This document shows, piece by piece, positions 1 to 64,000 of a stretch of 64,000 bases of DNA (position 1 is the stretch's first letter; each line of letters starts with the position of its first letter). The stretch is from Acinetobacter sp. CS-2. GTDB taxonomy: Bacteria > Pseudomonadota > Gammaproteobacteria > Pseudomonadales > Moraxellaceae. The stretch spans positions 434,001-498,000 of the forward strand of contig NZ_CP067019.1 of the NCBI RefSeq assembly GCF_016599715.1. Direction: 5' to 3'. A program made the translations under genes and the position numbers. The notes beneath the pieces were generated by a model. The model ran no database searches and was not told the DNA's origin. It saw only the letters and a list, made by a program, of their open reading frames with translations.

Positions 1-532
1 GAATAGTTGCATCAATCACGTCGTTGTCTTTAAGTAACACTACCCATTTAACTGGACGTACGAATTCGGTACGGCTAGCCGCAGAACGCATGCGTTTAGC
101 AATTGGTAGGTTGTCTAAAGCAGTTTGTAAAATTTGTGGCAGTAAAACGTCAAGGCTTTGACCTTTCACGTCTTTTAAATAGCACACTTTTTCAACTTTA
201 CCGGCCTGGAAAGTCGATACTTGATCAACCGTAATGCCTTGACCACGCATAAAGCCTTCAAGTGCTTTGGTTGGTTTGCCTTCAGCATCAAACGCTGCTT
301 GTTTAGCAGGGCCGTCAAAACGTTTTTGTGTATCTGCTTGTGCGCCTTCTACATTGACAATTTTCAATGCCAGGCGGCGTGGTGCTGCATAAGCTTCAAT
401 TGAGTCGAAAGCCAGACCAGCATCTTTTAAGCCTTTTTCGGTTTCGGCCTGAAGGGCATCACGTAATTTTTTTAAGCTTTTTGGTGGGAGTTCTTCACAG
501 CCAAGTTCAAATAAAACAGTATGTTTAGACAT
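1..532 (-). CDS. glyS: glycine--tRNA ligase beta subunit, N-terminal part (runs off the window)
   Basis: The reverse strand reads open from an ATG at 532 to the window edge and begins [20 protein letters not shown], the typical opening of bacterial GlyS. GlyS is the beta subunit of the alpha2beta2 class II glycyl-tRNA synthetase and is needed for tRNA-Gly binding and charging. About 177 residues are visible, so the anticodon-binding C-terminus lies outside. The start codon overlaps the glyQ stop by one base (TAATG), so translational coupling in a glyQS operon is likely. Identification is by sequence recognition plus operon context. Confidence 0.95.
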
Positions 533-1521
533 TATTTGTTCTCCGCTGCTTTTTCTGCTTGAGCTGCTTCTGCTTCAACTTGTGCTTTTAACTGCGCCAA
601 TACTTCGTCACGTAAATGTGGTTCTGCCATTGGGAAACCCAGTTTCGCACGTGCTGCCACGTAACTTTGCGCAATGGCACGCGCCAATGTACGGACACGT
701 AAAATATAACGCTGACGTTCAGTCACCGAAATCGCACCGCGAGCATCCAGCAGATTAAAGCTGTGTGATGCTTTAATCACCTGTTCATATGCAGGCAATG
801 GCAGTTCAGCTTCCATTAAGCGCGTTGCTTCAGCTTCGTAGAAGTCGAACAGCTCGAACATTTTGTCGACTGGTGCATATTCAAAGTTGTAAGTGGATTG
901 TTCCACTTCATTTTGATGGAATACATCACCGTAAGTTACCGTACCGAACTGGCCTTTGGTCCAGACCAGATCGTAAACCGAGTCTACACCTTGCAGGTAC
1001 ATCGCCAGACGTTCCAGACCGTAAGTGATTTCGCCTGTCACCGGGTAACATTCAACACCACCGACTTGCTGGAAGTAAGTGAACTGGGTCACTTCCATAC
1101 CGTTCAGCCAAACTTCCCAGCCCAAGCCCCAAGCACCGAGAGTTGGTGATTCCCAGTTATCTTCCACAAAACGGATGTCGTGGGTCAGGGTATCAATACC
1201 AATGGCTTTTAACGAATCGAGATAAAGCTGCTGGATATTGTCCGGGTTGGGCTTAAGCACCACCTGGAACTGATAATAATGTTGTAAACGGTTCGGGTTT
1301 TCACCATAACGGCCATCTTTCGGACGGCGTGAAGGTTGTACGTAAGCCGCGTTCCATGTTTCTGGTCCTAACGCACGAAGGAAAGTTGCAGTGTGGAATG
1401 TCCCTGCACCCATTTCCATATCGTAAGGTTGTAACACTACACAACCTTGTTCAGCCCAGTAGTTTTGTAAGGCAAGAATTAAGCCTTGAAATGTATCAAT
1501 ATGCGATATGGCGCGACTCAT
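532..1521 (-). CDS. glyQ: glycine--tRNA ligase alpha subunit
   Basis: A 329-residue protein with the GlyQ signature throughout: [20 protein letters not shown] near the start, then [20 protein letters not shown] and [20 protein letters not shown]. It is the catalytic alpha subunit that makes glycyl-adenylate and charges tRNA-Gly in the cytoplasm. It is slightly longer than the roughly 300 residues of E. coli GlyQ because of an Ala/Glu-rich C-terminal tail. It is the first gene of a glyQS operon, coupled to glyS by a one-base overlap, and has a convincing promoter upstream. Confidence 0.97.
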
Positions 1522-1557
1522 GTAGCATCCATTAAAATTAGAGAAAAATTGGCTCTA

Positions 1558-1586
1558 AGTATAAGGATTTTGCAAAGGTGTGGCAA
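1558..1586 (-). promoter_or_regulatory. probable sigma70 promoter of glyQS
   Basis: On the reverse strand a TTGCCA -35 hexamer (1581-1586) and a TATACT -10 hexamer (1558-1563) are separated by exactly 17 bases. Transcription would start about 30 bases before the glyQ ATG. Call is from sequence pattern only. Confidence 0.6.
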
Positions 1587-1725
1587 AGGTTTCAGGACAA
1601 GAAATCAGCTGTTTAAAAATGATTCACAGATTTATTGATAAATATAAGATATAAAATAAATACATCTTTAATCGTTAGCATTCTATAATTTGCAACTTCT
1701 TCCCCAAAACAATAAAAGGCGTGCT

Positions 1726-2826
1726 GTGTTTCATTCCCGACTCGAATGGCTAAATACCCTAAAACCCAATTTCAAGATTCTTCCTTTGAAAGATCGCCTG
1801 CTATGCGGTTTGGGTGCATTACTTGGACTGACACTTTCATCTTTCATAAGTTGGTGGGTGTTGGGAGATATCAATGCATGGTATATCGCGCCGATGGGTG
1901 CATCTTCAGTATTACTGTTTGCCGTGCCTGCCAGTCCTTTGGCACAGCCGTGGAATATGGTGGTTGGCAATATCATTGCAGGAGTTATTGGGGTGACTTG
2001 TGCGGCCTATATTCCAAACCTGACTGAAGCCTTTAGTGTGGCGGTGGCATTGTCTATTTTTCTGATGATGACCACGGATTCCTTACATCCCCCGAGTGGG
2101 GCGGTGGCGATTACTGCCGTTTTAGGTGGCGAAGCGGTCCATGAGCTGGGATATTACTTTATTTTTTATCCGGTTTTATTAAATTCGGTCCTGTTGATGT
2201 TTGTAGCGATTATCTTTAACCGTCTTTTAGGAAAACAGTATCCACAAGTAGCACAAATCAACCAGCGTTCCAAAGACCCAACGCCCACGCAAAAAGTCAC
2301 CATTCAACCGCAAGATATTCAGGCCACATTGGATCAGCAGACCGAGCTGCTGGATATTAGTGAATATGACCTGCAAAAAATTATTTTGGCCGCTCAGGAG
2401 AAAGCCAATGCCCGGGGTGTGAGCCAGTTCAAGTGTCAGGACATCATGACCAAAGACGTGATTAGCCTGAATGCAAATGATGATATCCATTCTGCACTGG
2501 ATAAATTCAAACATATGAATTTGATGAGTCTGCCTGTGATCAATGCCCAGCAGCAACTGGTCGGTACGCTGGCTTTATATGAAGTGGTGGAATGGTTTAA
2601 GCGCGCAACCGATTTAAGAACCACATGGCAGCGTCAGGTCAAGGATATTATGGTTCGCCAAGTGGTCACCGTAAAGCCGGAGCAACCGATTCAGGACCTG
2701 GTGCCTTACTTTGTTGAGCGTTCATTTAACTATATTCCAGTGGTGGAAAAACAGAAAATGGTCGGCATTATTAGCCGTGCCGATATAATTGCGGCATTGA
2801 ACCAGCAGTTGAATGTAGCGGCATAA
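1726..2826 (+). CDS. HPP-family membrane protein with C-terminal CBS pair
   Basis: The N-terminal half is an HPP integral-membrane domain with several hydrophobic segments and the signature LHPPSGAVA near residue 117. The C-terminal part carries two CBS repeats (roughly residues 240-350; MTKDVISLNANDD and IMVRQVVTVKPEQ mark their starts), which in other proteins bind adenosine nucleotides. HPP proteins are inner-membrane proteins; some plant and cyanobacterial members transport nitrite, but the role of this fusion is unknown. I chose the GTG at 1726 (366 aa), which has AAGG six bases upstream; an in-frame TTG at 1690 lacks a ribosome site. It is divergent from glyQ. Confidence 0.85.
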   Translation: MFHSRLEWLNTLKPNFKILPLKDRLLCGLGALLGLTLSSFISWWVLGDINAWYIAPMGASSVLLFAVPASPLAQPWNMVVGNIIAGVIGVTCAAYIPNLTEAFSVAVALSIFLMMTTDSLHPPSGAVAITAVLGGEAVHELGYYFIFYPVLLNSVLLMFVAIIFNRLLGKQYPQVAQINQRSKDPTPTQKVTIQPQDIQATLDQQTELLDISEYDLQKIILAAQEKANARGVSQFKCQDIMTKDVISLNANDDIHSALDKFKHMNLMSLPVINAQQQLVGTLALYEVVEWFKRATDLRTTWQRQVKDIMVRQVVTVKPEQPIQDLVPYFVERSFNYIPVVEKQKMVGIISRADIIAALNQQLNVAA

Positions 2827-2840
2827 AGCAGAAATGAAGC

Positions 2841-2880
2841 AAAAAAAAAGCTACGACTGATTGGGGGAAAAGTCGTAGCA
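2841..2880 (-). terminator. intrinsic terminator of the PspC-like gene
   Basis: Nine-base perfect arms (2850-2858 and 2871-2879) with a 12-base loop. Read on the reverse strand the hairpin is followed by nine T residues, so it terminates the PspC-like gene ending at 2916. There is no T run on the plus side. Confidence 0.8.
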
Positions 2881-2915
2881 TAAAACGAACTCAACTCATG
2901 GAGTTCAACGGGATG

Positions 2916-3179
2916 TTAGCTATTTTGATCCGGATTTACCGTGCGGATCGGGTTGTTATAGGCTGATGTCTGACCAAACATGGTATTGGGCTGTTTAGGA
3001 ATCACCAGCCACAAAATTAAATACACCAGGATTCCCGGAAATGCTGCGCTCATGACAGAAACCAGAACGAAAATAATGCGCAGTAAAGTCACATTCCAAC
3101 CAAAACGTTCAGCAATACCGCCCATTACACCTGCAATCATGTTCTGACGCTTAGAACGATATAAACCAACATTGGCCAT
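2916..3179 (-). CDS. PspC domain membrane protein
   Basis: An 87-residue protein that is nearly all one PspC domain: a basic N-terminus with the motif MIAGVMGGIAERFGWN (residues about 14-29) and a long hydrophobic stretch ILVYLILWLVIPK near residues 50-62. PspC domains are inner-membrane modules first described in the phage-shock response, where PspC helps sense envelope stress. No pspA or pspB is nearby, so this is a stand-alone member whose role cannot be deduced. It is a monocistronic unit with its own terminator. Confidence 0.85.
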   Translation of the reverse strand: MANVGLYRSKRQNMIAGVMGGIAERFGWNVTLLRIIFVLVSVMSAAFPGILVYLILWLVIPKQPNTMFGQTSAYNNPIRTVNPDQNS

Positions 3180-3492
3180 CTAGGTCTCCTTAATAAAAAT
3201 AACAAAGCAGTTAAAACAACATGCTTATAATAAAAAAATGGAGATGAACCCTTCTTTTTAAAGGGGCATGCCATAAAAAATAGTTAATTTATGTAAAGCT
3301 AAGGGCTTAATTGCGAGGTCGTCATTTAAGATATGTTTTGTTGAATAAGTTGATTTATATGAATAAAAATCAACAAAATATTCCCATATGTGTGAGGGTA
3401 AAATGATGATCCGTGCTTTAGTCTTTATTGTGTACATCGGCAAATATGGCTATGGAAAGCCAAACAAAATTTAACTCTCAGGAGGGAGAGCG
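3180..3492. other. intergenic region between divergent genes
   Basis: About 310 bases of AT-rich DNA between the divergent PspC-like gene and the lipoprotein gene. It ends in a strong ribosome binding site (AGGAGGGAGAG at 3480-3490) for the lipoprotein. Promoters for both genes must lie here, but I see no hexamer pair that stands out and no hairpin or repeat. Confidence 0.5.
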
Positions 3493-4098
3493 GTGTTTCG
3501 AAAAGCGAATTATTGTGGTTTTTTCTTGGGGGTGATTTGTGCAGCTTTGGTGGGTTGCAATAAGCCTTTAGAAGACTCTGTCGCGCAACAAATAAAAAAA
3601 GAAACTCCAACGAATAGCGATGAGCAGGCTAGAAGCCTGACTGATGTTGCAGGGCGGGCGACTGTTCCGGTGGAACAGGCAGAATCTAGAATCAAAAAAG
3701 CCATTCCAGACTGTGCCGAGCCTTATATTGGCCGTTATCAAGCCACGATCAGTTGTGATGATCCTTTTGTCAGATGTAAAGATGGTACAGCAGATTATAT
3801 TATTAATTTACAGGAGGATGGAATTGCCCATCGCACCCTGATCCATTCGGGGCAAATCAGCTTCGCTTCAAATCTGTATCACCGGCAAGATCGCTGGTCT
3901 TATGATAGGCAAAATCATCAGGTGATTTTGCATCGCTCAAATGGGGTGGAATTTTTCTATGATATTGATAAAGATCAAAATCTGGTCATGGATTTGGACA
4001 AGATTGCGCATGCTTCTGTCTTAAACGAGCAATATTTTGCCGAAGGCAATCCCTTTCCACAACAGGCATATCGTTTGGTTAAAGAGAAAGTCAGTTAA
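3493..4098 (+). CDS. predicted lipoprotein of unknown function
   Basis: A 201-residue protein starting at GTG 3493 behind a very strong Shine-Dalgarno. Residues 1-22 form a lipoprotein signal peptide with lipobox LVGC (cysteine near residue 22), so it should be lipid-anchored in the envelope. The mature part has a cysteine-rich stretch (DCAEPYIGRYQATISCDDPF and FVRCKDGTADY). It resembles small secreted Acinetobacter proteins that follow a GRY..T..C pattern, but I do not recognise a named family. It is monocistronic and followed by the tRNA array on the other strand. Confidence 0.75.
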   Translation: MFRKANYCGFFLGVICAALVGCNKPLEDSVAQQIKKETPTNSDEQARSLTDVAGRATVPVEQAESRIKKAIPDCAEPYIGRYQATISCDDPFVRCKDGTADYIINLQEDGIAHRTLIHSGQISFASNLYHRQDRWSYDRQNHQVILHRSNGVEFFYDIDKDQNLVMDLDKIAHASVLNEQYFAEGNPFPQQAYRLVKEKVS

Positions 4099-4219
4099 AG
4101 AAAAATTGGATGTTGTTTTCATTTAATCAGACTTGCAATTCAAAAGGGGAGAAATGCTGCAAATGTGGAGCACTTTTTATTATATGGGCGTGTAGATATA
4201 AGATGAATAATAAAAAATC

Positions 4220-4295
4220 TGGTGGGTTGTGAGGGGCTCGAACCCTCGACCAATAGATTAAGAGTCTACTGCTCTACCAACTGAGCTAACAACCC
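4220..4295 (-). tRNA. tRNA-Lys (CTT)
   Basis: A 76-base cloverleaf including encoded CCA. Acceptor GGGTTGT pairs with ACAACCC, the T arm contains GGTTCGAGCC and the anticodon loop is CTCTTAA, giving anticodon CTT (reads AAG). Many gammaproteobacteria lack a dedicated Lys-CTT gene and use TTT only. It is the last (promoter-distal) gene of a five-tRNA reverse-strand cluster. Confidence 0.92.
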
Positions 4296-4515
4296 TGAGC
4301 AAGGATTAGTGAACTTAAAGCATCGCTTTTAGGGTTCACCCGAGTGCAAGAAAAAATCTATGATTTTTAAAGGCGCATTAAAACACCGTATTTTGCAACA
4401 TCGGTACAGCAAAATTTCGAGAATGGCGAATCAACCGAAACGGTGTGGTTTGTCTTGGTCGGAATATTGCAGGTTTCGTTTCTATTGTAGTACAGAAAGA
4501 AGCCCTAAGAAAGAA

Positions 4516-4591
4516 TGGTGGGTCGTCCGCGATTCGAACGCGGGACCAACGGATTAAAAGTCCGCTGCTCTACCAGCTGAGCTAACGACCC
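4516..4591 (-). tRNA. tRNA-Lys (TTT), copy 1
   Basis: A 76-base tRNA with CCA encoded. The anticodon loop CTTTTAA gives TTT, the acceptor is GGGTCGT/ACGACCC. Identical in sequence to the three copies upstream in the cluster. Confidence 0.95.
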
Positions 4592-4649
4592 ATTCAGAAA
4601 AGGTGCTTTAAAAGCTAAAAAAGCTTCATGTCAGAAGCCTTTAAGAAGA

Positions 4650-4725
4650 TGGTGGGTCGTCCGCGATTCGAACGCGGGACCAACGGATTAAAAGTCCGCT
4701 GCTCTACCAGCTGAGCTAACGACCC
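4650..4725 (-). tRNA. tRNA-Lys (TTT), copy 2
   Basis: Identical to its neighbours, anticodon TTT, CCA encoded. The 58-base spacers on either side (4592-4649 and 4726-4783) are identical to each other, showing recent tandem duplication. Confidence 0.95.
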
Positions 4726-4783
4726 ATTCAGAAAAGGTGCTTTAAAAGCTAAAAAAGCTTCATGTCAGAAGCCTTTAAGAAGA

Positions 4784-4859
4784 TGGTGGGTCGTCCGCGA
4801 TTCGAACGCGGGACCAACGGATTAAAAGTCCGCTGCTCTACCAGCTGAGCTAACGACCC
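4784..4859 (-). tRNA. tRNA-Lys (TTT), copy 3
   Basis: Identical 76-base lysine tRNA with anticodon TTT and encoded CCA. It is separated from the next copy by a shorter, unrelated 23-base spacer. Confidence 0.95.
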
Positions 4860-4882
4860 ATCTCTAGATCAATCAAAATAAG

Positions 4883-4958
4883 TGGTGGGTCGTCCGCGAT
4901 TCGAACGCGGGACCAACGGATTAAAAGTCCGCTGCTCTACCAGCTGAGCTAACGACCC
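4883..4958 (-). tRNA. tRNA-Lys (TTT), copy 4
   Basis: First gene of the reverse-strand cluster, identical cloverleaf, anticodon TTT, CCA encoded. The promoter of the cluster should lie just beyond 4958 toward 5150. Confidence 0.95.
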
Positions 4959-5152
4959 TGAACCAACATTCAGAACTTGTCCGAATGTGCAGTGCAAGAA
5001 AATAAAGAGTTTTCTCAACACCACTTCGTTTTGATGGAGCGTATTGTAGCAAGTTATCAAACGAGCGCAAGTAAAAATTAGCAAACTTGTTGATGTTTGA
5101 TTATAAATACAACAAATTTGCCTAATCTTATAAAAAAATAGCGGTTCTGCAA

Positions 5153-6994
5153 TTAGAAACGGTATTGATAGGCTTGAATATTGCTGAAGATTTCCGCAGT
5201 TAAATCACAATATTCTATCGCATTTGGCAGCAGGACCAGTAAACGCTCATCGGTCTTGTTGGGGTCGAAAGCCTGTTCTTTGAGGGTATTTTTTTGATAT
5301 TTAAATGTGCCAGTCGTTTCTACTTGAGACTGAACACGTAAAAATACCGGAACAGCATAAGCCGGCAAACATTTTTTGAACTCGCTTGCCATTTGCTTTA
5401 AGTCTTGGGCAGTTAATTCTGCACCCTCATTCAAGGTAACGGCTGCCATGCCGGCACGACCATTGGTATGGGGAATTTCTACCCCGTAAACCACTGCCTC
5501 AGCAATTTTTTCATATTCACTGACTACATTTTCAACTTCAGTGGTAGACACATTTTCGCCTTTCCAGCGGAAAGTATCCCCGAGGCGATCTACAAACTGG
5601 GCATGACGGAAACCGATATCGCGTACTAGATCACCGGTATTAAAGAAAGCATCTCCATGTTTAAATACATCTTTCATAATGACGGATTTATTTTTTTCCG
5701 GATCGGTATAGCCGTCAAAAGGTGAACGGCGGGTAATTTTGCCCACCAGTAAGCCGACTTCACCTTTTTTCACTTTTTTACACCAGCCTTTGGCATCTCT
5801 CACCGGCTGATTACTTTCCTTATCAAATTCAATAATCGCATAAGGTGTTGGAGAGAAGCCGACCGTGTTGTCAAAGTTAAACACGTTACTAAAGCCTACA
5901 TTACCTTCACTGGATGCATACAGCTCCAGTACCTCTTCAATGCCGAAGCGTTCCTTGAATTTATCCCAGATATTCGGACGCATGCCATTACCGATCATTT
6001 TGGTGACACGGTGGCCTTTTTCCAGTTCAGACGGGGGAGCATCCATTAAATAGCGGCAGAGTTCACCGACATATCCAATGGCTGAGGCATCAAATTTTTT
6101 GACATCTTTCCAGAAGGCAGAGGTTGAGTATTTGCGGCGTAATGCAAATGTTGCACTGCTTGCAATCACGCCACACCAGCACACCACAATACCGGTGGCA
6201 TGATACAGCGGCAGGGTGCAGTACATGACGTCATCATGTTTTAAATCCAGCACGTGACCATAGGTGCCATAAGCCAAAGTCCAGCGGCTATGGGTGAAAA
6301 TGACCGCTTTAGGCAGGCCGGTTGTGCCTGAGGTATAGATGTAAAATAAGCCATCTTTACCTTGAATGGTGTGCGTGGTCGAAGTATTAAATTTTGGAAA
6401 TTGGTCGGCTTTTTCCGCCAGGTTGGTCCAGCCCTGAGGTGCTTTGCCGGCATCCACCTGTGTAGCTTGATCGGCAAACCAGTGAAAACGGTCTGTTGCC
6501 AGTTCTAGATCCTGACGAACGTCTTCTACAGCTGCACGGCATTCTTCACCGGCAATTACGGCAATCGGCTTGACCAGATTGATACTGTGGGTCAGTGCTT
6601 TACCGCTTTGTGAAGTGTTGACCAAAGCAGAGGTGACGCCAATTTTTGCCAGGGCGATAACTGTAGCAATCAGTTCCGGACGGTTTTCTACCATCACCGC
6701 AATCACATCGCCTTTTTGTGCACCGAGTGATAAATAGAAGTGTCCAATTTGGTTGGCCCATTCATTCAGTTCCTGATAACTGAATTTCTGATCTTCAAAT
6801 AATAAAGCCATGCCGTGCGGATTATGTTTTACCGCTTTTTCAAAGGCAATACCCAAGCCTGCTGGAGTATTGGATGTGCGCAAATAGGCTTGTTTGAGAC
6901 CACTCAATAAATGAGGGACTTTGCTGATGAATTTAGGTATTTTTGCTGCAACATCCGCAATACCAATAAGATCGCTCGGTGTAGTGTGGTTCAT
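5153..6994 (-). CDS. long-chain/very-long-chain acyl-CoA synthetase (FATP-like)
   Basis: A 613-residue member of the ANL (AMP-binding) superfamily that activates fatty acids to acyl-CoA via an acyl-adenylate. The P-loop is FYIYTSGTTGLPKAV (about residues 218-232). The adenylation motif FNTGDLVRD and the FRWKGENVSTTEVE segment lie near residues 450-490. The C-terminus YQYRF and overall layout match the FATP/FACS branch rather than FadD. I chose ATG 6994, which has AGGA five bases upstream; the frame extends ten codons further without a ribosome site. Monocistronic; the physiological chain-length preference cannot be read from sequence. Confidence 0.85.
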   Translation of the reverse strand: MNHTTPSDLIGIADVAAKIPKFISKVPHLLSGLKQAYLRTSNTPAGLGIAFEKAVKHNPHGMALLFEDQKFSYQELNEWANQIGHFYLSLGAQKGDVIAVMVENRPELIATVIALAKIGVTSALVNTSQSGKALTHSINLVKPIAVIAGEECRAAVEDVRQDLELATDRFHWFADQATQVDAGKAPQGWTNLAEKADQFPKFNTSTTHTIQGKDGLFYIYTSGTTGLPKAVIFTHSRWTLAYGTYGHVLDLKHDDVMYCTLPLYHATGIVVCWCGVIASSATFALRRKYSTSAFWKDVKKFDASAIGYVGELCRYLMDAPPSELEKGHRVTKMIGNGMRPNIWDKFKERFGIEEVLELYASSEGNVGFSNVFNFDNTVGFSPTPYAIIEFDKESNQPVRDAKGWCKKVKKGEVGLLVGKITRRSPFDGYTDPEKNKSVIMKDVFKHGDAFFNTGDLVRDIGFRHAQFVDRLGDTFRWKGENVSTTEVENVVSEYEKIAEAVVYGVEIPHTNGRAGMAAVTLNEGAELTAQDLKQMASEFKKCLPAYAVPVFLRVQSQVETTGTFKYQKNTLKEQAFDPNKTDERLLVLLPNAIEYCDLTAEIFSNIQAYQYRF

Positions 6995-7121
6995 ATGAAT
7001 CCTATTTATTTTTTCATAATCCAATACAGTCTATTTGTTCGCAATACGCTTGCTGTGATTTGTACACTTGTCTTTTAATCGTTTCAATCTAGTGCAATCA
7101 ACCTAATCTGACAAAAGTATC

Positions 7122-7158
7122 AAAAAAAACCTAGTCACCGGAATGACTAGGTTTTTTT
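7122..7158 (-). terminator. intrinsic terminator of rne
   Basis: Arms ACCTAGTCA and TGACTAGGT around a short loop, with T runs on both strands. It lies about 33 bases past the rne stop, so its main job is probably rne; it could also work from the other side. Confidence 0.85.
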
Positions 7159-7190
7159 ATTTCACTGCACTAGAGCTAATTTAAAACAAA

Positions 7191-10100
7191 TTACGACTCA
7201 TTTACAGGTGTTGCTTTCTTTGGTGGACGACCGCGAGGACGACGAGGACGGACAGGTTTATCTCCATCTTCCCCTTCGGTTTTTTCAGCTTCTGCGGTTG
7301 GCTCGACCTGAGTTTGTGCGTCCTGAGTAGCTTCTACCGCCAATTCAGCCTGTACGGGTTCAGCAGCCTGTACGGTTTCCTCTGTAGCAATTACCGTTTC
7401 AGCAGCAACAACAGTTTCTGCAGTAGGTTCAGCAACTACTTCAGTCACAACAGGCTCGGCCACTTCGGCTGGCGCTGTTTCTGCTTCTGTTACAGCAACA
7501 GTTTCTGTCGGCATTGCTTCAGTTGGAGCAGTTTCAGGTTGACTATGCGCCTGCTTTGCTTGCTCTAAAGCTTGTTCAGCAGCCTGTTTTGCCAGACGGC
7601 GACGTTCACGTGGATCATTTGCTACACGTTTGTCAGACACCGGTTTTGGTGGTGTCAAGTCCAACACTGGTGCAGGTTCTGCTTCAGGTGCGGCTTTGGT
7701 GACTGCTACATCGCGTGTTACCGGGTGTGCTGGTGCTTCAGTTGCCTGAGTCGCGATTGTTGCAGCATATTGCTCGGTAAATTTCACCAGGGCACGGTTG
7801 AACGTTGGAATTAAACCAAATTGTTCAATCAGTACTGAACAATCTTCACCATAGACATGGCGAATGAGACTGATCACGGTGTATTGACCCAAAGTTGGAA
7901 CCTGAGAAGGGCTTAGCTTCGGTGCCTGAGCCTGTCTTGCCTGAGCTTCACGTTTTTGGCGACGACGCATACGCGGATCGTTGCTGGCACGTTTTTCTGC
8001 AGGACGTGGCTTGTGTGGTTCATGAGTTTCAGCTGCAGCAGGTTTTTCTTCCTGCGCGACCACTGGTTTCTCGATGACCGGCACTTGTGCTTCAACCGTT
8101 ACAGGAGCAGCCTGAGTAATTGGTGCTTCAACTACAGCAGGTGCTGAGTTTAATGCAACAATTTCGGTTTTTGCCTCATCAACATTGACCAGCAATGCAG
8201 TTGGCAGAACTTCCTGACGAGGTGTATCAATCACTTCGACTTTAGGTTCCCGTTCATTTACGACTACAGCAGCTGCGGTTTGTTGCACTGACTGTTCGTT
8301 TAATACGCTCTGATCGCGGTGGCGATTTGGGCGTTCTGGACGTTGCTGGTTACGACGGTCACGGCGTGGTACAGCATTTTGCTCGGTTTGCTGGTCAGCA
8401 TGTTGTTCAGCGTGTTGACGACGAGAAGGGCGCTTGTTTTCACGTGAATCCTGGCGCTGTTCCGGACGTTGTTCTTGACGTTGCTCATGACGGGAAACCT
8501 GAACAATTTCTTCATGCACTTGATTTTGCTGATTGTCGTACTGAACTTGTTCACGTTGCTCTTTAGGCTTGTTACGCTTTTTATTGTGACGTTGCGATTT
8601 TTCTTCCTTGTCAGAATATTTATCTGCAACTTCACGCTGTTCCTGTTTGTTACTGGCAGGAACATTTGGCGTTAAGTAAGCATTGCTGCTCGTTGCCGCA
8701 ACAGGTACGGTCTCGACAGCTGTTGCCATCTGACCGAATTGACCGCGGCTCACGGCACCCGCATTGACCATTTGCTCGATGGCAGCAGCAGCGTTGTTAG
8801 CAGTGCGTGCTTGATCTACAGTGGTTGCCTGTTTTTGTACAAACAGGTTTTCTAACCAGGCACATGGACTTGTAGACGGTGCAGCAGGGGCAGCGGCTTG
8901 AGTTTGTTGCTGAATAGCAGGTTGCTGCTGTTTTTTCTTGTTGTTGCGCTCTGGCTGGCTTGAAGCTTGTTGAGCAGCTTGCTGGACTTGTTGCTCTTCA
9001 CCTAAATGCCATTCAGATGCTTCATAACCCAACTCTTTTTCACTTGAACGGGTTGCTTCGGTACGTTCATAGCTGGTTGGGGCAAAACCTTCAGGATTAT
9101 AGGAAATTTCGTAATGTGGTGTTTCCAGATGCGGGTGAGGCAATACGGTTACACGGACATTCGATGTTTGTTCTAAGTAAACCAGGCTGTGACGCTTTTC
9201 ATTCAATAAGAATGCGGCAATTTCAACTGGAACTTCAACTTGAACTTCACCGTGGCGTTCACGTAGTGCAATTTCTTCCACTTTACGCATAATCGACAAT
9301 GATAAAGAGCGTAAGTCACGTACCATGCCTGTACCATGACAGCGTGGGCAAACGTAACCGGTTGCTTCTTCCAGCGATGGACGCAAGCGTTGACGGCTCA
9401 TTTCCATTAAGCCAAAACGTGACAATTGACCGAACTGGATGCGGGCACGGTCGCTTTGGGTGGCTTCACGCAGTTTCGCTTCCACCATGCGCTGGTTGCG
9501 GTCTTTGGTCATGTCGATGAAATCGATCACCACCAAGCCACCGATATCGCGTAAACGCAGTTGACGCGCAATTTCTTCTGCTGCTTCTAAGTTGGTGTTT
9601 AAAGCAGTGTCTTCAACGTCGTGACCACGGGTCGATTTAGCCGAGTTAATATCGATCGACACCAAAGCTTCGGTCTGGTCAATCACGATTGAACCGCCAG
9701 AAGGAAGTTTTACTTCACGTTCATAAGCGGTCTGAATCTGGCTTTCAATACCGAAATGGGCAAATAAAGGCTCATTTAAAGTATAGGTTTTGAGTTTGTC
9801 GATTTGACGTGGCATTACTGCTTTCACGAAGTTATAAGCTTCATTGTAGGCTTGTTCTGAGTCAATCAGGATTTCTGCAACATCATCACGTAAGTAGTCA
9901 CGAATTGCGCGTGTTACCACACCGGCTTCTTGATGGACCAGCATGGGTGATGGGCCAGAACTTGCGGTGTTTTGGATTTGTGCCCAAAGATCCATCAAGT
10001 GCTGTAAATCAAGTTGCAATTCTTCTTGCGAGCGGCCAATACCTGCGGTACGCACAATCACGCTCATGCCACGCGGAATATTCAGTGAGGCCAACATTTC

Positions 10101-10550
10101 TTTCAGTTCTTCACGCACTGAACCGGAAATTTGACGGCTGATACCGCCACCTTTCGGGTTGTTTGGCATAAGCACCAAATAACGGCCAGCAAGCGAAATG
10201 AAGGTAGAAAGGGCAGCACCTTTATTACCACGTTCTTCTTTTTCCACCTGTACTAAAAGTTCGGTACCTTCAGTGATCAATTCGCGGATATTTGAAGTTT
10301 GGCGAGGATCTGCCTTGTAATACGAGTTTGCGATTTCACGCATGGACAGGAAGCCTTGACGGCCTGCACCATACTCTACAAAAACAGCTTCTAAAGAAGG
10401 TTCAACGCGAGTGACGTGACCTTTATAGATATTGGATTTTTTTTGTTCACGGGTACGATTTTCTAGATCGAAATCGTAAAGACGCTGACCAGTGACAAGT
10501 GCAACGCGAATCTCTTCGGCATGTGTTGCATTAATCAACATACGTTTCAT
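7191..10550 (-). CDS. rne: ribonuclease E
   Basis: A 1119-residue RNase E, the essential single-strand endonuclease of mRNA decay and rRNA/tRNA processing. The first ~420 residues are the catalytic half: [19 protein letters not shown], an S1 domain (about residues 35-125), the DNase I-like core with [13 protein letters not shown] and [15 protein letters not shown], and the Zn-link CPRCHGTG. The remaining ~600 residues are low-complexity, rich in Gln, Glu, Ala and Arg, as expected for a degradosome scaffold. Two related motifs KR[AV][SA]NDPR.RRR (near residues 852 and 973) bracket a well-ordered island starting [17 protein letters not shown]. Start ATG 10550 fits the family; a 20-codon extension upstream does not. 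Confidence 0.96.
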
Positions 10551-11311
10551 GGGTGTAACACCTAATAGTGATACACAGCAGGACATCGCTATACACGTAG
10601 CGAACATCACACATTACGGATCAACACCCAGATCTCAAAATGACGCAATTGTGGTCTGAGCTTTTTTACCGGCCTTTTTTTGGGCTGCGGTTTTTTGATT
10701 CACGTATTGAAGATGGCAATACGGCTTCAATCTTATAAACGATTAAAGTCACCTGAACGATTCACTGGCGGACAAACGGTGCATTAGATGTGAGTAACTT
10801 TCACTGTCACGTAGCTTGAAGATCGTCCCTTCATTAATTCATGATCGGGCGTCTTGATACGGAATTATCATCGTATCTTTGCTTTATGTGCAGATCCAAT
10901 GCATCAACGTTGTAGCCTGAATGCGACTTCAGGGTGCGACTAATCTGATGTGTATCAGTTTACGTTTAAAAACCAACTAGGTTGGCGACATATTTTTTAG
11001 GGCAAACTGATTTATGTACGAAGTACAATTAAACGCAACAGTTTGCTTTTTTGCCGATATAATAAGCCTTCGGCGTCGGCATATTCTTTAGGGACCTTTC
11101 CGTATTTAATGTGAATGGTGAAATTTAATATTGAGCTTCAAAAAAGATTGAAGTGATTAAATTTTTTCACACTAACGGTGGTATCCGTGCGCTGACTATA
11201 TCAAACCTTGCATCATCTGCCTATGGGCTAAGCTTATCTTTCTTGTGTAAAGCATAGCCCAAGTGATCAGTTTTTAATCAATTTTAGTATTTTTTGGGTC
11301 ATCGTAACTGT
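10551..11311. promoter_or_regulatory. long structured rne-rluC intergenic region, presumed rne 5' leader
   Basis: About 760 bases without a convincing gene, between divergent rne and rluC. It contains an 11-base inverted repeat with one mismatch (11225-11235 / 11250-11260), an 8-base-arm hairpin (11002-11009 / 11039-11046) enclosing a smaller TGTAC/GTACA hairpin, a CCAAC/GTTGG hairpin (10973-10985) followed by T residues on the rne strand, and a CTGAT/ATCAG hairpin (about 10945-10958). In E. coli rne has a long structured leader that RNase E binds for feedback control; that such a leader exists here is inference. Confidence 0.5.
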
Positions 11312-12274
11312 ATGAATTCTACGCAAGAATGGCAAAGTGTCACCTGGTTTGAAGTGGACGAGCATCAATTGGGTCAACGCATCGACAATTTTTTATTTTC
11401 CAGACTCAAAGGTGTGCCAAAAAGTCGGATTTATCGTTTAATCCGTGAAGGACAGGTTCGGGTCAATAAAAAGCGCGTTAAGGCGGAAACCAAACTGAAT
11501 ATTGGCGACCAGATCCGCGTCGCACCGATTCGTTTTGAACCTAAAGATGAAACGGCGGCACCGGTATCGGACAAGGTGGCACAAAGCCTGCTTAGCCGTG
11601 TGGTCTATGAAGATGAAGGGCTGATGGTGATCAATAAGCCTTCAGGCATTGCTGTGCATGGTGGTAGCGGTGTGGCCTATGGGCTGATTGAAGGTCTGCG
11701 TGCAGCCACTGGTAAGAAATATCTGGAGCTGATTCACCGTATTGACCGCGACACGTCTGGTCTGGTAATGATCAGTAAAAAACGCAGTACCTTAAAAACG
11801 CTGCAAGATTTATTGCGTGAACACAAAATCAAAAAAACCTATGCCGCGATTGTGAAAGGACAGGTGAGTCTGGATCAGCAACTCATTGATCAGCCTTTGC
11901 ATCGTTATGAGCTAGCCAATGGCGAACGTCGGGTCCGTGTTTCTAAAGAAGGCAAGGACAGTAAAACCCAGTGGAAGGTAGCAGAGCGTTTCATGCATGG
12001 CACATTGGTCTATGCTTCACCGCTATCAGGCCGTACTCATCAGATTCGTGTACATGGTTTAAGTATTGGTCATCCTTTAATTGGCGATGATAAATACGGT
12101 CATGAGACTGAATATAAGGGGCCAAAGCCGCGCCGTTTATGTTTACATGCCATGCGTCTGGAAATTCCGGGTTATCCGATCATTGAAGCACCTTTGCCTG
12201 AAGATATGCAGAGTTTGGTGGCGCAGTTAAGAGCGCAGAAAAAAGATAAACCGGTCGTTACTTTTGACGACTAG
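11312..12274 (+). CDS. rluC: 23S rRNA pseudouridine synthase RluC
   Basis: A 320-residue RluA-family pseudouridine synthase. An N-terminal S4 RNA-binding domain (about residues 15-75, SRIYRLIREGQVRVNKKRVK) precedes the catalytic domain with ELIHRIDRDTSGLVMISKK, whose aspartate is the nucleophile. The family member next to rne in gammaproteobacteria is RluC, which modifies positions 955, 2504 and 2580 (E. coli numbering) of 23S rRNA. The divergent rne-rluC arrangement supports that assignment. ATG 11312 is preferred over an upstream TTG; the ribosome site is weak. Confidence 0.92.
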   Translation: MNSTQEWQSVTWFEVDEHQLGQRIDNFLFSRLKGVPKSRIYRLIREGQVRVNKKRVKAETKLNIGDQIRVAPIRFEPKDETAAPVSDKVAQSLLSRVVYEDEGLMVINKPSGIAVHGGSGVAYGLIEGLRAATGKKYLELIHRIDRDTSGLVMISKKRSTLKTLQDLLREHKIKKTYAAIVKGQVSLDQQLIDQPLHRYELANGERRVRVSKEGKDSKTQWKVAERFMHGTLVYASPLSGRTHQIRVHGLSIGHPLIGDDKYGHETEYKGPKPRRLCLHAMRLEIPGYPIIEAPLPEDMQSLVAQLRAQKKDKPVVTFDD

Positions 12275-12283
12275 TAAGTTTTA

Positions 12284-12371
12284 ATCCTCTCCCTGAGCAG
12301 CATTGCTGCGCAAGTCTCCTTTCTTGCACGTCGTTTAAAGCAGTGCTTTAAACTCGTTCAGGAGAGGGGAC
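12284..12371. repeat. multi-hairpin intergenic repeat (REP-like), copy A
   Basis: Outer arms CCTCTCCCTGA and TCAGGAGAGG enclose three perfect or near-perfect hairpins: GCAGC/GCTGC, GCAAG/CTTGC and GTTTAAAGC/GCTTTAAAC. It sits between rluC and the HAD gene and resembles the elements at 12459, 39310 and 57219. Confidence 0.65.
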
Positions 12372-12458
12372 ATCACCTAAAATATTCTGTCATTAACTCA
12401 GACTTTGTGTAGTCAGTATTTTGATTTAGTAAAAAATGAATGACTAAGCAAAAGGGTT

Positions 12459-12492
12459 TCCCTCTCCTTGTAGGAGAGGGCTAGGGAGAGGT
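12459..12492. repeat. CTCTCC-type palindromic repeat, copy B
   Basis: A perfect CCCTCTCC/GGAGAGGG hairpin with a TTGTA loop, followed by a second GGGAGAGG arm. Same base motif as copy A, 90 bases away. Confidence 0.65.
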
Positions 12493-12531
12493 GAACAATT
12501 AAATACTGAATCAAATACTAGGAAAACATTT

Positions 12532-13200
12532 ATGAACACACCTGTAAAACTGGTCATTTTCGATTGGGATGGCACTTTATTTGATTCGGTCGGTCAAATC
12601 GTGGCGAGTTTGCAGTTCGCGGCACAACAATTCCAGCAACCTTTAACCGCTGAAGATGCCAAAAGTATTATCGGGCTAGGTTTACCGGAAGTCGCACAGC
12701 GTTTATTTCCGGCTGTGCCTAAGTTACATGCCGATATTTTACAGTCCTATTCAGAGCACTATGTTGCCAACTCAACTGGTGATCAATGGTTCGCTGGTGT
12801 TGCCGACATGTTAGAAGCATTGGCTCAAGCGGGGGTGAAACTCGCAGTCGCTACAGGCAAAAGCCGTAAAGGTCTGGATCGTGTTTTGAAGCAGACACAA
12901 AGCATGGAGCTGTTCGCGGCGACACGTGCGGCCAGTGAAACCCGATCTAAGCCACATCCTTTAATGCTGGAAGAAATTCTGACCCAAACTGGTGTCCAGG
13001 CTGAACATGCGATCATGGTTGGTGATACTTCCTATGATCTGGAAATGGCACAAAATATTGCCATGCCGCGTATAGGGGTAAGTTATGGGGTACATACTCC
13101 GGAAGTCCTTGCCCGCTATCATCCGCTGGCCATTGCAGATGAGGTCGCAGATTTGCATCAGCTTTTATTAAACCATGTGAATTTGAAACAGGCGGTTTGA
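12532..13200 (+). CDS. HAD-IA phosphatase, phosphoglycolate-phosphatase-like
   Basis: A 222-residue haloacid-dehalogenase-fold hydrolase. Motif I FDWDGTLFDS (residues 9-18) supplies the aspartate nucleophile, motif II is VATGKS, and motifs III/IV are a conserved lysine in KPHP and MVGDTSYDLEMA. The helical cap sits between motifs I and II. It belongs to the Gph/PGM-like subgroup and commonly follows rluC in gammaproteobacteria; the natural substrate cannot be fixed from sequence. It is separated from rluC by two palindromic repeats and ends in a terminator. Confidence 0.85.
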   Translation: MNTPVKLVIFDWDGTLFDSVGQIVASLQFAAQQFQQPLTAEDAKSIIGLGLPEVAQRLFPAVPKLHADILQSYSEHYVANSTGDQWFAGVADMLEALAQAGVKLAVATGKSRKGLDRVLKQTQSMELFAATRAASETRSKPHPLMLEEILTQTGVQAEHAIMVGDTSYDLEMAQNIAMPRIGVSYGVHTPEVLARYHPLAIADEVADLHQLLLNHVNLKQAV

Positions 13201-13215
13201 TCCAAGCTGAAGACT

Positions 13216-13246
13216 AAAAAGGGTGATGTAAAGTCACCTTTTTTTG
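13216..13246. terminator. bidirectional intrinsic terminator
   Basis: GGTGA/TCACC stem flanked by A and T runs, between the HAD gene and the convergent secreted-protein gene. U tracts form on both strands. Confidence 0.7.
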
Positions 13247-13327
13247 AACTTCTTTCATAAGGGTCTTTTATTTACCCCGATGGAAGAAATAAAGAGGGTC
13301 TCGGTAGTGATGCAACAAGTTTCATCT

Positions 13328-13723
13328 TTATTTCATTCTAAATTTTTGTAGTTCCGGTTTGTGATTTCCCCAGCCAGTCCAGTAATCGGTAACAGTGACC
13401 GTTTTATTCTGAATACTCATGATTTTATAAATATAGTTACGGGGCGGTGAAATTTCATTGGGACGAATCACTTCAGTCATGACAAAAATTTCTGGTGCAA
13501 TCCAGGTAATACGCCAGGCATCTTTATTATAGTAGCCGTGGCTGCAGTCCATTTCATTTTGCCATGCTGCAGCAGTCGCCTGGGCATTAAATTTTAAGCC
13601 TGCGCATTCAGCATCCGCTAAAACAAGGTATTTGCCTTTTAGTGACTGCTGATAATTCTGTGCGAAAGTTGAGCAGGAAAGGATGCTCAGTAAAATTGTA
13701 CTGAAAATGGTTTTATGGTTCAT
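13328..13723 (-). CDS. small secreted protein of unknown function
   Basis: A 131-residue protein with a clear Sec signal peptide, MNHKTIFSTILLSILSCSTF, likely cleaved after AQ near residue 22. There is a cysteine within the hydrophobic core but no lipobox in the right position, so a soluble periplasmic or secreted fate is more likely. The mature part has two further cysteines (AECAGL and MDCSHGYY), possibly one disulfide, and several Trp/Tyr residues. I do not recognise a family. It is convergent with the HAD gene and monocistronic. Confidence 0.7.
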   Translation of the reverse strand: MNHKTIFSTILLSILSCSTFAQNYQQSLKGKYLVLADAECAGLKFNAQATAAAWQNEMDCSHGYYNKDAWRITWIAPEIFVMTEVIRPNEISPPRNYIYKIMSIQNKTVTVTDYWTGWGNHKPELQKFRMK

Positions 13724-14156
13724 AAAGTAGCTGTAGTTTGTTGATTTTAAAAAATATAAATAACATTTTTAGGTCTGCTGAAATAGGGTTTTTGTACTCA
13801 AAATAAGCATTCAATCTAGTCTTTTAGTCGTAGATCGATGGTTATTTCATGAATCTGACAATCTGACATTAAGTTCATATGGGAAAACAGTTTTTATATT
13901 TGGTTCATATGGCTGTTTTTTTTAAATAAAACCAAGTTAATTTATAGGAATTAGCTATTGTCATAAATAAAATAAGTATTGGCATAAAAAGCGCAATTTT
14001 CCGATTCTAAAACTGTTTATACATATACGCGTTTGCCAAGATGGGCAGCAGCCCTTTGCTGATGGCTTTGATCAGTTCACAGATTTCTTCTTGTTGTTCA
14101 TCGCATTTCCATCGATAACGGTATAAGTCCAATTTTTGCAGTTTAAGGAAACATTG
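13724..14156. promoter_or_regulatory. mhpD upstream region with direct repeats
   Basis: About 430 bases between the divergent secreted-protein gene and mhpD. It contains a 10-base direct repeat GTTCATATGG at 13873-13882 and 13903-13912 (30 bases, about three helical turns, apart), a tandem ATCTGACA pair at 13853-13868, and a small CAGCA/TGCTG hairpin near 14045-14062. These are candidate operator sites for control of mhpDFE; no regulator gene lies beside them. Confidence 0.4.
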
Positions 14157-14954
14157 ATGTCGAATTCTGCTGTTGTTGAATCAGTTGCGCAAGCATTACG
14201 TAACGCTGAATTATCAAAAACTGCGATTGCCCCTGTTCGCCCGCAACTTGGTGGCGAAAGTGCTGACGTGGATATCGCATACGCCGTTCAGGAAGTAAAT
14301 ACAGAGCGCGCATTATCTGAAGGTCGTCGTTTGGTTGGCCGTAAAATTGGTTTGACCTCTAAAGTTGTGCAAGCGCAGCTGGGTGTAGACCAACCGGACT
14401 TCGGTATGTTGTTTGCTGACATGGCTTATGGTGATGGCGAAGCGATTCCAGCGGGTCTATTGATTCAACCCAAAGTTGAAGCAGAAATCGCGTTAATCAT
14501 CAACAAAGATTTAACCCAAGAAAAACACACTTATGCAGACATTATCAGTGCGACTGAATATGCACTGCCTGCTGTAGAAGTAGTCGATAGCCGGATTGAA
14601 AACTGGAAAATTTCATTGATTGATACGGTTGCAGATAACGCTTCTTCTGCGGCTTATGTTTTGGGTTCACGTCCTGTGAAACTTGAAAATCTTGATCTTG
14701 TAAATTGCAAAATGACCATGAAACGCGGTGAAGAAGTCGTGTCTCAAGGCGTTGGTAAAGCATGTCTGGCTAACCCGTTAAACGCTGCGGTTTGGCTGGC
14801 GGATGAAATGGTACGTCGTGGTCGTCCTTTACTTGCAGGCGACATCATCCTGACAGGTGCATTAGGTCCTATGGTTGTCGCTAACCCGGGTGATGAATTC
14901 GTGGTTGAAATTGAAGGTTTTGGTTCTGTAACTGCTGCATTCGCTGCTGAATAA
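14157..14954 (+). CDS. mhpD: 2-keto-4-pentenoate (2-hydroxypentadienoate) hydratase
   Basis: A 265-residue member of the MhpD/DmpE hydratase family, which adds water to 2-hydroxypenta-2,4-dienoate to give 4-hydroxy-2-oxovalerate in meta-cleavage pathways. Recognisable segments are GRKIGLTSKVVQAQLGVDQP (about residues 61-80), QPKVEAEIALI and the C-terminal ILTGALGPMV. It starts at ATG 14157 with AAGGAA upstream. It is the first gene of mhpD-mhpF-mhpE, whose products act in consecutive steps. The protein matches the hydratase better than the related 4-oxalocrotonate decarboxylase, an assignment favoured by context. Confidence 0.9.
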   Translation: MSNSAVVESVAQALRNAELSKTAIAPVRPQLGGESADVDIAYAVQEVNTERALSEGRRLVGRKIGLTSKVVQAQLGVDQPDFGMLFADMAYGDGEAIPAGLLIQPKVEAEIALIINKDLTQEKHTYADIISATEYALPAVEVVDSRIENWKISLIDTVADNASSAAYVLGSRPVKLENLDLVNCKMTMKRGEEVVSQGVGKACLANPLNAAVWLADEMVRRGRPLLAGDIILTGALGPMVVANPGDEFVVEIEGFGSVTAAFAAE

Positions 14955-14992
14955 GTCCAGATTTTAAGAGCGTTTTTTAAGAGAAATTGTTC

Positions 14993-15889
14993 ATGAAGAA
15001 GATTAAATGTGCATTGATCGGTCCAGGCAACATTGGTACTGACTTGCTATATAAATTACAACGCAGTGAATTTCTAGAGCCAGTATGGATGGTGGGTATT
15101 GACCCAACTTCTGAAGGTTTGGCACGTGCTGCGAAAATGGGTTTAAAAACCACTGCTGACGGTGTAGACGGTTTACTTCCTCACGTTCTGGAAGACGACA
15201 TCAAAATTGCATTCGATGCAACTTCTGCCTACGTTCACGCTGAAAACAGCCGCAAGTTGAATGAACTTGGCGTGTTGATGATTGACTTGACGCCTGCTGC
15301 GATCGGTCCATTCTGTGTACCACCAGTAAACCTGGAAGCTTTGTTAGACGCGGGCGAAGTACCAAACGTAAACATGGTAACTTGTGGTGGTCAGGCAACG
15401 ATTCCTATGGTTGCAGCAATTTCACGTGTTCAAGCAGTTGAATATGGTGAAATCATTGCTACTGTATCGACTAAATCTGTAGGTCCAGGTACACGTAAAA
15501 ACATCGACGAATTCACTCGTACTACAGCCGGTGCGATTGAAAAAGTTGGTGGTGCTAAAGCGGGTAAAGCGATCATCATTATTAACCCGGCAGAGCCACC
15601 ACTGATGATGCGTGATACGGTTCACTGTCTGGTTGAAGGCGAACCAGATCAGGCGGCAATCACAGAATCTGTGCATGCGATGATCAAGGAAGTTCAAAAA
15701 TACGTGCCAGGTTACAAACTGGTAAACGGTCCAGTATTTGATGGTAACCGTGTATCCATCTTCCTGGAAGTTGAAGGCCTGGGCGATTACCTGCCTAAAT
15801 ATGCCGGTAACCTCGACATTATGACTGCAGCAGCTGCGCGTACCGCAGAAATGTTTGCAGAACGTGTTTTAAACGCAGTTGAAGCATAA
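14993..15889 (+). CDS. mhpF: acetaldehyde dehydrogenase (acetylating)
   Basis: A 298-residue enzyme that oxidises acetaldehyde to acetyl-CoA with NAD. The Rossmann motif is [12 protein letters not shown] (residues 7-18) and the catalytic cysteine lies in VTCGGQ (C131). The family forms a channelling complex with the aldolase encoded immediately downstream, which protects the cell from free acetaldehyde. The start at ATG 14993 is two codons inside the longest frame. The gap to mhpD is 38 bases and to mhpE 11 bases, so one operon is likely. Confidence 0.95.
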
Positions 15890-15900
15890 GGAGCATCTTC

Positions 15901-16920
15901 ATGTCTAAGATTATTATTAATGATATGACTTTACGTGATGGCATGCATCCTATGCGCCATCAAACTACACCTGAGCAAATGGTTGCGATTGCAACTGCTC
16001 TGGATGATGCAGGTGTCCCTTTAATTGAAGTTACACACGGTGACGGCTTGGGCGGTAACTCTGTGAACTACGGTTTTGCAGCGGCAACCGATGAAGAATA
16101 TTTGAAGGCAGTGATTCCAAACCTGAAACAGGCAAAAGTATCTGCACTTTTACTGCCGGGTATTGGTACGGTTGATCACTTGCAAATGGCGCATGATGTT
16201 GGTGTTTCTACCATTCGTGTGGCAACGCATTCAACTGAAGCTGACGTTTCTGAACAGCACATTACTGCTGCACGTAAACTCGGTATGGACACTGTGGGCT
16301 TCTTGATGATGGCACACATGGCTTCTCCAGAAAAACTGTTGGAAGAAGCACAAAAAATGGTGTCTTACGGTGCAAACTGTATCTATGTAACGGATTCTGC
16401 AGGTTACATGCTTCCTCAAGACGTGACTGACCGCGTAGGTATTTTACGTGCCAACCTGGGTTCAGACATCGAAATCGGTTTCCATGGTCACCATAACCTG
16501 GGTATGGGTGTTGCAAACTCTGTATCTGCTGTGACTGCTGGTGCAACGCGTGTTGACTTGGCTTCTGCTGGTTTAGGTGCAGGTGCAGGTAATACACCAC
16601 TTGAACTGTTTGTTGCGGTTGCTAACCGTATGCAAATTGAAACCGGTGTAGACTTGTTTAAGGTTCAAGACGTTGCAGAAGATCTGATCATTCCAATGAT
16701 GACCCATCAGATTCGTGCTGACCGTGACGCAGCGACTTTAGGTTATGCGGGCGTTTACTCTTCATTCCTGTTGTTTGCTAAACGTGCAGAAGCGAAATAT
16801 GGAGTATCTGCGCGTGAAATCCTGATGGAACTGGGTCGCCGTGGTACTGTAGGTGGTCAGGAAGACATGATTGAAGACTTGGCATTGACCATGTCTAAAG
16901 CTAAAGAAGCTAATGCTTAA
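15901..16920 (+). CDS. mhpE: 4-hydroxy-2-oxovalerate aldolase
   Basis: A 339-residue DRE-TIM metallolyase that splits 4-hydroxy-2-oxovalerate to pyruvate and acetaldehyde, the latter passed to MhpF. It opens with [17 protein letters not shown], where the Arg-Asp pair and following His are active-site residues, and [15 protein letters not shown] (about residues 197-211) supplies the metal-binding histidines. The C-terminal helical domain that contacts the dehydrogenase is present. AGGAG lies seven bases before the ATG, and an intrinsic terminator follows. Confidence 0.95.
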
Positions 16921-16939
16921 TCTGCTTTAAGTTGAAGCA

Positions 16940-16970
16940 AAAAAAAAGCGTCCGAAAGGGCGCTTTTTTT
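16940..16970 (+). terminator. intrinsic terminator of mhpDFE
   Basis: GCGTCC-GAAA-GGGCGC stem-loop with a GNRA loop and a T7 tail, 20 bases past the mhpE stop. Confidence 0.9.
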
Positions 16971-17351
16971 ATGGCTAGACCTTGATTTTACACTTGAGTT
17001 TATAGATAAAAAATATCATATCATAGGATAGTTATATTAATATAATCAATTATTTAAGTGGTTTTAGTTCTGGGTTAAACTTAAAAGCGATTAATCAATT
17101 TTTTTTTGCGGTCAAAAAGCCTAGGTTATTTAAAAATAAACACTGAAACAAAGGTTTAACAAAAATGAAATGAAAGGAAGATAAAATGACTTATTGTTTA
17201 AAGTTCTTAACGTGATTTGAATCACTAAAATAAAAAAAAGCAGAAATAGCCATAAAGGCAATAAATCTTAATACTCTGGTCGGATTTCGTTTTTTGTGAT
17301 TGTTTAGCATGATGGCGTCATAGCTTAATTTGATTACTAGGGAATTCAGCC
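16971..17351. promoter_or_regulatory. porin upstream region with a possible nine-codon leader ORF
   Basis: About 380 AT-rich bases before the porin. A nine-codon ORF (17186-17215, MTYCLKFLT) sits behind a strong AAAGGAAG ribosome site and is followed at once by a GTGAT/ATCAC hairpin. Nothing else is clear. The leader ORF could be regulatory or chance. Confidence 0.3.
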
Positions 17352-18617
17352 ATGCGTCGTCAAAACTTATGGATAGCAATGCTTGCTGCGACAGCAACTT
17401 TAGGAACAACTGCATCGAATGCAGATTTTGTTGACGACAGTAATGTCCAATTAAAATTTAAAAACTTTTATTTAGACCGTCAGTATGCGGATCTTCCGCA
17501 AAACAACTGGGGTTCTTGGTCTCAAGGCATCACCCTGGATGCCAAATCGGGTTATCAGGACATTGGTGGCGGTATTCAAGTGGGTGCAGACCTTTTGGTG
17601 CAGCACGCATTTAAATTGAATGGCCGTGATAAAAATGCGGACTGGGTTTTGCCGCATGATGGTAAAGAGTCGAAAGACAATTTTGGTAAAGTTGGTGCAA
17701 CTTTAAAAGCCAAAGTTTCACAAACTGAATTAAAAGTCGGTGAGTTATTACCGGTATCTCCAGTACTGGTATTCGATCCATCACGTCAGTTATTGACGAC
17801 TTATAGCGGTGCATGGTTAGAGTCTAAAGAGATTAAAGATACCAAACTGACAGTGGCTTATATTGATAAGATCAATAACCGTTATGACAACCAGTTCCGT
17901 GACTTAACTTTGTTTGCACCTGCTAAGGGCAAAAAGTATTACGATAATGGTGATGCTTCTGATGGCATGTTGATTGCGGGTGTTGATCATCAGTTTACCC
18001 CTGAAATTGGCGGTAGCTACTGGTATGCAGATGTTGAAGATATTTATCAGCAGCATTATGTCGGTGCAAGTTACAAAACCAAGCTGGGTGAAAAAGCCAA
18101 GTTAGACAGCCATATCCGTTACTTTGATAACTCGGAGTCAGGTGACAAGCTGTATGGTGATATTGATAACCAGGCGTTGTCTGTAGGCGCTAAAGTCAAT
18201 TATGGCGCACATACTGTTGGTTTGGGCTACCAGCAAATGTTTGGTGATTCTCCGTTCCCGACATTGGGTGGTTGGGTGCCGCAGCCGTACTTGGTCAACT
18301 GGGGTGTCGCAACCTTTACCAATACCAATGAAAAATCATGGGGCTTCACTTATGGCTATGATTTCTCTGGGTTGGGTGCCAAAGGTTTAAATGCTACGGC
18401 AGTATACTTCACCGGTTCAGATGCTGAGGTTAAAACCTCGGCAGGGATCTTAAAAGACCAGAAATCGGATGAGCTGAATTTGATTCTGAACTACACGGTT
18501 CCAGAAGGTAAACTTAAAGGCCTAGGCTTCCAGGCGATGTATATCGATACAGATTTCGACTGGAAATCAGACTTAAAAGAGTACCGTGTAGCGACAACTT
18601 ATACCTACAAGTTCTAA
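17352..18617 (+). CDS. OprD-family outer-membrane porin
   Basis: A 421-residue protein with a signal peptide (residues 1-24, ending ASNA) followed by DSNVQLKFKNFYLDR, the usual start of OprD/OccD-type 18-strand barrels. Alternating beta-strand patterning continues to a C-terminal YTYKF, the phenylalanine end needed for outer-membrane insertion. Such porins take up small carboxylates; lying between mhpE and mhpC it probably admits phenylpropanoid acids. That substrate is inference. It has its own terminator and a long upstream region, so it may be transcribed separately. Confidence 0.9.
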   Translation: MRRQNLWIAMLAATATLGTTASNADFVDDSNVQLKFKNFYLDRQYADLPQNNWGSWSQGITLDAKSGYQDIGGGIQVGADLLVQHAFKLNGRDKNADWVLPHDGKESKDNFGKVGATLKAKVSQTELKVGELLPVSPVLVFDPSRQLLTTYSGAWLESKEIKDTKLTVAYIDKINNRYDNQFRDLTLFAPAKGKKYYDNGDASDGMLIAGVDHQFTPEIGGSYWYADVEDIYQQHYVGASYKTKLGEKAKLDSHIRYFDNSESGDKLYGDIDNQALSVGAKVNYGAHTVGLGYQQMFGDSPFPTLGGWVPQPYLVNWGVATFTNTNEKSWGFTYGYDFSGLGAKGLNATAVYFTGSDAEVKTSAGILKDQKSDELNLILNYTVPEGKLKGLGFQAMYIDTDFDWKSDLKEYRVATTYTYKF

Positions 18618-18631
18618 TTAAACAGTGTAAT

Positions 18632-18663
18632 AAAAAAGCGACTTTCAATAAGTCGCTTTTTTT
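18632..18663 (+). terminator. intrinsic terminator of the porin gene
   Basis: AGCGACTT/AAGTCGCT stem with a short loop and a T7 run, about 15 bases after the stop codon. Confidence 0.9.
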
Positions 18664-18910
18664 CTATGGAGAGCACTATTTTATTATTAAATGCCTTAAT
18701 AAAAATAAGAGTTTTGATTTTAATAAAATTTTAAAAAACAAATAGTTAAATTATCGTTTTTTTATAGTATTTGATCGTAAATTTGTATCAGTTTGACTGC
18801 TTTGAACAGGTAATATAAGGCAGTAAAAAAGTAAATTTCACCGAGTCAACTTGACGTTAAATTCTGAATCAAGATGGAAACGCAAGCTAAAGACTGTACG
18901 AGGAGTATGT

Positions 18911-19768
18911 ATGAGCACTGTTCAAATCCCTGAATATACAACAGATCCATTCTTTGGCTTAGAAGACAAATGGATTGAAACTGCAGAAGGTGAGTTGACT
19001 CACTATCACGAAGTGGGTGAAGGTACACCTATCCTGTTCTTGCACGGTTCAGGTACCGGTGTATCTGCTGCGGCAAACTGGTGGTTAAACTTGCCATCAA
19101 TTGGTGAGCAGGCACGTTGTATCGCTATCGACACTATTGGTTATGGTCAAACTGTAGTTGCACCAAACACAGCTTACGGTATCCGTGCCTGGGTAGACCA
19201 TGCAGTTCGTACTTTAGATGCATTGGGCATTGAAAAAACCTGGCTGGTGGGTAACTCACTGGGTGGCTGGTTGGCATTCCAATTGGCACTGGATTACCCT
19301 GAGCGTGTTCTCGGTATTGTATCTATGGGTACGGGTGGTGCAAAACAGACTGCTGCACTGAAAGCGCATGCGAATCCGGTATTGACGGAGGAAGGCATCA
19401 AGAAAACATTGTCTATGTTTGTAGTGAACAAAGACCTGATCACAGACGAACTGGTGAAAGTACGTTTTGCTTCTGCTGCAAATGACTATGCATCGAACCG
19501 TTTGATGGACGTAGTGGGCGCACGTGACCGTGACCGTTTCGAATTCCCATTAGACTTCGAAAAAATGAAAGACATCACTGTTCCTGTATTGTTAATTCAC
19601 GGTACTCAAGATGTGGTGATTCCAGTTTCTCGTACCTGGGATATCCTTAACATTGTACCAAATGCTGATGCACACATTTTCAGCCAGTGTGGCCACTGGT
19701 CTCAAGTGGAAAAAGCGGAAGAGTTCAATACAGTGATTAAAAACTATTTAACTGCTCGTGGCGTTTAA
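18911..19768 (+). CDS. mhpC: meta-cleavage product hydrolase (alpha/beta hydrolase)
   Basis: A 285-residue alpha/beta-hydrolase of the C-C bond hydrolase group. The oxyanion segment LFLHGSGTG (residues 42-50), nucleophile elbow GNSLGG (Ser116), GTQDVVIP (Asp234) and CGHWSQVEK (His262) give the full catalytic triad. In the mhp pathway this enzyme cleaves 2-hydroxy-6-oxonona-2,4-diene-1,9-dioate into 2-hydroxypentadienoate and succinate. ATG 18911 has AGGAG five bases upstream. It stands between the porin and a reverse-strand gene, so it is probably its own transcription unit. Related hydrolases (BphD, TodF) cannot be excluded by sequence alone. Confidence 0.88.
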   Translation: MSTVQIPEYTTDPFFGLEDKWIETAEGELTHYHEVGEGTPILFLHGSGTGVSAAANWWLNLPSIGEQARCIAIDTIGYGQTVVAPNTAYGIRAWVDHAVRTLDALGIEKTWLVGNSLGGWLAFQLALDYPERVLGIVSMGTGGAKQTAALKAHANPVLTEEGIKKTLSMFVVNKDLITDELVKVRFASAANDYASNRLMDVVGARDRDRFEFPLDFEKMKDITVPVLLIHGTQDVVIPVSRTWDILNIVPNADAHIFSQCGHWSQVEKAEEFNTVIKNYLTARGV

Positions 19769-19786
19769 TCCCGCCGTCTAGCAAAT

Positions 19787-19816
19787 AAAAAAGGACGACC
19801 GAAGTCATCCTTTTTT
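19787..19816. terminator. bidirectional intrinsic terminator
   Basis: AAGGACGAC/GTCATCCTT stem with one mismatch, CGAA loop, and T or A runs on both sides, between mhpC and the convergent DUF1345 gene. Confidence 0.75.
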
Positions 19817-19826
19817 ATGCTCTTGC

Positions 19827-20498
19827 TCAAGGACTGATAAAGTTCGCTGCCACATTGATCGTGATGGCCAGAATGGTGGTATTAAATCCGTAGGCCAGCA
19901 GCAGGTGCAGGGTGTTTAGAACCCGCATTGCGGAGTGGGTAATGGAAACATCCGCTGTTTGTGCGGAAGTACCGACGATGTAACTAAAATATAAAAAGTC
20001 GGGATAAGTCGGTCTAGGGGTTTTGGGAAACTCCAGCCCCCCTTCATTATTTTTGTCGAGTGCCAGATAAAAGTCATGCGCATAATGAATCGCAAAAATG
20101 GTATGCATCAGGAACCAGGCAGAGGTAATGGTCACCATGGATAAGATGACATGAGCGGTTTGAATGAGCGTATTGCTCGGCAAATTATTCACTTCAATAA
20201 TAAGCGCAATGAAGCAGATGATTAAGGTCAGCAGGACCAGAAAAAGAATCAGCCATTTACTGGCATCTTGTTCCTTCGCACGTTGCAGGATATGCGCATG
20301 ATCAATGCGCCAGAGTTTTTTCAGAGTGAAAAATAAATAAGCATAAATGACCAGATTCCAGCTCATTAACAGGCTGGTTGACCAGTTCCATGAGGTCATG
20401 AACTGAAAAGTAGCATACAGCACAGCAATAAACGGAAAGGTTAGAAAGAAATAAAGATGGTGCTGAATCCCTGTTTTTATACGGCGTAATAGATGCAT
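19827..20498 (-). CDS. DUF1345 family membrane protein
   Basis: A 223-residue integral-membrane protein with five or so hydrophobic segments. The motif DFLYFSYIVGTSAQTADV (about residues 168-185) is characteristic of DUF1345. The family is widespread in proteobacteria and its function is unknown. It lies between two arms of the phenylpropanoid cluster on the opposite strand, so it may not belong to the pathway. No good ribosome site precedes the ATG. A 12-base palindrome lies in its upstream region, just before the IS element. Confidence 0.8.
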   Translation of the reverse strand: MHLLRRIKTGIQHHLYFFLTFPFIAVLYATFQFMTSWNWSTSLLMSWNLVIYAYLFFTLKKLWRIDHAHILQRAKEQDASKWLILFLVLLTLIICFIALIIEVNNLPSNTLIQTAHVILSMVTITSAWFLMHTIFAIHYAHDFYLALDKNNEGGLEFPKTPRPTYPDFLYFSYIVGTSAQTADVSITHSAMRVLNTLHLLLAYGFNTTILAITINVAANFISP

Positions 20499-20672
20499 GA
20501 GGGGGCAACCTTTTATCGTTATTGTTGTTTTTTAACATTTTAAAAAGTTTGTGGGAAATTTATTAGACTTAAGTTGTAATTCTCGATGATGAAATGTGAT
20601 TTATAAATGGCTAAAGAAAAAGTTATGCGTTATTCCCTATAAATAGCGTGTTAATGATAAGAAAAAAGCGTA

Positions 20673-20684
20673 AGACTTAAGTCT
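20673..20684. promoter_or_regulatory. perfect 12-base palindrome AGACTTAAGTCT
   Basis: The palindrome lies 175 bases upstream of the DUF1345 start and 18 bases from the IS left end. A ten-base match (AGACTTAAGT) recurs near 20565-20574, closer to the gene. A paired operator for a dimeric regulator is possible. Confidence 0.35.
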
Positions 20685-20701
20685 AATCTGGACTAAAAAT
20701 A

Positions 20702-21802
20702 TAGGACTTACGCATTGACGGATTCAAAAAAGTATTAAAATACTTTATAAAGTATCTGTGATCAGACGAATTAAACATGCTTCTACAGCAACTTGTACAT
20801 TACCCATTTATATGGGCTTTCTCATGACAGAACCGAACTCTATTAGCTGCACACAACTTGCCGAGACTTATAACATCTCGCATGATAGTGTAAATCGCTT
20901 TCTAGAACGTGAAGACTACACACCTCACGACCTATATCAAGAAGCAATTCAACATATTGATAATAATAAACTTATAGTCAGTATTGATGATACTGTTTTA
21001 GATAAACCCTATAGTCAACATATGGACTTGGTTAGCTATTTTTGGTCAGGCAAACACCACCGATCCGTCAAGGGTATTAATCTCATTACCTTGTATGCGA
21101 CAGATCAGAATGGTCAAAATATTCCAATTAATTTCCGAATTTATGACAAATCTGAAAGTAAAACCAAGAATGATTACTTTATGGATATGTTAAGTGAAGT
21201 ACTCAGTTGGGGTGCAAAGATTCAATTTATTACAGGTGATAGTTGGTATTCATCGACTGGAAATCTAAAAACCATAAGAAAATATGGTATTCGATTTATG
21301 TTTGGTATCGACTGTAACCGTAAGGTTTCCCCAGAAAAAGGACAATGGTTTCAACTGCGTTTATTGCCAAATTTCCATCAGGGTCAAGTGGTCTGGCTCA
21401 AAGATTTTGGCTTTGTACAATTATTTAAGACTCAGTTAAAAGAACAGCAGAGGTTTTATATTGTGCATCAAGATGAAGATGATTTATTGTCCTTTGAGGG
21501 TTTTCATGAATTACATTCAAGTCATTGGAAAATAGAGCAATATCACCGGGTGATTAAACAGGTTTGTCATATTGAAAAGTTTCAAGTAAGACGATCTAAA
21601 CTGATTTTGAATCATATTTTTTCAGCCTTGATGGCCTACGTCGAGATACAAAAGAACCAGTTTGAGCGGATCTTTGAAAATGTATATCGTTGGCAGAAGA
21701 AATTATTTAGACCAGTTATCAAAAACTTCATTGATGACTTTATTCTCGATAAAAATCATCTGCTACCACAGAGAATCTATAAATAATAGTGCGTAAGTCC
21801 TA
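20702..21802 (+). mobile_element. ISAba11-like insertion sequence, complete
   Basis: The element is 1101 bp, bounded by perfect 13-base inverted repeats TAGGACTTACGCA / TGCGTAAGTCCTA and flanked by a 5-base target duplication AAATA (20697-20701 and 21803-21807). Length, terminal repeat size and duplication size fit ISAba11. It landed in the gap between the DUF1345 promoter region and the hcaR terminator and appears not to break a gene. Confidence 0.92.
20758..21786 (+). CDS. transposase, ISAba11/IS701-like
   Basis: A 342-residue DDE transposase that fills most of the element. Candidate catalytic residues are Asp in SIDDTVLDKP, Asp in ITGDSWYSS and Glu in HWKIEQYHRVIKQ. The start is uncertain: the frame opens at GTG 20758, and an in-frame ATG at 20812 is also possible. 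The frame is intact with both ends present, so the element may be active. Confidence 0.9.
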   Translation: MIRRIKHASTATCTLPIYMGFLMTEPNSISCTQLAETYNISHDSVNRFLEREDYTPHDLYQEAIQHIDNNKLIVSIDDTVLDKPYSQHMDLVSYFWSGKHHRSVKGINLITLYATDQNGQNIPINFRIYDKSESKTKNDYFMDMLSEVLSWGAKIQFITGDSWYSSTGNLKTIRKYGIRFMFGIDCNRKVSPEKGQWFQLRLLPNFHQGQVVWLKDFGFVQLFKTQLKEQQRFYIVHQDEDDLLSFEGFHELHSSHWKIEQYHRVIKQVCHIEKFQVRRSKLILNHIFSALMAYVEIQKNQFERIFENVYRWQKKLFRPVIKNFIDDFILDKNHLLPQRIYK

Positions 21803-21820
21803 AAATACACAAATTGAAAT

Positions 21821-21859
21821 AAAAAAAACCACCATTATTTATTAGCAAAATAATGGTGG
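21821..21859 (-). terminator. intrinsic terminator of hcaR
   Basis: Perfect 11-base arms CCACCATTATT/AATAATGGTGG (21829-21839, 21849-21859) with an A8 run on the plus strand, which reads as a T tail after the hairpin on the hcaR strand. Confidence 0.85.
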
Positions 21860-21891
21860 CTTCAATCCGGTGCAAAAGCATAAAAATTTTT

Positions 21892-22791
21892 TTAAGTGCG
21901 GTTTATATTTAGATAGAACACATGGGTCAGCAATTCAATAAATTTCTTCACTGCGATAGAGCTGCTGTTTTTATGGTAACTCACATATAGGTCAAGGTAA
22001 GGCAGTTCTACATCTAGGGGGCGAATCACGGTATTTTCCATGGTCAGTGGCGCAACATAGCCCGGCAGAATGGTGCAGCCTAAACCCATCCCTACAGAAT
22101 TGATGTTAAACAGGATGTTATCGGCCTTTTGTACAATATTGAATTCAATGCCATTGGCATGGGAAAAATCTATAATTGCATTATGTAATGTTAAGGACTG
22201 TTCTGCAGCAGGAATAATAAAGTCTATACCATTCAATTCTTTAACAGGAATTCGTTCATACTTAGCCAAGGGGTGGTCTTTCGGTAAAATAAAGATCAGT
22301 GGCTCACGTAACACAAATAGACTTTCAATTTCATCACTATTGAGATTGTGCCGGGTAAAGGTGACATCCAGTTCCCCTTTTTTCAGCAACTTCATTTGTT
22401 CACTGTTGTTTAAGCTGAGCAAATCGATTTTTAAATCAGGGTTTTGCACGCGTAGATTTGGTAGTACATAAGGGAAAATTTTCATTTCCGCCACTGGAAC
22501 AAAGCCGATGCGCAGCATTTGCTGTTTAGCTTGCGAAACCTGGCGTGCCATGGCAATCGCTTTATCTGCCTGTGCTAGGGTTAAGCGCGCCTGCTCGAGA
22601 AATACGGCACCTTCTTCAGTCAGCTCAACCTTACGTTTGGTACGATAAAGTAGTTTTACCCCGACATCTTCTTCCAGATCTTTAATTTGCTGACTTAAAG
22701 AGGGCTGTGCGGTATAAAGCTTTAATGCAGCCTTACTGAAGTTAAGTTCTTCTGCAACGGTGATAAAATAGCGTAGGTGTCGTAATTCCAT
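21892..22791 (-). CDS. hcaR: LysR-type regulator of phenylpropionate catabolism (HcaR-like)
   Basis: A 299-residue LysR protein. The N-terminal winged helix-turn-helix reads MELRHLRYFITVAEELNFSK then AQPSLSQQIKDLE, and it matches E. coli HcaR closely in both the DNA-binding part and the effector domain (RIGFVPVAEM, SVGMGLGCTILPGYV). HcaR activates hcaEFCBD when phenylpropionate or cinnamate is present. Here it is divergent from hcaE with about 280 bases between them, the usual LysR arrangement. Whether it also controls mhpDFE or mhpC is unknown. Confidence 0.85.
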   Translation of the reverse strand: MELRHLRYFITVAEELNFSKAALKLYTAQPSLSQQIKDLEEDVGVKLLYRTKRKVELTEEGAVFLEQARLTLAQADKAIAMARQVSQAKQQMLRIGFVPVAEMKIFPYVLPNLRVQNPDLKIDLLSLNNSEQMKLLKKGELDVTFTRHNLNSDEIESLFVLREPLIFILPKDHPLAKYERIPVKELNGIDFIIPAAEQSLTLHNAIIDFSHANGIEFNIVQKADNILFNINSVGMGLGCTILPGYVAPLTMENTVIRPLDVELPYLDLYVSYHKNSSSIAVKKFIELLTHVFYLNINRT

Positions 22792-23073
22792 ATAACTCGT
22801 CCAAAAGAGTAATCCAAAAAATGTCTTACTATATTTTTGTAGCAGTATAATCTATAAACAACTATTAGGTGAAGATTATTCTGCCATTTAGAAAATAAAT
22901 GATCTTGTATTTTTCATTAGTGTTTAAATATATAAGCTACAGTTTTAAGTAATTCATAAAATATCTTAATTGAAACAAAAAAAATATTTCCCCAAAACTG
23001 GCTAAAAATCCATTATCGCTGAAAAGTTGAGTCTATTTACTTTGTGCCGTTACTGGTCACAGGAGAGCTTTTC
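22792..23073. promoter_or_regulatory. hcaR-hcaE divergent control region
   Basis: About 280 AT-rich bases between the divergent start codons, expected to hold both promoters and the HcaR site. The segment TACTATATTTTTGTAGCAGT near 22825-22847 is partly symmetric, but I cannot single out a LysR box with confidence. AGGAGAG at 23061-23067 is the hcaE ribosome site. Confidence 0.45.
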
Positions 23074-24441
23074 ATGAGTGGAAAAATTGATGTGCGCGAA
23101 ATCGACGCTTTAGTCGATGCACAAAATGGACGTATCTCGCCATCTATCTATACAGACCCAGATCTATATGAACTAGAACTTGAACGCGTTTTTGGTCGTA
23201 CATGGTTATTCCTTTGTCATGAAAGCCAGATTCCTAAGGCGGGTGACTTCTTCAATACCTACATGGGTGAAGATCCGATTATTGTGGCACGTCAAAAAGA
23301 CGGTTCAATCAAAGCATTTTTAAACCAATGTCGTCACCGCTCTATGCGCGTAAGCTTCGCAGACTGTGGTAATACGCGTGCATTTACTTGCCCATACCAC
23401 GGCTGGTCTTACGGTATTGACGGTTCTTTAAAAGACATCCCGCTTGAAGAGCGTGCTTACCCACAGGGTGCATGTAAAGAGCAATGGGGTCTGGTAGAAG
23501 TTAACCGTGTTAAATCTTACAAAGGCCTGGTATTTGGCTGCTGGGATGAAACAACACCTGACCTAGAAGAATACATGGGTGACATCGCTTGGTACCTGGA
23601 TGGTGTTCTTGATCGTCGTCCTGGCGGTACTTGCATCGTTGGTGGTGTACACAAGTGGGAAATCGAGTGTAACTGGAAATTTGCTGCTGAACAGTTTGCA
23701 TCTGACCAATACCATGCATTGTTCTCTCACGCATCTGCGGTACAAGTTCTTGGTGCAAAACCGGATGATGACGCGTCTAAACAGTTAGGTGCGGCACAAA
23801 CGGCCCGTCCAGTTTGGGAAACAGCGAAAGATGCTCTTCAATACGGTCAACGTGGCCATGGTTCAGGCTTCTTCTTCACTGAAAAACCAGATGCAAACGT
23901 TTGGGTAGACGGTGAAGTAGCAAACTACTTCCGTGAAACTTATGAAGAAGTAAAAGACCGTTTAGGTGAAATCCGTGCGCTACGCCTTGCTGGTCACAAC
24001 ACCATGTTCCCGACATTGTCTTGGTTGAACGGTACTGCAACACTTCGTGTATGGCACCCACGTGGTCCAAACAAAACTGAAGTTTGGGCATTCTGTATCT
24101 GTGATGCTGACGCACCACAAGACGTAAAAGAAGCATTTGAACGTTCTGCAACCCGTGCTTTCGGTCCTGCTGGTTTCCTTGAGCAAGATGACTCTGAAAA
24201 CTGGGTAGAAATTCAAAAAGTATTACGTGGTTATAAAGCGCGTCAAAACAAACTCATTATGGAAATGGGTAAAGGTAACGAAAAAGTACGTGAAGATGGT
24301 ATTCCAGGTATTACCAACTACATCTTCTCTGAAACTGCTGCACGTGGCTTATACCGCCGTTGGGCAGACCTGCTGATCCATGAAAAATGGGAAGATGTTG
24401 AGAAAGCAGCTGAAGCATATGAGAAGGAGCTTGTGAAATGA
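23074..24441 (+). CDS. hcaE: 3-phenylpropionate/cinnamate dioxygenase, alpha subunit
   Basis: A 455-residue Rieske non-heme iron oxygenase large subunit. Cysteine and histidine ligands of the [2Fe-2S] cluster are in CRHRS and CPYHGWSYG (C86, H88, C106, H109), and the mononuclear iron motif is DQYHALFSH (D211, H214, H219). It belongs to the toluene/biphenyl-type group that includes E. coli HcaE; with HcaF, HcaC and HcaD it makes the cis-2,3-dihydrodiol. The substrate is inferred from the linked MhpB and HcaR-like genes. Start ATG 23074 follows AGGAGAG. It overlaps hcaF by four bases (ATGA). Confidence 0.9.
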
Positions 24442-24956
24442 GTCAAATCAGTTTAGAACTTCATCACGAAATCAGTCAGTTCCTTTATCGTGAAGCAAAA
24501 TTGCTGGATGACTGGAAATTCCGCGAATGGCTGGACGTAATGGCGGAAGATATTTCGTACACGCTACGTACCACGCCAAACGCACAAACCCGTGACCGTC
24601 GTCGTTCAGTTGAGCCACCAACAACTTGGGTGTTCAACGACAACAAACATCTGTTAGAACGCCGTGTAGCGCGTCTGGAAACGGGTATGGCCTGGGCTGA
24701 AGAGCCTCCATCACGTACCACTCACATGGTGAGCAACGTGATTGTTGAACCAACTGAAGTTGCAGGCGAATACGATGTATACGTGACTTATCTGCTCTAC
24801 CGTTCTCAAAAAGAGAAAGATATTACGATTTACTGTGGTAAACGTCACGACAAGATCCGTAAAGTCGAAGGTGGTTTAGGCTGGCAAATCTTTGACCGCA
24901 AAATCACCCTAGACCAAGTGACCTATACCTCACATAACCTGAGTGTGTTCTTCTGA
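24438..24956 (+). CDS. hcaF: 3-phenylpropionate/cinnamate dioxygenase, beta subunit
   Basis: A 172-residue small subunit of ring-hydroxylating dioxygenases (cone-shaped NTF2-like fold). Typical segments are [20 protein letters not shown] near the N-terminus and [11 protein letters not shown] in the middle. It supports the alpha3beta3 oxygenase structurally. It starts within the hcaE stop (ATGA) and its own stop overlaps hcaC (TGATG), showing tight translational coupling. Confidence 0.92.
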
Positions 24957-25282
24957 TGAATAAGATTTTTGTTTGCCAAGTTGACGAATTGGACGAAGGC
25001 GAAGCATTGAAAGTGGATTGCGGCGTGAACGGTATCGAAGCGCTTGCAGTTTTTAACAATGGCGGTGAGTTCTTTGCAATGAACGACCGTTGTTCACACG
25101 GTAATGCTTCTATGTCGGAAGGTTATCTTGAAGATGACGGCACTGTGGAATGTCCACTGCATTCAGCACGTTTCTGTTTGAAAACTGGTCAAGCATTATG
25201 CTTACCAGCAACTGATCCAATCCAGACTTTCCCGGTGATTGTGGAAGATGGTCAGTTATTTGTAGAGATGGCAGGAGAGTAA
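24956..25282 (+). CDS. hcaC: Rieske ferredoxin component
   Basis: A 108-residue Rieske ferredoxin. The cluster ligands are in CSHGN (C46, H48) and CPLHSARF (C66, H69). It carries electrons from the reductase (HcaD) to the oxygenase HcaEF. Length and operon place are those of HcaC and BphF-type ferredoxins. It starts inside the hcaF stop codon. Confidence 0.93.
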   Translation: MNKIFVCQVDELDEGEALKVDCGVNGIEALAVFNNGGEFFAMNDRCSHGNASMSEGYLEDDGTVECPLHSARFCLKTGQALCLPATDPIQTFPVIVEDGQLFVEMAGE

Positions 25283-25284
25283 TC

Positions 25285-26100
25285 ATGGGTTGGCTACAAG
25301 GTGAAGTTGCACTTATTACGGGTGGTGGTTCAGGCTTAGGCTGGGCACTGGTCGAACGTTTCCTGGAAGAGGGTGCACAAGTTGCTGTTCTTCAACGTTC
25401 ACAGGCAAAAGTTGATGCATTGAAAGCCCATTTCGGTGATCGAGTATTAGCAATTGCCGGTGATGTAGCCAGCTATGAAGACAACGTCCGTGCCGTAAAC
25501 GCAACAGTTGAGCGCTTCGGCAAGCTTGACTGTTTCGTTGGCAATGCTGGTATCTGGGATCATTATGCAGATATCGTCAATACATCGGGTGAGCAACTGG
25601 AAAAAGCCTTTGATGAAATCATGGGTATTAACACCAAGTCTTTAATTCTTGGTGCCAAAGCTGCGCTGGATGCATTGATAGCTTCTGAAGGTTCTATCAT
25701 ATTTACTTTGTCTAACTCTGCACTGTACTCGGCAGGCGGAGGCCCTGTGTACACGGCATCCAAGCATGCTGGTGTGGGTATTATGAAAGAACTGGCTTAC
25801 GAGCTTGCGCCTAAAGTACGAGTGAACGCCGTTGCACCGTCAGGTATGAATGTCAATATCAAAGGGGCAGCATCATTAGGTCAGGAAAATCTTGGCCTGC
25901 TGGATGCGCGTGATCCTGAGAAAATTGCACGTGGCATGCCACTGAACTTTTTGCCTGAACCGGAAGACATGACGGGTTCATACGTGCTGTTGGCATCTCG
26001 TCAAAATAACCGTCCTTTGACTGGTGTTCTGATCAATGCAGAATGTGGTCTGGGAATTCGCGGCTTACGTCAGCCTCGTGCCGGTTTCTTTGACGAATAA
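25285..26100 (+). CDS. hcaB: cis-dihydrodiol dehydrogenase
   Basis: A 271-residue short-chain dehydrogenase that oxidises the cis-dihydrodiol to the catechol, here probably 2,3-dihydroxyphenylpropionate. The NAD-binding motif is TGGGSGLG (about residues 13-20), NAGIWDHYAD marks the NAG segment, and the catalytic Tyr and Lys are in YTASKHAG. It follows hcaC by two bases with GGAGAG upstream. It is of the BphB/HcaB type. A 69-base gap separates it from mhpB. Confidence 0.92.
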   Translation: MGWLQGEVALITGGGSGLGWALVERFLEEGAQVAVLQRSQAKVDALKAHFGDRVLAIAGDVASYEDNVRAVNATVERFGKLDCFVGNAGIWDHYADIVNTSGEQLEKAFDEIMGINTKSLILGAKAALDALIASEGSIIFTLSNSALYSAGGGPVYTASKHAGVGIMKELAYELAPKVRVNAVAPSGMNVNIKGAASLGQENLGLLDARDPEKIARGMPLNFLPEPEDMTGSYVLLASRQNNRPLTGVLINAECGLGIRGLRQPRAGFFDE

Positions 26101-26169
26101 AAATCTAGTCTAAATCAAATGGACTTATCGGCAGCCTGTTCTGGCTGCCTTCCTTTTAAGGAGTCTCTC

Positions 26170-27135
26170 ATGGCCGTTAAACTTATTTGTGCTTCGCACA
26201 GTCCGTTAATGGAATTTGCTTCACCACAAGATCAGTCTAAAGAGCAGAAAGTCCGTGCTGCTTTTGAGAAATTGTCTGCTGAAGTCAAAGCTTACGACCC
26301 AACCCTGATCATTACCTTTGGTCCAGACCATTTCAATGGTTTCTTCTATGACCTGATGCCAAGTTTCTGTGTGGGCATTCGTGCCAAAGCGGCAGGTGAC
26401 TGGGATTATGGTAAGGACAATGATCATATTGATGTGCCTGAAGACAAGGCGCTGGCGCTGGTTCGCCGCGTATTGGACGAAGGTGTGGACGTTGCATACT
26501 CATACCGTATGCAGGCGGATCATGGTGTGACTCAGCCTTTACATTTCCTGTGTGAAGGTCAGCTTGATCGTTATCCAACGATTCCAGTTTTTATTAATGG
26601 CGCTGCAGCACCCATGCCAACCACCAAGCGTACCATCGCTTTAGGTCGTGCTGTAGGTCAGTTTATCAAGTCTTTAAACCTTGAAAATGAACGTGTTCTT
26701 GTACTGGGTACTGGTGGTTTGTCACATGATCCACCGACTCCGCAAATGGGTTCTGTTCCACCAGAAGTGGAAGAATTCCTGATCGCGGGCCGTAACCCAA
26801 GCCCTGAAGCACGTAATGCCCGTCAGGCCAAAGTGATTGCTGTAGGACAGAAGCTTGCTGCAGGGGATACCTCAGTTTCTGTACCATTAAGCCCGGAGTG
26901 GGATATTGCATTGCTGGAGAAATTCAAGAATGCAGATTTCGCTGCACTTGAAGCCATGACTGAAGCTGACATCCGCCGTGACGGTGGCCGTGGTGGTCAG
27001 GAAGTCCGTTCATGGATGGCTGCATTCGCTGCCCTGCATGAAATGGGTGAATATGACATGACGACACATTGCTACGAAGACATCAGTGAGTGGATCGCTG
27101 GTTTCGGCATCGTATCTGCAGAGTTAAAAGGTTAA
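26170..27135 (+). CDS. mhpB: 2,3-dihydroxyphenylpropionate 1,2-dioxygenase
   Basis: A 321-residue class III (LigB-type) extradiol dioxygenase. CASHSPLMEF near the start, FGPDHFNGFFYDLMPSFCVG (about residues 51-70) and LGTGGLSHDPP give the iron-ligand histidines and acidic residue of the family, and the C-terminal WIAGFGIVSAELKG matches E. coli MhpB well. The enzyme opens the ring of 2,3-dihydroxyphenylpropionate or dihydroxycinnamate. In E. coli it sits in the mhp operon; here it lies between hcaB and hcaD. ATG 26170 with AAGGAG is preferred over a 17-codon longer frame. Confidence 0.93.
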   Translation: MAVKLICASHSPLMEFASPQDQSKEQKVRAAFEKLSAEVKAYDPTLIITFGPDHFNGFFYDLMPSFCVGIRAKAAGDWDYGKDNDHIDVPEDKALALVRRVLDEGVDVAYSYRMQADHGVTQPLHFLCEGQLDRYPTIPVFINGAAAPMPTTKRTIALGRAVGQFIKSLNLENERVLVLGTGGLSHDPPTPQMGSVPPEVEEFLIAGRNPSPEARNARQAKVIAVGQKLAAGDTSVSVPLSPEWDIALLEKFKNADFAALEAMTEADIRRDGGRGGQEVRSWMAAFAALHEMGEYDMTTHCYEDISEWIAGFGIVSAELKG

Positions 27136-27139
27136 TGAC

Positions 27140-28366
27140 ATGAGCAACATCGAAACCATCGTAATTGTAGGTGCTGGACAGGCAGGTGCAAGTGCGATTT
27201 TAGAACTTCGTGCCAATAAGTACGAAGGCAAAATCATTTTGATTGGTGATGAAACGCATCTGCCTTATGAGCGTCCACCATTATCCAAGGATGTGATTCT
27301 AAAACCTGAAGAAACCAAGATTGAAATTCTGTCAGAACAGAAACTGGCTGAACTTGGTGTAACAACTATTCGTGGCAATGGCGTTGCTAAAATCAATGCC
27401 GAGGCTCATACAGTTGAACTTCAAAACGGTGACGTTGTTGCTTATGACAAGCTATTGCTTGCAACAGGCGGTGCAGCACGTCGTTTGCCAAACTTTGATG
27501 CGCTGGGTAAACATGTGTATACCCTGCGTAATCTTGAAGATTCACAAGCACTGGTACCTGTGCTTCAAGCCGGTCAACGTATTGTGTTGATTGGTGGTGG
27601 GGTGATTGGTCTTGAACTGGCATCATCTGCACGCTACAAAGAATGTGAAGTGACTGTGATTGAACAGGGTCCAATGGTGATGGGTCGTTCATCGCCACGT
27701 ATCCTGAGCGAATTCTTGTTGGCACAGCAACGCCGTGCTGGTGTAGATGTGCGTCTGGAAACCAAGATTGCAGACTGCAAGCTAGACGGTGAAGAGGTTG
27801 TCGTGACCCTTGAGGGTGGTGAAGAGCTTCGTGCCGATGCAGTGATTTACGGTATTGGTATCGTACCGAATGCTCAGCTGGCGGTTGAGGCTGGCCTAGA
27901 CGTTGATTTTGCGGTTAAAGTCAATGAAAACTGCCAAACTTCAAATGCTGACATTTATGCAGCAGGTGATGTCGCGACTCAGCTTCGTGAAGATGGTGAA
28001 TACCGCCGTGTCGAAACCTGGGAAAATGCCAACCTTCAGGCAGGTATTTTCGCGCGTCATGTGATGGGTGTAGAGCATCCGAAAGCCAATCCGGCATGGT
28101 TCTGGACCGATCAACTCGACATTAACTACCAGTTCGTGGGCGATATGGCTGCAGCTGAATGGCATGTTCGTGGTGAAATGGATGCAGCCAAAGGTGCAGA
28201 GAATTCATTTGTGATGTATGGTGTGACTGACGGTCAAATCGTTGCCGGTATTACGGTCAATGCGGCCAAAGAAATGCGTCATTTGAAAAAAATGATCAGT
28301 AAAAATACCGCTTTTGAAGCGGAAAAACATCTTGATTTAAGCCTGGATTTACGCAAAGTGGCTTAA
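27140..28366 (+). CDS. hcaD: ferredoxin--NAD reductase component
   Basis: A 408-residue FAD flavoprotein of the BphG/HcaD type that passes electrons from NADH to the HcaC ferredoxin. The FAD motif is VGAGQAGASA (residues 10-19), the NAD motif GGGVIGLELASS near residues 152-163, and the second FAD motif IYAAGDVA near residue 273. It is four bases downstream of mhpB and ends the operon at a strong terminator. Confidence 0.92.
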   Translation: MSNIETIVIVGAGQAGASAILELRANKYEGKIILIGDETHLPYERPPLSKDVILKPEETKIEILSEQKLAELGVTTIRGNGVAKINAEAHTVELQNGDVVAYDKLLLATGGAARRLPNFDALGKHVYTLRNLEDSQALVPVLQAGQRIVLIGGGVIGLELASSARYKECEVTVIEQGPMVMGRSSPRILSEFLLAQQRRAGVDVRLETKIADCKLDGEEVVVTLEGGEELRADAVIYGIGIVPNAQLAVEAGLDVDFAVKVNENCQTSNADIYAAGDVATQLREDGEYRRVETWENANLQAGIFARHVMGVEHPKANPAWFWTDQLDINYQFVGDMAAAEWHVRGEMDAAKGAENSFVMYGVTDGQIVAGITVNAAKEMRHLKKMISKNTAFEAEKHLDLSLDLRKVA

Positions 28367-28387
28367 GTTTTATTGAGATATTTTTGG

Positions 28388-28420
28388 ACAGACCTATGTT
28401 TTGCATAGGTCTGTTTTTTT
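28388..28420 (+). terminator. intrinsic terminator of the hca operon
   Basis: Eleven-base perfect arms ACAGACCTATG/CATAGGTCTGT, five-base loop and T6 tail, 22 bases past the hcaD stop. Confidence 0.92.
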
Positions 28421-28656
28421 ATGTCTTTGCCTTCATTGTCATGACTTCATGTGTCAGTGTGATTTAATATATTTTCGTATAGGTGATTGTTATTTTTCAA
28501 AGAGGAAAAGTAACAAAAATCTTCTGTAGTGCTGAGGGGGATGTCTATATCCCCCAGTACCACAGGCGGCATCCATGCTGCCATCAGTGTTGTTGATTGC
28601 GGATTTGAACATAAATTTGGTTCGCTTCTTTTTGATAAATTTTAATTGAGCAATTT

Positions 28657-29568
28657 ATGAGTTCAAATTCATCTTCCATGATGGTCATGGCAAGTATTTA
28701 CGCTTTATTGGTATTCATCTGGGCAACTACGCCACTGGCAATTGTCTGGAGCGTGCAGGAAGTCCACCCGATGTGGGTGCTGATCATCCGTTATTTCGGC
28801 GCGTCGCTGATTGCCTTGTTCCTTTTAAAGCTGATGCGTGACCCGCTGCCTTTTGATCAGACTTCTTTAAAAAGTTATGTGGCGGGTAGTCTGAATTTAA
28901 TTGGTGCGCAGCTGTTTATCTATCTTGCAGCCAATTATCTGACTTCCGGGTTAATGGCCCTGATCTTTGGTTTTTCACCGCTAATTGCAGGCTTGATCGG
29001 ACATGTGATTTTAAAAACGCAAAAACTGATCTGGCTACAATGGCTGGGTATGGCGATTGCGGTTTCCGGTCTGAGCTTTGTCTTTGCCGATTCTGCCGAC
29101 AGTAAAGTCAACCCGATTGGTGTAGTGTTGATGCTGATTAGCATGGTGTCTTATATCAGCTCGATTTTCTGGGTCAAACAGATTAATGCTCCACTCAAAC
29201 CGATGTCACAAGCGACCGGTTCACTGATGGTCTCAGCCGTGGGTTCACTGCTGATCATTCCATTTATCTGGCAGCATTTTCCAACGGCGCTGCCAAGTGG
29301 ACGAGCCATGATTGGTTTTATCTTTACCATGATCATGTCTTCCATTGTGGCCATGCTGTGTTATTTCTGGCTGATCAAGCGTTTGAATGCCTCGACCGTG
29401 TCGTTGAGTAATGTCATGACCCCGGTGATTGCCCTGATTTTAGGTGCCACCTTGAATAACGAACATATCAGTCCGAATGCCTTTTTTGGCATTGTGGTGG
29501 TGATGTTCGGCATTGTGATGTATTTCTGGAAAGAATGGCGCCAGCAGTATTTTTCTAAGCTGCGTTAA
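28657..29568 (+). CDS. EamA-family (DMT) transporter
   Basis: A 303-residue protein with about ten hydrophobic helices in two EamA repeats. The first begins ALLVFIWATTPLAIVWSVQE and the second starts near residue 150. It resembles drug/metabolite exporters of the RhaT/YdcZ kind. Its substrate is unknown; it follows the hca operon on the same strand but is separated by a terminator and 236 bases, so a link to phenylpropanoids is only possible. The upstream gap has two GC-rich hairpins. Confidence 0.85.
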   Translation: MSSNSSSMMVMASIYALLVFIWATTPLAIVWSVQEVHPMWVLIIRYFGASLIALFLLKLMRDPLPFDQTSLKSYVAGSLNLIGAQLFIYLAANYLTSGLMALIFGFSPLIAGLIGHVILKTQKLIWLQWLGMAIAVSGLSFVFADSADSKVNPIGVVLMLISMVSYISSIFWVKQINAPLKPMSQATGSLMVSAVGSLLIIPFIWQHFPTALPSGRAMIGFIFTMIMSSIVAMLCYFWLIKRLNASTVSLSNVMTPVIALILGATLNNEHISPNAFFGIVVVMFGIVMYFWKEWRQQYFSKLR

Positions 29569-29590
29569 TACAGCAGGATAAATAATATAA

Positions 29591-29616
29591 AAAAAGGAAG
29601 TTTAGGCTTCCTTTTT
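29591..29616 (+). terminator. intrinsic terminator of the EamA gene
   Basis: GGAAG/CTTCC stem flanked by A and T runs, about 25 bases after the stop. Confidence 0.7.
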
Positions 29617-29846
29617 ATGAGCTTGCAATCTGCGTGAATTGTGAAAATGCATTATATTTCATCACAGCGTTTCACATGAAACATCAATATACGCACTGGC
29701 GAAATAATCAACAGTTACGCTAAAAACAACAAAAGAATAAACCACGACAGCAACCACATTGAGTACTATGCAAAGAGCTATAAAAATCAAATAGATCTAT
29801 TTGATAACAATAACGCTTAACAAAAAAACACCCGGGACAAATTTGA

Positions 29847-30785
29847 ATGTCTGATTCGAATAAGATTGTGGTCTATGCAGCACTGGCAGGTAATCTGGCG
29901 ATTGCGCTGGTCAAGTTTGTGGCTGCCTATATCACCAACAGTTCGGCCATGTTCAGTGAAGCTATTCACTCGGTGGTAGACACCTTGAATGAAATTTTGC
30001 TGCTGTATGGCATGAAAAAATCCCAGCAGCCTGCCAACTATAAGCATCCTTTTGGTTATGGCCGTGAGCTGTATTTTTGGGCCTTTATTGTGGCATTGAT
30101 GGTTTTTGCACTGGGTGCGATTGTGTCGATTTATCAGGGCATACAACATGTACTTCATCCTGAAGCAATGCTGAATCCCACCATCAACTATATTGTGTTA
30201 AGCATCGCCATCTTGTGTGAAGGCACCTCGTGGTTGGTGGCCTTAAAAGCATTCCGTAAGGTGAAAGGCAAGCAAGGTTATTTCGAGGCTTTTCGGCACA
30301 GTAAAGATCCCACTACCTTTACCGTACTGTTTGAAGATACTGCCGCGTTATGTGGTCTGTTGATTGCCCTGATCGGGATATATCTGGCCCATGCCTTGAA
30401 TATTCCTGAACTGGATGGCATGGCCTCGATCTTGATTGGTCTTGTATTGGCGGTTTCTGCTATTTTACTGGCACGTGAAACCAAGGGTTTATTGTTGGGG
30501 GAAACGGCCGATCCGCAACTGCGTAATGATATCTTGCTGATTGCCCAGGAAGATGAAGCGGTACAGTCAGCCAATGGCGTGCTGACCGAACAGATGGGCG
30601 CGCATCAGGTGCTGGCATCGTTAAGCCTGGAGTTTGAAGACAATTTAAGCTCGGATGACATTGAAGCTTGCGTCAATAGAATTGAAGCGAAAATCAAACA
30701 GATTCATCCGGAAATTGTGGCATTGTTTATCAAACCGCAAACTAAACAGGTGTGGTTGGAACGTATGCAAGGACGTTTAGAATAA
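29847..30785 (+). CDS. cation diffusion facilitator family transporter
   Basis: A 312-residue CDF protein. Six membrane helices occupy roughly residues 8-215. The metal site pattern SEAIHSVVDTLNEIL (about residues 38-52) matches the HxxxD-type site of helix II, with a second acidic site in FEDTAALCG near residue 165. The cytoplasmic C-terminal domain follows. CDF proteins export Zn, Co, Fe or Mn by proton exchange; this subgroup (longer second loop, HPFGYGREL) is poorly characterised and the metal is not deducible. Confidence 0.88.
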   Translation: MSDSNKIVVYAALAGNLAIALVKFVAAYITNSSAMFSEAIHSVVDTLNEILLLYGMKKSQQPANYKHPFGYGRELYFWAFIVALMVFALGAIVSIYQGIQHVLHPEAMLNPTINYIVLSIAILCEGTSWLVALKAFRKVKGKQGYFEAFRHSKDPTTFTVLFEDTAALCGLLIALIGIYLAHALNIPELDGMASILIGLVLAVSAILLARETKGLLLGETADPQLRNDILLIAQEDEAVQSANGVLTEQMGAHQVLASLSLEFEDNLSSDDIEACVNRIEAKIKQIHPEIVALFIKPQTKQVWLERMQGRLE

Positions 30786-30860
30786 AACGTGATATATATG
30801 TCAGTGCATTCAGAATACCGGATTTTGAATGTTGAGGTCAGACTAAGAAATTGAATCTAC

Positions 30861-31916
30861 ATGAAGCAGAAGCCTGAGCAATTACACTTTCAACTCCCGA
30901 CCAAAGCATGCTGGTCACATACCTGGCGTCAGCCTTCATTTCAGTTTATGCATTCCAATCATCATGATGGTGAACGGTTCTTCAATGCCTTGCCCAGTCC
31001 TGCAGGGCGTGGACGGATCGAGCTGATCAAGTGGCTGCTTAGCCGCAAGTCATCGACCTGGAATGTCGATATAAACAAAGAACAAGCCGAATTCCATGCC
31101 AGCAAACGCACCATTCCCCAGAACCGTCCAAACGCCAGTATAGACGACTGGCAAGTGTGGTTTGTCGGGCATGCTACGGTACTGTTACAAATCGGGCCCT
31201 ATAATCTGCTCACCGATCCGGTCTGGTGTGAACATGTCAGTCCCCAGCAGGGCAAAGGTCCGAAGCGGGTCATTCCGGCGGGAATTGCCCTGGAAGAATT
31301 ACCGACCATTCATGCGGTGCTGCTGAGTCATAATCATTATGACCATATGGATCTGGCCAGCCTGGAATGGCTGCATGATCAATTTGCCATGCCGATTTAT
31401 ACCGGACTGGGCAATGCGTGGTATTTGCCGAAAATTTTTCATGTGCTGGAAATGGACTGGTGGCAATCTTCCTTATTGCAGGATTTAAAAATTATTTATA
31501 CCCCGGCACAGCATTTTTCCGGTCGCGGCTTGCGCGATCACAACCGGGCACTGTGGGGTGGTTTTTCAGTGTTAGCCGGAAAAGATCATTGTTTCTTTGC
31601 CGGAGATAGCGGCTATTCACCGCATTTTAAAGAGATTCAAAACCGTTTGGGGGCACCGCGTATTTCATTGTTACCGATTGGCTCCTACCAGCCGCGTGAG
31701 CTGATGAACTATATGCATATGAACCCGCAGGAGGCTTTTCAGGCGCATCAGGATTTACATTCCAAATGTTCGCTGGCGATTCATTACCGAACCTTTCAGC
31801 TGACCGATGAAAGCCGGGAACAGCCCGAACTGGACTTAAAAGTGGCCATGAAAAATACCTCCAAATTAATGACCCCCTTTTACTGCATTCGCGAAGGACG
31901 GCGTCTGGTGGTTTGA
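30861..31916 (+). CDS. metallo-beta-lactamase-fold hydrolase (RomA/NAPE-PLD-like)
   Basis: A 351-residue MBL-fold enzyme. WFVGHATVLLQIG and TDPVWCEHVSP precede the metal motif LLSHNHYDHMD (about residues 154-164), with FFAGDSGYS and AIHYRTF supplying later ligands. The family includes NAPE-hydrolysing phospholipase D in animals and RomA, once linked to outer-membrane protein levels in Enterobacter. No signal peptide is seen. The bacterial substrate is unknown. It lies 75 bases after the CDF gene, possibly co-transcribed. Confidence 0.85.
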   Translation: MKQKPEQLHFQLPTKACWSHTWRQPSFQFMHSNHHDGERFFNALPSPAGRGRIELIKWLLSRKSSTWNVDINKEQAEFHASKRTIPQNRPNASIDDWQVWFVGHATVLLQIGPYNLLTDPVWCEHVSPQQGKGPKRVIPAGIALEELPTIHAVLLSHNHYDHMDLASLEWLHDQFAMPIYTGLGNAWYLPKIFHVLEMDWWQSSLLQDLKIIYTPAQHFSGRGLRDHNRALWGGFSVLAGKDHCFFAGDSGYSPHFKEIQNRLGAPRISLLPIGSYQPRELMNYMHMNPQEAFQAHQDLHSKCSLAIHYRTFQLTDESREQPELDLKVAMKNTSKLMTPFYCIREGRRLVV

Positions 31917-31938
31917 TCTTGTTTAAGATGTTTATTTC

Positions 31939-32379
31939 TTAAGATGACGCTTGGCTCAGCTTTAACAGTTGAATAGCAAGTATTGAAAGGCAAATCATCG
32001 CCATATTCATCACGACCGGGTTAAATGCGGAGCTGAGTTGCAAGGGACTGGTGAGTGCAATCAGCACTAATAATCCGGCTAAACCTAAAATATTCAGCTG
32101 ATGGATGACGGCTGCTTTTTGCCAAATAAGGAAAGTACAGCCAAACATCATTTCAATTATGCCTGACAGGGTAACCGCCATTTTTGCCAGAGGGAGTTCT
32201 AAACCCATGCTTTGCCAAATGGCGATTTCTGCAGCTGACTGAAACAGAATTTTCGGAACCAACCCCTGATAAATCCAGAGTGCAGCAAGCGTGATCTGAA
32301 TGAGCCGAAGCGGTTTTTCCAATAGAGGCTGATGATTCACGAATGGCAGGTTCCAGAAAATACGGTCTGTTCTCAGCAA
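31939..32379 (-). CDS. DoxX-like membrane protein
   Basis: A 146-residue protein with four hydrophobic segments (starts LRLIQITLAALWIYQGLVPK; then around residues 62-85, 92-110 and 120-140) and the layout of the DoxX-like family. Its function is unknown; members are inner-membrane proteins often near oxidative-stress or redox genes. It is convergent with the MBL gene (22-base gap) and divergent from katG. Confidence 0.7.
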   Translation of the reverse strand: MLRTDRIFWNLPFVNHQPLLEKPLRLIQITLAALWIYQGLVPKILFQSAAEIAIWQSMGLELPLAKMAVTLSGIIEMMFGCTFLIWQKAAVIHQLNILGLAGLLVLIALTSPLQLSSAFNPVVMNMAMICLSILAIQLLKLSQASS

Positions 32380-34903
<2,524 letters not shown>

Positions 34904-34918
34904 TTTACATTGAGATGT

Positions 34919-34948
34919 AAAAAACCGCCTTGAGGGGCGGTTTTTTTG
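34919..34948 (+). terminator. intrinsic terminator of katG
   Basis: ACCGCC/GGCGGT stem, short loop, T7 tail, 15 bases past the stop. Confidence 0.9.
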
Positions 34949-35342
34949 TGAAACATTGATACCTCATGTAAAACCTGAATTTTTAACCATTCAGCTTTTT
35001 ATTGATTATAAGTTATTGATATTATTTAGTTGCTTTTGTATGAGGTGTATGATGTTAATTTTAGAAAAACTATAAGATGTTTACATAATTAGTAGCTATT
35101 CATTTATGGGTTTTTATTTCAATGATGTATTGTTCAACATAATTTTTCAGAATAAGAACTCTTATTCTGTTTAAGCTATATTTTCCCTAGGCAATTCTCA
35201 ACTGTTTCTACTCTTAAGCTATTAATTTGTTGAAGTTTTAATTCATAGTTCTTAGGTTTAGGATATTGATAAACCTTATCAATAATATTATTACTTATTC
35301 TAATAAATTCTTGGGGATCAGGAAAATTCGGAGGGCAGAGTA

Positions 35343-36413
35343 AAACTTGAAGTGCGACATAAACCACCTAATTAATTTAAAGGGTTTATGGAGTATATAA
35401 AATTGTCATACCATCATCTTAACTTTGAAGATCGTACTGCATTAATGCTTGAGTCAAGAAAAGAAGGCTTTTCAGCCAGAAAATTTGCTGAACTCATTAA
35501 AAGACATCCTAGTACGATCTATCGTGAGCTTAAAAGAAATAGCATCAATGACGTTTATCAAGCTCAATATGCTTCTGATAACACCTTCGCTAGACGTAGA
35601 CGTGGTCACAGAAAACTCAAAATCGATTCAATCCTCTGGAAATTTATTGTTGAAGCGATCCGTTGTTTATGGTCTCCTCAGCAAATAGCAAAGCGTTTAA
35701 AGACATTTCCTGATTTGGATCAAACAATGAATGTAAGCCATACAACGATTTATTCAACGATACGAGCATTACCAAAGGGTGAGTTGAAAAAAGACTTATT
35801 ATCCTGTCTGCGTCATGAAAATAAAAAGCGAAAAGCTAACGGTGAACCTAAAAAAGATTCTATATTACAGGATATTAAAACTATTCATGAGCGCCCAGCC
35901 GAAGTTCAAGAAAGAAAAATACCGGGTCATTGGGAAGCTGATTTAATTAAAGGTAAAGACAATAAAAGTTCGATAACAACACTTATTGAACGAAATACAC
36001 GGCTCTGTATCTTGGCAACATTACCTGATGCAAAGGCAGAATCAGTGCGCAAGGCTTTAACTGAAGCTCTGAAATATTTACCTGCAGAACTGCGTAAAAC
36101 GTTGACCTATGACCGTGGACGCGAGATGGCAGAACATAAAATACTTGAAGAAGATTTAGGCATAGATGTATATTTCTGTGACCCACATTCACCCTGGCAA
36201 AAAGGCACATGCGAAAATATGAATGGTTTAATTAGGCAATATTTACCTAAAGGGATTGATTTAAATCAGGCAGATCAGCATTATTTAAATCAAGTTGCCA
36301 TGTCACTGAATACTCGTCCTAGAAAAGCGTTAGATTGGCTTACACCATTAGAGAAATTTGCTCAGCTTGTTGATTATCATAAGACTTTTCAAACTGTCGC
36401 ACCTCATGTTTGA
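35343..36413 (+). mobile_element. IS30-family insertion sequence
   Basis: Imperfect terminal inverted repeats AAACTTGAAGTGCGACA (35343-35359) and, reversed, AAACATGAGGTGCGACA (ending 36411). Size is about 1070 bp. The exact ends are uncertain by a few bases because the transposase stop codon (36411-36413) reaches the right end, and no clear target duplication is visible. Confidence 0.8.
35388..36413 (+). CDS. IS30-family transposase
   Basis: A 341-residue IS30-type transposase. The N-terminal helix-turn-helix contains HPSTIYRELKRN (about residues 40-51), and the DDE catalytic core includes HWEADLIKGK, TYDRGREMAEH and DPHSPWQKGTCENMNGLIRQ. The frame is intact and starts 29 bases inside the left repeat, so the element could be active. 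ISAba125 is a related IS30 element of Acinetobacter, but the length differs. Confidence 0.92.
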   Translation: MEYIKLSYHHLNFEDRTALMLESRKEGFSARKFAELIKRHPSTIYRELKRNSINDVYQAQYASDNTFARRRRGHRKLKIDSILWKFIVEAIRCLWSPQQIAKRLKTFPDLDQTMNVSHTTIYSTIRALPKGELKKDLLSCLRHENKKRKANGEPKKDSILQDIKTIHERPAEVQERKIPGHWEADLIKGKDNKSSITTLIERNTRLCILATLPDAKAESVRKALTEALKYLPAELRKTLTYDRGREMAEHKILEEDLGIDVYFCDPHSPWQKGTCENMNGLIRQYLPKGIDLNQADQHYLNQVAMSLNTRPRKALDWLTPLEKFAQLVDYHKTFQTVAPHV

Positions 36414-36619
36414 ATTCGCCAAGTGTTATTTATAAGACTGATAATTTTAGCTATTACTTCATCTTTTGATAATTTTTCTTCTATCCTAGATCTGTAGATG
36501 AGATCTGACATCTTTCCCATCCCTATACATTTTTTCGCAACTTGTTCACTATATATTATTTCAGCCTTAGCTATTGAAAAGGATAAAAAAATTACAGCTA
36601 TTTTTATTATATTTTTCAT

Positions 36620-36921
36620 ATTTATAAAGTAAAAAAAATAATTTATCTGATTCTATTTTAATTAGTGTATAAAATAAACAGAAATCAGTTTTGTAAATGC
36701 TTTTTAATTAGATAAGGCTTGGAATAATCCATCCATTTAGCATTATAGATGTTATACGAAGTGTACTTTTATATTGATTTAAATATCAGTAACTTAAAAA
36801 ATTAATACTGTACAAAAAACGTAAAAATCCGGCTTTGAAATAAGTCAGTTTTTTTATGAGCGGCTTTGATATGTTATTGCCAATAAAAAAGGATCTTTAA
36901 CTTTAAAAAAGAACATTTCTA
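36620..36921. other. intergenic AT-rich stretch
   Basis: About 300 bases between the interrupted secreted-protein gene and the TetR gene. It should hold the promoter of the broken gene. I see no hairpin, repeat or ORF worth calling. Confidence 0.4.
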
Positions 36922-37542
36922 CTAGATAGAAGTTAAGTTGATCAAAGTTTGGATAATATCCCCCTCCAACTCATTCCACTCCCCAAAATCAGGCTCCACC
37001 AACAAAGTCTGCGACACAAAGCCATAGCAGACTCGCTGCACATTTAAACTCATCCGTTTCAGCTGTTCAGTATCCTGAATAAAAGGTGTAAGAATGCTTT
37101 GCCACATCTGCACCATCATCTCATAACTCTTTCTATAACTCTCAATATTCGAAATCTGCCGTTCCAGAAAAAACGTCTGTGCCCATAAAAACTGCTGCGC
37201 CTGAATCTGCTCAAGTTGGTAATGAATCACCTGCTTTAAATAATACTGCAAAGCCAAATCTGTGGATAACTTGATCAGGCTGTGTGCATAAGTTTTTAAG
37301 TCCTCGGCATTGTTTTTTACGTGTCTGTGAATGGTCAGCGCAACCAAATCTTCCTTTTTAGAAAAATATTCATAAAACGTGCCCAAGCCTACACCGGCCA
37401 AATCGGTAATTTCCCGAATGGTAATGTCATGTGCAGCACGCTCATGCAAAAGCCGAACAAAACTGTCCTGCAAGGCTTCCTGTGTCAGCTTGGCTCTGGA
37501 CTGACGCGGCTTACGCCGTACTTGAATCTGTGGATTTTTCAT
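36922..37542 (-). CDS. TetR-family transcriptional regulator
   Basis: A 206-residue regulator with the TetR N-terminal helix-turn-helix: QSRAKLTQEALQDSFVRLL then ITDLAGVGLGTFYEYFSKKE (about residues 45-64). The C-terminal ligand domain is all-helical with no recognisable ligand motif. It is divergent from the AidB-like acyl-CoA dehydrogenase with 94 bases between, so it probably represses that gene and itself in response to an acyl-CoA or related molecule (inference). Confidence 0.88.
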   Translation of the reverse strand: MKNPQIQVRRKPRQSRAKLTQEALQDSFVRLLHERAAHDITIREITDLAGVGLGTFYEYFSKKEDLVALTIHRHVKNNAEDLKTYAHSLIKLSTDLALQYYLKQVIHYQLEQIQAQQFLWAQTFFLERQISNIESYRKSYEMMVQMWQSILTPFIQDTEQLKRMSLNVQRVCYGFVSQTLLVEPDFGEWNELEGDIIQTLINLTSI

Positions 37543-37636
37543 AAAAAGTTTGACCCAACAAAGCCGAACATCCCGTGGCTATTTTTTCTCTATACTGGAA
37601 TGAAAAGCCCAGAACAACAAGCAGGAAATATAGACG

Positions 37637-39298
37637 ATGCATATATCTAATCAGGCATGGATGACCCATCAAATCAGCAACCAGTTTGACGAACTGCAAG
37701 ATTACAATTTATTTTCATCAGATACGGTTTTACATGAAATATTGAAGCGTTATGGCAGCCATGATCAAGCAACCTTGTGTGATATGGGTAAAGTGGTGGG
37801 ATTAGCCGAATATTATCAATATGCCGATTTAGCCAATAAGCACACGCCTATTTTACATGCCTTCGATGCCCGTGGACGCCGTAAAGACTACATTGAGTTT
37901 CATCCTGCCTGGCACAAATGGATGGCTTTAAATCGCAAGTTCGACAGCCATGCCCATCCGTTTAACCATGCAGAATCATCTGCCAAATGGGTGGACTGGG
38001 CAGCACGTTTTTACCTAAGTGGGCAGGTTGAGTGTGGCAGTCTGTGCCCAACTTCAATGACCCTTGGCAGTATTCCCCTGATTCAGCGTGAACCTGAACT
38101 GTGGGCCAAGATTGGCGAGAAACTATTATCTACCGAATATGACGAACGTGACCTACCGATTGCACAGAAAAAGTCGATCTGGCTCGGTATGGGCATGACC
38201 GAAAAGCAGGGTGGTTCCGATGTGCGTGCCAATGAAACCTTTGCCGTACCCGTTAGGGAATCAGGTCGAGGGCAGGCTTATTTGCTGACCGGGCATAAAT
38301 GGTTTTTCTCAGCTCCGATGTGTGATGCACATCTGGTGGTGGCGAAAACTGAGCAGGATGGCTTGGCCTGTTTCTTTGTCCCGCGCTGGCTGGAGGATGG
38401 AACCAAGAACCATATTCATGTGCAGCGCCTCAAAGAAAAAGTCGGCAACCGTAGCAACTCCAGTTCGGAAGTCGAATTTAAGGAAGCTTGGGGCATCATG
38501 ATCGGTGAAGCAGGTCGTGGCATTCCGACTATTATTGAAATGGCGAATTATACCCGTCTGACCTGCTCTGTGGGCAGTACCGCCATGCTACGTCAGGCTT
38601 TGGTGCAATGCATTGCCTATACCCGTCAGCGCAAAGCTTTTGGTAAACATTTAGTCGAACAGCCGTTGATGCAAGCAGTACTCGCGGATTTAGCCCTGGA
38701 AACCGAAACCGCGATGCACTTAAGTTTTCATCTGGCACATTGTTATGAACGTGATGATGCTTTGTCTCTGGCATGGAAACGTATCATGACACCAGCCTCC
38801 AAATTCTGGATCTGCAAGCGTGCAGTCGAATTGACTGGCGAGATGATGGAAGTGTTTGGCGGCAATGGTTATGTCGATAACGGCATCATGGCGCGTATTT
38901 TTAAAGAAGCCCCGGTGAATACTATTTGGGAAGGTTCAGGTAATGTCATGTGCCTCGATGTATTGCGTGCCATTGGTCGTGAACCTGAATCCATTGAGTT
39001 ATTGTTTAAATATCTGGCATCAATTGCAATGCAAGATGAAACCCTAAAACAGGAACTGCAAGAACTGTTTAAACTGTTTCAGCAGCCTGCAGATGAGCTG
39101 CAATTTATGGGACGCAGTCTGGTCAGCCGGTTAGTCATTTTAGCCCAAGCGGTCTTGTTGAAACGCTATTCACCTGATTTTGTCGCAAACGGATTTATCA
39201 AGTCCCGCTACAGCAAGTTTCATGGGAGAGTGGTGGGGATGATTGCCGCGAAGCAGGTGGATGTAGAGCGGGTGCTGGAAAGGGCTTTGGCAAGTTAA
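37637..39298 (+). CDS. AidB-like acyl-CoA dehydrogenase family protein
   Basis: A 553-residue flavoprotein with the extended acyl-CoA dehydrogenase fold of AidB: GQVECGSLCPTSMTLGSIPL, GMGMTEKQGGSDVRAN (about residues 192-207), GHKWFFSAPMCDAHLV, and VNTIWEGSGNVMCLDVLRA near residue 435. E. coli AidB is part of the Ada response to alkylation and binds DNA through its C-terminus. Here the control is by a TetR gene rather than Ada, so a role in acyl-CoA metabolism is equally possible. ATG 37637 gives a length close to AidB (about 540). Confidence 0.85.
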   Translation: MHISNQAWMTHQISNQFDELQDYNLFSSDTVLHEILKRYGSHDQATLCDMGKVVGLAEYYQYADLANKHTPILHAFDARGRRKDYIEFHPAWHKWMALNRKFDSHAHPFNHAESSAKWVDWAARFYLSGQVECGSLCPTSMTLGSIPLIQREPELWAKIGEKLLSTEYDERDLPIAQKKSIWLGMGMTEKQGGSDVRANETFAVPVRESGRGQAYLLTGHKWFFSAPMCDAHLVVAKTEQDGLACFFVPRWLEDGTKNHIHVQRLKEKVGNRSNSSSEVEFKEAWGIMIGEAGRGIPTIIEMANYTRLTCSVGSTAMLRQALVQCIAYTRQRKAFGKHLVEQPLMQAVLADLALETETAMHLSFHLAHCYERDDALSLAWKRIMTPASKFWICKRAVELTGEMMEVFGGNGYVDNGIMARIFKEAPVNTIWEGSGNVMCLDVLRAIGREPESIELLFKYLASIAMQDETLKQELQELFKLFQQPADELQFMGRSLVSRLVILAQAVLLKRYSPDFVANGFIKSRYSKFHGRVVGMIAAKQVDVERVLERALAS

Positions 39299-39309
39299 AT
39301 TATTTTTAT

Positions 39310-39358
39310 ACCTCTCCCTTGCGTAGCCGTGCTACTCATCTCCTAAAAGGAGAGGGGA
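39310..39358. repeat. CTCTCC-type multi-hairpin repeat, copy C
   Basis: CCTCTCCC and GGAGAGGGG outer arms enclose a GTAGC/GCTAC hairpin and a TCTCC/GGAGA hairpin. Lies just after the AidB-like gene. Same architecture as 12284-12371. Confidence 0.6.
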
Positions 39359-39531
39359 TTTTCATTTTAAATTAGGGATTCATTTATATATTAGCCAGAT
39401 CTCTATTCGCTTCTCTCAATTCTACTTTGCTCAGGCTTGCACAAGCATAAGGTTGAAACTGCAAAATTTATATTCATTTAAGAAAACTTATTTAACATGT
39501 CATTTATAAATTTTTGATTTTCAGTACCGGT

Positions 39532-39912
39532 ATGTATCAAAAAATTAAACAATGGGCCAAAACCATTAAAAAAGACGTTCTGGTGGTTTGGCTGGTTGCT
39601 AAAGACCAGCGCACACCTGTCTGGATCAAAATACTGGCACTGATGATTGCGGCATATGCGCTATCGCCGATTGATCTGATTCCCGATTTTATTCCAGTGC
39701 TGGGCTATCTGGATGATCTTATTATTGTGCCCTTGGGACTGTTATTGGTGATGAAGCTGACACCAAAAGAAATCATCGAAGATTGCAGAATTCGTGCCTC
39801 GTTATTGGCAGAACGGCCGGTCAATCGCTGGGCGGCAGCTATGATCATTTTAATCTGGCTGCTTTTTCTGGGCTATTTGGCTATGCATTTTTTAAATATG
39901 CCGAAATTCTAA
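39532..39912 (+). CDS. YkvA/DUF1232 family membrane protein
   Basis: A 126-residue protein with the DUF1232 core KILALMIAAYALSPIDLIPD FIPVLGYLDD split around residues 38-70, in which SPIDLIPDFIPVLGYLDD is the family signature. A second hydrophobic segment follows near the C-terminus (MIILIWLLFLGYLAMHF). Function unknown. I chose ATG 39532 over an upstream TTG; the ribosome site is weak. Confidence 0.8.
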   Translation: MYQKIKQWAKTIKKDVLVVWLVAKDQRTPVWIKILALMIAAYALSPIDLIPDFIPVLGYLDDLIIVPLGLLLVMKLTPKEIIEDCRIRASLLAERPVNRWAAAMIILIWLLFLGYLAMHFLNMPKF

Positions 39913-40074
39913 TGCTGAGTCCGGGTAAGTACTTAAAATATGATATTAAGTATATGAAATAAATGATTTTTTAATAATTCTATCTAATCTGAAAAACTGC
40001 TTGAATTCTATACAAAAAAGCGTAATATCAGCTTGCTATCCAATCTGGATGGTGAATGAAAACAGGTGAGTAAA

Positions 40075-40266
40075 ATGGCAAAGAAAAAAGCTCTGCCAGA
40101 GGTTGTGATTCACAACTTTGTGGCAAAACACATGCATGAGGTTAACAAAAGCCAGGTCTTTGTGGACCGCAAGAAAAATGCAAAACGTGGCTATGACAAG
40201 CACAAAAAAGGGAGATACTCAAATGACTATCTCCCTTTTTATTTCACTGTATTTTCTTACATCTGA
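40075..40266 (+). CDS. small basic protein; reading frame runs through an intrinsic terminator
   Basis: A 63-codon frame beginning MAKKKALPEVVIHNFVAKHM and continuing with the basic segment DRKKNAKRGYDKHKKGRY (residues 31-48). It is rich in Lys/Arg and looks like a nucleic-acid or ribosome binder; it resembles a small conserved gammaproteobacterial family (I think DUF7230) and, loosely, the basic tail of ArfA. The frame is open until a TGA at 40264-40266, but a 13-bp terminator stem (40204-40240) lies inside it, so most transcripts should end near codon 55 without a stop codon. An upstream in-frame GTG at 40066 is a possible alternative start. GGTGAG precedes ATG 40075. Confidence 0.65.
   Translation: MAKKKALPEVVIHNFVAKHMHEVNKSQVFVDRKKNAKRGYDKHKKGRYSNDYLPFYFTVFSYI
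40204..40240. terminator. bidirectional intrinsic terminator inside the small ORF
   Basis: Perfect stem of nine bases AGGGAGATA/TATCTCCCT (40209-40217, 40228-40236), extended by A-T pairs to about 13, with a ten-base loop. T runs follow on both strands. It serves the convergent ptsP (stop at 40273) and lies upstream of the stop codon of the plus-strand small ORF. Confidence 0.88.
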
Positions 40267-40272
40267 ATAGAA

Positions 40273-42570
40273 TTAAGCACCCACAATACGGGTTGCCGAT
40301 TTCACCATATCGCCCAGACCATGGGTCTTGAAATAATACTCCATCCAGCTTTTCACCATTAGTGGATTACTCATTTTTAATACACGTTCCAGTTGTTCCT
40401 GTGCATCGCTCATCGGCACATGACAAATGGCCTTACGCACCCGCAAAATATTGCTTGAACTCATCGACAGGGTATTAAAGCCCATCGCCATCAGCAGCAC
40501 AGCCGCCAATGGGTCGCCAGCCATTTCTCCACAAATGCTCACCGGTTTGTCATATTTATGACATTCCTGAACCAAACGGCTTAAAGCGCGTAAGACGGCA
40601 GGGTGGAAGTGGGAGTAGACATTGGCAACCCGAGGATTATTACGGTCTACAGCAAGTAAATACTGGGTCAAGTCATTTGAACCCACCGAGAAGAAGTCCA
40701 CCAGCTCAGAAAATTCTTCAATCTGTAATAGCACACTCGGTACTTCAACCATAATGCCAATTTTGGGTTTGGTAATTTTAACCTGTTCTTCTTCCTGCAC
40801 TGCGGTCCAGTCACGATCCAGCAGATAGAGGGCTTCTTCCACTTCACTGACACTGGTGATCATGGGCAGCAAAATATGCAGGTTATTCAGACCAATACTG
40901 GCTTTCAGCATTGCACGAATCTGGGAAGAGAAAATTTCAGGATGATCCAGGGTAAAACGGATGCCACGCCAGCCCAGCGCCGAGTTTTCTTCTTCAATCG
41001 AGAAATACGGTAAATCTTTATCTGCACCAATGTCGAGGGTACGCATCACCACAGGTTTATTGGCAAAGTGACTGAGCTGCTGGCGGTAAATGGCACGCTG
41101 TTCTTCTTCGCCGGGGAAGCGATCACGTAGCATGAACGGAATTTCAGAGCGGTATAAACCTACGCCTTTAGCACCACGCTGTACGCCGCGAACGACATCA
41201 ATCATTAAACCGGTATTCACATACAGTTTGACTGCCACACCATCAGGTGTAATGGCATCTTTGGTTTCGTATTGTTTTAAGTCTTTCGCCAGCTGTTCTT
41301 CTTCTTTTTGGATTTCTTTATAGCGTGTACGTAAACGGCGCGGCGGATTGATGAACACCCGTCCCTGATGGGCATCGACAATCATCTCCACATCATCCAG
41401 GGTATTGATTGGCAGTTCAGTCACACCGACCACGGTTGGAATGCCCAGTGCACGTGCCACAATCACCATATGTGAGTTCATGGCACCTTCGGTGGTGACA
41501 ATCGCGGCAATTTTATCCACCGGTAATTCAACCAGTGCCGCGGTTGAAATGTCTTCCCCGATCAGAATGCTTTCATCGGTCAGTTCACGATGGCTGGCAT
41601 CGGCTTCCTGTAAAAATGCCAGAATACGACGACCGAGATCTTTCAGGTCGGACACACGTTCGCGTAAATAGTCATCTTCCATTTGTGCGAACAGGGCAAT
41701 GTGATTATCAATGACAATACGAACCGCACCCTGTGCCCAGTTACCATCGCGGATTTCAGCCTTAATTTCAGCAGGCAGGGAATTTTCATCCAGCATGCGC
41801 AAGAACACGCTAAATAAAGCTCGCTCTTCAGCCATTAAGGCATCCTGCATTTTTTCATCCAGTGCCTGAATTTCCTGACGCACTGCATTTAATGCGGCAT
41901 CCAGAAGTTCTAGTTCTTCACTGATGTCATCTGCTTCACGATCAGGTACAGCCGCCAGATCTGCAGGCGGGTAGAGAATTACCGCACGCCCTAAAGCAAT
42001 CCCGCCTGAACCGGAAACGCCCTGAAAGGTTTTATAAGCAGGCAGATTGCTTGGCTTGCGGAACACATCGATATTGCCGACGGCATGGGCATGAGCAATC
42101 ACACCGGACAGCTGGGCACACAGGGTGACCAGGAACGATTCCGCTGCTTCGCTAAAATCTTGCGGTTCCTTATTTTGCACTACCAATACGCCCATAACCT
42201 TACGGCGGTACATCACCGGAACACCCAGGAAGGAATTATAAATTTCCTCTCCGGTTTCAGGCAGGTACATAAAGCGTTCGTGCTTCGGTGCATTATCCAG
42301 ATTGACGATTTCTTCGCGTTGTCCCACCAGTCCCACCAGACCTTCGCTGGTATGTAAGGAAACATGCCCCACAGCTTCAGGATTTAACCCTTTAGATGCC
42401 ATGAGCAGATAACGCTGGTTACGCTCATCGAGTAGATAAATGGAGCAGACATCCACGTGCATGGCTTCAGCAACCTGATTGACCATGATGTCGAGTGACT
42501 CATGCAAACTGGTGGACGCATTGATTTCTTGCACAATGCGTCTTAAGGTGTCCAGTTGCATATTCGACAT
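40273..42570 (-). CDS. ptsP: phosphoenolpyruvate-protein phosphotransferase of the nitrogen PTS (EINtr)
   Basis: A 765-residue EINtr. An N-terminal GAF domain (about residues 1-160) is followed by the PEP-utiliser N domain, the swivelling His domain with EGAMNSHMVIVARALGIPTV (phospho-accepting His near residue 360), and the TIM-barrel C domain with GLYRSEIPFML and DFFSVGSNDLTQYLLAVDRN. It passes phosphate from PEP to NPr and then EIIANtr, a regulatory cascade. It neighbours rppH, the usual ptsP-rppH pairing. Confidence 0.95.
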   Translation of the reverse strand: MSNMQLDTLRRIVQEINASTSLHESLDIMVNQVAEAMHVDVCSIYLLDERNQRYLLMASKGLNPEAVGHVSLHTSEGLVGLVGQREEIVNLDNAPKHERFMYLPETGEEIYNSFLGVPVMYRRKVMGVLVVQNKEPQDFSEAAESFLVTLCAQLSGVIAHAHAVGNIDVFRKPSNLPAYKTFQGVSGSGGIALGRAVILYPPADLAAVPDREADDISEELELLDAALNAVRQEIQALDEKMQDALMAEERALFSVFLRMLDENSLPAEIKAEIRDGNWAQGAVRIVIDNHIALFAQMEDDYLRERVSDLKDLGRRILAFLQEADASHRELTDESILIGEDISTAALVELPVDKIAAIVTTEGAMNSHMVIVARALGIPTVVGVTELPINTLDDVEMIVDAHQGRVFINPPRRLRTRYKEIQKEEEQLAKDLKQYETKDAITPDGVAVKLYVNTGLMIDVVRGVQRGAKGVGLYRSEIPFMLRDRFPGEEEQRAIYRQQLSHFANKPVVMRTLDIGADKDLPYFSIEEENSALGWRGIRFTLDHPEIFSSQIRAMLKASIGLNNLHILLPMITSVSEVEEALYLLDRDWTAVQEEEQVKITKPKIGIMVEVPSVLLQIEEFSELVDFFSVGSNDLTQYLLAVDRNNPRVANVYSHFHPAVLRALSRLVQECHKYDKPVSICGEMAGDPLAAVLLMAMGFNTLSMSSSNILRVRKAICHVPMSDAQEQLERVLKMSNPLMVKSWMEYYFKTHGLGDMVKSATRIVGA

Positions 42571-42658
42571 AAAATCTGCTCCAAAATAAGTTTAAAACTG
42601 TTTTTATTTATAACAACATGCTACTAAAAAATCTGCATTTTCATGCAATTTTTTCGAG

Positions 42659-43135
42659 CTAGAGCGAGGGTAACTGCTGACACAATTCCACCATCGCCCT
42701 TCGGTATACATCGCGTTTAAAATTCACGACCTGACCTAATGGGTACCAGTAACTTACCCATTGCCACTGGTCAAACTCTGGTGGGTCTGACAGGTCCAGC
42801 TGAATATGCTTTGCTGGCGCTGTCAGCCTGAGTAAAAACCACTTCTGTTTTTGACCAATACACACCGGGTCCGAATCCGGGCGTATATATCTTTGCGGCA
42901 AACGATAACGCAGCCAACCTTTTGTTTGCGCTACAATTTGAACATGTTCGGGCAATAAGCCAACTTCTTCTCTCAGCTCACGATAAAGTGCCTGTTCGGG
43001 GGATTCTCCAAACTGGATTCCTCCTTGCGGAAATTGCCAAGCATTGTGTCCAATGCGTTTTGCCCATAAAACCTGTCCAATGTCGTTTGCCAAAATGATC
43101 CCGACATTCGGTCGGAAACCTTCTGAGTCGATCAT
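42659..43135 (-). CDS. rppH: RNA 5'-pyrophosphohydrolase
   Basis: A 158-residue Nudix hydrolase that removes pyrophosphate from 5' triphosphorylated mRNA and so starts decay by RNase E. It begins [18 protein letters not shown] and has the Nudix box [20 protein letters not shown] (about residues 38-57). Length and sequence are typical. It lies 88 bases upstream of ptsP on the same strand, forming a likely operon, and is divergent from the HAD phosphatase. Confidence 0.95.
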
Positions 43136-43317
43136 TTGGCTACCTAAATCTTCTGTAATGTATGGCTTTTTGTTCGGGGATTGTTATTTCTATATCCATC
43201 TCGAAAAAAAGCACAGCTTAAATGTTAAAAATTGCTATGATCTTAACGAATTTCTATCGACTAGCGGAGATAGATTTACAATTTTTTTCTTAAATTTCAG
43301 TTTTTACGAGTATTTTC

Positions 43318-43968
43318 ATGAAATTGGCTTTATTTGACCTCGACCACACCTTATTAAATACCGATTCAGATTATTCATGGGGTGAGTTTTTAGTAAACGA
43401 GGGTTTAGTCGATCCAATCCGACACCGTCAAATGAATGACAAGTTTTATGAAGACTATAAAGCAGGGCAACTTGACCCGATTGCCTATAACGAATTCGTC
43501 TTTGAATTTTTAACCCAGCATGATAATGATTATTTGACTGAATTACATGAATTATTCATGAAAAAAGTCATTCGTCCACAAATGCGCCCAGAAGGTTTTG
43601 CTGCCATTCAAAAACACCGCGATGCGGGACACGAGCTGGTCGGGATTACCGCAACATCCGATTTTATTACGGCACCGATTTTTCACGAGTTTGGTATTAC
43701 TGAAATTATTGCCACCAATGCAGAAGTGGTGGATGGCAAATATACGGGTAAAGTCATCAATACTGCATGTTATCAAAAGGGTAAATTGATCCGTCTGGAA
43801 CAATGGCTGCAAGGGCGCGATATTGATGAGTCATGGGCCTATTCGGATTCATTCAATGACCGTTTCTTGCTGGAATATGCCGATCATGCCATTGTAGTCA
43901 ATCCGGATGAGCGTTTGGAGGCTTTGGCCAAAGCGCAAAACTGGGAAATTCAGGACTGGTCAATTTAG
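43318..43968 (+). CDS. HAD-IB family phosphatase, possible histidinol-phosphatase
   Basis: A 216-residue HAD hydrolase of subfamily IB (SerB-like). Motif I is LALFDLDHTLLNTDSDYSW with the Asp pair at residues 7 and 9, motif II is GITATSDF near residue 112, and the last motif is YSDSFNDRFLLE. The pseudomonad homologue next to rppH-ptsP (PA0335 in P. aeruginosa, from memory) has been assigned as a histidinol-phosphatase, which suggests the same here. A more general phosphoserine/other small-molecule phosphatase role is the alternative. Confidence 0.8.
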   Translation: MKLALFDLDHTLLNTDSDYSWGEFLVNEGLVDPIRHRQMNDKFYEDYKAGQLDPIAYNEFVFEFLTQHDNDYLTELHELFMKKVIRPQMRPEGFAAIQKHRDAGHELVGITATSDFITAPIFHEFGITEIIATNAEVVDGKYTGKVINTACYQKGKLIRLEQWLQGRDIDESWAYSDSFNDRFLLEYADHAIVVNPDERLEALAKAQNWEIQDWSI

Positions 43969-44239
43969 GCAATTTGTTTTGATGGAGGGGAGAGCTGTAT
44001 GGAATATGGTTATTCTCTCTGCTTTAAAAGTTAAAAATAAAAAAGGATTGCACCGAAGTCCTTGCATGTTTGTAGATAGTGTCTACCGATCTACTAAACC
44101 GGATGGAATGTTTTATATCGACTAAGGGACGATAAAATAAGCCTTACTATGATTATGCCTTTACCGTATAGTAGACTGAAAGCAAAAGGGTAAAAGACAA
44201 AATTTATAGTTTGAAATTGAAGAAGAATGGGAGAGAAGA

Positions 44240-44485
44240 ATGAGCCAAACACGTCCAAGAATGACCAATCTTTTTGAGCAGTTAGGGTTAGATTCCAGTG
44301 AAGAAGCGATTGCCCTGTTTATTGCCACGCATCAGCTCAATGCCCAGACCAAAATTACCGAAGCGGAATATTGGACTGAAGCACAGCGCCAGTTCCTGGC
44401 AGAAAAAATCAAGTCTGATGGTTCATGGGCCATTATTGTTGACCAGTTAAATGAATCCTTACATGAAGATTCAGTGATTCAATAA
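44240..44485 (+). CDS. DUF2789 family protein
   Basis: An 81-residue acidic protein, MTNLFEQLGLDSSEEAIALF then EYWTEAQRQFLAEKIKSDG and IIVDQLNESLH, matching the small DUF2789 family of proteobacteria. Cytoplasmic, no known function. GAGAGAAG precedes the ATG. It ends at a terminator shared with the convergent ovoA. Confidence 0.85.
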   Translation: MSQTRPRMTNLFEQLGLDSSEEAIALFIATHQLNAQTKITEAEYWTEAQRQFLAEKIKSDGSWAIIVDQLNESLHEDSVIQ

Positions 44486-44500
44486 AGATCAAAGCGAAAT

Positions 44501-44527
44501 AAAGCCAATCCTCAGATTGGCTTTTTT
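44501..44527. terminator. intrinsic terminator between DUF2789 gene and ovoA
   Basis: GCCAATC/GATTGGC arms, four-base loop, T6 tail on the plus strand; a poorer T tract on the minus strand could serve ovoA. Confidence 0.8.
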
Positions 44528-44537
44528 GATAAAGGGT

Positions 44538-46754
44538 TTATTTTACCCGTTTCCATAAGGTCACTTGAGACAGGCTATGTTGATATTTACGTGCGGTTTC
44601 ACGAATCACAAATGCCACATCCTGCGGCTCTGCAAGCATTTCAAAGTGTTCTTTTAAAAGTTCAGTCATACCCTGTAGCGTATACAAGTTTTCCCCATCT
44701 TTCTTAAAGCCCCCGAGCCATTCACTGCGTGCAGTATGTTCCTCTAGCCAGGTATAGGGGGAGGCCAGCATTAAAATGCCACCCAGTTTTAAACGTTGAT
44801 GGATTTCGGCTAAGAAATCTTTGGGATGATGCAGGCGGTCAATCAAATTCGCAGCCAGAATAAAATTGTAATCAGTAAAATGAGGTTTTAAATTGCAGGC
44901 ATCGGCCTGGAAAAATTCGACCCGATCTGCATGGGTATCCAGACCCAACTCTTTTAAGTTACAGGCTTTATATTCCATCAGTTCACCTTCAATCGGCAGG
45001 GTATAACGTAGCGTTTCACCTTGTGCCAGCTGTACCGCCTGCTGAATAAAGCGCGCAGAAAAGTCCAGTCCTGTGACCTGATCAAAATAAGCTGCCAGTT
45101 CAAAGCTGGCCCGACCTGTGGCACAACCGATATCTAATGCCTTCTCGATAGCAATATTCTTAAAATAGGGGTGTGCAAGGTTAATCAGGATTTGGGCAAA
45201 ATTGGGCACGTTAAAATATTCTGCACCGTACTGAAATTCCAGATATTGCGAGATCATCTGGTCAGTTTCATACTGCGATTGAAACTGTTGAAGTTCTTGG
45301 GAGGCAGCGACATAGCGGAATCCGGCATGCTGGAAAAAATGCCGACGGAAGGCATAACGAGAGCTGTGCAAAGCCTCATTGCCAGCCGAAATCCAGGAAC
45401 CTCCTTTGATTAGATTGTGTTGCTCGTCAAAGGTTGGGGTGCTGAAATCATCATAGATCGGATGCACCTGAAAACCGTCAAAAGGGTAAATTGGGGTTTC
45501 AGTCCATTGCCAGACATTGCCCTGAATATCAAAAAAATCACCCTGCTGAAAATGATTGACCGGGCAGGGACTGCTGCCATATTTCAGTTCGATGTTGGCC
45601 TGTTCAGGACTGGGCAGGTCAGGATCCAAACCGGCCACATCATACAGCCGATACCACTCATCTTCTGTTGGCAAGCGAATGCTTTGACCGGTTTTTTCGG
45701 CTTTCCAGTTGCAGAAAGCTTTGGCTTCAAGATAATTCACTTCTACCGGCCAGTCCCAAGGCATGGGGATTTCCTCCAGCATCAGCCGCAGTGACCAGCC
45801 ATCAAGGGTTCTTCTCCAGAAGCTGGGGTGCGTGGCTTGAGAGAATTTCAGCCAGGCTTGTCCTTCTGCTGTCCAGTAGCGGTCAGTTGTATAACCGCCA
45901 TCTTCCACAAAACTGAAGAATTCCTGATTGGAAACCAGATATTGTGAAGCCTGAAAAGTGGGAATATCCGCCTGATGCCGGCCATATTCATTGTCCCAGC
46001 CATAAAAGCTACTCTCGAAAGTCTTGTGCAGACTTATTTGTCCTGCAGGCACAGCAAGCAGGACATTTTCTGGAGCAACTCCAGTCATAACCTTGGCACG
46101 CCATTGTGGAAGATTGTAGACATAGTCCAGCCGCTGCTGGCGAATCAGGACTGATGAGGTTTCAAGATGAATCTGTTCATGTTCAATACCCATGAGGATC
46201 GACCACCATGGATGATTCCAGTTCAAGGGTAACGTCAGAGGGGCATGCTCAATCAGATTCAGTACCAGTGCTCGTACCTGAGCACGATAAGCCCGTACTT
46301 TTTCTACACTCGGCCAGTCATAATGCTGGTCATTCAGGTCGTCCCAGCTCATTTCATCGACCCCGACAGCAAAAATGCTTTCCAGCTGTGGGTTCAAACG
46401 TGTACTAATCAGTTTGCTGAGCAGCAGTTTATTGATAAAAAAGGTTGCCGTATGACCAAAATAAAAAATCAGCGGATGACGTAAAGAAATGGGCTTAAGG
46501 TAATAGGCTGCATCATTTCTTAGACAGTCAAAGAGAAGTTCATAGCTATCAAAAGTATTGAGGAAATAATCATGCAAGCTACGCCGTGCCGTGGCTTCAT
46601 CAGCAAAGTTTAAATCCGGCGTAGGCAGCAAAGAAATTTTAGCGCTTTGCCATATATGTGGAGCATCTATATCGGCTTTGACTGGGTTGGTTTTAGATTG
46701 GGTTGTTTCGGGTGAATTTGTTGTAGATATTGTTGGTGATGAATCCCTCAGCAT
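44538..46754 (-). CDS. ovoA: 5-histidylcysteine sulfoxide synthase / mercaptohistidine methyltransferase (ovothiol synthase)
   Basis: A 738-residue three-domain protein. The DinB-like domain contains the iron motif HX3HXE in GIEHEQIHLETS (H192, H196, E198). The formylglycine-generating-enzyme-like domain spans about residues 235-480 (GWDNEYGRHQADIPTFQ, FDIQGNVWQWTETP, GGSW). A C-terminal SAM methyltransferase starts near residue 535 (KALDIGCATGRASFELA). This is the OvoA layout: it joins cysteine to histidine C5 and the methyltransferase N-methylates the mercaptohistidine in ovothiol A synthesis. Start ATG 46754 has AAGGAG upstream; the frame extends ten codons further. No OvoB-like lyase is next to it. 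Confidence 0.9.
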   Translation of the reverse strand: MLRDSSPTISTTNSPETTQSKTNPVKADIDAPHIWQSAKISLLPTPDLNFADEATARRSLHDYFLNTFDSYELLFDCLRNDAAYYLKPISLRHPLIFYFGHTATFFINKLLLSKLISTRLNPQLESIFAVGVDEMSWDDLNDQHYDWPSVEKVRAYRAQVRALVLNLIEHAPLTLPLNWNHPWWSILMGIEHEQIHLETSSVLIRQQRLDYVYNLPQWRAKVMTGVAPENVLLAVPAGQISLHKTFESSFYGWDNEYGRHQADIPTFQASQYLVSNQEFFSFVEDGGYTTDRYWTAEGQAWLKFSQATHPSFWRRTLDGWSLRLMLEEIPMPWDWPVEVNYLEAKAFCNWKAEKTGQSIRLPTEDEWYRLYDVAGLDPDLPSPEQANIELKYGSSPCPVNHFQQGDFFDIQGNVWQWTETPIYPFDGFQVHPIYDDFSTPTFDEQHNLIKGGSWISAGNEALHSSRYAFRRHFFQHAGFRYVAASQELQQFQSQYETDQMISQYLEFQYGAEYFNVPNFAQILINLAHPYFKNIAIEKALDIGCATGRASFELAAYFDQVTGLDFSARFIQQAVQLAQGETLRYTLPIEGELMEYKACNLKELGLDTHADRVEFFQADACNLKPHFTDYNFILAANLIDRLHHPKDFLAEIHQRLKLGGILMLASPYTWLEEHTARSEWLGGFKKDGENLYTLQGMTELLKEHFEMLAEPQDVAFVIRETARKYQHSLSQVTLWKRVK

Positions 46755-46860
46755 AGCCCCATACTCCTTCGAATTCTTTTGCACATTTAAAACATCTTGT
46801 TTTATGTGTTTTATTTAAAAGTACTCGAAAGCTGTGCCGCTGTGCTGAGGATTAAGGTAA

Positions 46861-46890
46861 CAAAATGCTGCATCCAGGCAGATGCAGCAC
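46861..46890 (-). terminator. intrinsic terminator of the LysR gene
   Basis: TGCTGCATC/GATGCAGCA perfect nine-base arms with a six-base loop; on the reverse strand a TTTTG run follows. Confidence 0.75.
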
Positions 46891-46901
46891 TAGAGCTGGT
46901 T

Positions 46902-47774
46902 TTAGTTGAGATGGGAGTTTTTCATCATGGCCACCAGTTCCTGTACGGCACGTGACTGGGTACGCCCCGGATGCCAGACCATGCCCAGTTGACGTTGCAT
47001 TTGCACATTAATATCCAGCATTTGCAGATCCTGATTCAGCAGGGTTTTCGGTAATACCGACCATCCCAAACCAATTGAAACCAGCATGCGGATGGATTCA
47101 AGCGGATTGTTGCTCATGGTGATTTTCGGTTTAACGCCTTGCTTTTCGAATTCTGCCAAGGTGATTTGCGTGGTATAGGTTTGCGAGGCTGGCAATAGGC
47201 TTGGATATTGAATCAAATCTTCCAGACTCAAATGCTTTTTTTGCGCCAGTGGATGAAAAGGTGCCACCACAAAGACCAGCGGATCATTCCAGATGGTCAC
47301 ATAACTCAGGCGTTCATCACCTTTCGGCGGGAGGGTTAAAAAGGCCAGCTCCAGGTCACCCGCCAGTACCTGTTCATGCGCCTGTTCCGAGTCAACAAAA
47401 TGCACATCTAAAGTAACTTCAGGAAATTTTTGCACATAATTGCGCAGATGCTGCGGCAGGTGATGCAAGCCAATATGATGACTGGTGCCAATTTTAAGTT
47501 TGCCTTGCACCTGTTCCTGTTCGTGACTGAGGGTATGGTGAATATCACCCAGTTCATTGAGCCAGTTTTTCACTTTCGGTAATAAGGAATGGGCAGCATG
47601 CGTCGCCTGAACGCCACGACCGGCAGACTCAAACAGTTTTACGCCAAAGTATTCTTCCAGGCTATGAATTCGTTTGGTCACAGCAGGCTGGGTAATAAAC
47701 AATAAATCGGCGGCCATAGAAATAGAACCGGTTTCCATGACTTTAATGAATGCTTCAAAGGCAGCAAGATTCAT
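46902..47774 (-). CDS. LysR-type transcriptional regulator
   Basis: A 290-residue LysR protein: MNLAAFEAFIKVMETGSISM then ITQPAVTKRIHSLEEYFGVK form the DNA-binding domain, and the effector-binding domain follows from about residue 90. It lies upstream of and divergent from the leu genes, but two other small genes intervene, so regulation of leucine synthesis is only a guess. The gene ends at its own terminator between it and ovoA. Confidence 0.88.
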   Translation of the reverse strand: MNLAAFEAFIKVMETGSISMAADLLFITQPAVTKRIHSLEEYFGVKLFESAGRGVQATHAAHSLLPKVKNWLNELGDIHHTLSHEQEQVQGKLKIGTSHHIGLHHLPQHLRNYVQKFPEVTLDVHFVDSEQAHEQVLAGDLELAFLTLPPKGDERLSYVTIWNDPLVFVVAPFHPLAQKKHLSLEDLIQYPSLLPASQTYTTQITLAEFEKQGVKPKITMSNNPLESIRMLVSIGLGWSVLPKTLLNQDLQMLDINVQMQRQLGMVWHPGRTQSRAVQELVAMMKNSHLN

Positions 47775-47892
47775 AGGGAGATATCTGGTTATATTAAAGT
47801 TAAATAATTATAAAATATTTTTATACCAAAGGGGTGTTTCATCTTAAAAAAGACCGTAAAAAAAATGTATACAGATGTGAACTTAAAAGGTA

Positions 47893-47928
47893 AAAATAAA
47901 AAAATCACCCCATATGAATGGAGTGATT
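47893..47928 (-). terminator. intrinsic terminator of the DUF2061 gene
   Basis: AATCACTCC/GGGGTGATT arms (one G-T pair) with a T7 tail on the reverse strand, about 50 bases beyond the stop. Confidence 0.7.
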
Positions 47929-47979
47929 ATAAAGCGGAAGCGGGCAAGCCATGATCTCTAGTTTGGGCCGATGCAGCCT

Positions 47980-48225
47980 TTAGATGACTATATTATTATT
48001 GCTATTCTGTCTTTGAGCTGGCTTGGCTTCCCAGATTTTTTCATGGAAGAAGAATGCGATTGCCTGAATCGTCGGCTCAAGTAGGCTGAGGGTTACTGCC
48101 ATCCAGATACTTCCTGTGACGAAATAACCGACCAACATGGCAATGGTGATGTGCATAATGTAATAGCTAAAGGTTTTCTTGAACATACGCTGGTTGTTAT
48201 TAACAAATTTTTGAATATGAGCCAT
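47980..48225 (-). CDS. DUF2061 family small membrane protein
   Basis: An 81-residue protein with two hydrophobic segments, YYIMHITIAMLVGYFVTGSI and WMAVTLSLLEPTIQAIAFFF, a pattern matching DUF2061 (paired helices with HE/KIWE after the second). Function unknown. A Gln/Asn-rich tail ends the protein. It has its own terminator. Confidence 0.75.
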   Translation of the reverse strand: MAHIQKFVNNNQRMFKKTFSYYIMHITIAMLVGYFVTGSIWMAVTLSLLEPTIQAIAFFFHEKIWEAKPAQRQNSNNNIVI

Positions 48226-48425
48226 GGTTTGTTCCTCAATCTTTGCCTCGGGATATAGCTAAATGATAATCAGTCTTATTTAATTTGTAAAAACGAACAT
48301 TCTTATATTTTTAATCGGTTTTGTGAATTACTTAACTGGCTAAACTGAACCATCAATACAACAACAGGGGAATGGTATCGTCTGGAGATATATGTCTAGA
48401 TATACTTTTCTGGCAGGGTGAACAT

Positions 48426-48617
48426 ATGGATATTAAACACATCAAATACCTCCTTGATATTTTTGAGGAAGCGGTGGAAAAACGCAGTCAGGTCTATGAA
48501 ATTGCCGATGATGAAAATGATGAAAATCAGGCTGCCGCCGAATGTGGTGCAGCGAAAGCAGAACTCATCCGGGCAATTGAACAGCTTATCGCAGTGAAAG
48601 AAAACCCGTCGGGCTAA
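48426..48617 (+). CDS. small acidic protein of unknown function
   Basis: A 63-residue, strongly acidic protein, MDIKHIKYLLDIFEEAVEKR then a DDENDEN stretch, predicted mostly helical with no membrane segment. I do not recognise a family. ATG 48426 is chosen over an 18-codon longer frame because the N-terminal part of the longer frame lacks a ribosome site. It may be a conserved Acinetobacter protein; no operon partner is obvious. Confidence 0.5.
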   Translation: MDIKHIKYLLDIFEEAVEKRSQVYEIADDENDENQAAAECGAAKAELIRAIEQLIAVKENPSG

Positions 48618-48867
48618 ATCCTATCTGTATCATTCCATGCACGGCGCTTTAAATATGCCTGATTTGTTAAGTCTGAGCATAAGGGAGATAGCCGTGTGGT
48701 TTAAAAACCAAGAGAGGAAATTTTGCCGAAATTCAGGGTTTTAATAAGGTTAAAATTAATTCCAAAAAGTTTTTAAACTAATAAAAATGATAAATTAGAT
48801 TTATGTGAATACGTGGTTATAATCGAAGTTAATGAAAGCATTACCCAGTTCTATGGAGCGCGTCGAC

Positions 48868-50301
48868 ATGGCAGGCAATACCCCAAAAGCAAAGACTTTA
48901 TACGATAAATTGTGGGATGACCATTTAGTAAAACAACGCGATGATGGCTCAGCCTTACTTTATATCGACCGTCATTTATTACATGAAGTAACGTCACCAC
49001 AAGCTTTTGAAGGTTTGCAGCTTGCAGGTCGTCAACCTTGGCGTTTAAGTGCCAATGTAGCTACGCCAGACCATAATGTGCCAACTTCAAAAACCGAGCG
49101 TGAGCAGGGTATTGCCGGTATTGAAGATGATACTTCGCGTATTCAGGTGCAAACGCTGGATGACAACTGTAAAACTTTCAATATTGTTGAATTTGATATT
49201 AACGATATTCGCCAAGGGATCGCGCACGTGGTTGGGCCTGAGCAAGGTTTGACCTTGCCGGGTATGACTGTGGTGTGTGGTGACTCGCATACGGCAACTC
49301 ATGGTGCATTTGGCTGTTTGGCGCACGGTATTGGGACTTCAGAAGTTGAACATGTATTGGCGACCCAGTGCCTGGTTCAAAAGAAAATGAAGAACATGTT
49401 GGTGCGTGTTGACGGTAAATTGGGTCAGGGTGTTACACCGAAAGATGTGGTCTTGGCGATTATCGGTAAAATCGGCACTGCAGGCGGTACTGGTCACGCG
49501 ATTGAATTCGGTGGTCAAGTGTTCCGTGACATGTCGATCGAAGGCCGTATGACTGTGTGCAACATGGCGATTGAAGCCGGTGCCCGTGTCGGTATGGTCG
49601 CTGTCGATGAGAAAACCATTGAATACGTGAAAGGCCGCAACTATGCACCGAAAGCTGAGCAGTGGGATGCTGCTGTAGCCTACTGGAATACCTTGCATTC
49701 TGATGAAGGCGCGCATTTCGATACCGTCGTGGTGTTACAGGGTGAAGAAATTGAACCGCAAGTCTCTTGGGGGACTTCTCCTGAAATGGTGATTCCGGTG
49801 TCCCAAGCGGTTCCAACGTTGGAACAGGCCAAAGATGACGTGCAACGTAATGACTGGACCCGTGCTTATCAATATATGGGTTTAAATGCTGGTCAGGCAT
49901 TGGCAGACATCCAGTTAGACCGCGTATTTATCGGTTCTTGCACCAACTCGCGTATTGAAGATATTCGTGCTGCTGCTGAAGTGATTAAAGGCCGTAAAGT
50001 GGCTGCTTCAATCAAACAGGCGATGGTGGTTCCGGGTTCTGGTTTGGTCAAACAGCAGGCTGAAGCTGAAGGCTTGGATAAAGTATTCTTGGAAGCTGGT
50101 TTTGAATGGCGTGAACCGGGCTGTTCAATGTGTTTGGCGATGAATGCTGACAAATTGCAACCGGGTGAGCACTGTGCCTCAACTTCTAATCGTAACTTCG
50201 AAGGTCGTCAGGGCAATGGCGGTCGTACGCACTTGGTGAGTCCAGCGATGGCAGCTGCTGCAGCAATTGCCGGTCATTTCGTTGACGTACGTACGTTTTA
50301 A
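48868..50301 (+). CDS. leuC: 3-isopropylmalate dehydratase, large subunit
   Basis: A 477-residue aconitase-family protein. The [4Fe-4S] cluster cysteines lie in [16 protein letters not shown] and [10 protein letters not shown], and [14 protein letters not shown] marks the conserved core. With LeuD it isomerises 2-isopropylmalate to 3-isopropylmalate in leucine synthesis. I chose the internal ATG at 48868 ([16 protein letters not shown]), which has GGAG upstream; the longest frame starts 12 codons earlier. leuD follows by 22 bases. Confidence 0.96.
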
Positions 50302-50323
50302 TTTCGGCTAAAGGAGCAAAGAC

Positions 50324-50974
50324 ATGAAAAAATATACCGTTGAACAAGGTATCGTTGCACCATTAGACCGTGCCAATGTCGATACAGATTTAATTATTCC
50401 AAAGCAGTTTTTGAAATCGATCAAACGTACCGGTTTTGGTGACAACTTATTTGATGAATTGCGTTATCTGGATGAAGGCTATCCGGGTCAGGACAATTCA
50501 AAACGTCCAAAGAATCCTGATTTCGTTTTGAATCAGCCGCATTATCAAGGTGCGACTGTGTTGATTTCTCGTGCCAACTTCGGTTGTGGTTCTAGCCGTG
50601 AGCATGCGCCATGGGCGTTGAATGAATACGGTTTCCGTACCGTGATTGCACCAAGCTATGCCGACATTTTCTTCAACAACAGCTTTAAAAATGGCATGTT
50701 GCCGGTGATTTTGTCTGAAGAGATCGTCGATCAGTTATTTAAGGAATGTGCTGCGAAAGAAGGTTATCAGTTAACCATCGACCTGGAAGCGCAGGAAGTG
50801 CGTACACCATCGGGTGAGAGCTTTAAATTTGAAGTCGATCCGTTCCGTAAACACTGCCTGTTAAATGGTTTGGATGATATTGGCTTAACTTTACAAGCTG
50901 CAGATGATATTCGTACTTATGAAGAAAAGACTAAACAGTCACGTCCGTGGGTATTTCAGGAAATTCACGGTTAG
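50324..50974 (+). CDS. leuD: 3-isopropylmalate dehydratase, small subunit
   Basis: A 216-residue swivel-domain subunit. [20 protein letters not shown] and [18 protein letters not shown] (about residues 82-99) are the family signatures. It pairs with LeuC. AAGGAGC lies before the ATG; the gene follows leuC closely and precedes a lipoprotein gene instead of leuB directly. Confidence 0.96.
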
Positions 50975-51079
50975 TTGCTTGAATTTTCAGCGCTAGTAGT
51001 ATCAGAGCCTAACTCTTGCTAATATCGGATCCATAAAAATATTTAGTTGGCTTTATTTGGTGAGGGTTGGGCTCGAACA

Positions 51080-51643
51080 ATGACAAAAGTTTACGGTCAG
51101 CTTGCTGTACTGGGTCTTATGGCCGCATCCTTAAGTGCATGCCAAAGTATTGATACAGTACGAATTAAACATGTAAAAGAAACTGAAAGTAGCAAAACAA
51201 ATGCCTTAATTTACTGTGCGGGTACTGCAAACTGTGAATTTGAACGTTTAAACAAAATTCAAATTATTGATGCAGCACAGCGCCGTGTAAATAGTGCTGC
51301 GGTTGAATCGGGTATTTTACGTTTACAGGCGAATTCCTTAAGTCAGCCGAATGCGTTATATCTTTCAATCCCTCCCGGGCAACATGAACTGGTGATCCGC
51401 TTTTATCCGATTTCCAAGGATCGTGCAGAAACCCTTCATGTTTTTCACCAGTTTAAGCCGAAGCAGCGTTACATTTTTAAAATGTACCGTGAACGCAACA
51501 AACAGCAGGGCAGCTTGCTGAATGTATCTGCACCTGAACCCTTATGTGTAGATCTCCTGCAAGAACACAAGACAATCCGACGTTTCTGCAGACCCTATAA
51601 TGCCTTGACCGGTCTGGGCGAGTTTGTGGAAAAGAAAATTTAA
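51080..51643 (+). CDS. predicted lipoprotein between leuD and leuB
   Basis: A 187-residue protein with a lipoprotein signal, MTKVYGQLAVLGLMAASLSA followed by Cys (lipobox LSAC). The mature part contains GQHELVIRFYPISKDRAE and FHQFKPKQRYIFKMYRE, resembling a small beta-rich envelope domain. Four more cysteines are present (YCAGTANC, LCVDL, FCRPY). No named family recognised. Start ATG 51080 is set by the signal peptide; the longer frame adds 11 codons. It sits inside the leu gene run and may be co-transcribed. Confidence 0.75.
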   Translation: MTKVYGQLAVLGLMAASLSACQSIDTVRIKHVKETESSKTNALIYCAGTANCEFERLNKIQIIDAAQRRVNSAAVESGILRLQANSLSQPNALYLSIPPGQHELVIRFYPISKDRAETLHVFHQFKPKQRYIFKMYRERNKQQGSLLNVSAPEPLCVDLLQEHKTIRRFCRPYNALTGLGEFVEKKI

Positions 51644-51687
51644 AATCCCGTCGATTTAATCTATCGACTTCATAAATGGAAACACTC

Positions 51688-52767
51688 ATGTCAAAACATA
51701 TTTTGATTTTACCAGGTGATGGTATTGGTCCTGAAATCGTAAAAGCAGCTGAACAGGTGCTTGCACGCGTGAATGAAAAATTCAATCTGGGTTTGACTTG
51801 GGAACAGGGTTTATTGGGTGGTGCAGCGATTGATGCACATGGCGAACCGTACCCTGCCGTTACGGCAGAACAGGCAAAACGTGCGGATGCAATCCTGCTC
51901 GGTGCTGTCGGTGGTCCAAAATGGGATACGATTGAACGTTCAATCCGTCCTGAACGTGGTTTATTGAAAATCCGTTCTGAATTGAATTTATTTGCAAACT
52001 TGCGTCCAGCCATTCTTTACCCACAACTTGCCGGTGCTTCAAGCTTAAAGCCTGAAATTGTTTCTGGTCTGGATATCCTGATTGTTCGTGAACTCACTGG
52101 TGGTATCTACTTCGGTCAGCCACGTGGTATCCGTGAACTGGAAAATGGCGAGAAGCAAGGTTTCAACACTGACATTTATAAAGAGTCTGAAATTAAACGC
52201 ATTGCCAAAGTTGCATTTGAACTTGCCGGTCTTCGCGGTGGTAAAGTATGTTCAGTCGACAAAGCCAACGTCCTTGAAGTGACCGAGCTTTGGAAGCAAA
52301 CCGTGACTGCACTGAAAGAAGAGCAGTACCCAGAGATCAACCTGTCACATATGTATGTCGACAATGCCGCAATGCAGCTGGTACGTGCGCCTAAGCAGTT
52401 TGATGTGATTGTGACCGGTAACCTGTTCGGTGACATCCTGTCTGATGAAGCAGCGATGCTTACAGGCTCTATCGGCATGTTGCCATCTGCATCACTGGAT
52501 GAAAACGGTAAAGGCATGTATGAGCCATGTCATGGTTCAGCACCAGACATTGCAGGCCAAAACATTGCCAATCCGTTAGCGACCATTCTTTCTGTAGCAA
52601 TGATGCTGCGTTATACCTTCCGTGAAGAAGCCGCAGCGCAAGCCATTGAAGATGCAGTCGGCAATGTACTGGATCAGGGTTTACGTACTGGCGATATCAT
52701 GTCAGAAGGCAATACTCAGGTAGGTACAGTTGAAATGGGTCAAGCAGTGGTTACTGCATTGAACTAA
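51688..52767 (+). CDS. leuB: 3-isopropylmalate dehydrogenase
   Basis: A 359-residue NAD-dependent oxidative decarboxylase that makes 4-methyl-2-oxopentanoate for leucine. [19 protein letters not shown] opens the protein and [20 protein letters not shown] contains substrate and metal ligands. ATG 51688 ([10 protein letters not shown]) fits the family; an ATG four codons earlier exists. A strong terminator follows. Confidence 0.97.
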
Positions 52768-52780
52768 GTTCGCCTGACAG

Positions 52781-52810
52781 AAAAAACGCAGCCATGAGCT
52801 GCGTTTTTTT
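52781..52810 (+). terminator. intrinsic terminator of the leu genes
   Basis: ACGCAGC/GCTGCGT arms, five-base loop and T7 tail, 13 bases after the leuB stop. Confidence 0.92.
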
Positions 52811-53322
52811 ATGGCTTTTCAGAGGGTTTTAACAGGTATGGCCAGTGTAATGAACCGATGTGGCAATGTTGTGTTCTAGGCGATAGATAATTTTACATTG
52901 CAAGTTGATATCATAACCTGAGTTCGATGAAATCCACTTAACCTTTTAGCATATTTTGGAAAGTTGGCTTATTGGGGTTCAAACAATAAGCCACTACAGC
53001 AGCCATGATATTCACCATGAAGTTATTTACCGAACGATGACGTGAATGTTCAAGTTGATGTAAATTTTTTAATTGATCATTCACTGTTTCGATCAATCCT
53101 CTTCTGCAAAGTAATTGTTTTTCTTCTTCAGTTTGGATGGGTTTATTTTTCATATTCCGACGTGATGGGGTCAATATTTTCAGTCCTCTTGCTGCTAAAG
53201 CTTCGGCTTTTGCTTTGCTCAAATAGCCTTTGTCTCCGAGTAGGATCCCTTTTAATTCTTGAGTTAAAGATTCTAATATAGCAACATCATGAACATTTCC
53301 CGATGTCAGCTTGAGATTAATA

Positions 53323-54180
53323 GGGTCTGTTGACACTTACTGTTCATAATTAACCCTATAACGGTAGCCATAAAAATATACAGGCTAAGGCAACAGAACT
53401 TTGATAATTTCTTTTGAGCTTGTCATATCGAGTAGCTATTCCTCTAAATTGCTTTAATCTACAAAACATATTTTCAACTAAATGCCTGATTTTATATAAA
53501 TACCAGTCCATATGGTCATTGTTCGATTGGCTATTCGTTTTCTTTGGTATATTCGCTTTAGTCCCTGTTTTCCTGATCTGTTCACGCAGTGGTTCTGAAT
53601 CATAGCCTTTATCTGCGCATACCACTTTTGTCTCTTTTAAATCTAATGTTGATATTAAATCAGGCGCAACTTTAACATCATGTGTGGTTCCATCGGTAAT
53701 CATGAAATCAATAGGATTGCCATGTGCATCAACAATCAAATGTATTTTTGAGGAGTTTCCTCCTACACTTTTAGAAATAGATTGATTCGCTATGCCGGCA
53801 GAATGTTGATGAGCACGTACATGAGAGCCATCAATAAAAATCCATTCCATATCGGGGCATGAGGCTAGTAATTTGAATAATCTAAGTAACTTACCGCTGC
53901 TTGACCAACGATTAAAACGTTTGAAAATAGAGTTTGAATGACCAAAACAAGAAGGAATATCTCGCCACGGACAACCTGTTCTAATTCTATAGAGAATAGC
54001 TTCAATAAAATTGCGTAAATTTGAGTTGTGGTGAATGGATAAATTACGCAGAATAACTTTCAACTTTTGCCAGTGTTGATCTGTCAGCATGGTACGAGGC
54101 ATAGCGAATAGTAAAATTGGGTTTGGTGATTTGATTTTACTACTTCGCTATTTTTTTAAGCTAAAAGTGTCAACACACCC
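53323..54180 (-). mobile_element. IS5-family element (IS427-like), complete
   Basis: 858 bp with terminal repeats GGGTCTGTTGACACTT and GGGTGTGTTGACACTT (one mismatch), flanked by a TA duplication (53321-53322 and 54181-54182). A TA or TNA duplication is usual for the IS427 group. It sits inside the IS982 transposase gene. Confidence 0.9.
53356..54102 (-). CDS. IS5-family transposase
   Basis: A 248-residue single-frame transposase. Candidate DDE residues are Asp in WIFIDGSHVRAHQ, Asp in VVCADKGYDSEPLREQI and Glu in LVENMFCRLKQFRGIATRYD. Many IS427-group elements need a frameshift between two ORFs, but here the whole protein is one frame. The element looks intact. Confidence 0.9.
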   Translation of the reverse strand: MPRTMLTDQHWQKLKVILRNLSIHHNSNLRNFIEAILYRIRTGCPWRDIPSCFGHSNSIFKRFNRWSSSGKLLRLFKLLASCPDMEWIFIDGSHVRAHQHSAGIANQSISKSVGGNSSKIHLIVDAHGNPIDFMITDGTTHDVKVAPDLISTLDLKETKVVCADKGYDSEPLREQIRKTGTKANIPKKTNSQSNNDHMDWYLYKIRHLVENMFCRLKQFRGIATRYDKLKRNYQSSVALACIFLWLPL

Positions 54181-55229
54181 TAATTTCACCTAAATTATTG
54201 ATAACGAGATGTAATTTAAAACCATAAAACCAACCCGTACTACTTTTTCCACGACCGGCCAAGCCTTTAAATACACGATGCCTTTTAATCCGAAGATTAT
54301 GGCAAACTACCAATTTAGTGGAGTCAATGATACTGATTCCCGTATCTTTTCCTTTCACCTGATGGAAGAAACTACTCAGAGCTTGCAAACAACGGGGCAT
54401 GATTTCAATAAATCGGTTGTAGCTAAGCAGTTTAGGAAAAGCAGATTTCCAGAATGGAACGATCATTTGGCAATAAAAATATTTGAAGAATCTAAAACCG
54501 GATTGATGAAATAAAATGACAATGGTCATTGCTTCAGACAAGCTTAAAGCTGACTTTTTCAACCTGGTTTTTTGATTAGAAATTAAAGCTTTCTCTAAAG
54601 ATTCATTAAATTTTTTGCAGAAATCATCCAAAATACAAAATAATTCGGTAATATGATCCATTGAGAAGCCTTGTTTTATAACATTTTGTCTTGAGAACCA
54701 ATATGTTACAAAAACAGGGCTTTTTTTCTACTCTTTTTTTATATCGAACTCAGGTTATCATAGCTTTGTGCTCGGGGTGTAACTTGTATAGGGATATAAC
54801 CTGCATCGATATCGGCAGGATTTTGTGCCATTGGTACCGGAATGGTGACGGGACGAATGACGGTATAAGTGAGCGTCTGATCATTTGCGACAGGTGCTAG
54901 CACCTGCTGGTAACCTATACTGGTCAAATCTAGCCTAGCCTGAATGTTTTGACTGGTCTGCCCGATAAACTGCTGTAAATAGGCATCACGCTGCATAGCG
55001 GTTGTCGTAGATGTTGTCGTGCATGCAGTGAGTAAACTAAAAACCGTACAGCATCCCAAAATCAGTGTGAATTTCATGAGTTGTCCTCACACCAAATAAA
55101 ATCAGTTTAAGTTAAGCAAATTGCAGGCAGAAATACTGTTGTGATTTGATACACGGTACAGAGAGGTGTAGCCATGATGCTAAGCCCTTATTCAATCTGA
55201 TATAGACCCTTAACTTATGCTCTTGGAAA

Positions 55230-55610
55230 TTAGCAAGCTCTACCAGTATAGTGAATGGATTGAACTATTTCGTCTTTCAGGTTAAATCCTACCTGACATT
55301 CCATCTTGATATTGTAGCCACCATTTGAAGGGGTAGGCATCGGTGCACCCATCGAAATACTGTGACTAATATTGGGTGTACCTATTGGAATATTCATATC
55401 ACGAACAATGGTATAGCTGAGCAATTCTGTTGTCTGAGTCGGCTCTTGAGTGGTTTTAAATCCCATTTTATTCAGGTCAAGCTAGCTACGAACTTGTGCT
55501 GCAGTTTGACCAACATATTGTTGTAGAGACTGGTTAAGACGATGAGAATCACCTGTTTCACATGCTGCGAGCATCAGGCAGGAAAATAGGGTTAAATATT
55601 TTATTTTCAT
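55230..55610 (-). pseudogene. paralogous small lipoprotein gene with an in-frame stop
   Basis: From ATG 55610 the reverse strand encodes a lipoprotein signal ending LAAC, then SLQQYVGQTAAQVRS, a TAG stop at 55482-55484 (codon 43), and in the same frame LDLNKMGFKTTQE and on to YTGRAC and a stop at 55230. The neighbour at 55077 aligns without a gap (QQFIGQTSQNIQARLDLTSIGY), and the TAG falls on its Arg codon. A single substitution thus inactivates an otherwise intact 126-residue gene. The ATG at 55466 alone would make a protein without a signal peptide. Confidence 0.85.
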
Positions 55611-55707
55611 TTTTTTTAGCATATCTGTTTAATTTTAATTAAATTATAGTCGTGAAATTATCAAACTGTGTCAAATTGTTTTATTGAATAATAAAAACTG
55701 AAGGTAA

Positions 55708-55733
55708 TAAAAAAGCCACTCAAAGGTGGCTTT
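55708..55733 (-). terminator. intrinsic terminator of infA
   Basis: AGCCAC/GTGGCT stem with a TTTGA-type loop; on the reverse strand it ends in T6, 18 bases past infA. Confidence 0.85.
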
Positions 55734-55750
55734 CATGCTTTCGCTAAAAC

Positions 55751-55972
55751 TTAGCGTGCACGGTAAGTAATACGACCCTTGGTCAAATCGTAAGGCGTCA
55801 TTTCTACTTTCACACTGTCGCCAGTTAAAATACGAATATAGTGCTTACGCATTTTACCAGAGATGTGGGCAATCACTTCGTGACCGTTCTCTAAACGTAC
55901 ACGGAACATAGTATTAGGAAGCGTCTCGGTGACAACGCCTTCGAACTCGATGAGTTCCTCTTTATTGGCCAT
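55751..55972 (-). CDS. infA: translation initiation factor IF-1
   Basis: A 73-residue S1-fold protein, [20 protein letters not shown] then [20 protein letters not shown], standard for bacterial IF-1, which binds the ribosomal A site during initiation. Length is normal. It is monocistronic with a clear promoter and terminator. Confidence 0.98.
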
Positions 55973-56006
55973 AGCCTACCTGAATGAATAAATTGGAAAG
56001 GCGCAA

Positions 56007-56035
56007 ATTATAGTCAATTTTTTTGCATAAAACAA
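56007..56035 (-). promoter_or_regulatory. probable sigma70 promoter of infA
   Basis: On the reverse strand TTGTTT (56030-56035) and a consensus TATAAT (56007-56012) are 17 bases apart. Transcription would start about 30 bases before the ATG. Confidence 0.65.
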
Positions 56036-56203
56036 GGCGCAATGCGGCTTTGCTCGTTCATCTGTCAGTTAAATAAGCGAACCCTCCGTATACAGATTTT
56101 CTGTAAAAAAGCCCATTGTCATGTTGTCAGTTTGGTCAATCGCAGTTAATCTAAAATCAATCTTTTTAAGTATAAATGAAGAACATACAAGGAAGGTCTT
56201 TGC

Positions 56204-57211
56204 GTGGGTCAGCTAACTGATGCATCAGTTGTTTTACGATTGGGTTATCAAGCCATCCGTCGTGCAGGTTTGCCAACTGAAGAAATTTTAATGAAAGCTG
56301 GTGTGGCCTTAAATCAGGTCGAAACCAATGACCGTACCCCGCTTAGTGCTCAATATGCGTTTTGGGTGGCTGCGGAAGAGGTCAGTAAAGATCCCGATAT
56401 TGGTTTGCATTTGGGCGAACACCTGCCTTTATACCGGGGGCAGGTGATTGAGCACCTGTTTATTTCCAGTGAAAACTTTGGTGAGGGGCTAAAACGTGCA
56501 CTGGCTTATCAGCGCCTGATCAGTGATGCCTTCCATGCCAAACTGGTGATTGAAGATGACCGTTGCTATTTGACCAATGGTGAGCAACCTTGGGGCGAAA
56601 ATATTGTTAATCGGCATTTTTCCGAATGTGCACTATCCGGCGTATTGCGTTTTTTCAAGTTTATTACCGAAGGTCGTTTTCAGCCCATCTATATCGATTT
56701 TAATTTCAGTCAGGGTGCACCTGATGATGAATATTTCCGGGTCTATGAATGTCCAGTCAGCTTAGGGCAAAAAGAAACCCGTTTATATTTCGATCCTGCA
56801 ATTTTAGATTACCAGTTATGGCAAGCAGAGCCAGAACTGTTACAGTTACATGAGCAACTGGCGATTGAAAAGCTGCAGGAACTGGCGCGTTATGATCTGG
56901 TCGGTGAAGTACGCCGTGCAATTGGTTCAACTCTAGAAAGTGGTGAAACGACCTTGGAAACCGTAGCCACACATTTAAATATCACGCCGCGCCGTTTACG
57001 TACCCAGCTGAGTGAAGCCAATACCAGTTTTCAGCAAATTCTGTCCGACTATCGTTGCCGGTTGGCAAAGAAATTATTGGCCAATACGGCAGAAAGCGTG
57101 GAACGGATTGTGTATCTGACTGGGTTTTCCGAACCCAGCACTTTTTATCGGGCTTTTAAGCGCTGGACCAATGAAACACCAGTGGAATATCGTAAAAGAA
57201 AGCAGCGGTAA
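56204..57211 (+). CDS. AraC-family transcriptional regulator
   Basis: A 335-residue regulator. The N-terminal ~200 residues are an arabinose-binding-like (Arabinose_bd) domain as in OruR/ArgR-type AraC proteins, and the C-terminal double helix-turn-helix has ETVATHLNITPRRLRTQLSE and IVYLTGFSEPSTFYRAFKRW. It starts at GTG 56204 behind AAGGAAGGT. Divergent from infA. Target genes cannot be told from context. Confidence 0.88.
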   Translation: MGQLTDASVVLRLGYQAIRRAGLPTEEILMKAGVALNQVETNDRTPLSAQYAFWVAAEEVSKDPDIGLHLGEHLPLYRGQVIEHLFISSENFGEGLKRALAYQRLISDAFHAKLVIEDDRCYLTNGEQPWGENIVNRHFSECALSGVLRFFKFITEGRFQPIYIDFNFSQGAPDDEYFRVYECPVSLGQKETRLYFDPAILDYQLWQAEPELLQLHEQLAIEKLQELARYDLVGEVRRAIGSTLESGETTLETVATHLNITPRRLRTQLSEANTSFQQILSDYRCRLAKKLLANTAESVERIVYLTGFSEPSTFYRAFKRWTNETPVEYRKRKQR

Positions 57212-57218
57212 TTTTTGA

Positions 57219-57289
57219 ATCCTCCCCTAACCCCTCCTTTAATAAAGGAGGGGAACTCCTCCCTTTAAAAAAGGGAGGTTGGGAGGGAT
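57219..57289. repeat. multi-hairpin repeat, copy D (CCTCCC type)
   Basis: Two perfect hairpins, CCCCTCCTTTAAT/AAAGGAGGGG-like (57231-57253) and CCTCCCTTT/AAAGGGAGG (57258-57278), are enclosed by near-complementary outer arms ATCCTCCC and GGGAGGGAT. It lies between the convergent AraC gene and truA and may also act as a terminator. Confidence 0.65.
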
Positions 57290-57292
57290 TTC

Positions 57293-58090
57293 TTATTCCG
57301 GCATATTCAGCCAATGCGGGCCTAATGGCATTTTCGGCAGATCAAACTGTTCCGGATAATCAGCGTGGATAAAATACAAGCCATCCGGTGGTGCGGTAAT
57401 TCCTGCTGCTTTACGATCTTCAGCGGCAAAAATATGGTCAATATGGTCAACTTCATACATGCCCTGACCGATTTCCAGTAAACAGCCCATAATGTTGCGT
57501 ACCATATGGTGCAAGAAGCCATCTGCCTGAATATCTAACACCAGATAACAGCCATGTTGAATGAGGCGACAATGTTTGACATGCCGAACCGGCTGATTGG
57601 ACTGGCAGGCTGCGGCACGGAAACTTTCAAAATTATGCGTGCCTTCAAACTTTTTCGCCGCTGCAATCATCTTCTCCACATCCAGCGGATAGTAGGCATG
57701 CGTGACCTGTTTATGCAGAAGTGCAGGGCGCTGCGGATTGTTATAGACGACATAGCGATAACGGCGTGCCTGAGCTTTAAAACGAGCATGGAAATCGCTG
57801 TCCATTTCCTTGATCCACTGGAAGGCGATATCTTTAGGAAGCTGACTGTTTGCCCCCATCAGCCAGCCACGAATCGGGCGAATAGCATTAGTATCAAAAT
57901 GCGCGACCATATTGGTGGCATGGACCCCGGCATCGGTACGACCCGCACCATGTAAGATGATCGGTTCATCGGCAATTTTGCTCAGTACTTTTTCAATGGT
58001 TTCCTGCACGCTTGGTACGCCAGGCTGTTGAGTTTGCCAACCTCTATAACGAATGCCACAAAACTCAATACCGACTGCAAAACGTTGCAT
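57293..58090 (-). CDS. truA: tRNA pseudouridine(38-40) synthase
   Basis: A 265-residue TruA. It opens FAVGIEFCGIRYRGWQTQQP and has GAGRTDAGVHATNMVAHF (catalytic Asp near residue 52). It modifies positions 38-40 of the tRNA anticodon stem. It follows the asparaginase gene by 12 bases. Presence downstream of fimV agrees with the pseudomonad asd-fimV-truA order. Confidence 0.96.
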   Translation of the reverse strand: MQRFAVGIEFCGIRYRGWQTQQPGVPSVQETIEKVLSKIADEPIILHGAGRTDAGVHATNMVAHFDTNAIRPIRGWLMGANSQLPKDIAFQWIKEMDSDFHARFKAQARRYRYVVYNNPQRPALLHKQVTHAYYPLDVEKMIAAAKKFEGTHNFESFRAAACQSNQPVRHVKHCRLIQHGCYLVLDIQADGFLHHMVRNIMGCLLEIGQGMYEVDHIDHIFAAEDRKAAGITAPPDGLYFIHADYPEQFDLPKMPLGPHWLNMPE

Positions 58091-58102
58091 ATTTACCTCA
58101 AA

Positions 58103-59071
58103 TTACACGTGATCATGCCAATGTGCCTGCCATTGGTCTACAGTGTCGTATTGTAAATACATTTTCAGTGCTTTTGCATAAAGATCTGCATGTCCCAAAC
58201 AGTCATTCAGAAGAATATGGGTTTGCTGGATCCATTGGCTGATGGCATAACGCTGATCAATACTCCCAAAAGGAACTTGAGTGGTGAGAATGACGACGCA
58301 GCCTGCTTGTTGTAATTTTTGAATGCAAGCAATGAATGGTTCATTCACTGCCAGGTTGCCTGTGCCGAAACCTTGCAAAATCAGGCAGTTTGGCGGTGCT
58401 TGGCAAATGGTTTGCAGATTGACAACTTGCTGAGCTAAATCCAGCGGTTGCATCATCAAGCTTAAAAAGTTAAACCTCGATGCCTTGTGGAGATCATTGT
58501 CATGAACTATATAGATGGAGCTGTGGGAAATGGGTTCCGCTGCGTTTTTACCGCTAAAGGCATCCAGTTCTGTTGTATGGATTTTTAATGCTGTCTGTGC
58601 ATGTATTAAATGATGATGAAAGGCTAAATAAACTCCCACCGGGTATTTAACTACACAGTCCAGAGCAAAGTTTAAATTATCAATGGCATCGGTAAATTCA
58701 CGGGTATTGTCTCCCGCAGTATTTAACAGGGGATACTGGCTGCCGGTCATGACTACATGCGAGGATTGACCCAGAAAGCGTGACAGCACGGCACTGGCAT
58801 AACTCAAGGTATCAGTCCCATGAATAATTACAAAATGCTGAAACTGCTGTAGCTGAAGTTGTTGAATAGATTGAACCAGTTTCAGCCAGTCTGTGGCTGT
58901 GCAGGCACTGCTGTCCTGAATGACTGGTGCAACAAAACATTCGATCTGCTGATCGAGAGGGAGAACATGTTGCAGTTTCGGAATAAATTGCTCAGCTGGC
59001 ATAGGGCTGAGTGGATCACCAATACAGCCAAATGTACCGCCCATATAGATTAACGCTATTTTTTTCATCAT
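58103..59071 (-). CDS. asparaginase (type I-like)
   Basis: A 322-residue amidohydrolase of the asparaginase/glutaminase family. The two threonine motifs are YMGGTFG (T13) and IIHGTDTLSYASAV (T86, D87), and MTGSQYPLL follows. No signal peptide is present, so it is probably cytoplasmic and similar to AnsA. ATG 59071 begins MMKKIALIYMGGTFG; it lies directly at the T-run of the preceding terminator and no ribosome site is visible. The gene is an insertion into the usual fimV-truA order. Confidence 0.85.
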   Translation of the reverse strand: MMKKIALIYMGGTFGCIGDPLSPMPAEQFIPKLQHVLPLDQQIECFVAPVIQDSSACTATDWLKLVQSIQQLQLQQFQHFVIIHGTDTLSYASAVLSRFLGQSSHVVMTGSQYPLLNTAGDNTREFTDAIDNLNFALDCVVKYPVGVYLAFHHHLIHAQTALKIHTTELDAFSGKNAAEPISHSSIYIVHDNDLHKASRFNFLSLMMQPLDLAQQVVNLQTICQAPPNCLILQGFGTGNLAVNEPFIACIQKLQQAGCVVILTTQVPFGSIDQRYAISQWIQQTHILLNDCLGHADLYAKALKMYLQYDTVDQWQAHWHDHV

Positions 59072-59099
59072 AAAAAAAGCAGCCAAGGATGACTGCTTT
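59072..59099 (-). terminator. intrinsic terminator of the fimV C-terminal gene
   Basis: AAAGCAG/CTGCTTT stem with a ten-base loop and T7 on the reverse strand. The T-run ends immediately before the asparaginase ATG. Confidence 0.75.
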
Positions 59100-59117
59100 A
59101 TAGTAGATCGAAATTGC

Positions 59118-60503
59118 TTAAGATGCTATTTGATTGCGTAAATGATCTGCCTGTTGGCGTTGTTCAGGTGTATAGCCAGCTTCTTGCTCTGCCAGTAATT
59201 CACGTGCCGATTCGAACGCACCAAGCTGGATATATTGCTGTGCCAGTTCTAGATTCAGGTTAATTTCATTGACTTCAATCAGTTCGGGGAAGGATTGAAC
59301 CAATGGATCATTTTTATCTGCTTTGGCAGCAGATGAGCTGATATTGCTAATATCAAAGTTTAGGCCTGCGGCTTTTGCTGGCGCTACTTCTGCAGCTGGC
59401 TCTTCAACCGTGCTTGCTGACTCTAAATTAAAGTCCAGTTCCAGGCTTGGCGTAATTTCTTCAGTTGCAACTTTTGTTTCAGCTACTGGAGTTTCTGCAA
59501 CGGAAAAATCAAAATTAAATTCAGGTTTTTCTTCTACAGTAGGTTCAATGCTAGCAGCTTTCTCTGTTTCTACTTGCCCGGTTGTTGCAGTGTCTAAACT
59601 AAATGAGAAATCCAGAGGCTGAATTTCTTGAACTGGGGCAGCTTCCGGCTTGGTTTCTGCCACAGGTACAGGATCAAGCTTAAAGTTAGTAAAATCTAAA
59701 GGCTTGATTTCTTCAGCTGGTGCAGTTGCTGCTTCTGCCGCTGAATCCAGAGATAGACTGCTGAAATCAAGGGGTTTGATTTCTTCCACCGGAGTAGCTG
59801 CTATTTCTGCTTTTGGTGCTGTATTTAAAGATGCAGAATTGAAATCAAGAGGTTTGATTTCCTTAATGACTTCCGGCTGAGCCGAACGCGATTCCTGCTG
59901 TAACTGATCAAAGGCAAGATCATTTTTTGTTGCAGCGGGTGCAGCATCACTCATTAAAGCATCAAAAGCAGCCGTATTTTTTGTTTCTGCAACCGCTGGT
60001 TCAGCTGCTTTAGCAACAGTTGATGATGGCTTAAACTCAATGGTATCTTTAGAACCTAGTGTTTGTTTTTCATGTGCTGCTTTTTTAGCAAGTGCCTGTT
60101 CTAAAAAATCATCCAGTTCTAATGAGCGCAGGTGATTAATCAGCTGGCTGATGGCAAATTCATCTTTTTGCAAGATGTGAATGTCCAGCAACAACAAATA
60201 CAATTCATGCTGTGAATTGTCCTTATTTAAAGCCTGATTAATCTGTGCTTCGGCCGAGAAAAAGTTCTTTTCGTGAATCAGGGCTTCAATTTTACTGCGG
60301 ACATCGGCAGCTAAAGGGGTGGTTTTTTTCTTTGCAACAACCGAGCTTTCCACAATTTGAGTTTTTTGCGGTGACTTTTTGGTTGAAGTGACTTTTTTAC
60401 TTTTCGTCTTTGGTGTTTGTTCTGTTTGTTTACTTGCCTCGCGCTTTTTTAATACAACTGCGATCACTAATAACAATATAAACGGAATCACATAAAGCAG
60501 CAT
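59118..60503 (-). CDS. FimV/HubP-like protein, membrane anchor and cytoplasmic C-terminal domain
   Basis: A 461-residue protein with one N-terminal membrane segment (MLLYVIPFILLLVIAVVLKK), a region with tetratricopeptide-like helices (about residues 70-145), a long acidic Ala/Glu/Thr-rich linker containing four [KEQ]EI[KQ]PLDF repeats, and a FimV C-terminal segment ELAQQYIQLGAFESARELLA. In pseudomonads this is the cytoplasmic half of FimV, which organises the cell pole and type IV pili. Here it has its own start with AAGGGG eight bases upstream, 71 bases after the N-terminal gene. Confidence 0.85.
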   Translation of the reverse strand: MLLYVIPFILLLVIAVVLKKREASKQTEQTPKTKSKKVTSTKKSPQKTQIVESSVVAKKKTTPLAADVRSKIEALIHEKNFFSAEAQINQALNKDNSQHELYLLLLDIHILQKDEFAISQLINHLRSLELDDFLEQALAKKAAHEKQTLGSKDTIEFKPSSTVAKAAEPAVAETKNTAAFDALMSDAAPAATKNDLAFDQLQQESRSAQPEVIKEIKPLDFNSASLNTAPKAEIAATPVEEIKPLDFSSLSLDSAAEAATAPAEEIKPLDFTNFKLDPVPVAETKPEAAPVQEIQPLDFSFSLDTATTGQVETEKAASIEPTVEEKPEFNFDFSVAETPVAETKVATEEITPSLELDFNLESASTVEEPAAEVAPAKAAGLNFDISNISSSAAKADKNDPLVQSFPELIEVNEINLNLELAQQYIQLGAFESARELLAEQEAGYTPEQRQQADHLRNQIAS

Positions 60504-60574
60504 GTTGTTACCCCTTGCAGGATTGAGTTTTTATCCATGAAACCCATCCTAAAAAATCAAATTGTATAACACCC

Positions 60575-62023
60575 TTAGTGCGTTGGCTTTTTCTGTACTT
60601 GTTGTGCTTTCAATTGTTGCTGCAATTGGGCAAGACGAGTATTTAATAATTGAATTCTGTGATCCTTGTTACGCAATGCCAATTCTAACTGTGTTACGTT
60701 TCTCTGTAATTTAACGGTTTTTTCACGCGATGTCATAACTTTTAATGATAATTCATTTGAAGTTTGCCTTTTTTCTGTGTTCTTTTTGGCAGAACCGCTG
60801 GCTGAATCTTGTTCTTTCTCTGCAACCAAGCTCATTTCTGCCTGATTCAAGCGATATTTGGCTTTAGCCGACTGATTGGACGGTTTGGAAGGGGCTTGGG
60901 CTAAATGGGCAACTTTTGCTTTTTGCTCTTCTTTAGGGCTGGTCACAGTATTTAAATTCAAAGCAGCGCCACGGCGTAAACGGTTCACATCACCTTGAAT
61001 AAATGCATGTTCATTATTGGCCTTGATTTGTTTCATGACTTCGCCAATTGGACAATTTTGTTCAGTGGCCACACGTGAGGCAATTGCCCACAGTGACTCA
61101 TTCGATTGCACTACATGCTGGTTGGCTGGTGCTGTAGCCGCAGGCTGAGGTGATGGTGTAGGTGCTGTTTCTGATTTAGCTTTTGGTGCAGCGGCTGCTA
61201 CAGGTTCTGCCGTTACTTTTGCTTTAGCCACATGTTGATGTGCAGATGCTGCATATTGTCTGACTAAAGGGTCTGTGGAGACATTGTTATTCGAGTTGTT
61301 TGAATTAGCTGAAATTTTCGCTTCATTTTTTATCAAACGTTGTGCCGCAAAGGAATTCTTGGTTTTGACTGGCTCATTTTGTGGAGTTTGAACCGGCTGG
61401 GCAGATGGTGTCGCCATTGCTGCAATGATGATGGGTGCAGCAGAGGTACTATTTAAAATCGGTGGTGCCGCTTTATGTACCATTAATGGTGCTTCAAATG
61501 ATTGTGGTAGTGCCGTTTGTGGTTTTTCAATCCGAAATTGCGTACTTTCAGGCAGTTGTAAGGCAATATCTTTTTCATTCACAATGGTGATAGGCATTAA
61601 AGGTTTTTCATTGCCTGAGACCCGTGCCTGAGTATTTACCTGGCTGCGCTTCAGAGGGGTCTTGATATGCTGTAAACGTGTCGCATTACCTTCCTGAATT
61701 TTAACAATAATGTTTAATTCAGCATCCGTTAAGGGGCGTGATGAGGTAATGGTAATGACACCATTGCCCGAGCTATCGTGACGGGTAAAGAAATTAAGAT
61801 GTCCGGGAGCATGATAGACAGCGCCTAAAGTTGCGATATCTTCTGCATCAGCCAGGCTGGCCTGGATTTGTGCATGAGGATCAGCATTGCGAAAATTCAT
61901 TTCCGCATACAATAATTCACCTGCTGCAGATTGAACTTGAATAGGATCAATAGTAATCGCATGAATATTCTGCGAAGCAATAATGGCTAAAATGGCTATC
62001 TTTAATTTGTTATATACGGTCAT
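60575..62023 (-). CDS. FimV-like periplasmic N-terminal protein with LysM
   Basis: A 482-residue protein with a signal peptide (MTVYNKLKIAILAIIASQNIHA), a FimV N-terminal domain (GELLYAEMNFRNADPHAQIQ), a LysM peptidoglycan-binding motif near residues 310-355 (VVQSNESLWAIASRVATEQ), and a C-terminal coiled coil rich in Gln/Leu. It corresponds to the periplasmic half of FimV. It lacks a second membrane helix, so it must act with the product of the next gene or by itself. Synteny with asd upstream and truA downstream supports the FimV identity. Confidence 0.87.
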   Translation of the reverse strand: MTVYNKLKIAILAIIASQNIHAITIDPIQVQSAAGELLYAEMNFRNADPHAQIQASLADAEDIATLGAVYHAPGHLNFFTRHDSSGNGVITITSSRPLTDAELNIIVKIQEGNATRLQHIKTPLKRSQVNTQARVSGNEKPLMPITIVNEKDIALQLPESTQFRIEKPQTALPQSFEAPLMVHKAAPPILNSTSAAPIIIAAMATPSAQPVQTPQNEPVKTKNSFAAQRLIKNEAKISANSNNSNNNVSTDPLVRQYAASAHQHVAKAKVTAEPVAAAAPKAKSETAPTPSPQPAATAPANQHVVQSNESLWAIASRVATEQNCPIGEVMKQIKANNEHAFIQGDVNRLRRGAALNLNTVTSPKEEQKAKVAHLAQAPSKPSNQSAKAKYRLNQAEMSLVAEKEQDSASGSAKKNTEKRQTSNELSLKVMTSREKTVKLQRNVTQLELALRNKDHRIQLLNTRLAQLQQQLKAQQVQKKPTH

Positions 62024-62115
62024 CTTAATCTTTAGCTCGGTTTCTTATCGTATTGCGAAAGTTATACATTAACGAGGTGTTGAAGAATTGTAAAACATTT
62101 AACATAAAGGATACA

Positions 62116-62147
62116 TAAAAAAGCCGATCAATTGTGATCGGCTTTTC
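62116..62147 (-). terminator. intrinsic terminator of asd
   Basis: AAGCCGATCA/TGATCGGCTT arms with a short loop; T6 on the reverse strand, about 15 bases past the asd stop. Confidence 0.88.
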
Positions 62148-62160
62148 TTTCATTTAGCAC

Positions 62161-63279
62161 TTAAGCATTTTTGTAATCAATCAGGATACGTAACATACGG
62201 CGTAAAGGTTCTGCAGCACCCCATAGCAGCTGATCGCCGACAGTGAATGCGCCAAGGTATTCTTTACCCATATTCAGTTTACGCAAACGACCCACTGGAA
62301 CAGACAGGGTACCTGTAACAGCCACTGGCGTCAGATCGGTCATCGATGCTTCACGGGTGTTGGGAACGACTTTTGCCCAATCGTTTGCATTACGGATAAT
62401 GTCTTCGATTTCATCAAGCGGTACATCTTTCTTCAATTTCAATGTAAGTGCTTGAGAATGGCAGCGCATTGCACCGATACGCACACAGTGACCATCAATA
62501 GGAACAATCTGCGAGTTACCCAGAATCTTGTTGGTTTCAACCTGGCCTTTCCATTCTTCTTTCGACTGACCGCTTTCAAGCTGTTTGTCGATATACGGAA
62601 TTAAAGAACCTGCTAAAGGCACACCAAAGTTTGCTGATGGGAAACCTTCGCTGCGTTGTAAAGCCGCAATTTTAGAATCGATCTCTAAAATTGGAGAGCG
62701 AGGGTCATCTAACAAATCTTTAGTATTGTTATACAAGTAACCCATACCGTTGATGAGTTCACGCATGTTTTGCGCGCCCGCACCAGAAGCGGCCTGATAA
62801 GTCATCGAAGTTGCCCATTCCACTAAATTGTTTTGGAACAGACCACCTAAGCCCATCAGCATCAAGGAAACGGTACAGTTACCACCAACGAATGTTTTAG
62901 TACCATTCACCAGGCCATCTTTAATCACGTTCATGTTGACCGGATCAAGCACGATGATGGCTTCATCATCCATACGTAAGGTAGAAGCTGCATCAATCCA
63001 GTAACCATTCCAGCCTTCAGCTTTCAGTTTCGGGAAAACGTCAGTGGTGTAATCACCACCCTGGCAGGTAATAATGACATCCATTTGCTTCAGACTGTTA
63101 ACGTCTGTCGCATCCATAAGTGCTGGGGCAGTCTTACCGCCAAACGCAGGCGCTTCACCACCTGCATTACTGGTAGAAAAATAGAATGGCTCAAAATGAG
63201 CAAAATCATTCTCTTCAACCATACGTTGCATAAGGACGGAACCTACCATCCCGCGCCAACCGACCAGACCTACTTTCAT
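62161..63279 (-). CDS. asd: aspartate-semialdehyde dehydrogenase
   Basis: A 372-residue enzyme that reduces aspartyl phosphate to the semialdehyde for lysine, methionine, threonine and diaminopimelate synthesis. The NADP motif is [17 protein letters not shown] (residues 4-20) and the catalytic cysteine is in [15 protein letters not shown]. Start ATG 63279 matches the family; the longer frame adds 11 codons. It precedes the fimV pair, as in pseudomonads. Confidence 0.97.
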
Positions 63280-63468
63280 GCCACTTCGCCTCGGTGCGTT
63301 AAAAAAAATCAAAAGGGATTCGAGTGTATCAAAAAGGGACGTGACTGCAAGTACTACATAATGAAAACATCAATATTATTGAGAGAAATCTCTTGTTTAT
63401 GTTACATACAAAATTGATAAAGTTTTTCAACTGCAGATCGAATTACCAAGATAAACAGAGTAAAGCTG

Positions 63469-64000
63469 ATGATTTGGGTGGAAATAATTGCAGTTTTAGT
63501 GATATGGCTGACATTCTGGTCACTGATTCCACGGGATGAGTGGTGGATTCGAGGTGCTGATTTTCCACGGCTACAAATTCTGGTTTTAGGACTGATTGCT
63601 TTTGTTCTGCTGCTGGTCTGGGAGCAACCCTGGAATTTAACACGGGAAATTATTTTTATCGGTCTGATTGCGGCACTGGCGTACCAGCTCAAAATGGTGC
63701 TGCCTTATACCTTTCTTTGGAAAAAGCAGGTTAAGCATGTCCGCAAACATCAGCTGAATCCGGACAAGCAAATTTCCCTGATCATTTCCAATGTACTAAC
63801 GTCAAATACCCAATACCAGTTGTTGATTGAGCAGATTCAAAAGCATCAGCCAGATTTGCTGTTAACGTTAGAATCAGATCGGGTCTGGCAAAAAGCACTT
63901 TCCACGATTGAAAAAGATTATCCCTATCGGGTGCCTGTACCTCTGGATAATTTATACGGCATGCATCTGTATAGCCGTTTAGAGCTGAACAGTACCGAGG
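63469..64000 (+). CDS. EEP-family (endonuclease/exonuclease/phosphatase) membrane protein, N-terminal part
   Basis: From ATG 63469 (MIWVEIIAVLVIWLTFWSLI) the plus strand stays open to the window edge, about 177 codons. Hydrophobic segments cover residues 1-20, about 42-58 and 62-80; then comes KQISLIISNVLTSNTQYQLL and QPDLLLTLESDRVWQK, the start of an EEP hydrolase domain in which the Asn and Glu are metal or active-site residues. Such membrane-tethered EEP proteins are common in Acinetobacter with unknown substrate. Divergent from asd. The C-terminal half is missing. Confidence 0.8.
   Translation, partial: MIWVEIIAVLVIWLTFWSLIPRDEWWIRGADFPRLQILVLGLIAFVLLLVWEQPWNLTREIIFIGLIAALAYQLKMVLPYTFLWKKQVKHVRKHQLNPDKQISLIISNVLTSNTQYQLLIEQIQKHQPDLLLTLESDRVWQKALSTIEKDYPYRVPVPLDNLYGMHLYSRLELNSTE

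Follow-up and report, generated by a model that had tools for sequence, protein, structure and literature searches.

ArfA (PF03889), a protein of Beta- and Gammaproteobacteria, releases nonstop ribosomes in an RF2-dependent manner, and ArfT of Francisella tularensis, which has a KKGGSTNKK-like tail, works with either RF1 or RF2. Both ArfA and BrfA of Bacillus subtilis are reported to be small rescue factors made from nonstop mRNA (PMC3989581, PMC6881298, PMC8012679), and BrfA is described as regulated by trans-translation (PMC6881298). Full-length E. coli ArfA is reported to be unstable through its hydrophobic C-terminus (PMC3989581, PMC8012679). Relatives of ArfT are reported in several bacterial lineages (PMC6514570), and F. 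tularensis is reported to have neither ArfA nor ArfB (PMC6299226). Authors in the field suggest that further small rescue factors await discovery (PMC8012679, PMC6299226).

Here we describe a gene of Acinetobacter, coding for a member of the DUF7230 family, that in our best reading works like ArfA and BrfA yet forms its own uncharacterised family. It shares with ArfA a small basic product, a hairpin before the stop codon that is predicted to give a nonstop mRNA, a hydrophobic or Ala-ending read-through tail and a presumed role as backup to tmRNA, but shows no significant sequence or profile similarity to it. Judged by its description, BrfA also has a Rho-independent terminator inside the ORF and a product of about 62 aa, but comes from another phylum than Acinetobacter. 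ArfT, likened on the same basis, is a short basic protein (40 aa) of a gammaproteobacterium, but the arfT gene is reported to have neither a terminator nor an RNase III site ahead of the stop codon (PMC6299226).

The window, a 64,000-nt stretch of Acinetobacter sp. CS-2 (NZ_CP067019.1, 434,001–498,000; coordinates below are those of the window), contains on its forward strand an ORF that runs from ATG at 40075 to TGA at 40264–40266 with no earlier stop, as the preliminary description had it, and codes for 63 aa. The in-frame hairpin with a U tract that had been claimed for it was borne out as well, with its start at 40205, one base from the 40204 given before. This intrinsic terminator (40205–40240, same strand) has a 13-pair stem, AAAAAGGGAGATA/TATCTCCCTTTTT, with TTTTTATTT at its 3′ side, and folds at −18.5 kcal/mol, where shuffled sequences average −5.5 (z −6.0) and not one of 200 does as well. 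It lies wholly before the stop codon, 23 nt from it. The U tract (40236–40244) places the predicted 3′ end of the mRNA at about codon 55–56, and makes termination, not RNase III cleavage, the simplest presumed route to a stopless message in Acinetobacter. Our simple terminator scan, which allowed loops of 3–8, did not list this hairpin, probably because the unbroken stem encloses a loop of 10.

Upstream of the ORF stand a ribosome-binding-like AGGTGAG and a promoter-like element (TTGAAT, 16 nt, TAATAT; 40001–40028, forward strand), whose function we infer from conserved blocks. These blocks, TTGaa and Gcg.aatAT, are conserved in most of the 19 loci that we aligned from the set of 87 but unclear in a few, e.g. 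L008, L061 and L077; by eye the element scores 8/12, below the threshold of our promoter scan. With a promoter-like element of its own, AGGTGAG and the in-frame hairpin, the locus therefore reads as a single-gene unit with its terminator in the coding region.

The protein is small and basic, with a basic stretch at its C-terminal end. It matches DUF7230 (PF23876), one of the families proposed for comparison in the preliminary description, with 60.5 bits in a Pfam scan (E=1.6e-16; gathering cut-off 27), and also the phage family phrog_1359 (E=1.2e-7); neither family has an assigned function. Codon differences from the window in 79 genomes (codons 11–43) number 937, 231 and 121 at positions 3, 1 and 2, respectively. 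The protein matched no PDB chain at E up to 10 (phmmer) and no RF-1 domain in Pfam, and no catalytic domain was found in it. Rfam gave just two sub-threshold matches (E 0.44 and 0.51), which we take as chance. Our literature search of open-licence papers found no title or abstract opening concerning DUF7230.

How unusual is such a position for a terminator? We applied a simple ORF filter to 464 kb of this genome (400 kb plus the window) and obtained 385 ORFs of 100 aa or more. Of their 112 best terminators, 109 lay after the stop, 2 overlapped it and 1, a weak one, lay wholly before it. Among small ORFs (40–100 aa, in the 400 kb), which are mostly not known genes, 5 of 99 had a terminator before the stop. 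One case in a small ORF is thus weak evidence by itself, and conservation decides.

The DUF7230 gene is present in 87 of the 149 Acinetobacter genomes searched, and in all 87 loci the hairpin precedes the stop (83 by script, 4 by folding), although shared ancestry means that such counts are not independent events. The four loci missed by the script have a stem broken nearer the loop, and folding puts the hairpin at the same place. The preliminary description had named homologues with a stop codon ahead of the hairpin as evidence against it; there were none among the 87. Stem end and stop are 8 to 146 nt apart. In a separate scan of 72 named loci, every one kept the layout, with 6 or more of the 7 core pairs; the species are largely those of the larger set, among them A. 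lwoffii, A. schindleri, A. indicus, A. towneri, A. guillouiae and A. bouvetii. Only one record of that scan, ‘A. baumannii ACIN00150’ (L207), is named as a species of the baumannii–calcoaceticus complex, although many of the records carry no species name.

In the core of the stem, the variable positions change as pairs. The 87 loci give 74 distinct hairpins, in all of which stem pairs 4–10 are standard; pairs 1, 3, 11, 12 and 13 are broken in 6, 25, 1, 3 and 17 of them, respectively. At the variable core pairs 7–9, 222 of 222 cells are standard pairs (shuffle mean 171, maximum 185), and for the full 13 pairs 910 of 962 cells are paired (shuffle mean 852, maximum 867), compared with 462–651 of 962 when the partner is slid by 1–3 columns. 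Two core pairs underwent about 9 and about 15 parsimony changes of pair type, every one of them to a standard pair, on a rough tree built from about 130 nt of the upstream ORF.

Beyond the hairpin, Acinetobacter DUF7230 frames continue into a variable, hydrophobic tail (median 8 residues), which in the window reads YFTVFSYI (40240–40263, forward strand), is degron-like and would be translated only past the terminator. We compared 83 distinct tails with 146 control tails, obtained by translating that DNA in its two remaining frames and dropping those with an immediate stop. The last residue was nonpolar in 76/83 tails (75/146 in controls) and Ala in 38/83 (8/146), the end was Ala-Ala in 23/83 (2/146), and charged residues made up 2.8% (14.1%); tails of close relatives are alike (e.g. 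the FLMAA group), so these counts overstate independence. The simplest reading of the bias is that the read-through protein may be selected for instability.

The nonstop-mRNA reading of the preliminary description is well supported by sequence: the layout in 87 of 87 loci, the paired stem changes, the promoter-like element and the hydrophobic tails all speak for it. We regard it as highly probable that the DUF7230 gene yields nonstop mRNA and that tmRNA controls the abundance of its product. That the protein is itself a rescue factor is somewhat less secure, though still likely, and draws on the complement of rescue genes in the genus.

The window's genome has tmRNA, with the tag ANDESYALAA. 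Only two RF-1-domain genes were found there, with frames of 386 and 346 aa, as expected for RF1 and RF2, and hence no ArfB was detected in this genome. ArfA was found in 0 of the 149 genus genomes at E≤0.001, and the E. coli control was detected. A third RF-1-domain gene, perhaps ArfB, occurs in 15 of the 149; because all 15 also carry DUF7230, we rejected the idea that ArfB replaces DUF7230 where the latter is absent. Thus 72 of the 87 DUF7230 carriers lack both ArfA and a third RF-1-domain gene. A further 62 of the 149 genomes have none of the three, which tells against a general need for a backup: there either it is unneeded or another factor serves, and perhaps these genomes hold another backup. 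In the Proteobacteria studied, trans-translation is reported to be essential where Arf proteins are missing (PMC11633108). Yet for A. baumannii AB5075 a transposon screen gives smpB an essentiality score of 0, not essential, in the in vitro input pool (PMC12604733).

We therefore favour a model, probably correct as a whole, in which the DUF7230 gene encodes a backup ribosome-rescue factor under nonstop-mRNA control. RNA polymerase would stop at the in-frame hairpin, so that most mRNAs would end near codon 55 with no stop codon, and ribosomes would stall at the stopless end. While tmRNA–SmpB is working, the product would be tagged with ANDESYALAA and destroyed, and DUF7230 protein would stay low. 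When trans-translation fails or is overloaded, an untagged protein of about 55 aa would accumulate and free stalled ribosomes. Its basic C-terminal part would probably enter the empty mRNA channel and recruit RF1 or RF2; we infer recruitment of a release factor because no catalytic domain was found, and model it on ArfA, BrfA and ArfT. Transcripts that pass the terminator would give a protein with the hydrophobic, often Ala-ending tail, expected to be degraded, as a second lock of the kind reported for E. coli ArfA (PMC3989581, PMC8012679).

Of the alternatives, the one that survives best, though we consider it unlikely, is that the protein belongs, in strongly diverged form, to a rescue family already known, either ArfA or the broad ArfT family (Burroughs and Aravind, PMC6514570). 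It resembles ArfA in size and charge. The DUF7230 and ArfA families, moreover, show the same two features, an in-frame hairpin and an Ala-Ala end, with one or the other in many members but the two in different ones. At least one of two scans found a hairpin before the stop in 7 of 20 ArfA loci (L109, L112, L113, L114, which is weak, L130, L137 and L139). Another 12 have an Ala-Ala end, and only L133 shows neither feature; the 20 are 21 matches less L140, a sub-threshold hit. Sequence comparison speaks against kinship with ArfA. The window protein had no match to PF03889 (cut-off 25.5 bits) at E up to 10, and with none in the genus genomes either, we rejected ArfA by family search. Profile–profile comparison left ArfA unsupported too, since an hhalign alignment of DUF7230 (39 sequences) with ArfA (20 sequences) scored 9.85, with a probability of 0.44% over 13 columns, and 25 of 200 column-permuted ArfA profiles scored at least as high. 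The KGKGSY block of ArfA is also absent from DUF7230. Hence the ‘ArfA-like rescue factor’ of the preliminary description is supported as an analogy, in how the gene is controlled and in the kind of protein, but not as family membership. DUF7230 and ArfA occurred together in 0 of 369 genomes of a class sample and 0 of 244 of an order sample, but both families are so rare (less than one overlap per sample expected by chance) that this says little.

Two small proteins of other loci (L106, 1501–1596, reverse strand; L108, 1501–1569, forward strand) read NP[IV]AKxVRTPRFRxRVVxDxKK and score just under the DUF7230 cut-off. Their RTPxF stretch may resemble that of some ArfA proteins, which we offer as a lead only and which would favour a divergent ArfA; against it, neither protein matches PF03889. 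Separately, many ArfA proteins of the order have a C-terminal -QAA or -LLAA similar to the tmRNA tag (L110, L111, L126–L129, L131, L132, L134–L136 and L138). This looks like a built-in degradation signal that may act instead of, or besides, a nonstop hairpin.

Somewhat more doubtful is the possibility that the gene is under nonstop and tmRNA control while its protein does another job, for instance as a regulator or ribosome-binding factor that reports the loss of trans-translation. The control layout is independent of function, and Pfam, hhalign against ArfA and PDB searches found no homology to a known rescue factor, as this alternative would allow. However, such control goes with rescue factors in ArfA and BrfA, as these are reported; the DUF7230 protein is a small, basic one with a basic stretch at its C-terminus; and the 72 carriers with neither ArfA nor a third RF-1-domain gene also tell against it.

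Least probable is that the hairpin is merely a bidirectional terminator shared with a convergent gene (40273–42570, reverse strand, from the ORF list), which we take to be ptsP, a name from the first reading rather than from a family search, and that the ORF happens to run through it. In its favour, the ptsP stop lies 6 nt beyond that of the ORF, the hairpin is flanked by A and T tracts on its two sides and may serve ptsP from the other side, and 66 of 87 loci have ptsP downstream in convergent orientation. Against it, ptsP was not found within the roughly 500 nt of downstream sequence fetched for the other 21, which keep the layout without exception; the gap to ptsP exceeds 100 nt in 6 of the 66; the tail bias is in the coding frame and absent from the other two; and a stop before the hairpin, which none of the 87 loci has, would leave a shared terminator undisturbed. 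The suggestion made earlier that the ORF might simply share this terminator thus fails as a full explanation. Among 26 ptsP loci from genomes that lack DUF7230 (L141–L166), three have, on the far side of the missing gene's place from ptsP, the acyl-CoA-dehydrogenase-like gene that lies upstream in the window. The distance from that gene to the end of the match is 92, 110 and 504 nt, compared with 975 nt in the window, so the DUF7230 gene is simply missing at least in the first two.

Outside Acinetobacter, the nonstop-mRNA control that we favour for the window's gene is not a trait of the whole DUF7230 family, since 12 of 21 cellular loci have neither in-frame hairpin nor Ala-Ala end and 6 of 15 phage loci have no comparable hairpin. 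The family occurs in 13 of 369 genomes of the class sample and 10 of 244 of the order sample, both of which include the window's genome. The other nine cellular loci divide into 3 whose hairpin precedes the stop and 6 that end in Ala-Ala (L117, L119, L121, L123, L124 and L125). L103 and L104, from another family of the class, have an in-frame hairpin with a U tract, and these hairpins are different from those of Acinetobacter. In L120 the DUF7230 frame is stopless past a GC-rich hairpin and runs into what looks like the next gene, presumably dehydrogenase-like to judge by its motif.

DUF7230 (phrog_1359) is also encoded by jumbo and T4-like phages. In tblastn searches, the window protein matched 37 phage records and the Aeh1 protein 95, counted separately and with their overlap uncounted. 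Fifteen phage loci were read among the matches listed (L169–L172, L174, L175 and L268–L276), and in 9 of them a hairpin lies at the stop or shortly ahead of it. In Pectobacterium CBB, Cronobacter GAP32, Xanthomonas XbC2 and Erwinia Kaldavass, an inverted repeat with no clear U tract ends 15 nt before the stop; for CBB a longer piece folds differently. In Salmonella Munch, Klebsiella fENko-Kae01, Erwinia SNUABM_19, Serratia BF and Escherichia 121Q, the hairpin ends at or overlaps the stop, and the Munch record annotates a terminator inside the DUF7230 CDS. The six loci with no comparable hairpin are those of Aeh1, PX29, Ahp1_CNU-2021, D479, Ci1 and LPCS28. Because the stop may remain in the phage mRNA, nonstop control is only suggested for phages.

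On a broader proposal we are evenly divided: DUF7230 may be a further, sequence-unrelated family of release-factor-recruiting rescue proteins that acquired control by nonstop mRNA and a C-terminal degron in parallel to ArfA and BrfA. It would serve Acinetobacter that have no ArfA or ArfB, and jumbo and T4-like phages would use it to release ribosomes left stranded as host mRNA decays. Should the phage proteins prove active on nonstop ribosomes too, phages would have rescue factors of their own. For a family that had no assigned function, the control layout now predicts a role, and A. lwoffii, A. schindleri, A. indicus and A. towneri offer species for testing it. The prediction also matters for efforts to target trans-translation with drugs, since carriers of the gene should depend on tmRNA to a different degree from species that lack it.

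Plasmids carry the family too. Two of the plasmid loci, both from Vibrio (L173 and L277), were read and have no in-frame hairpin; plasmid carriage as a whole comprises four Vibrio records of 0.88–0.94 Mb. Elsewhere in the window, positions 35388–36413 hold an intact-looking transposase-like ORF, presumably IS30-like.
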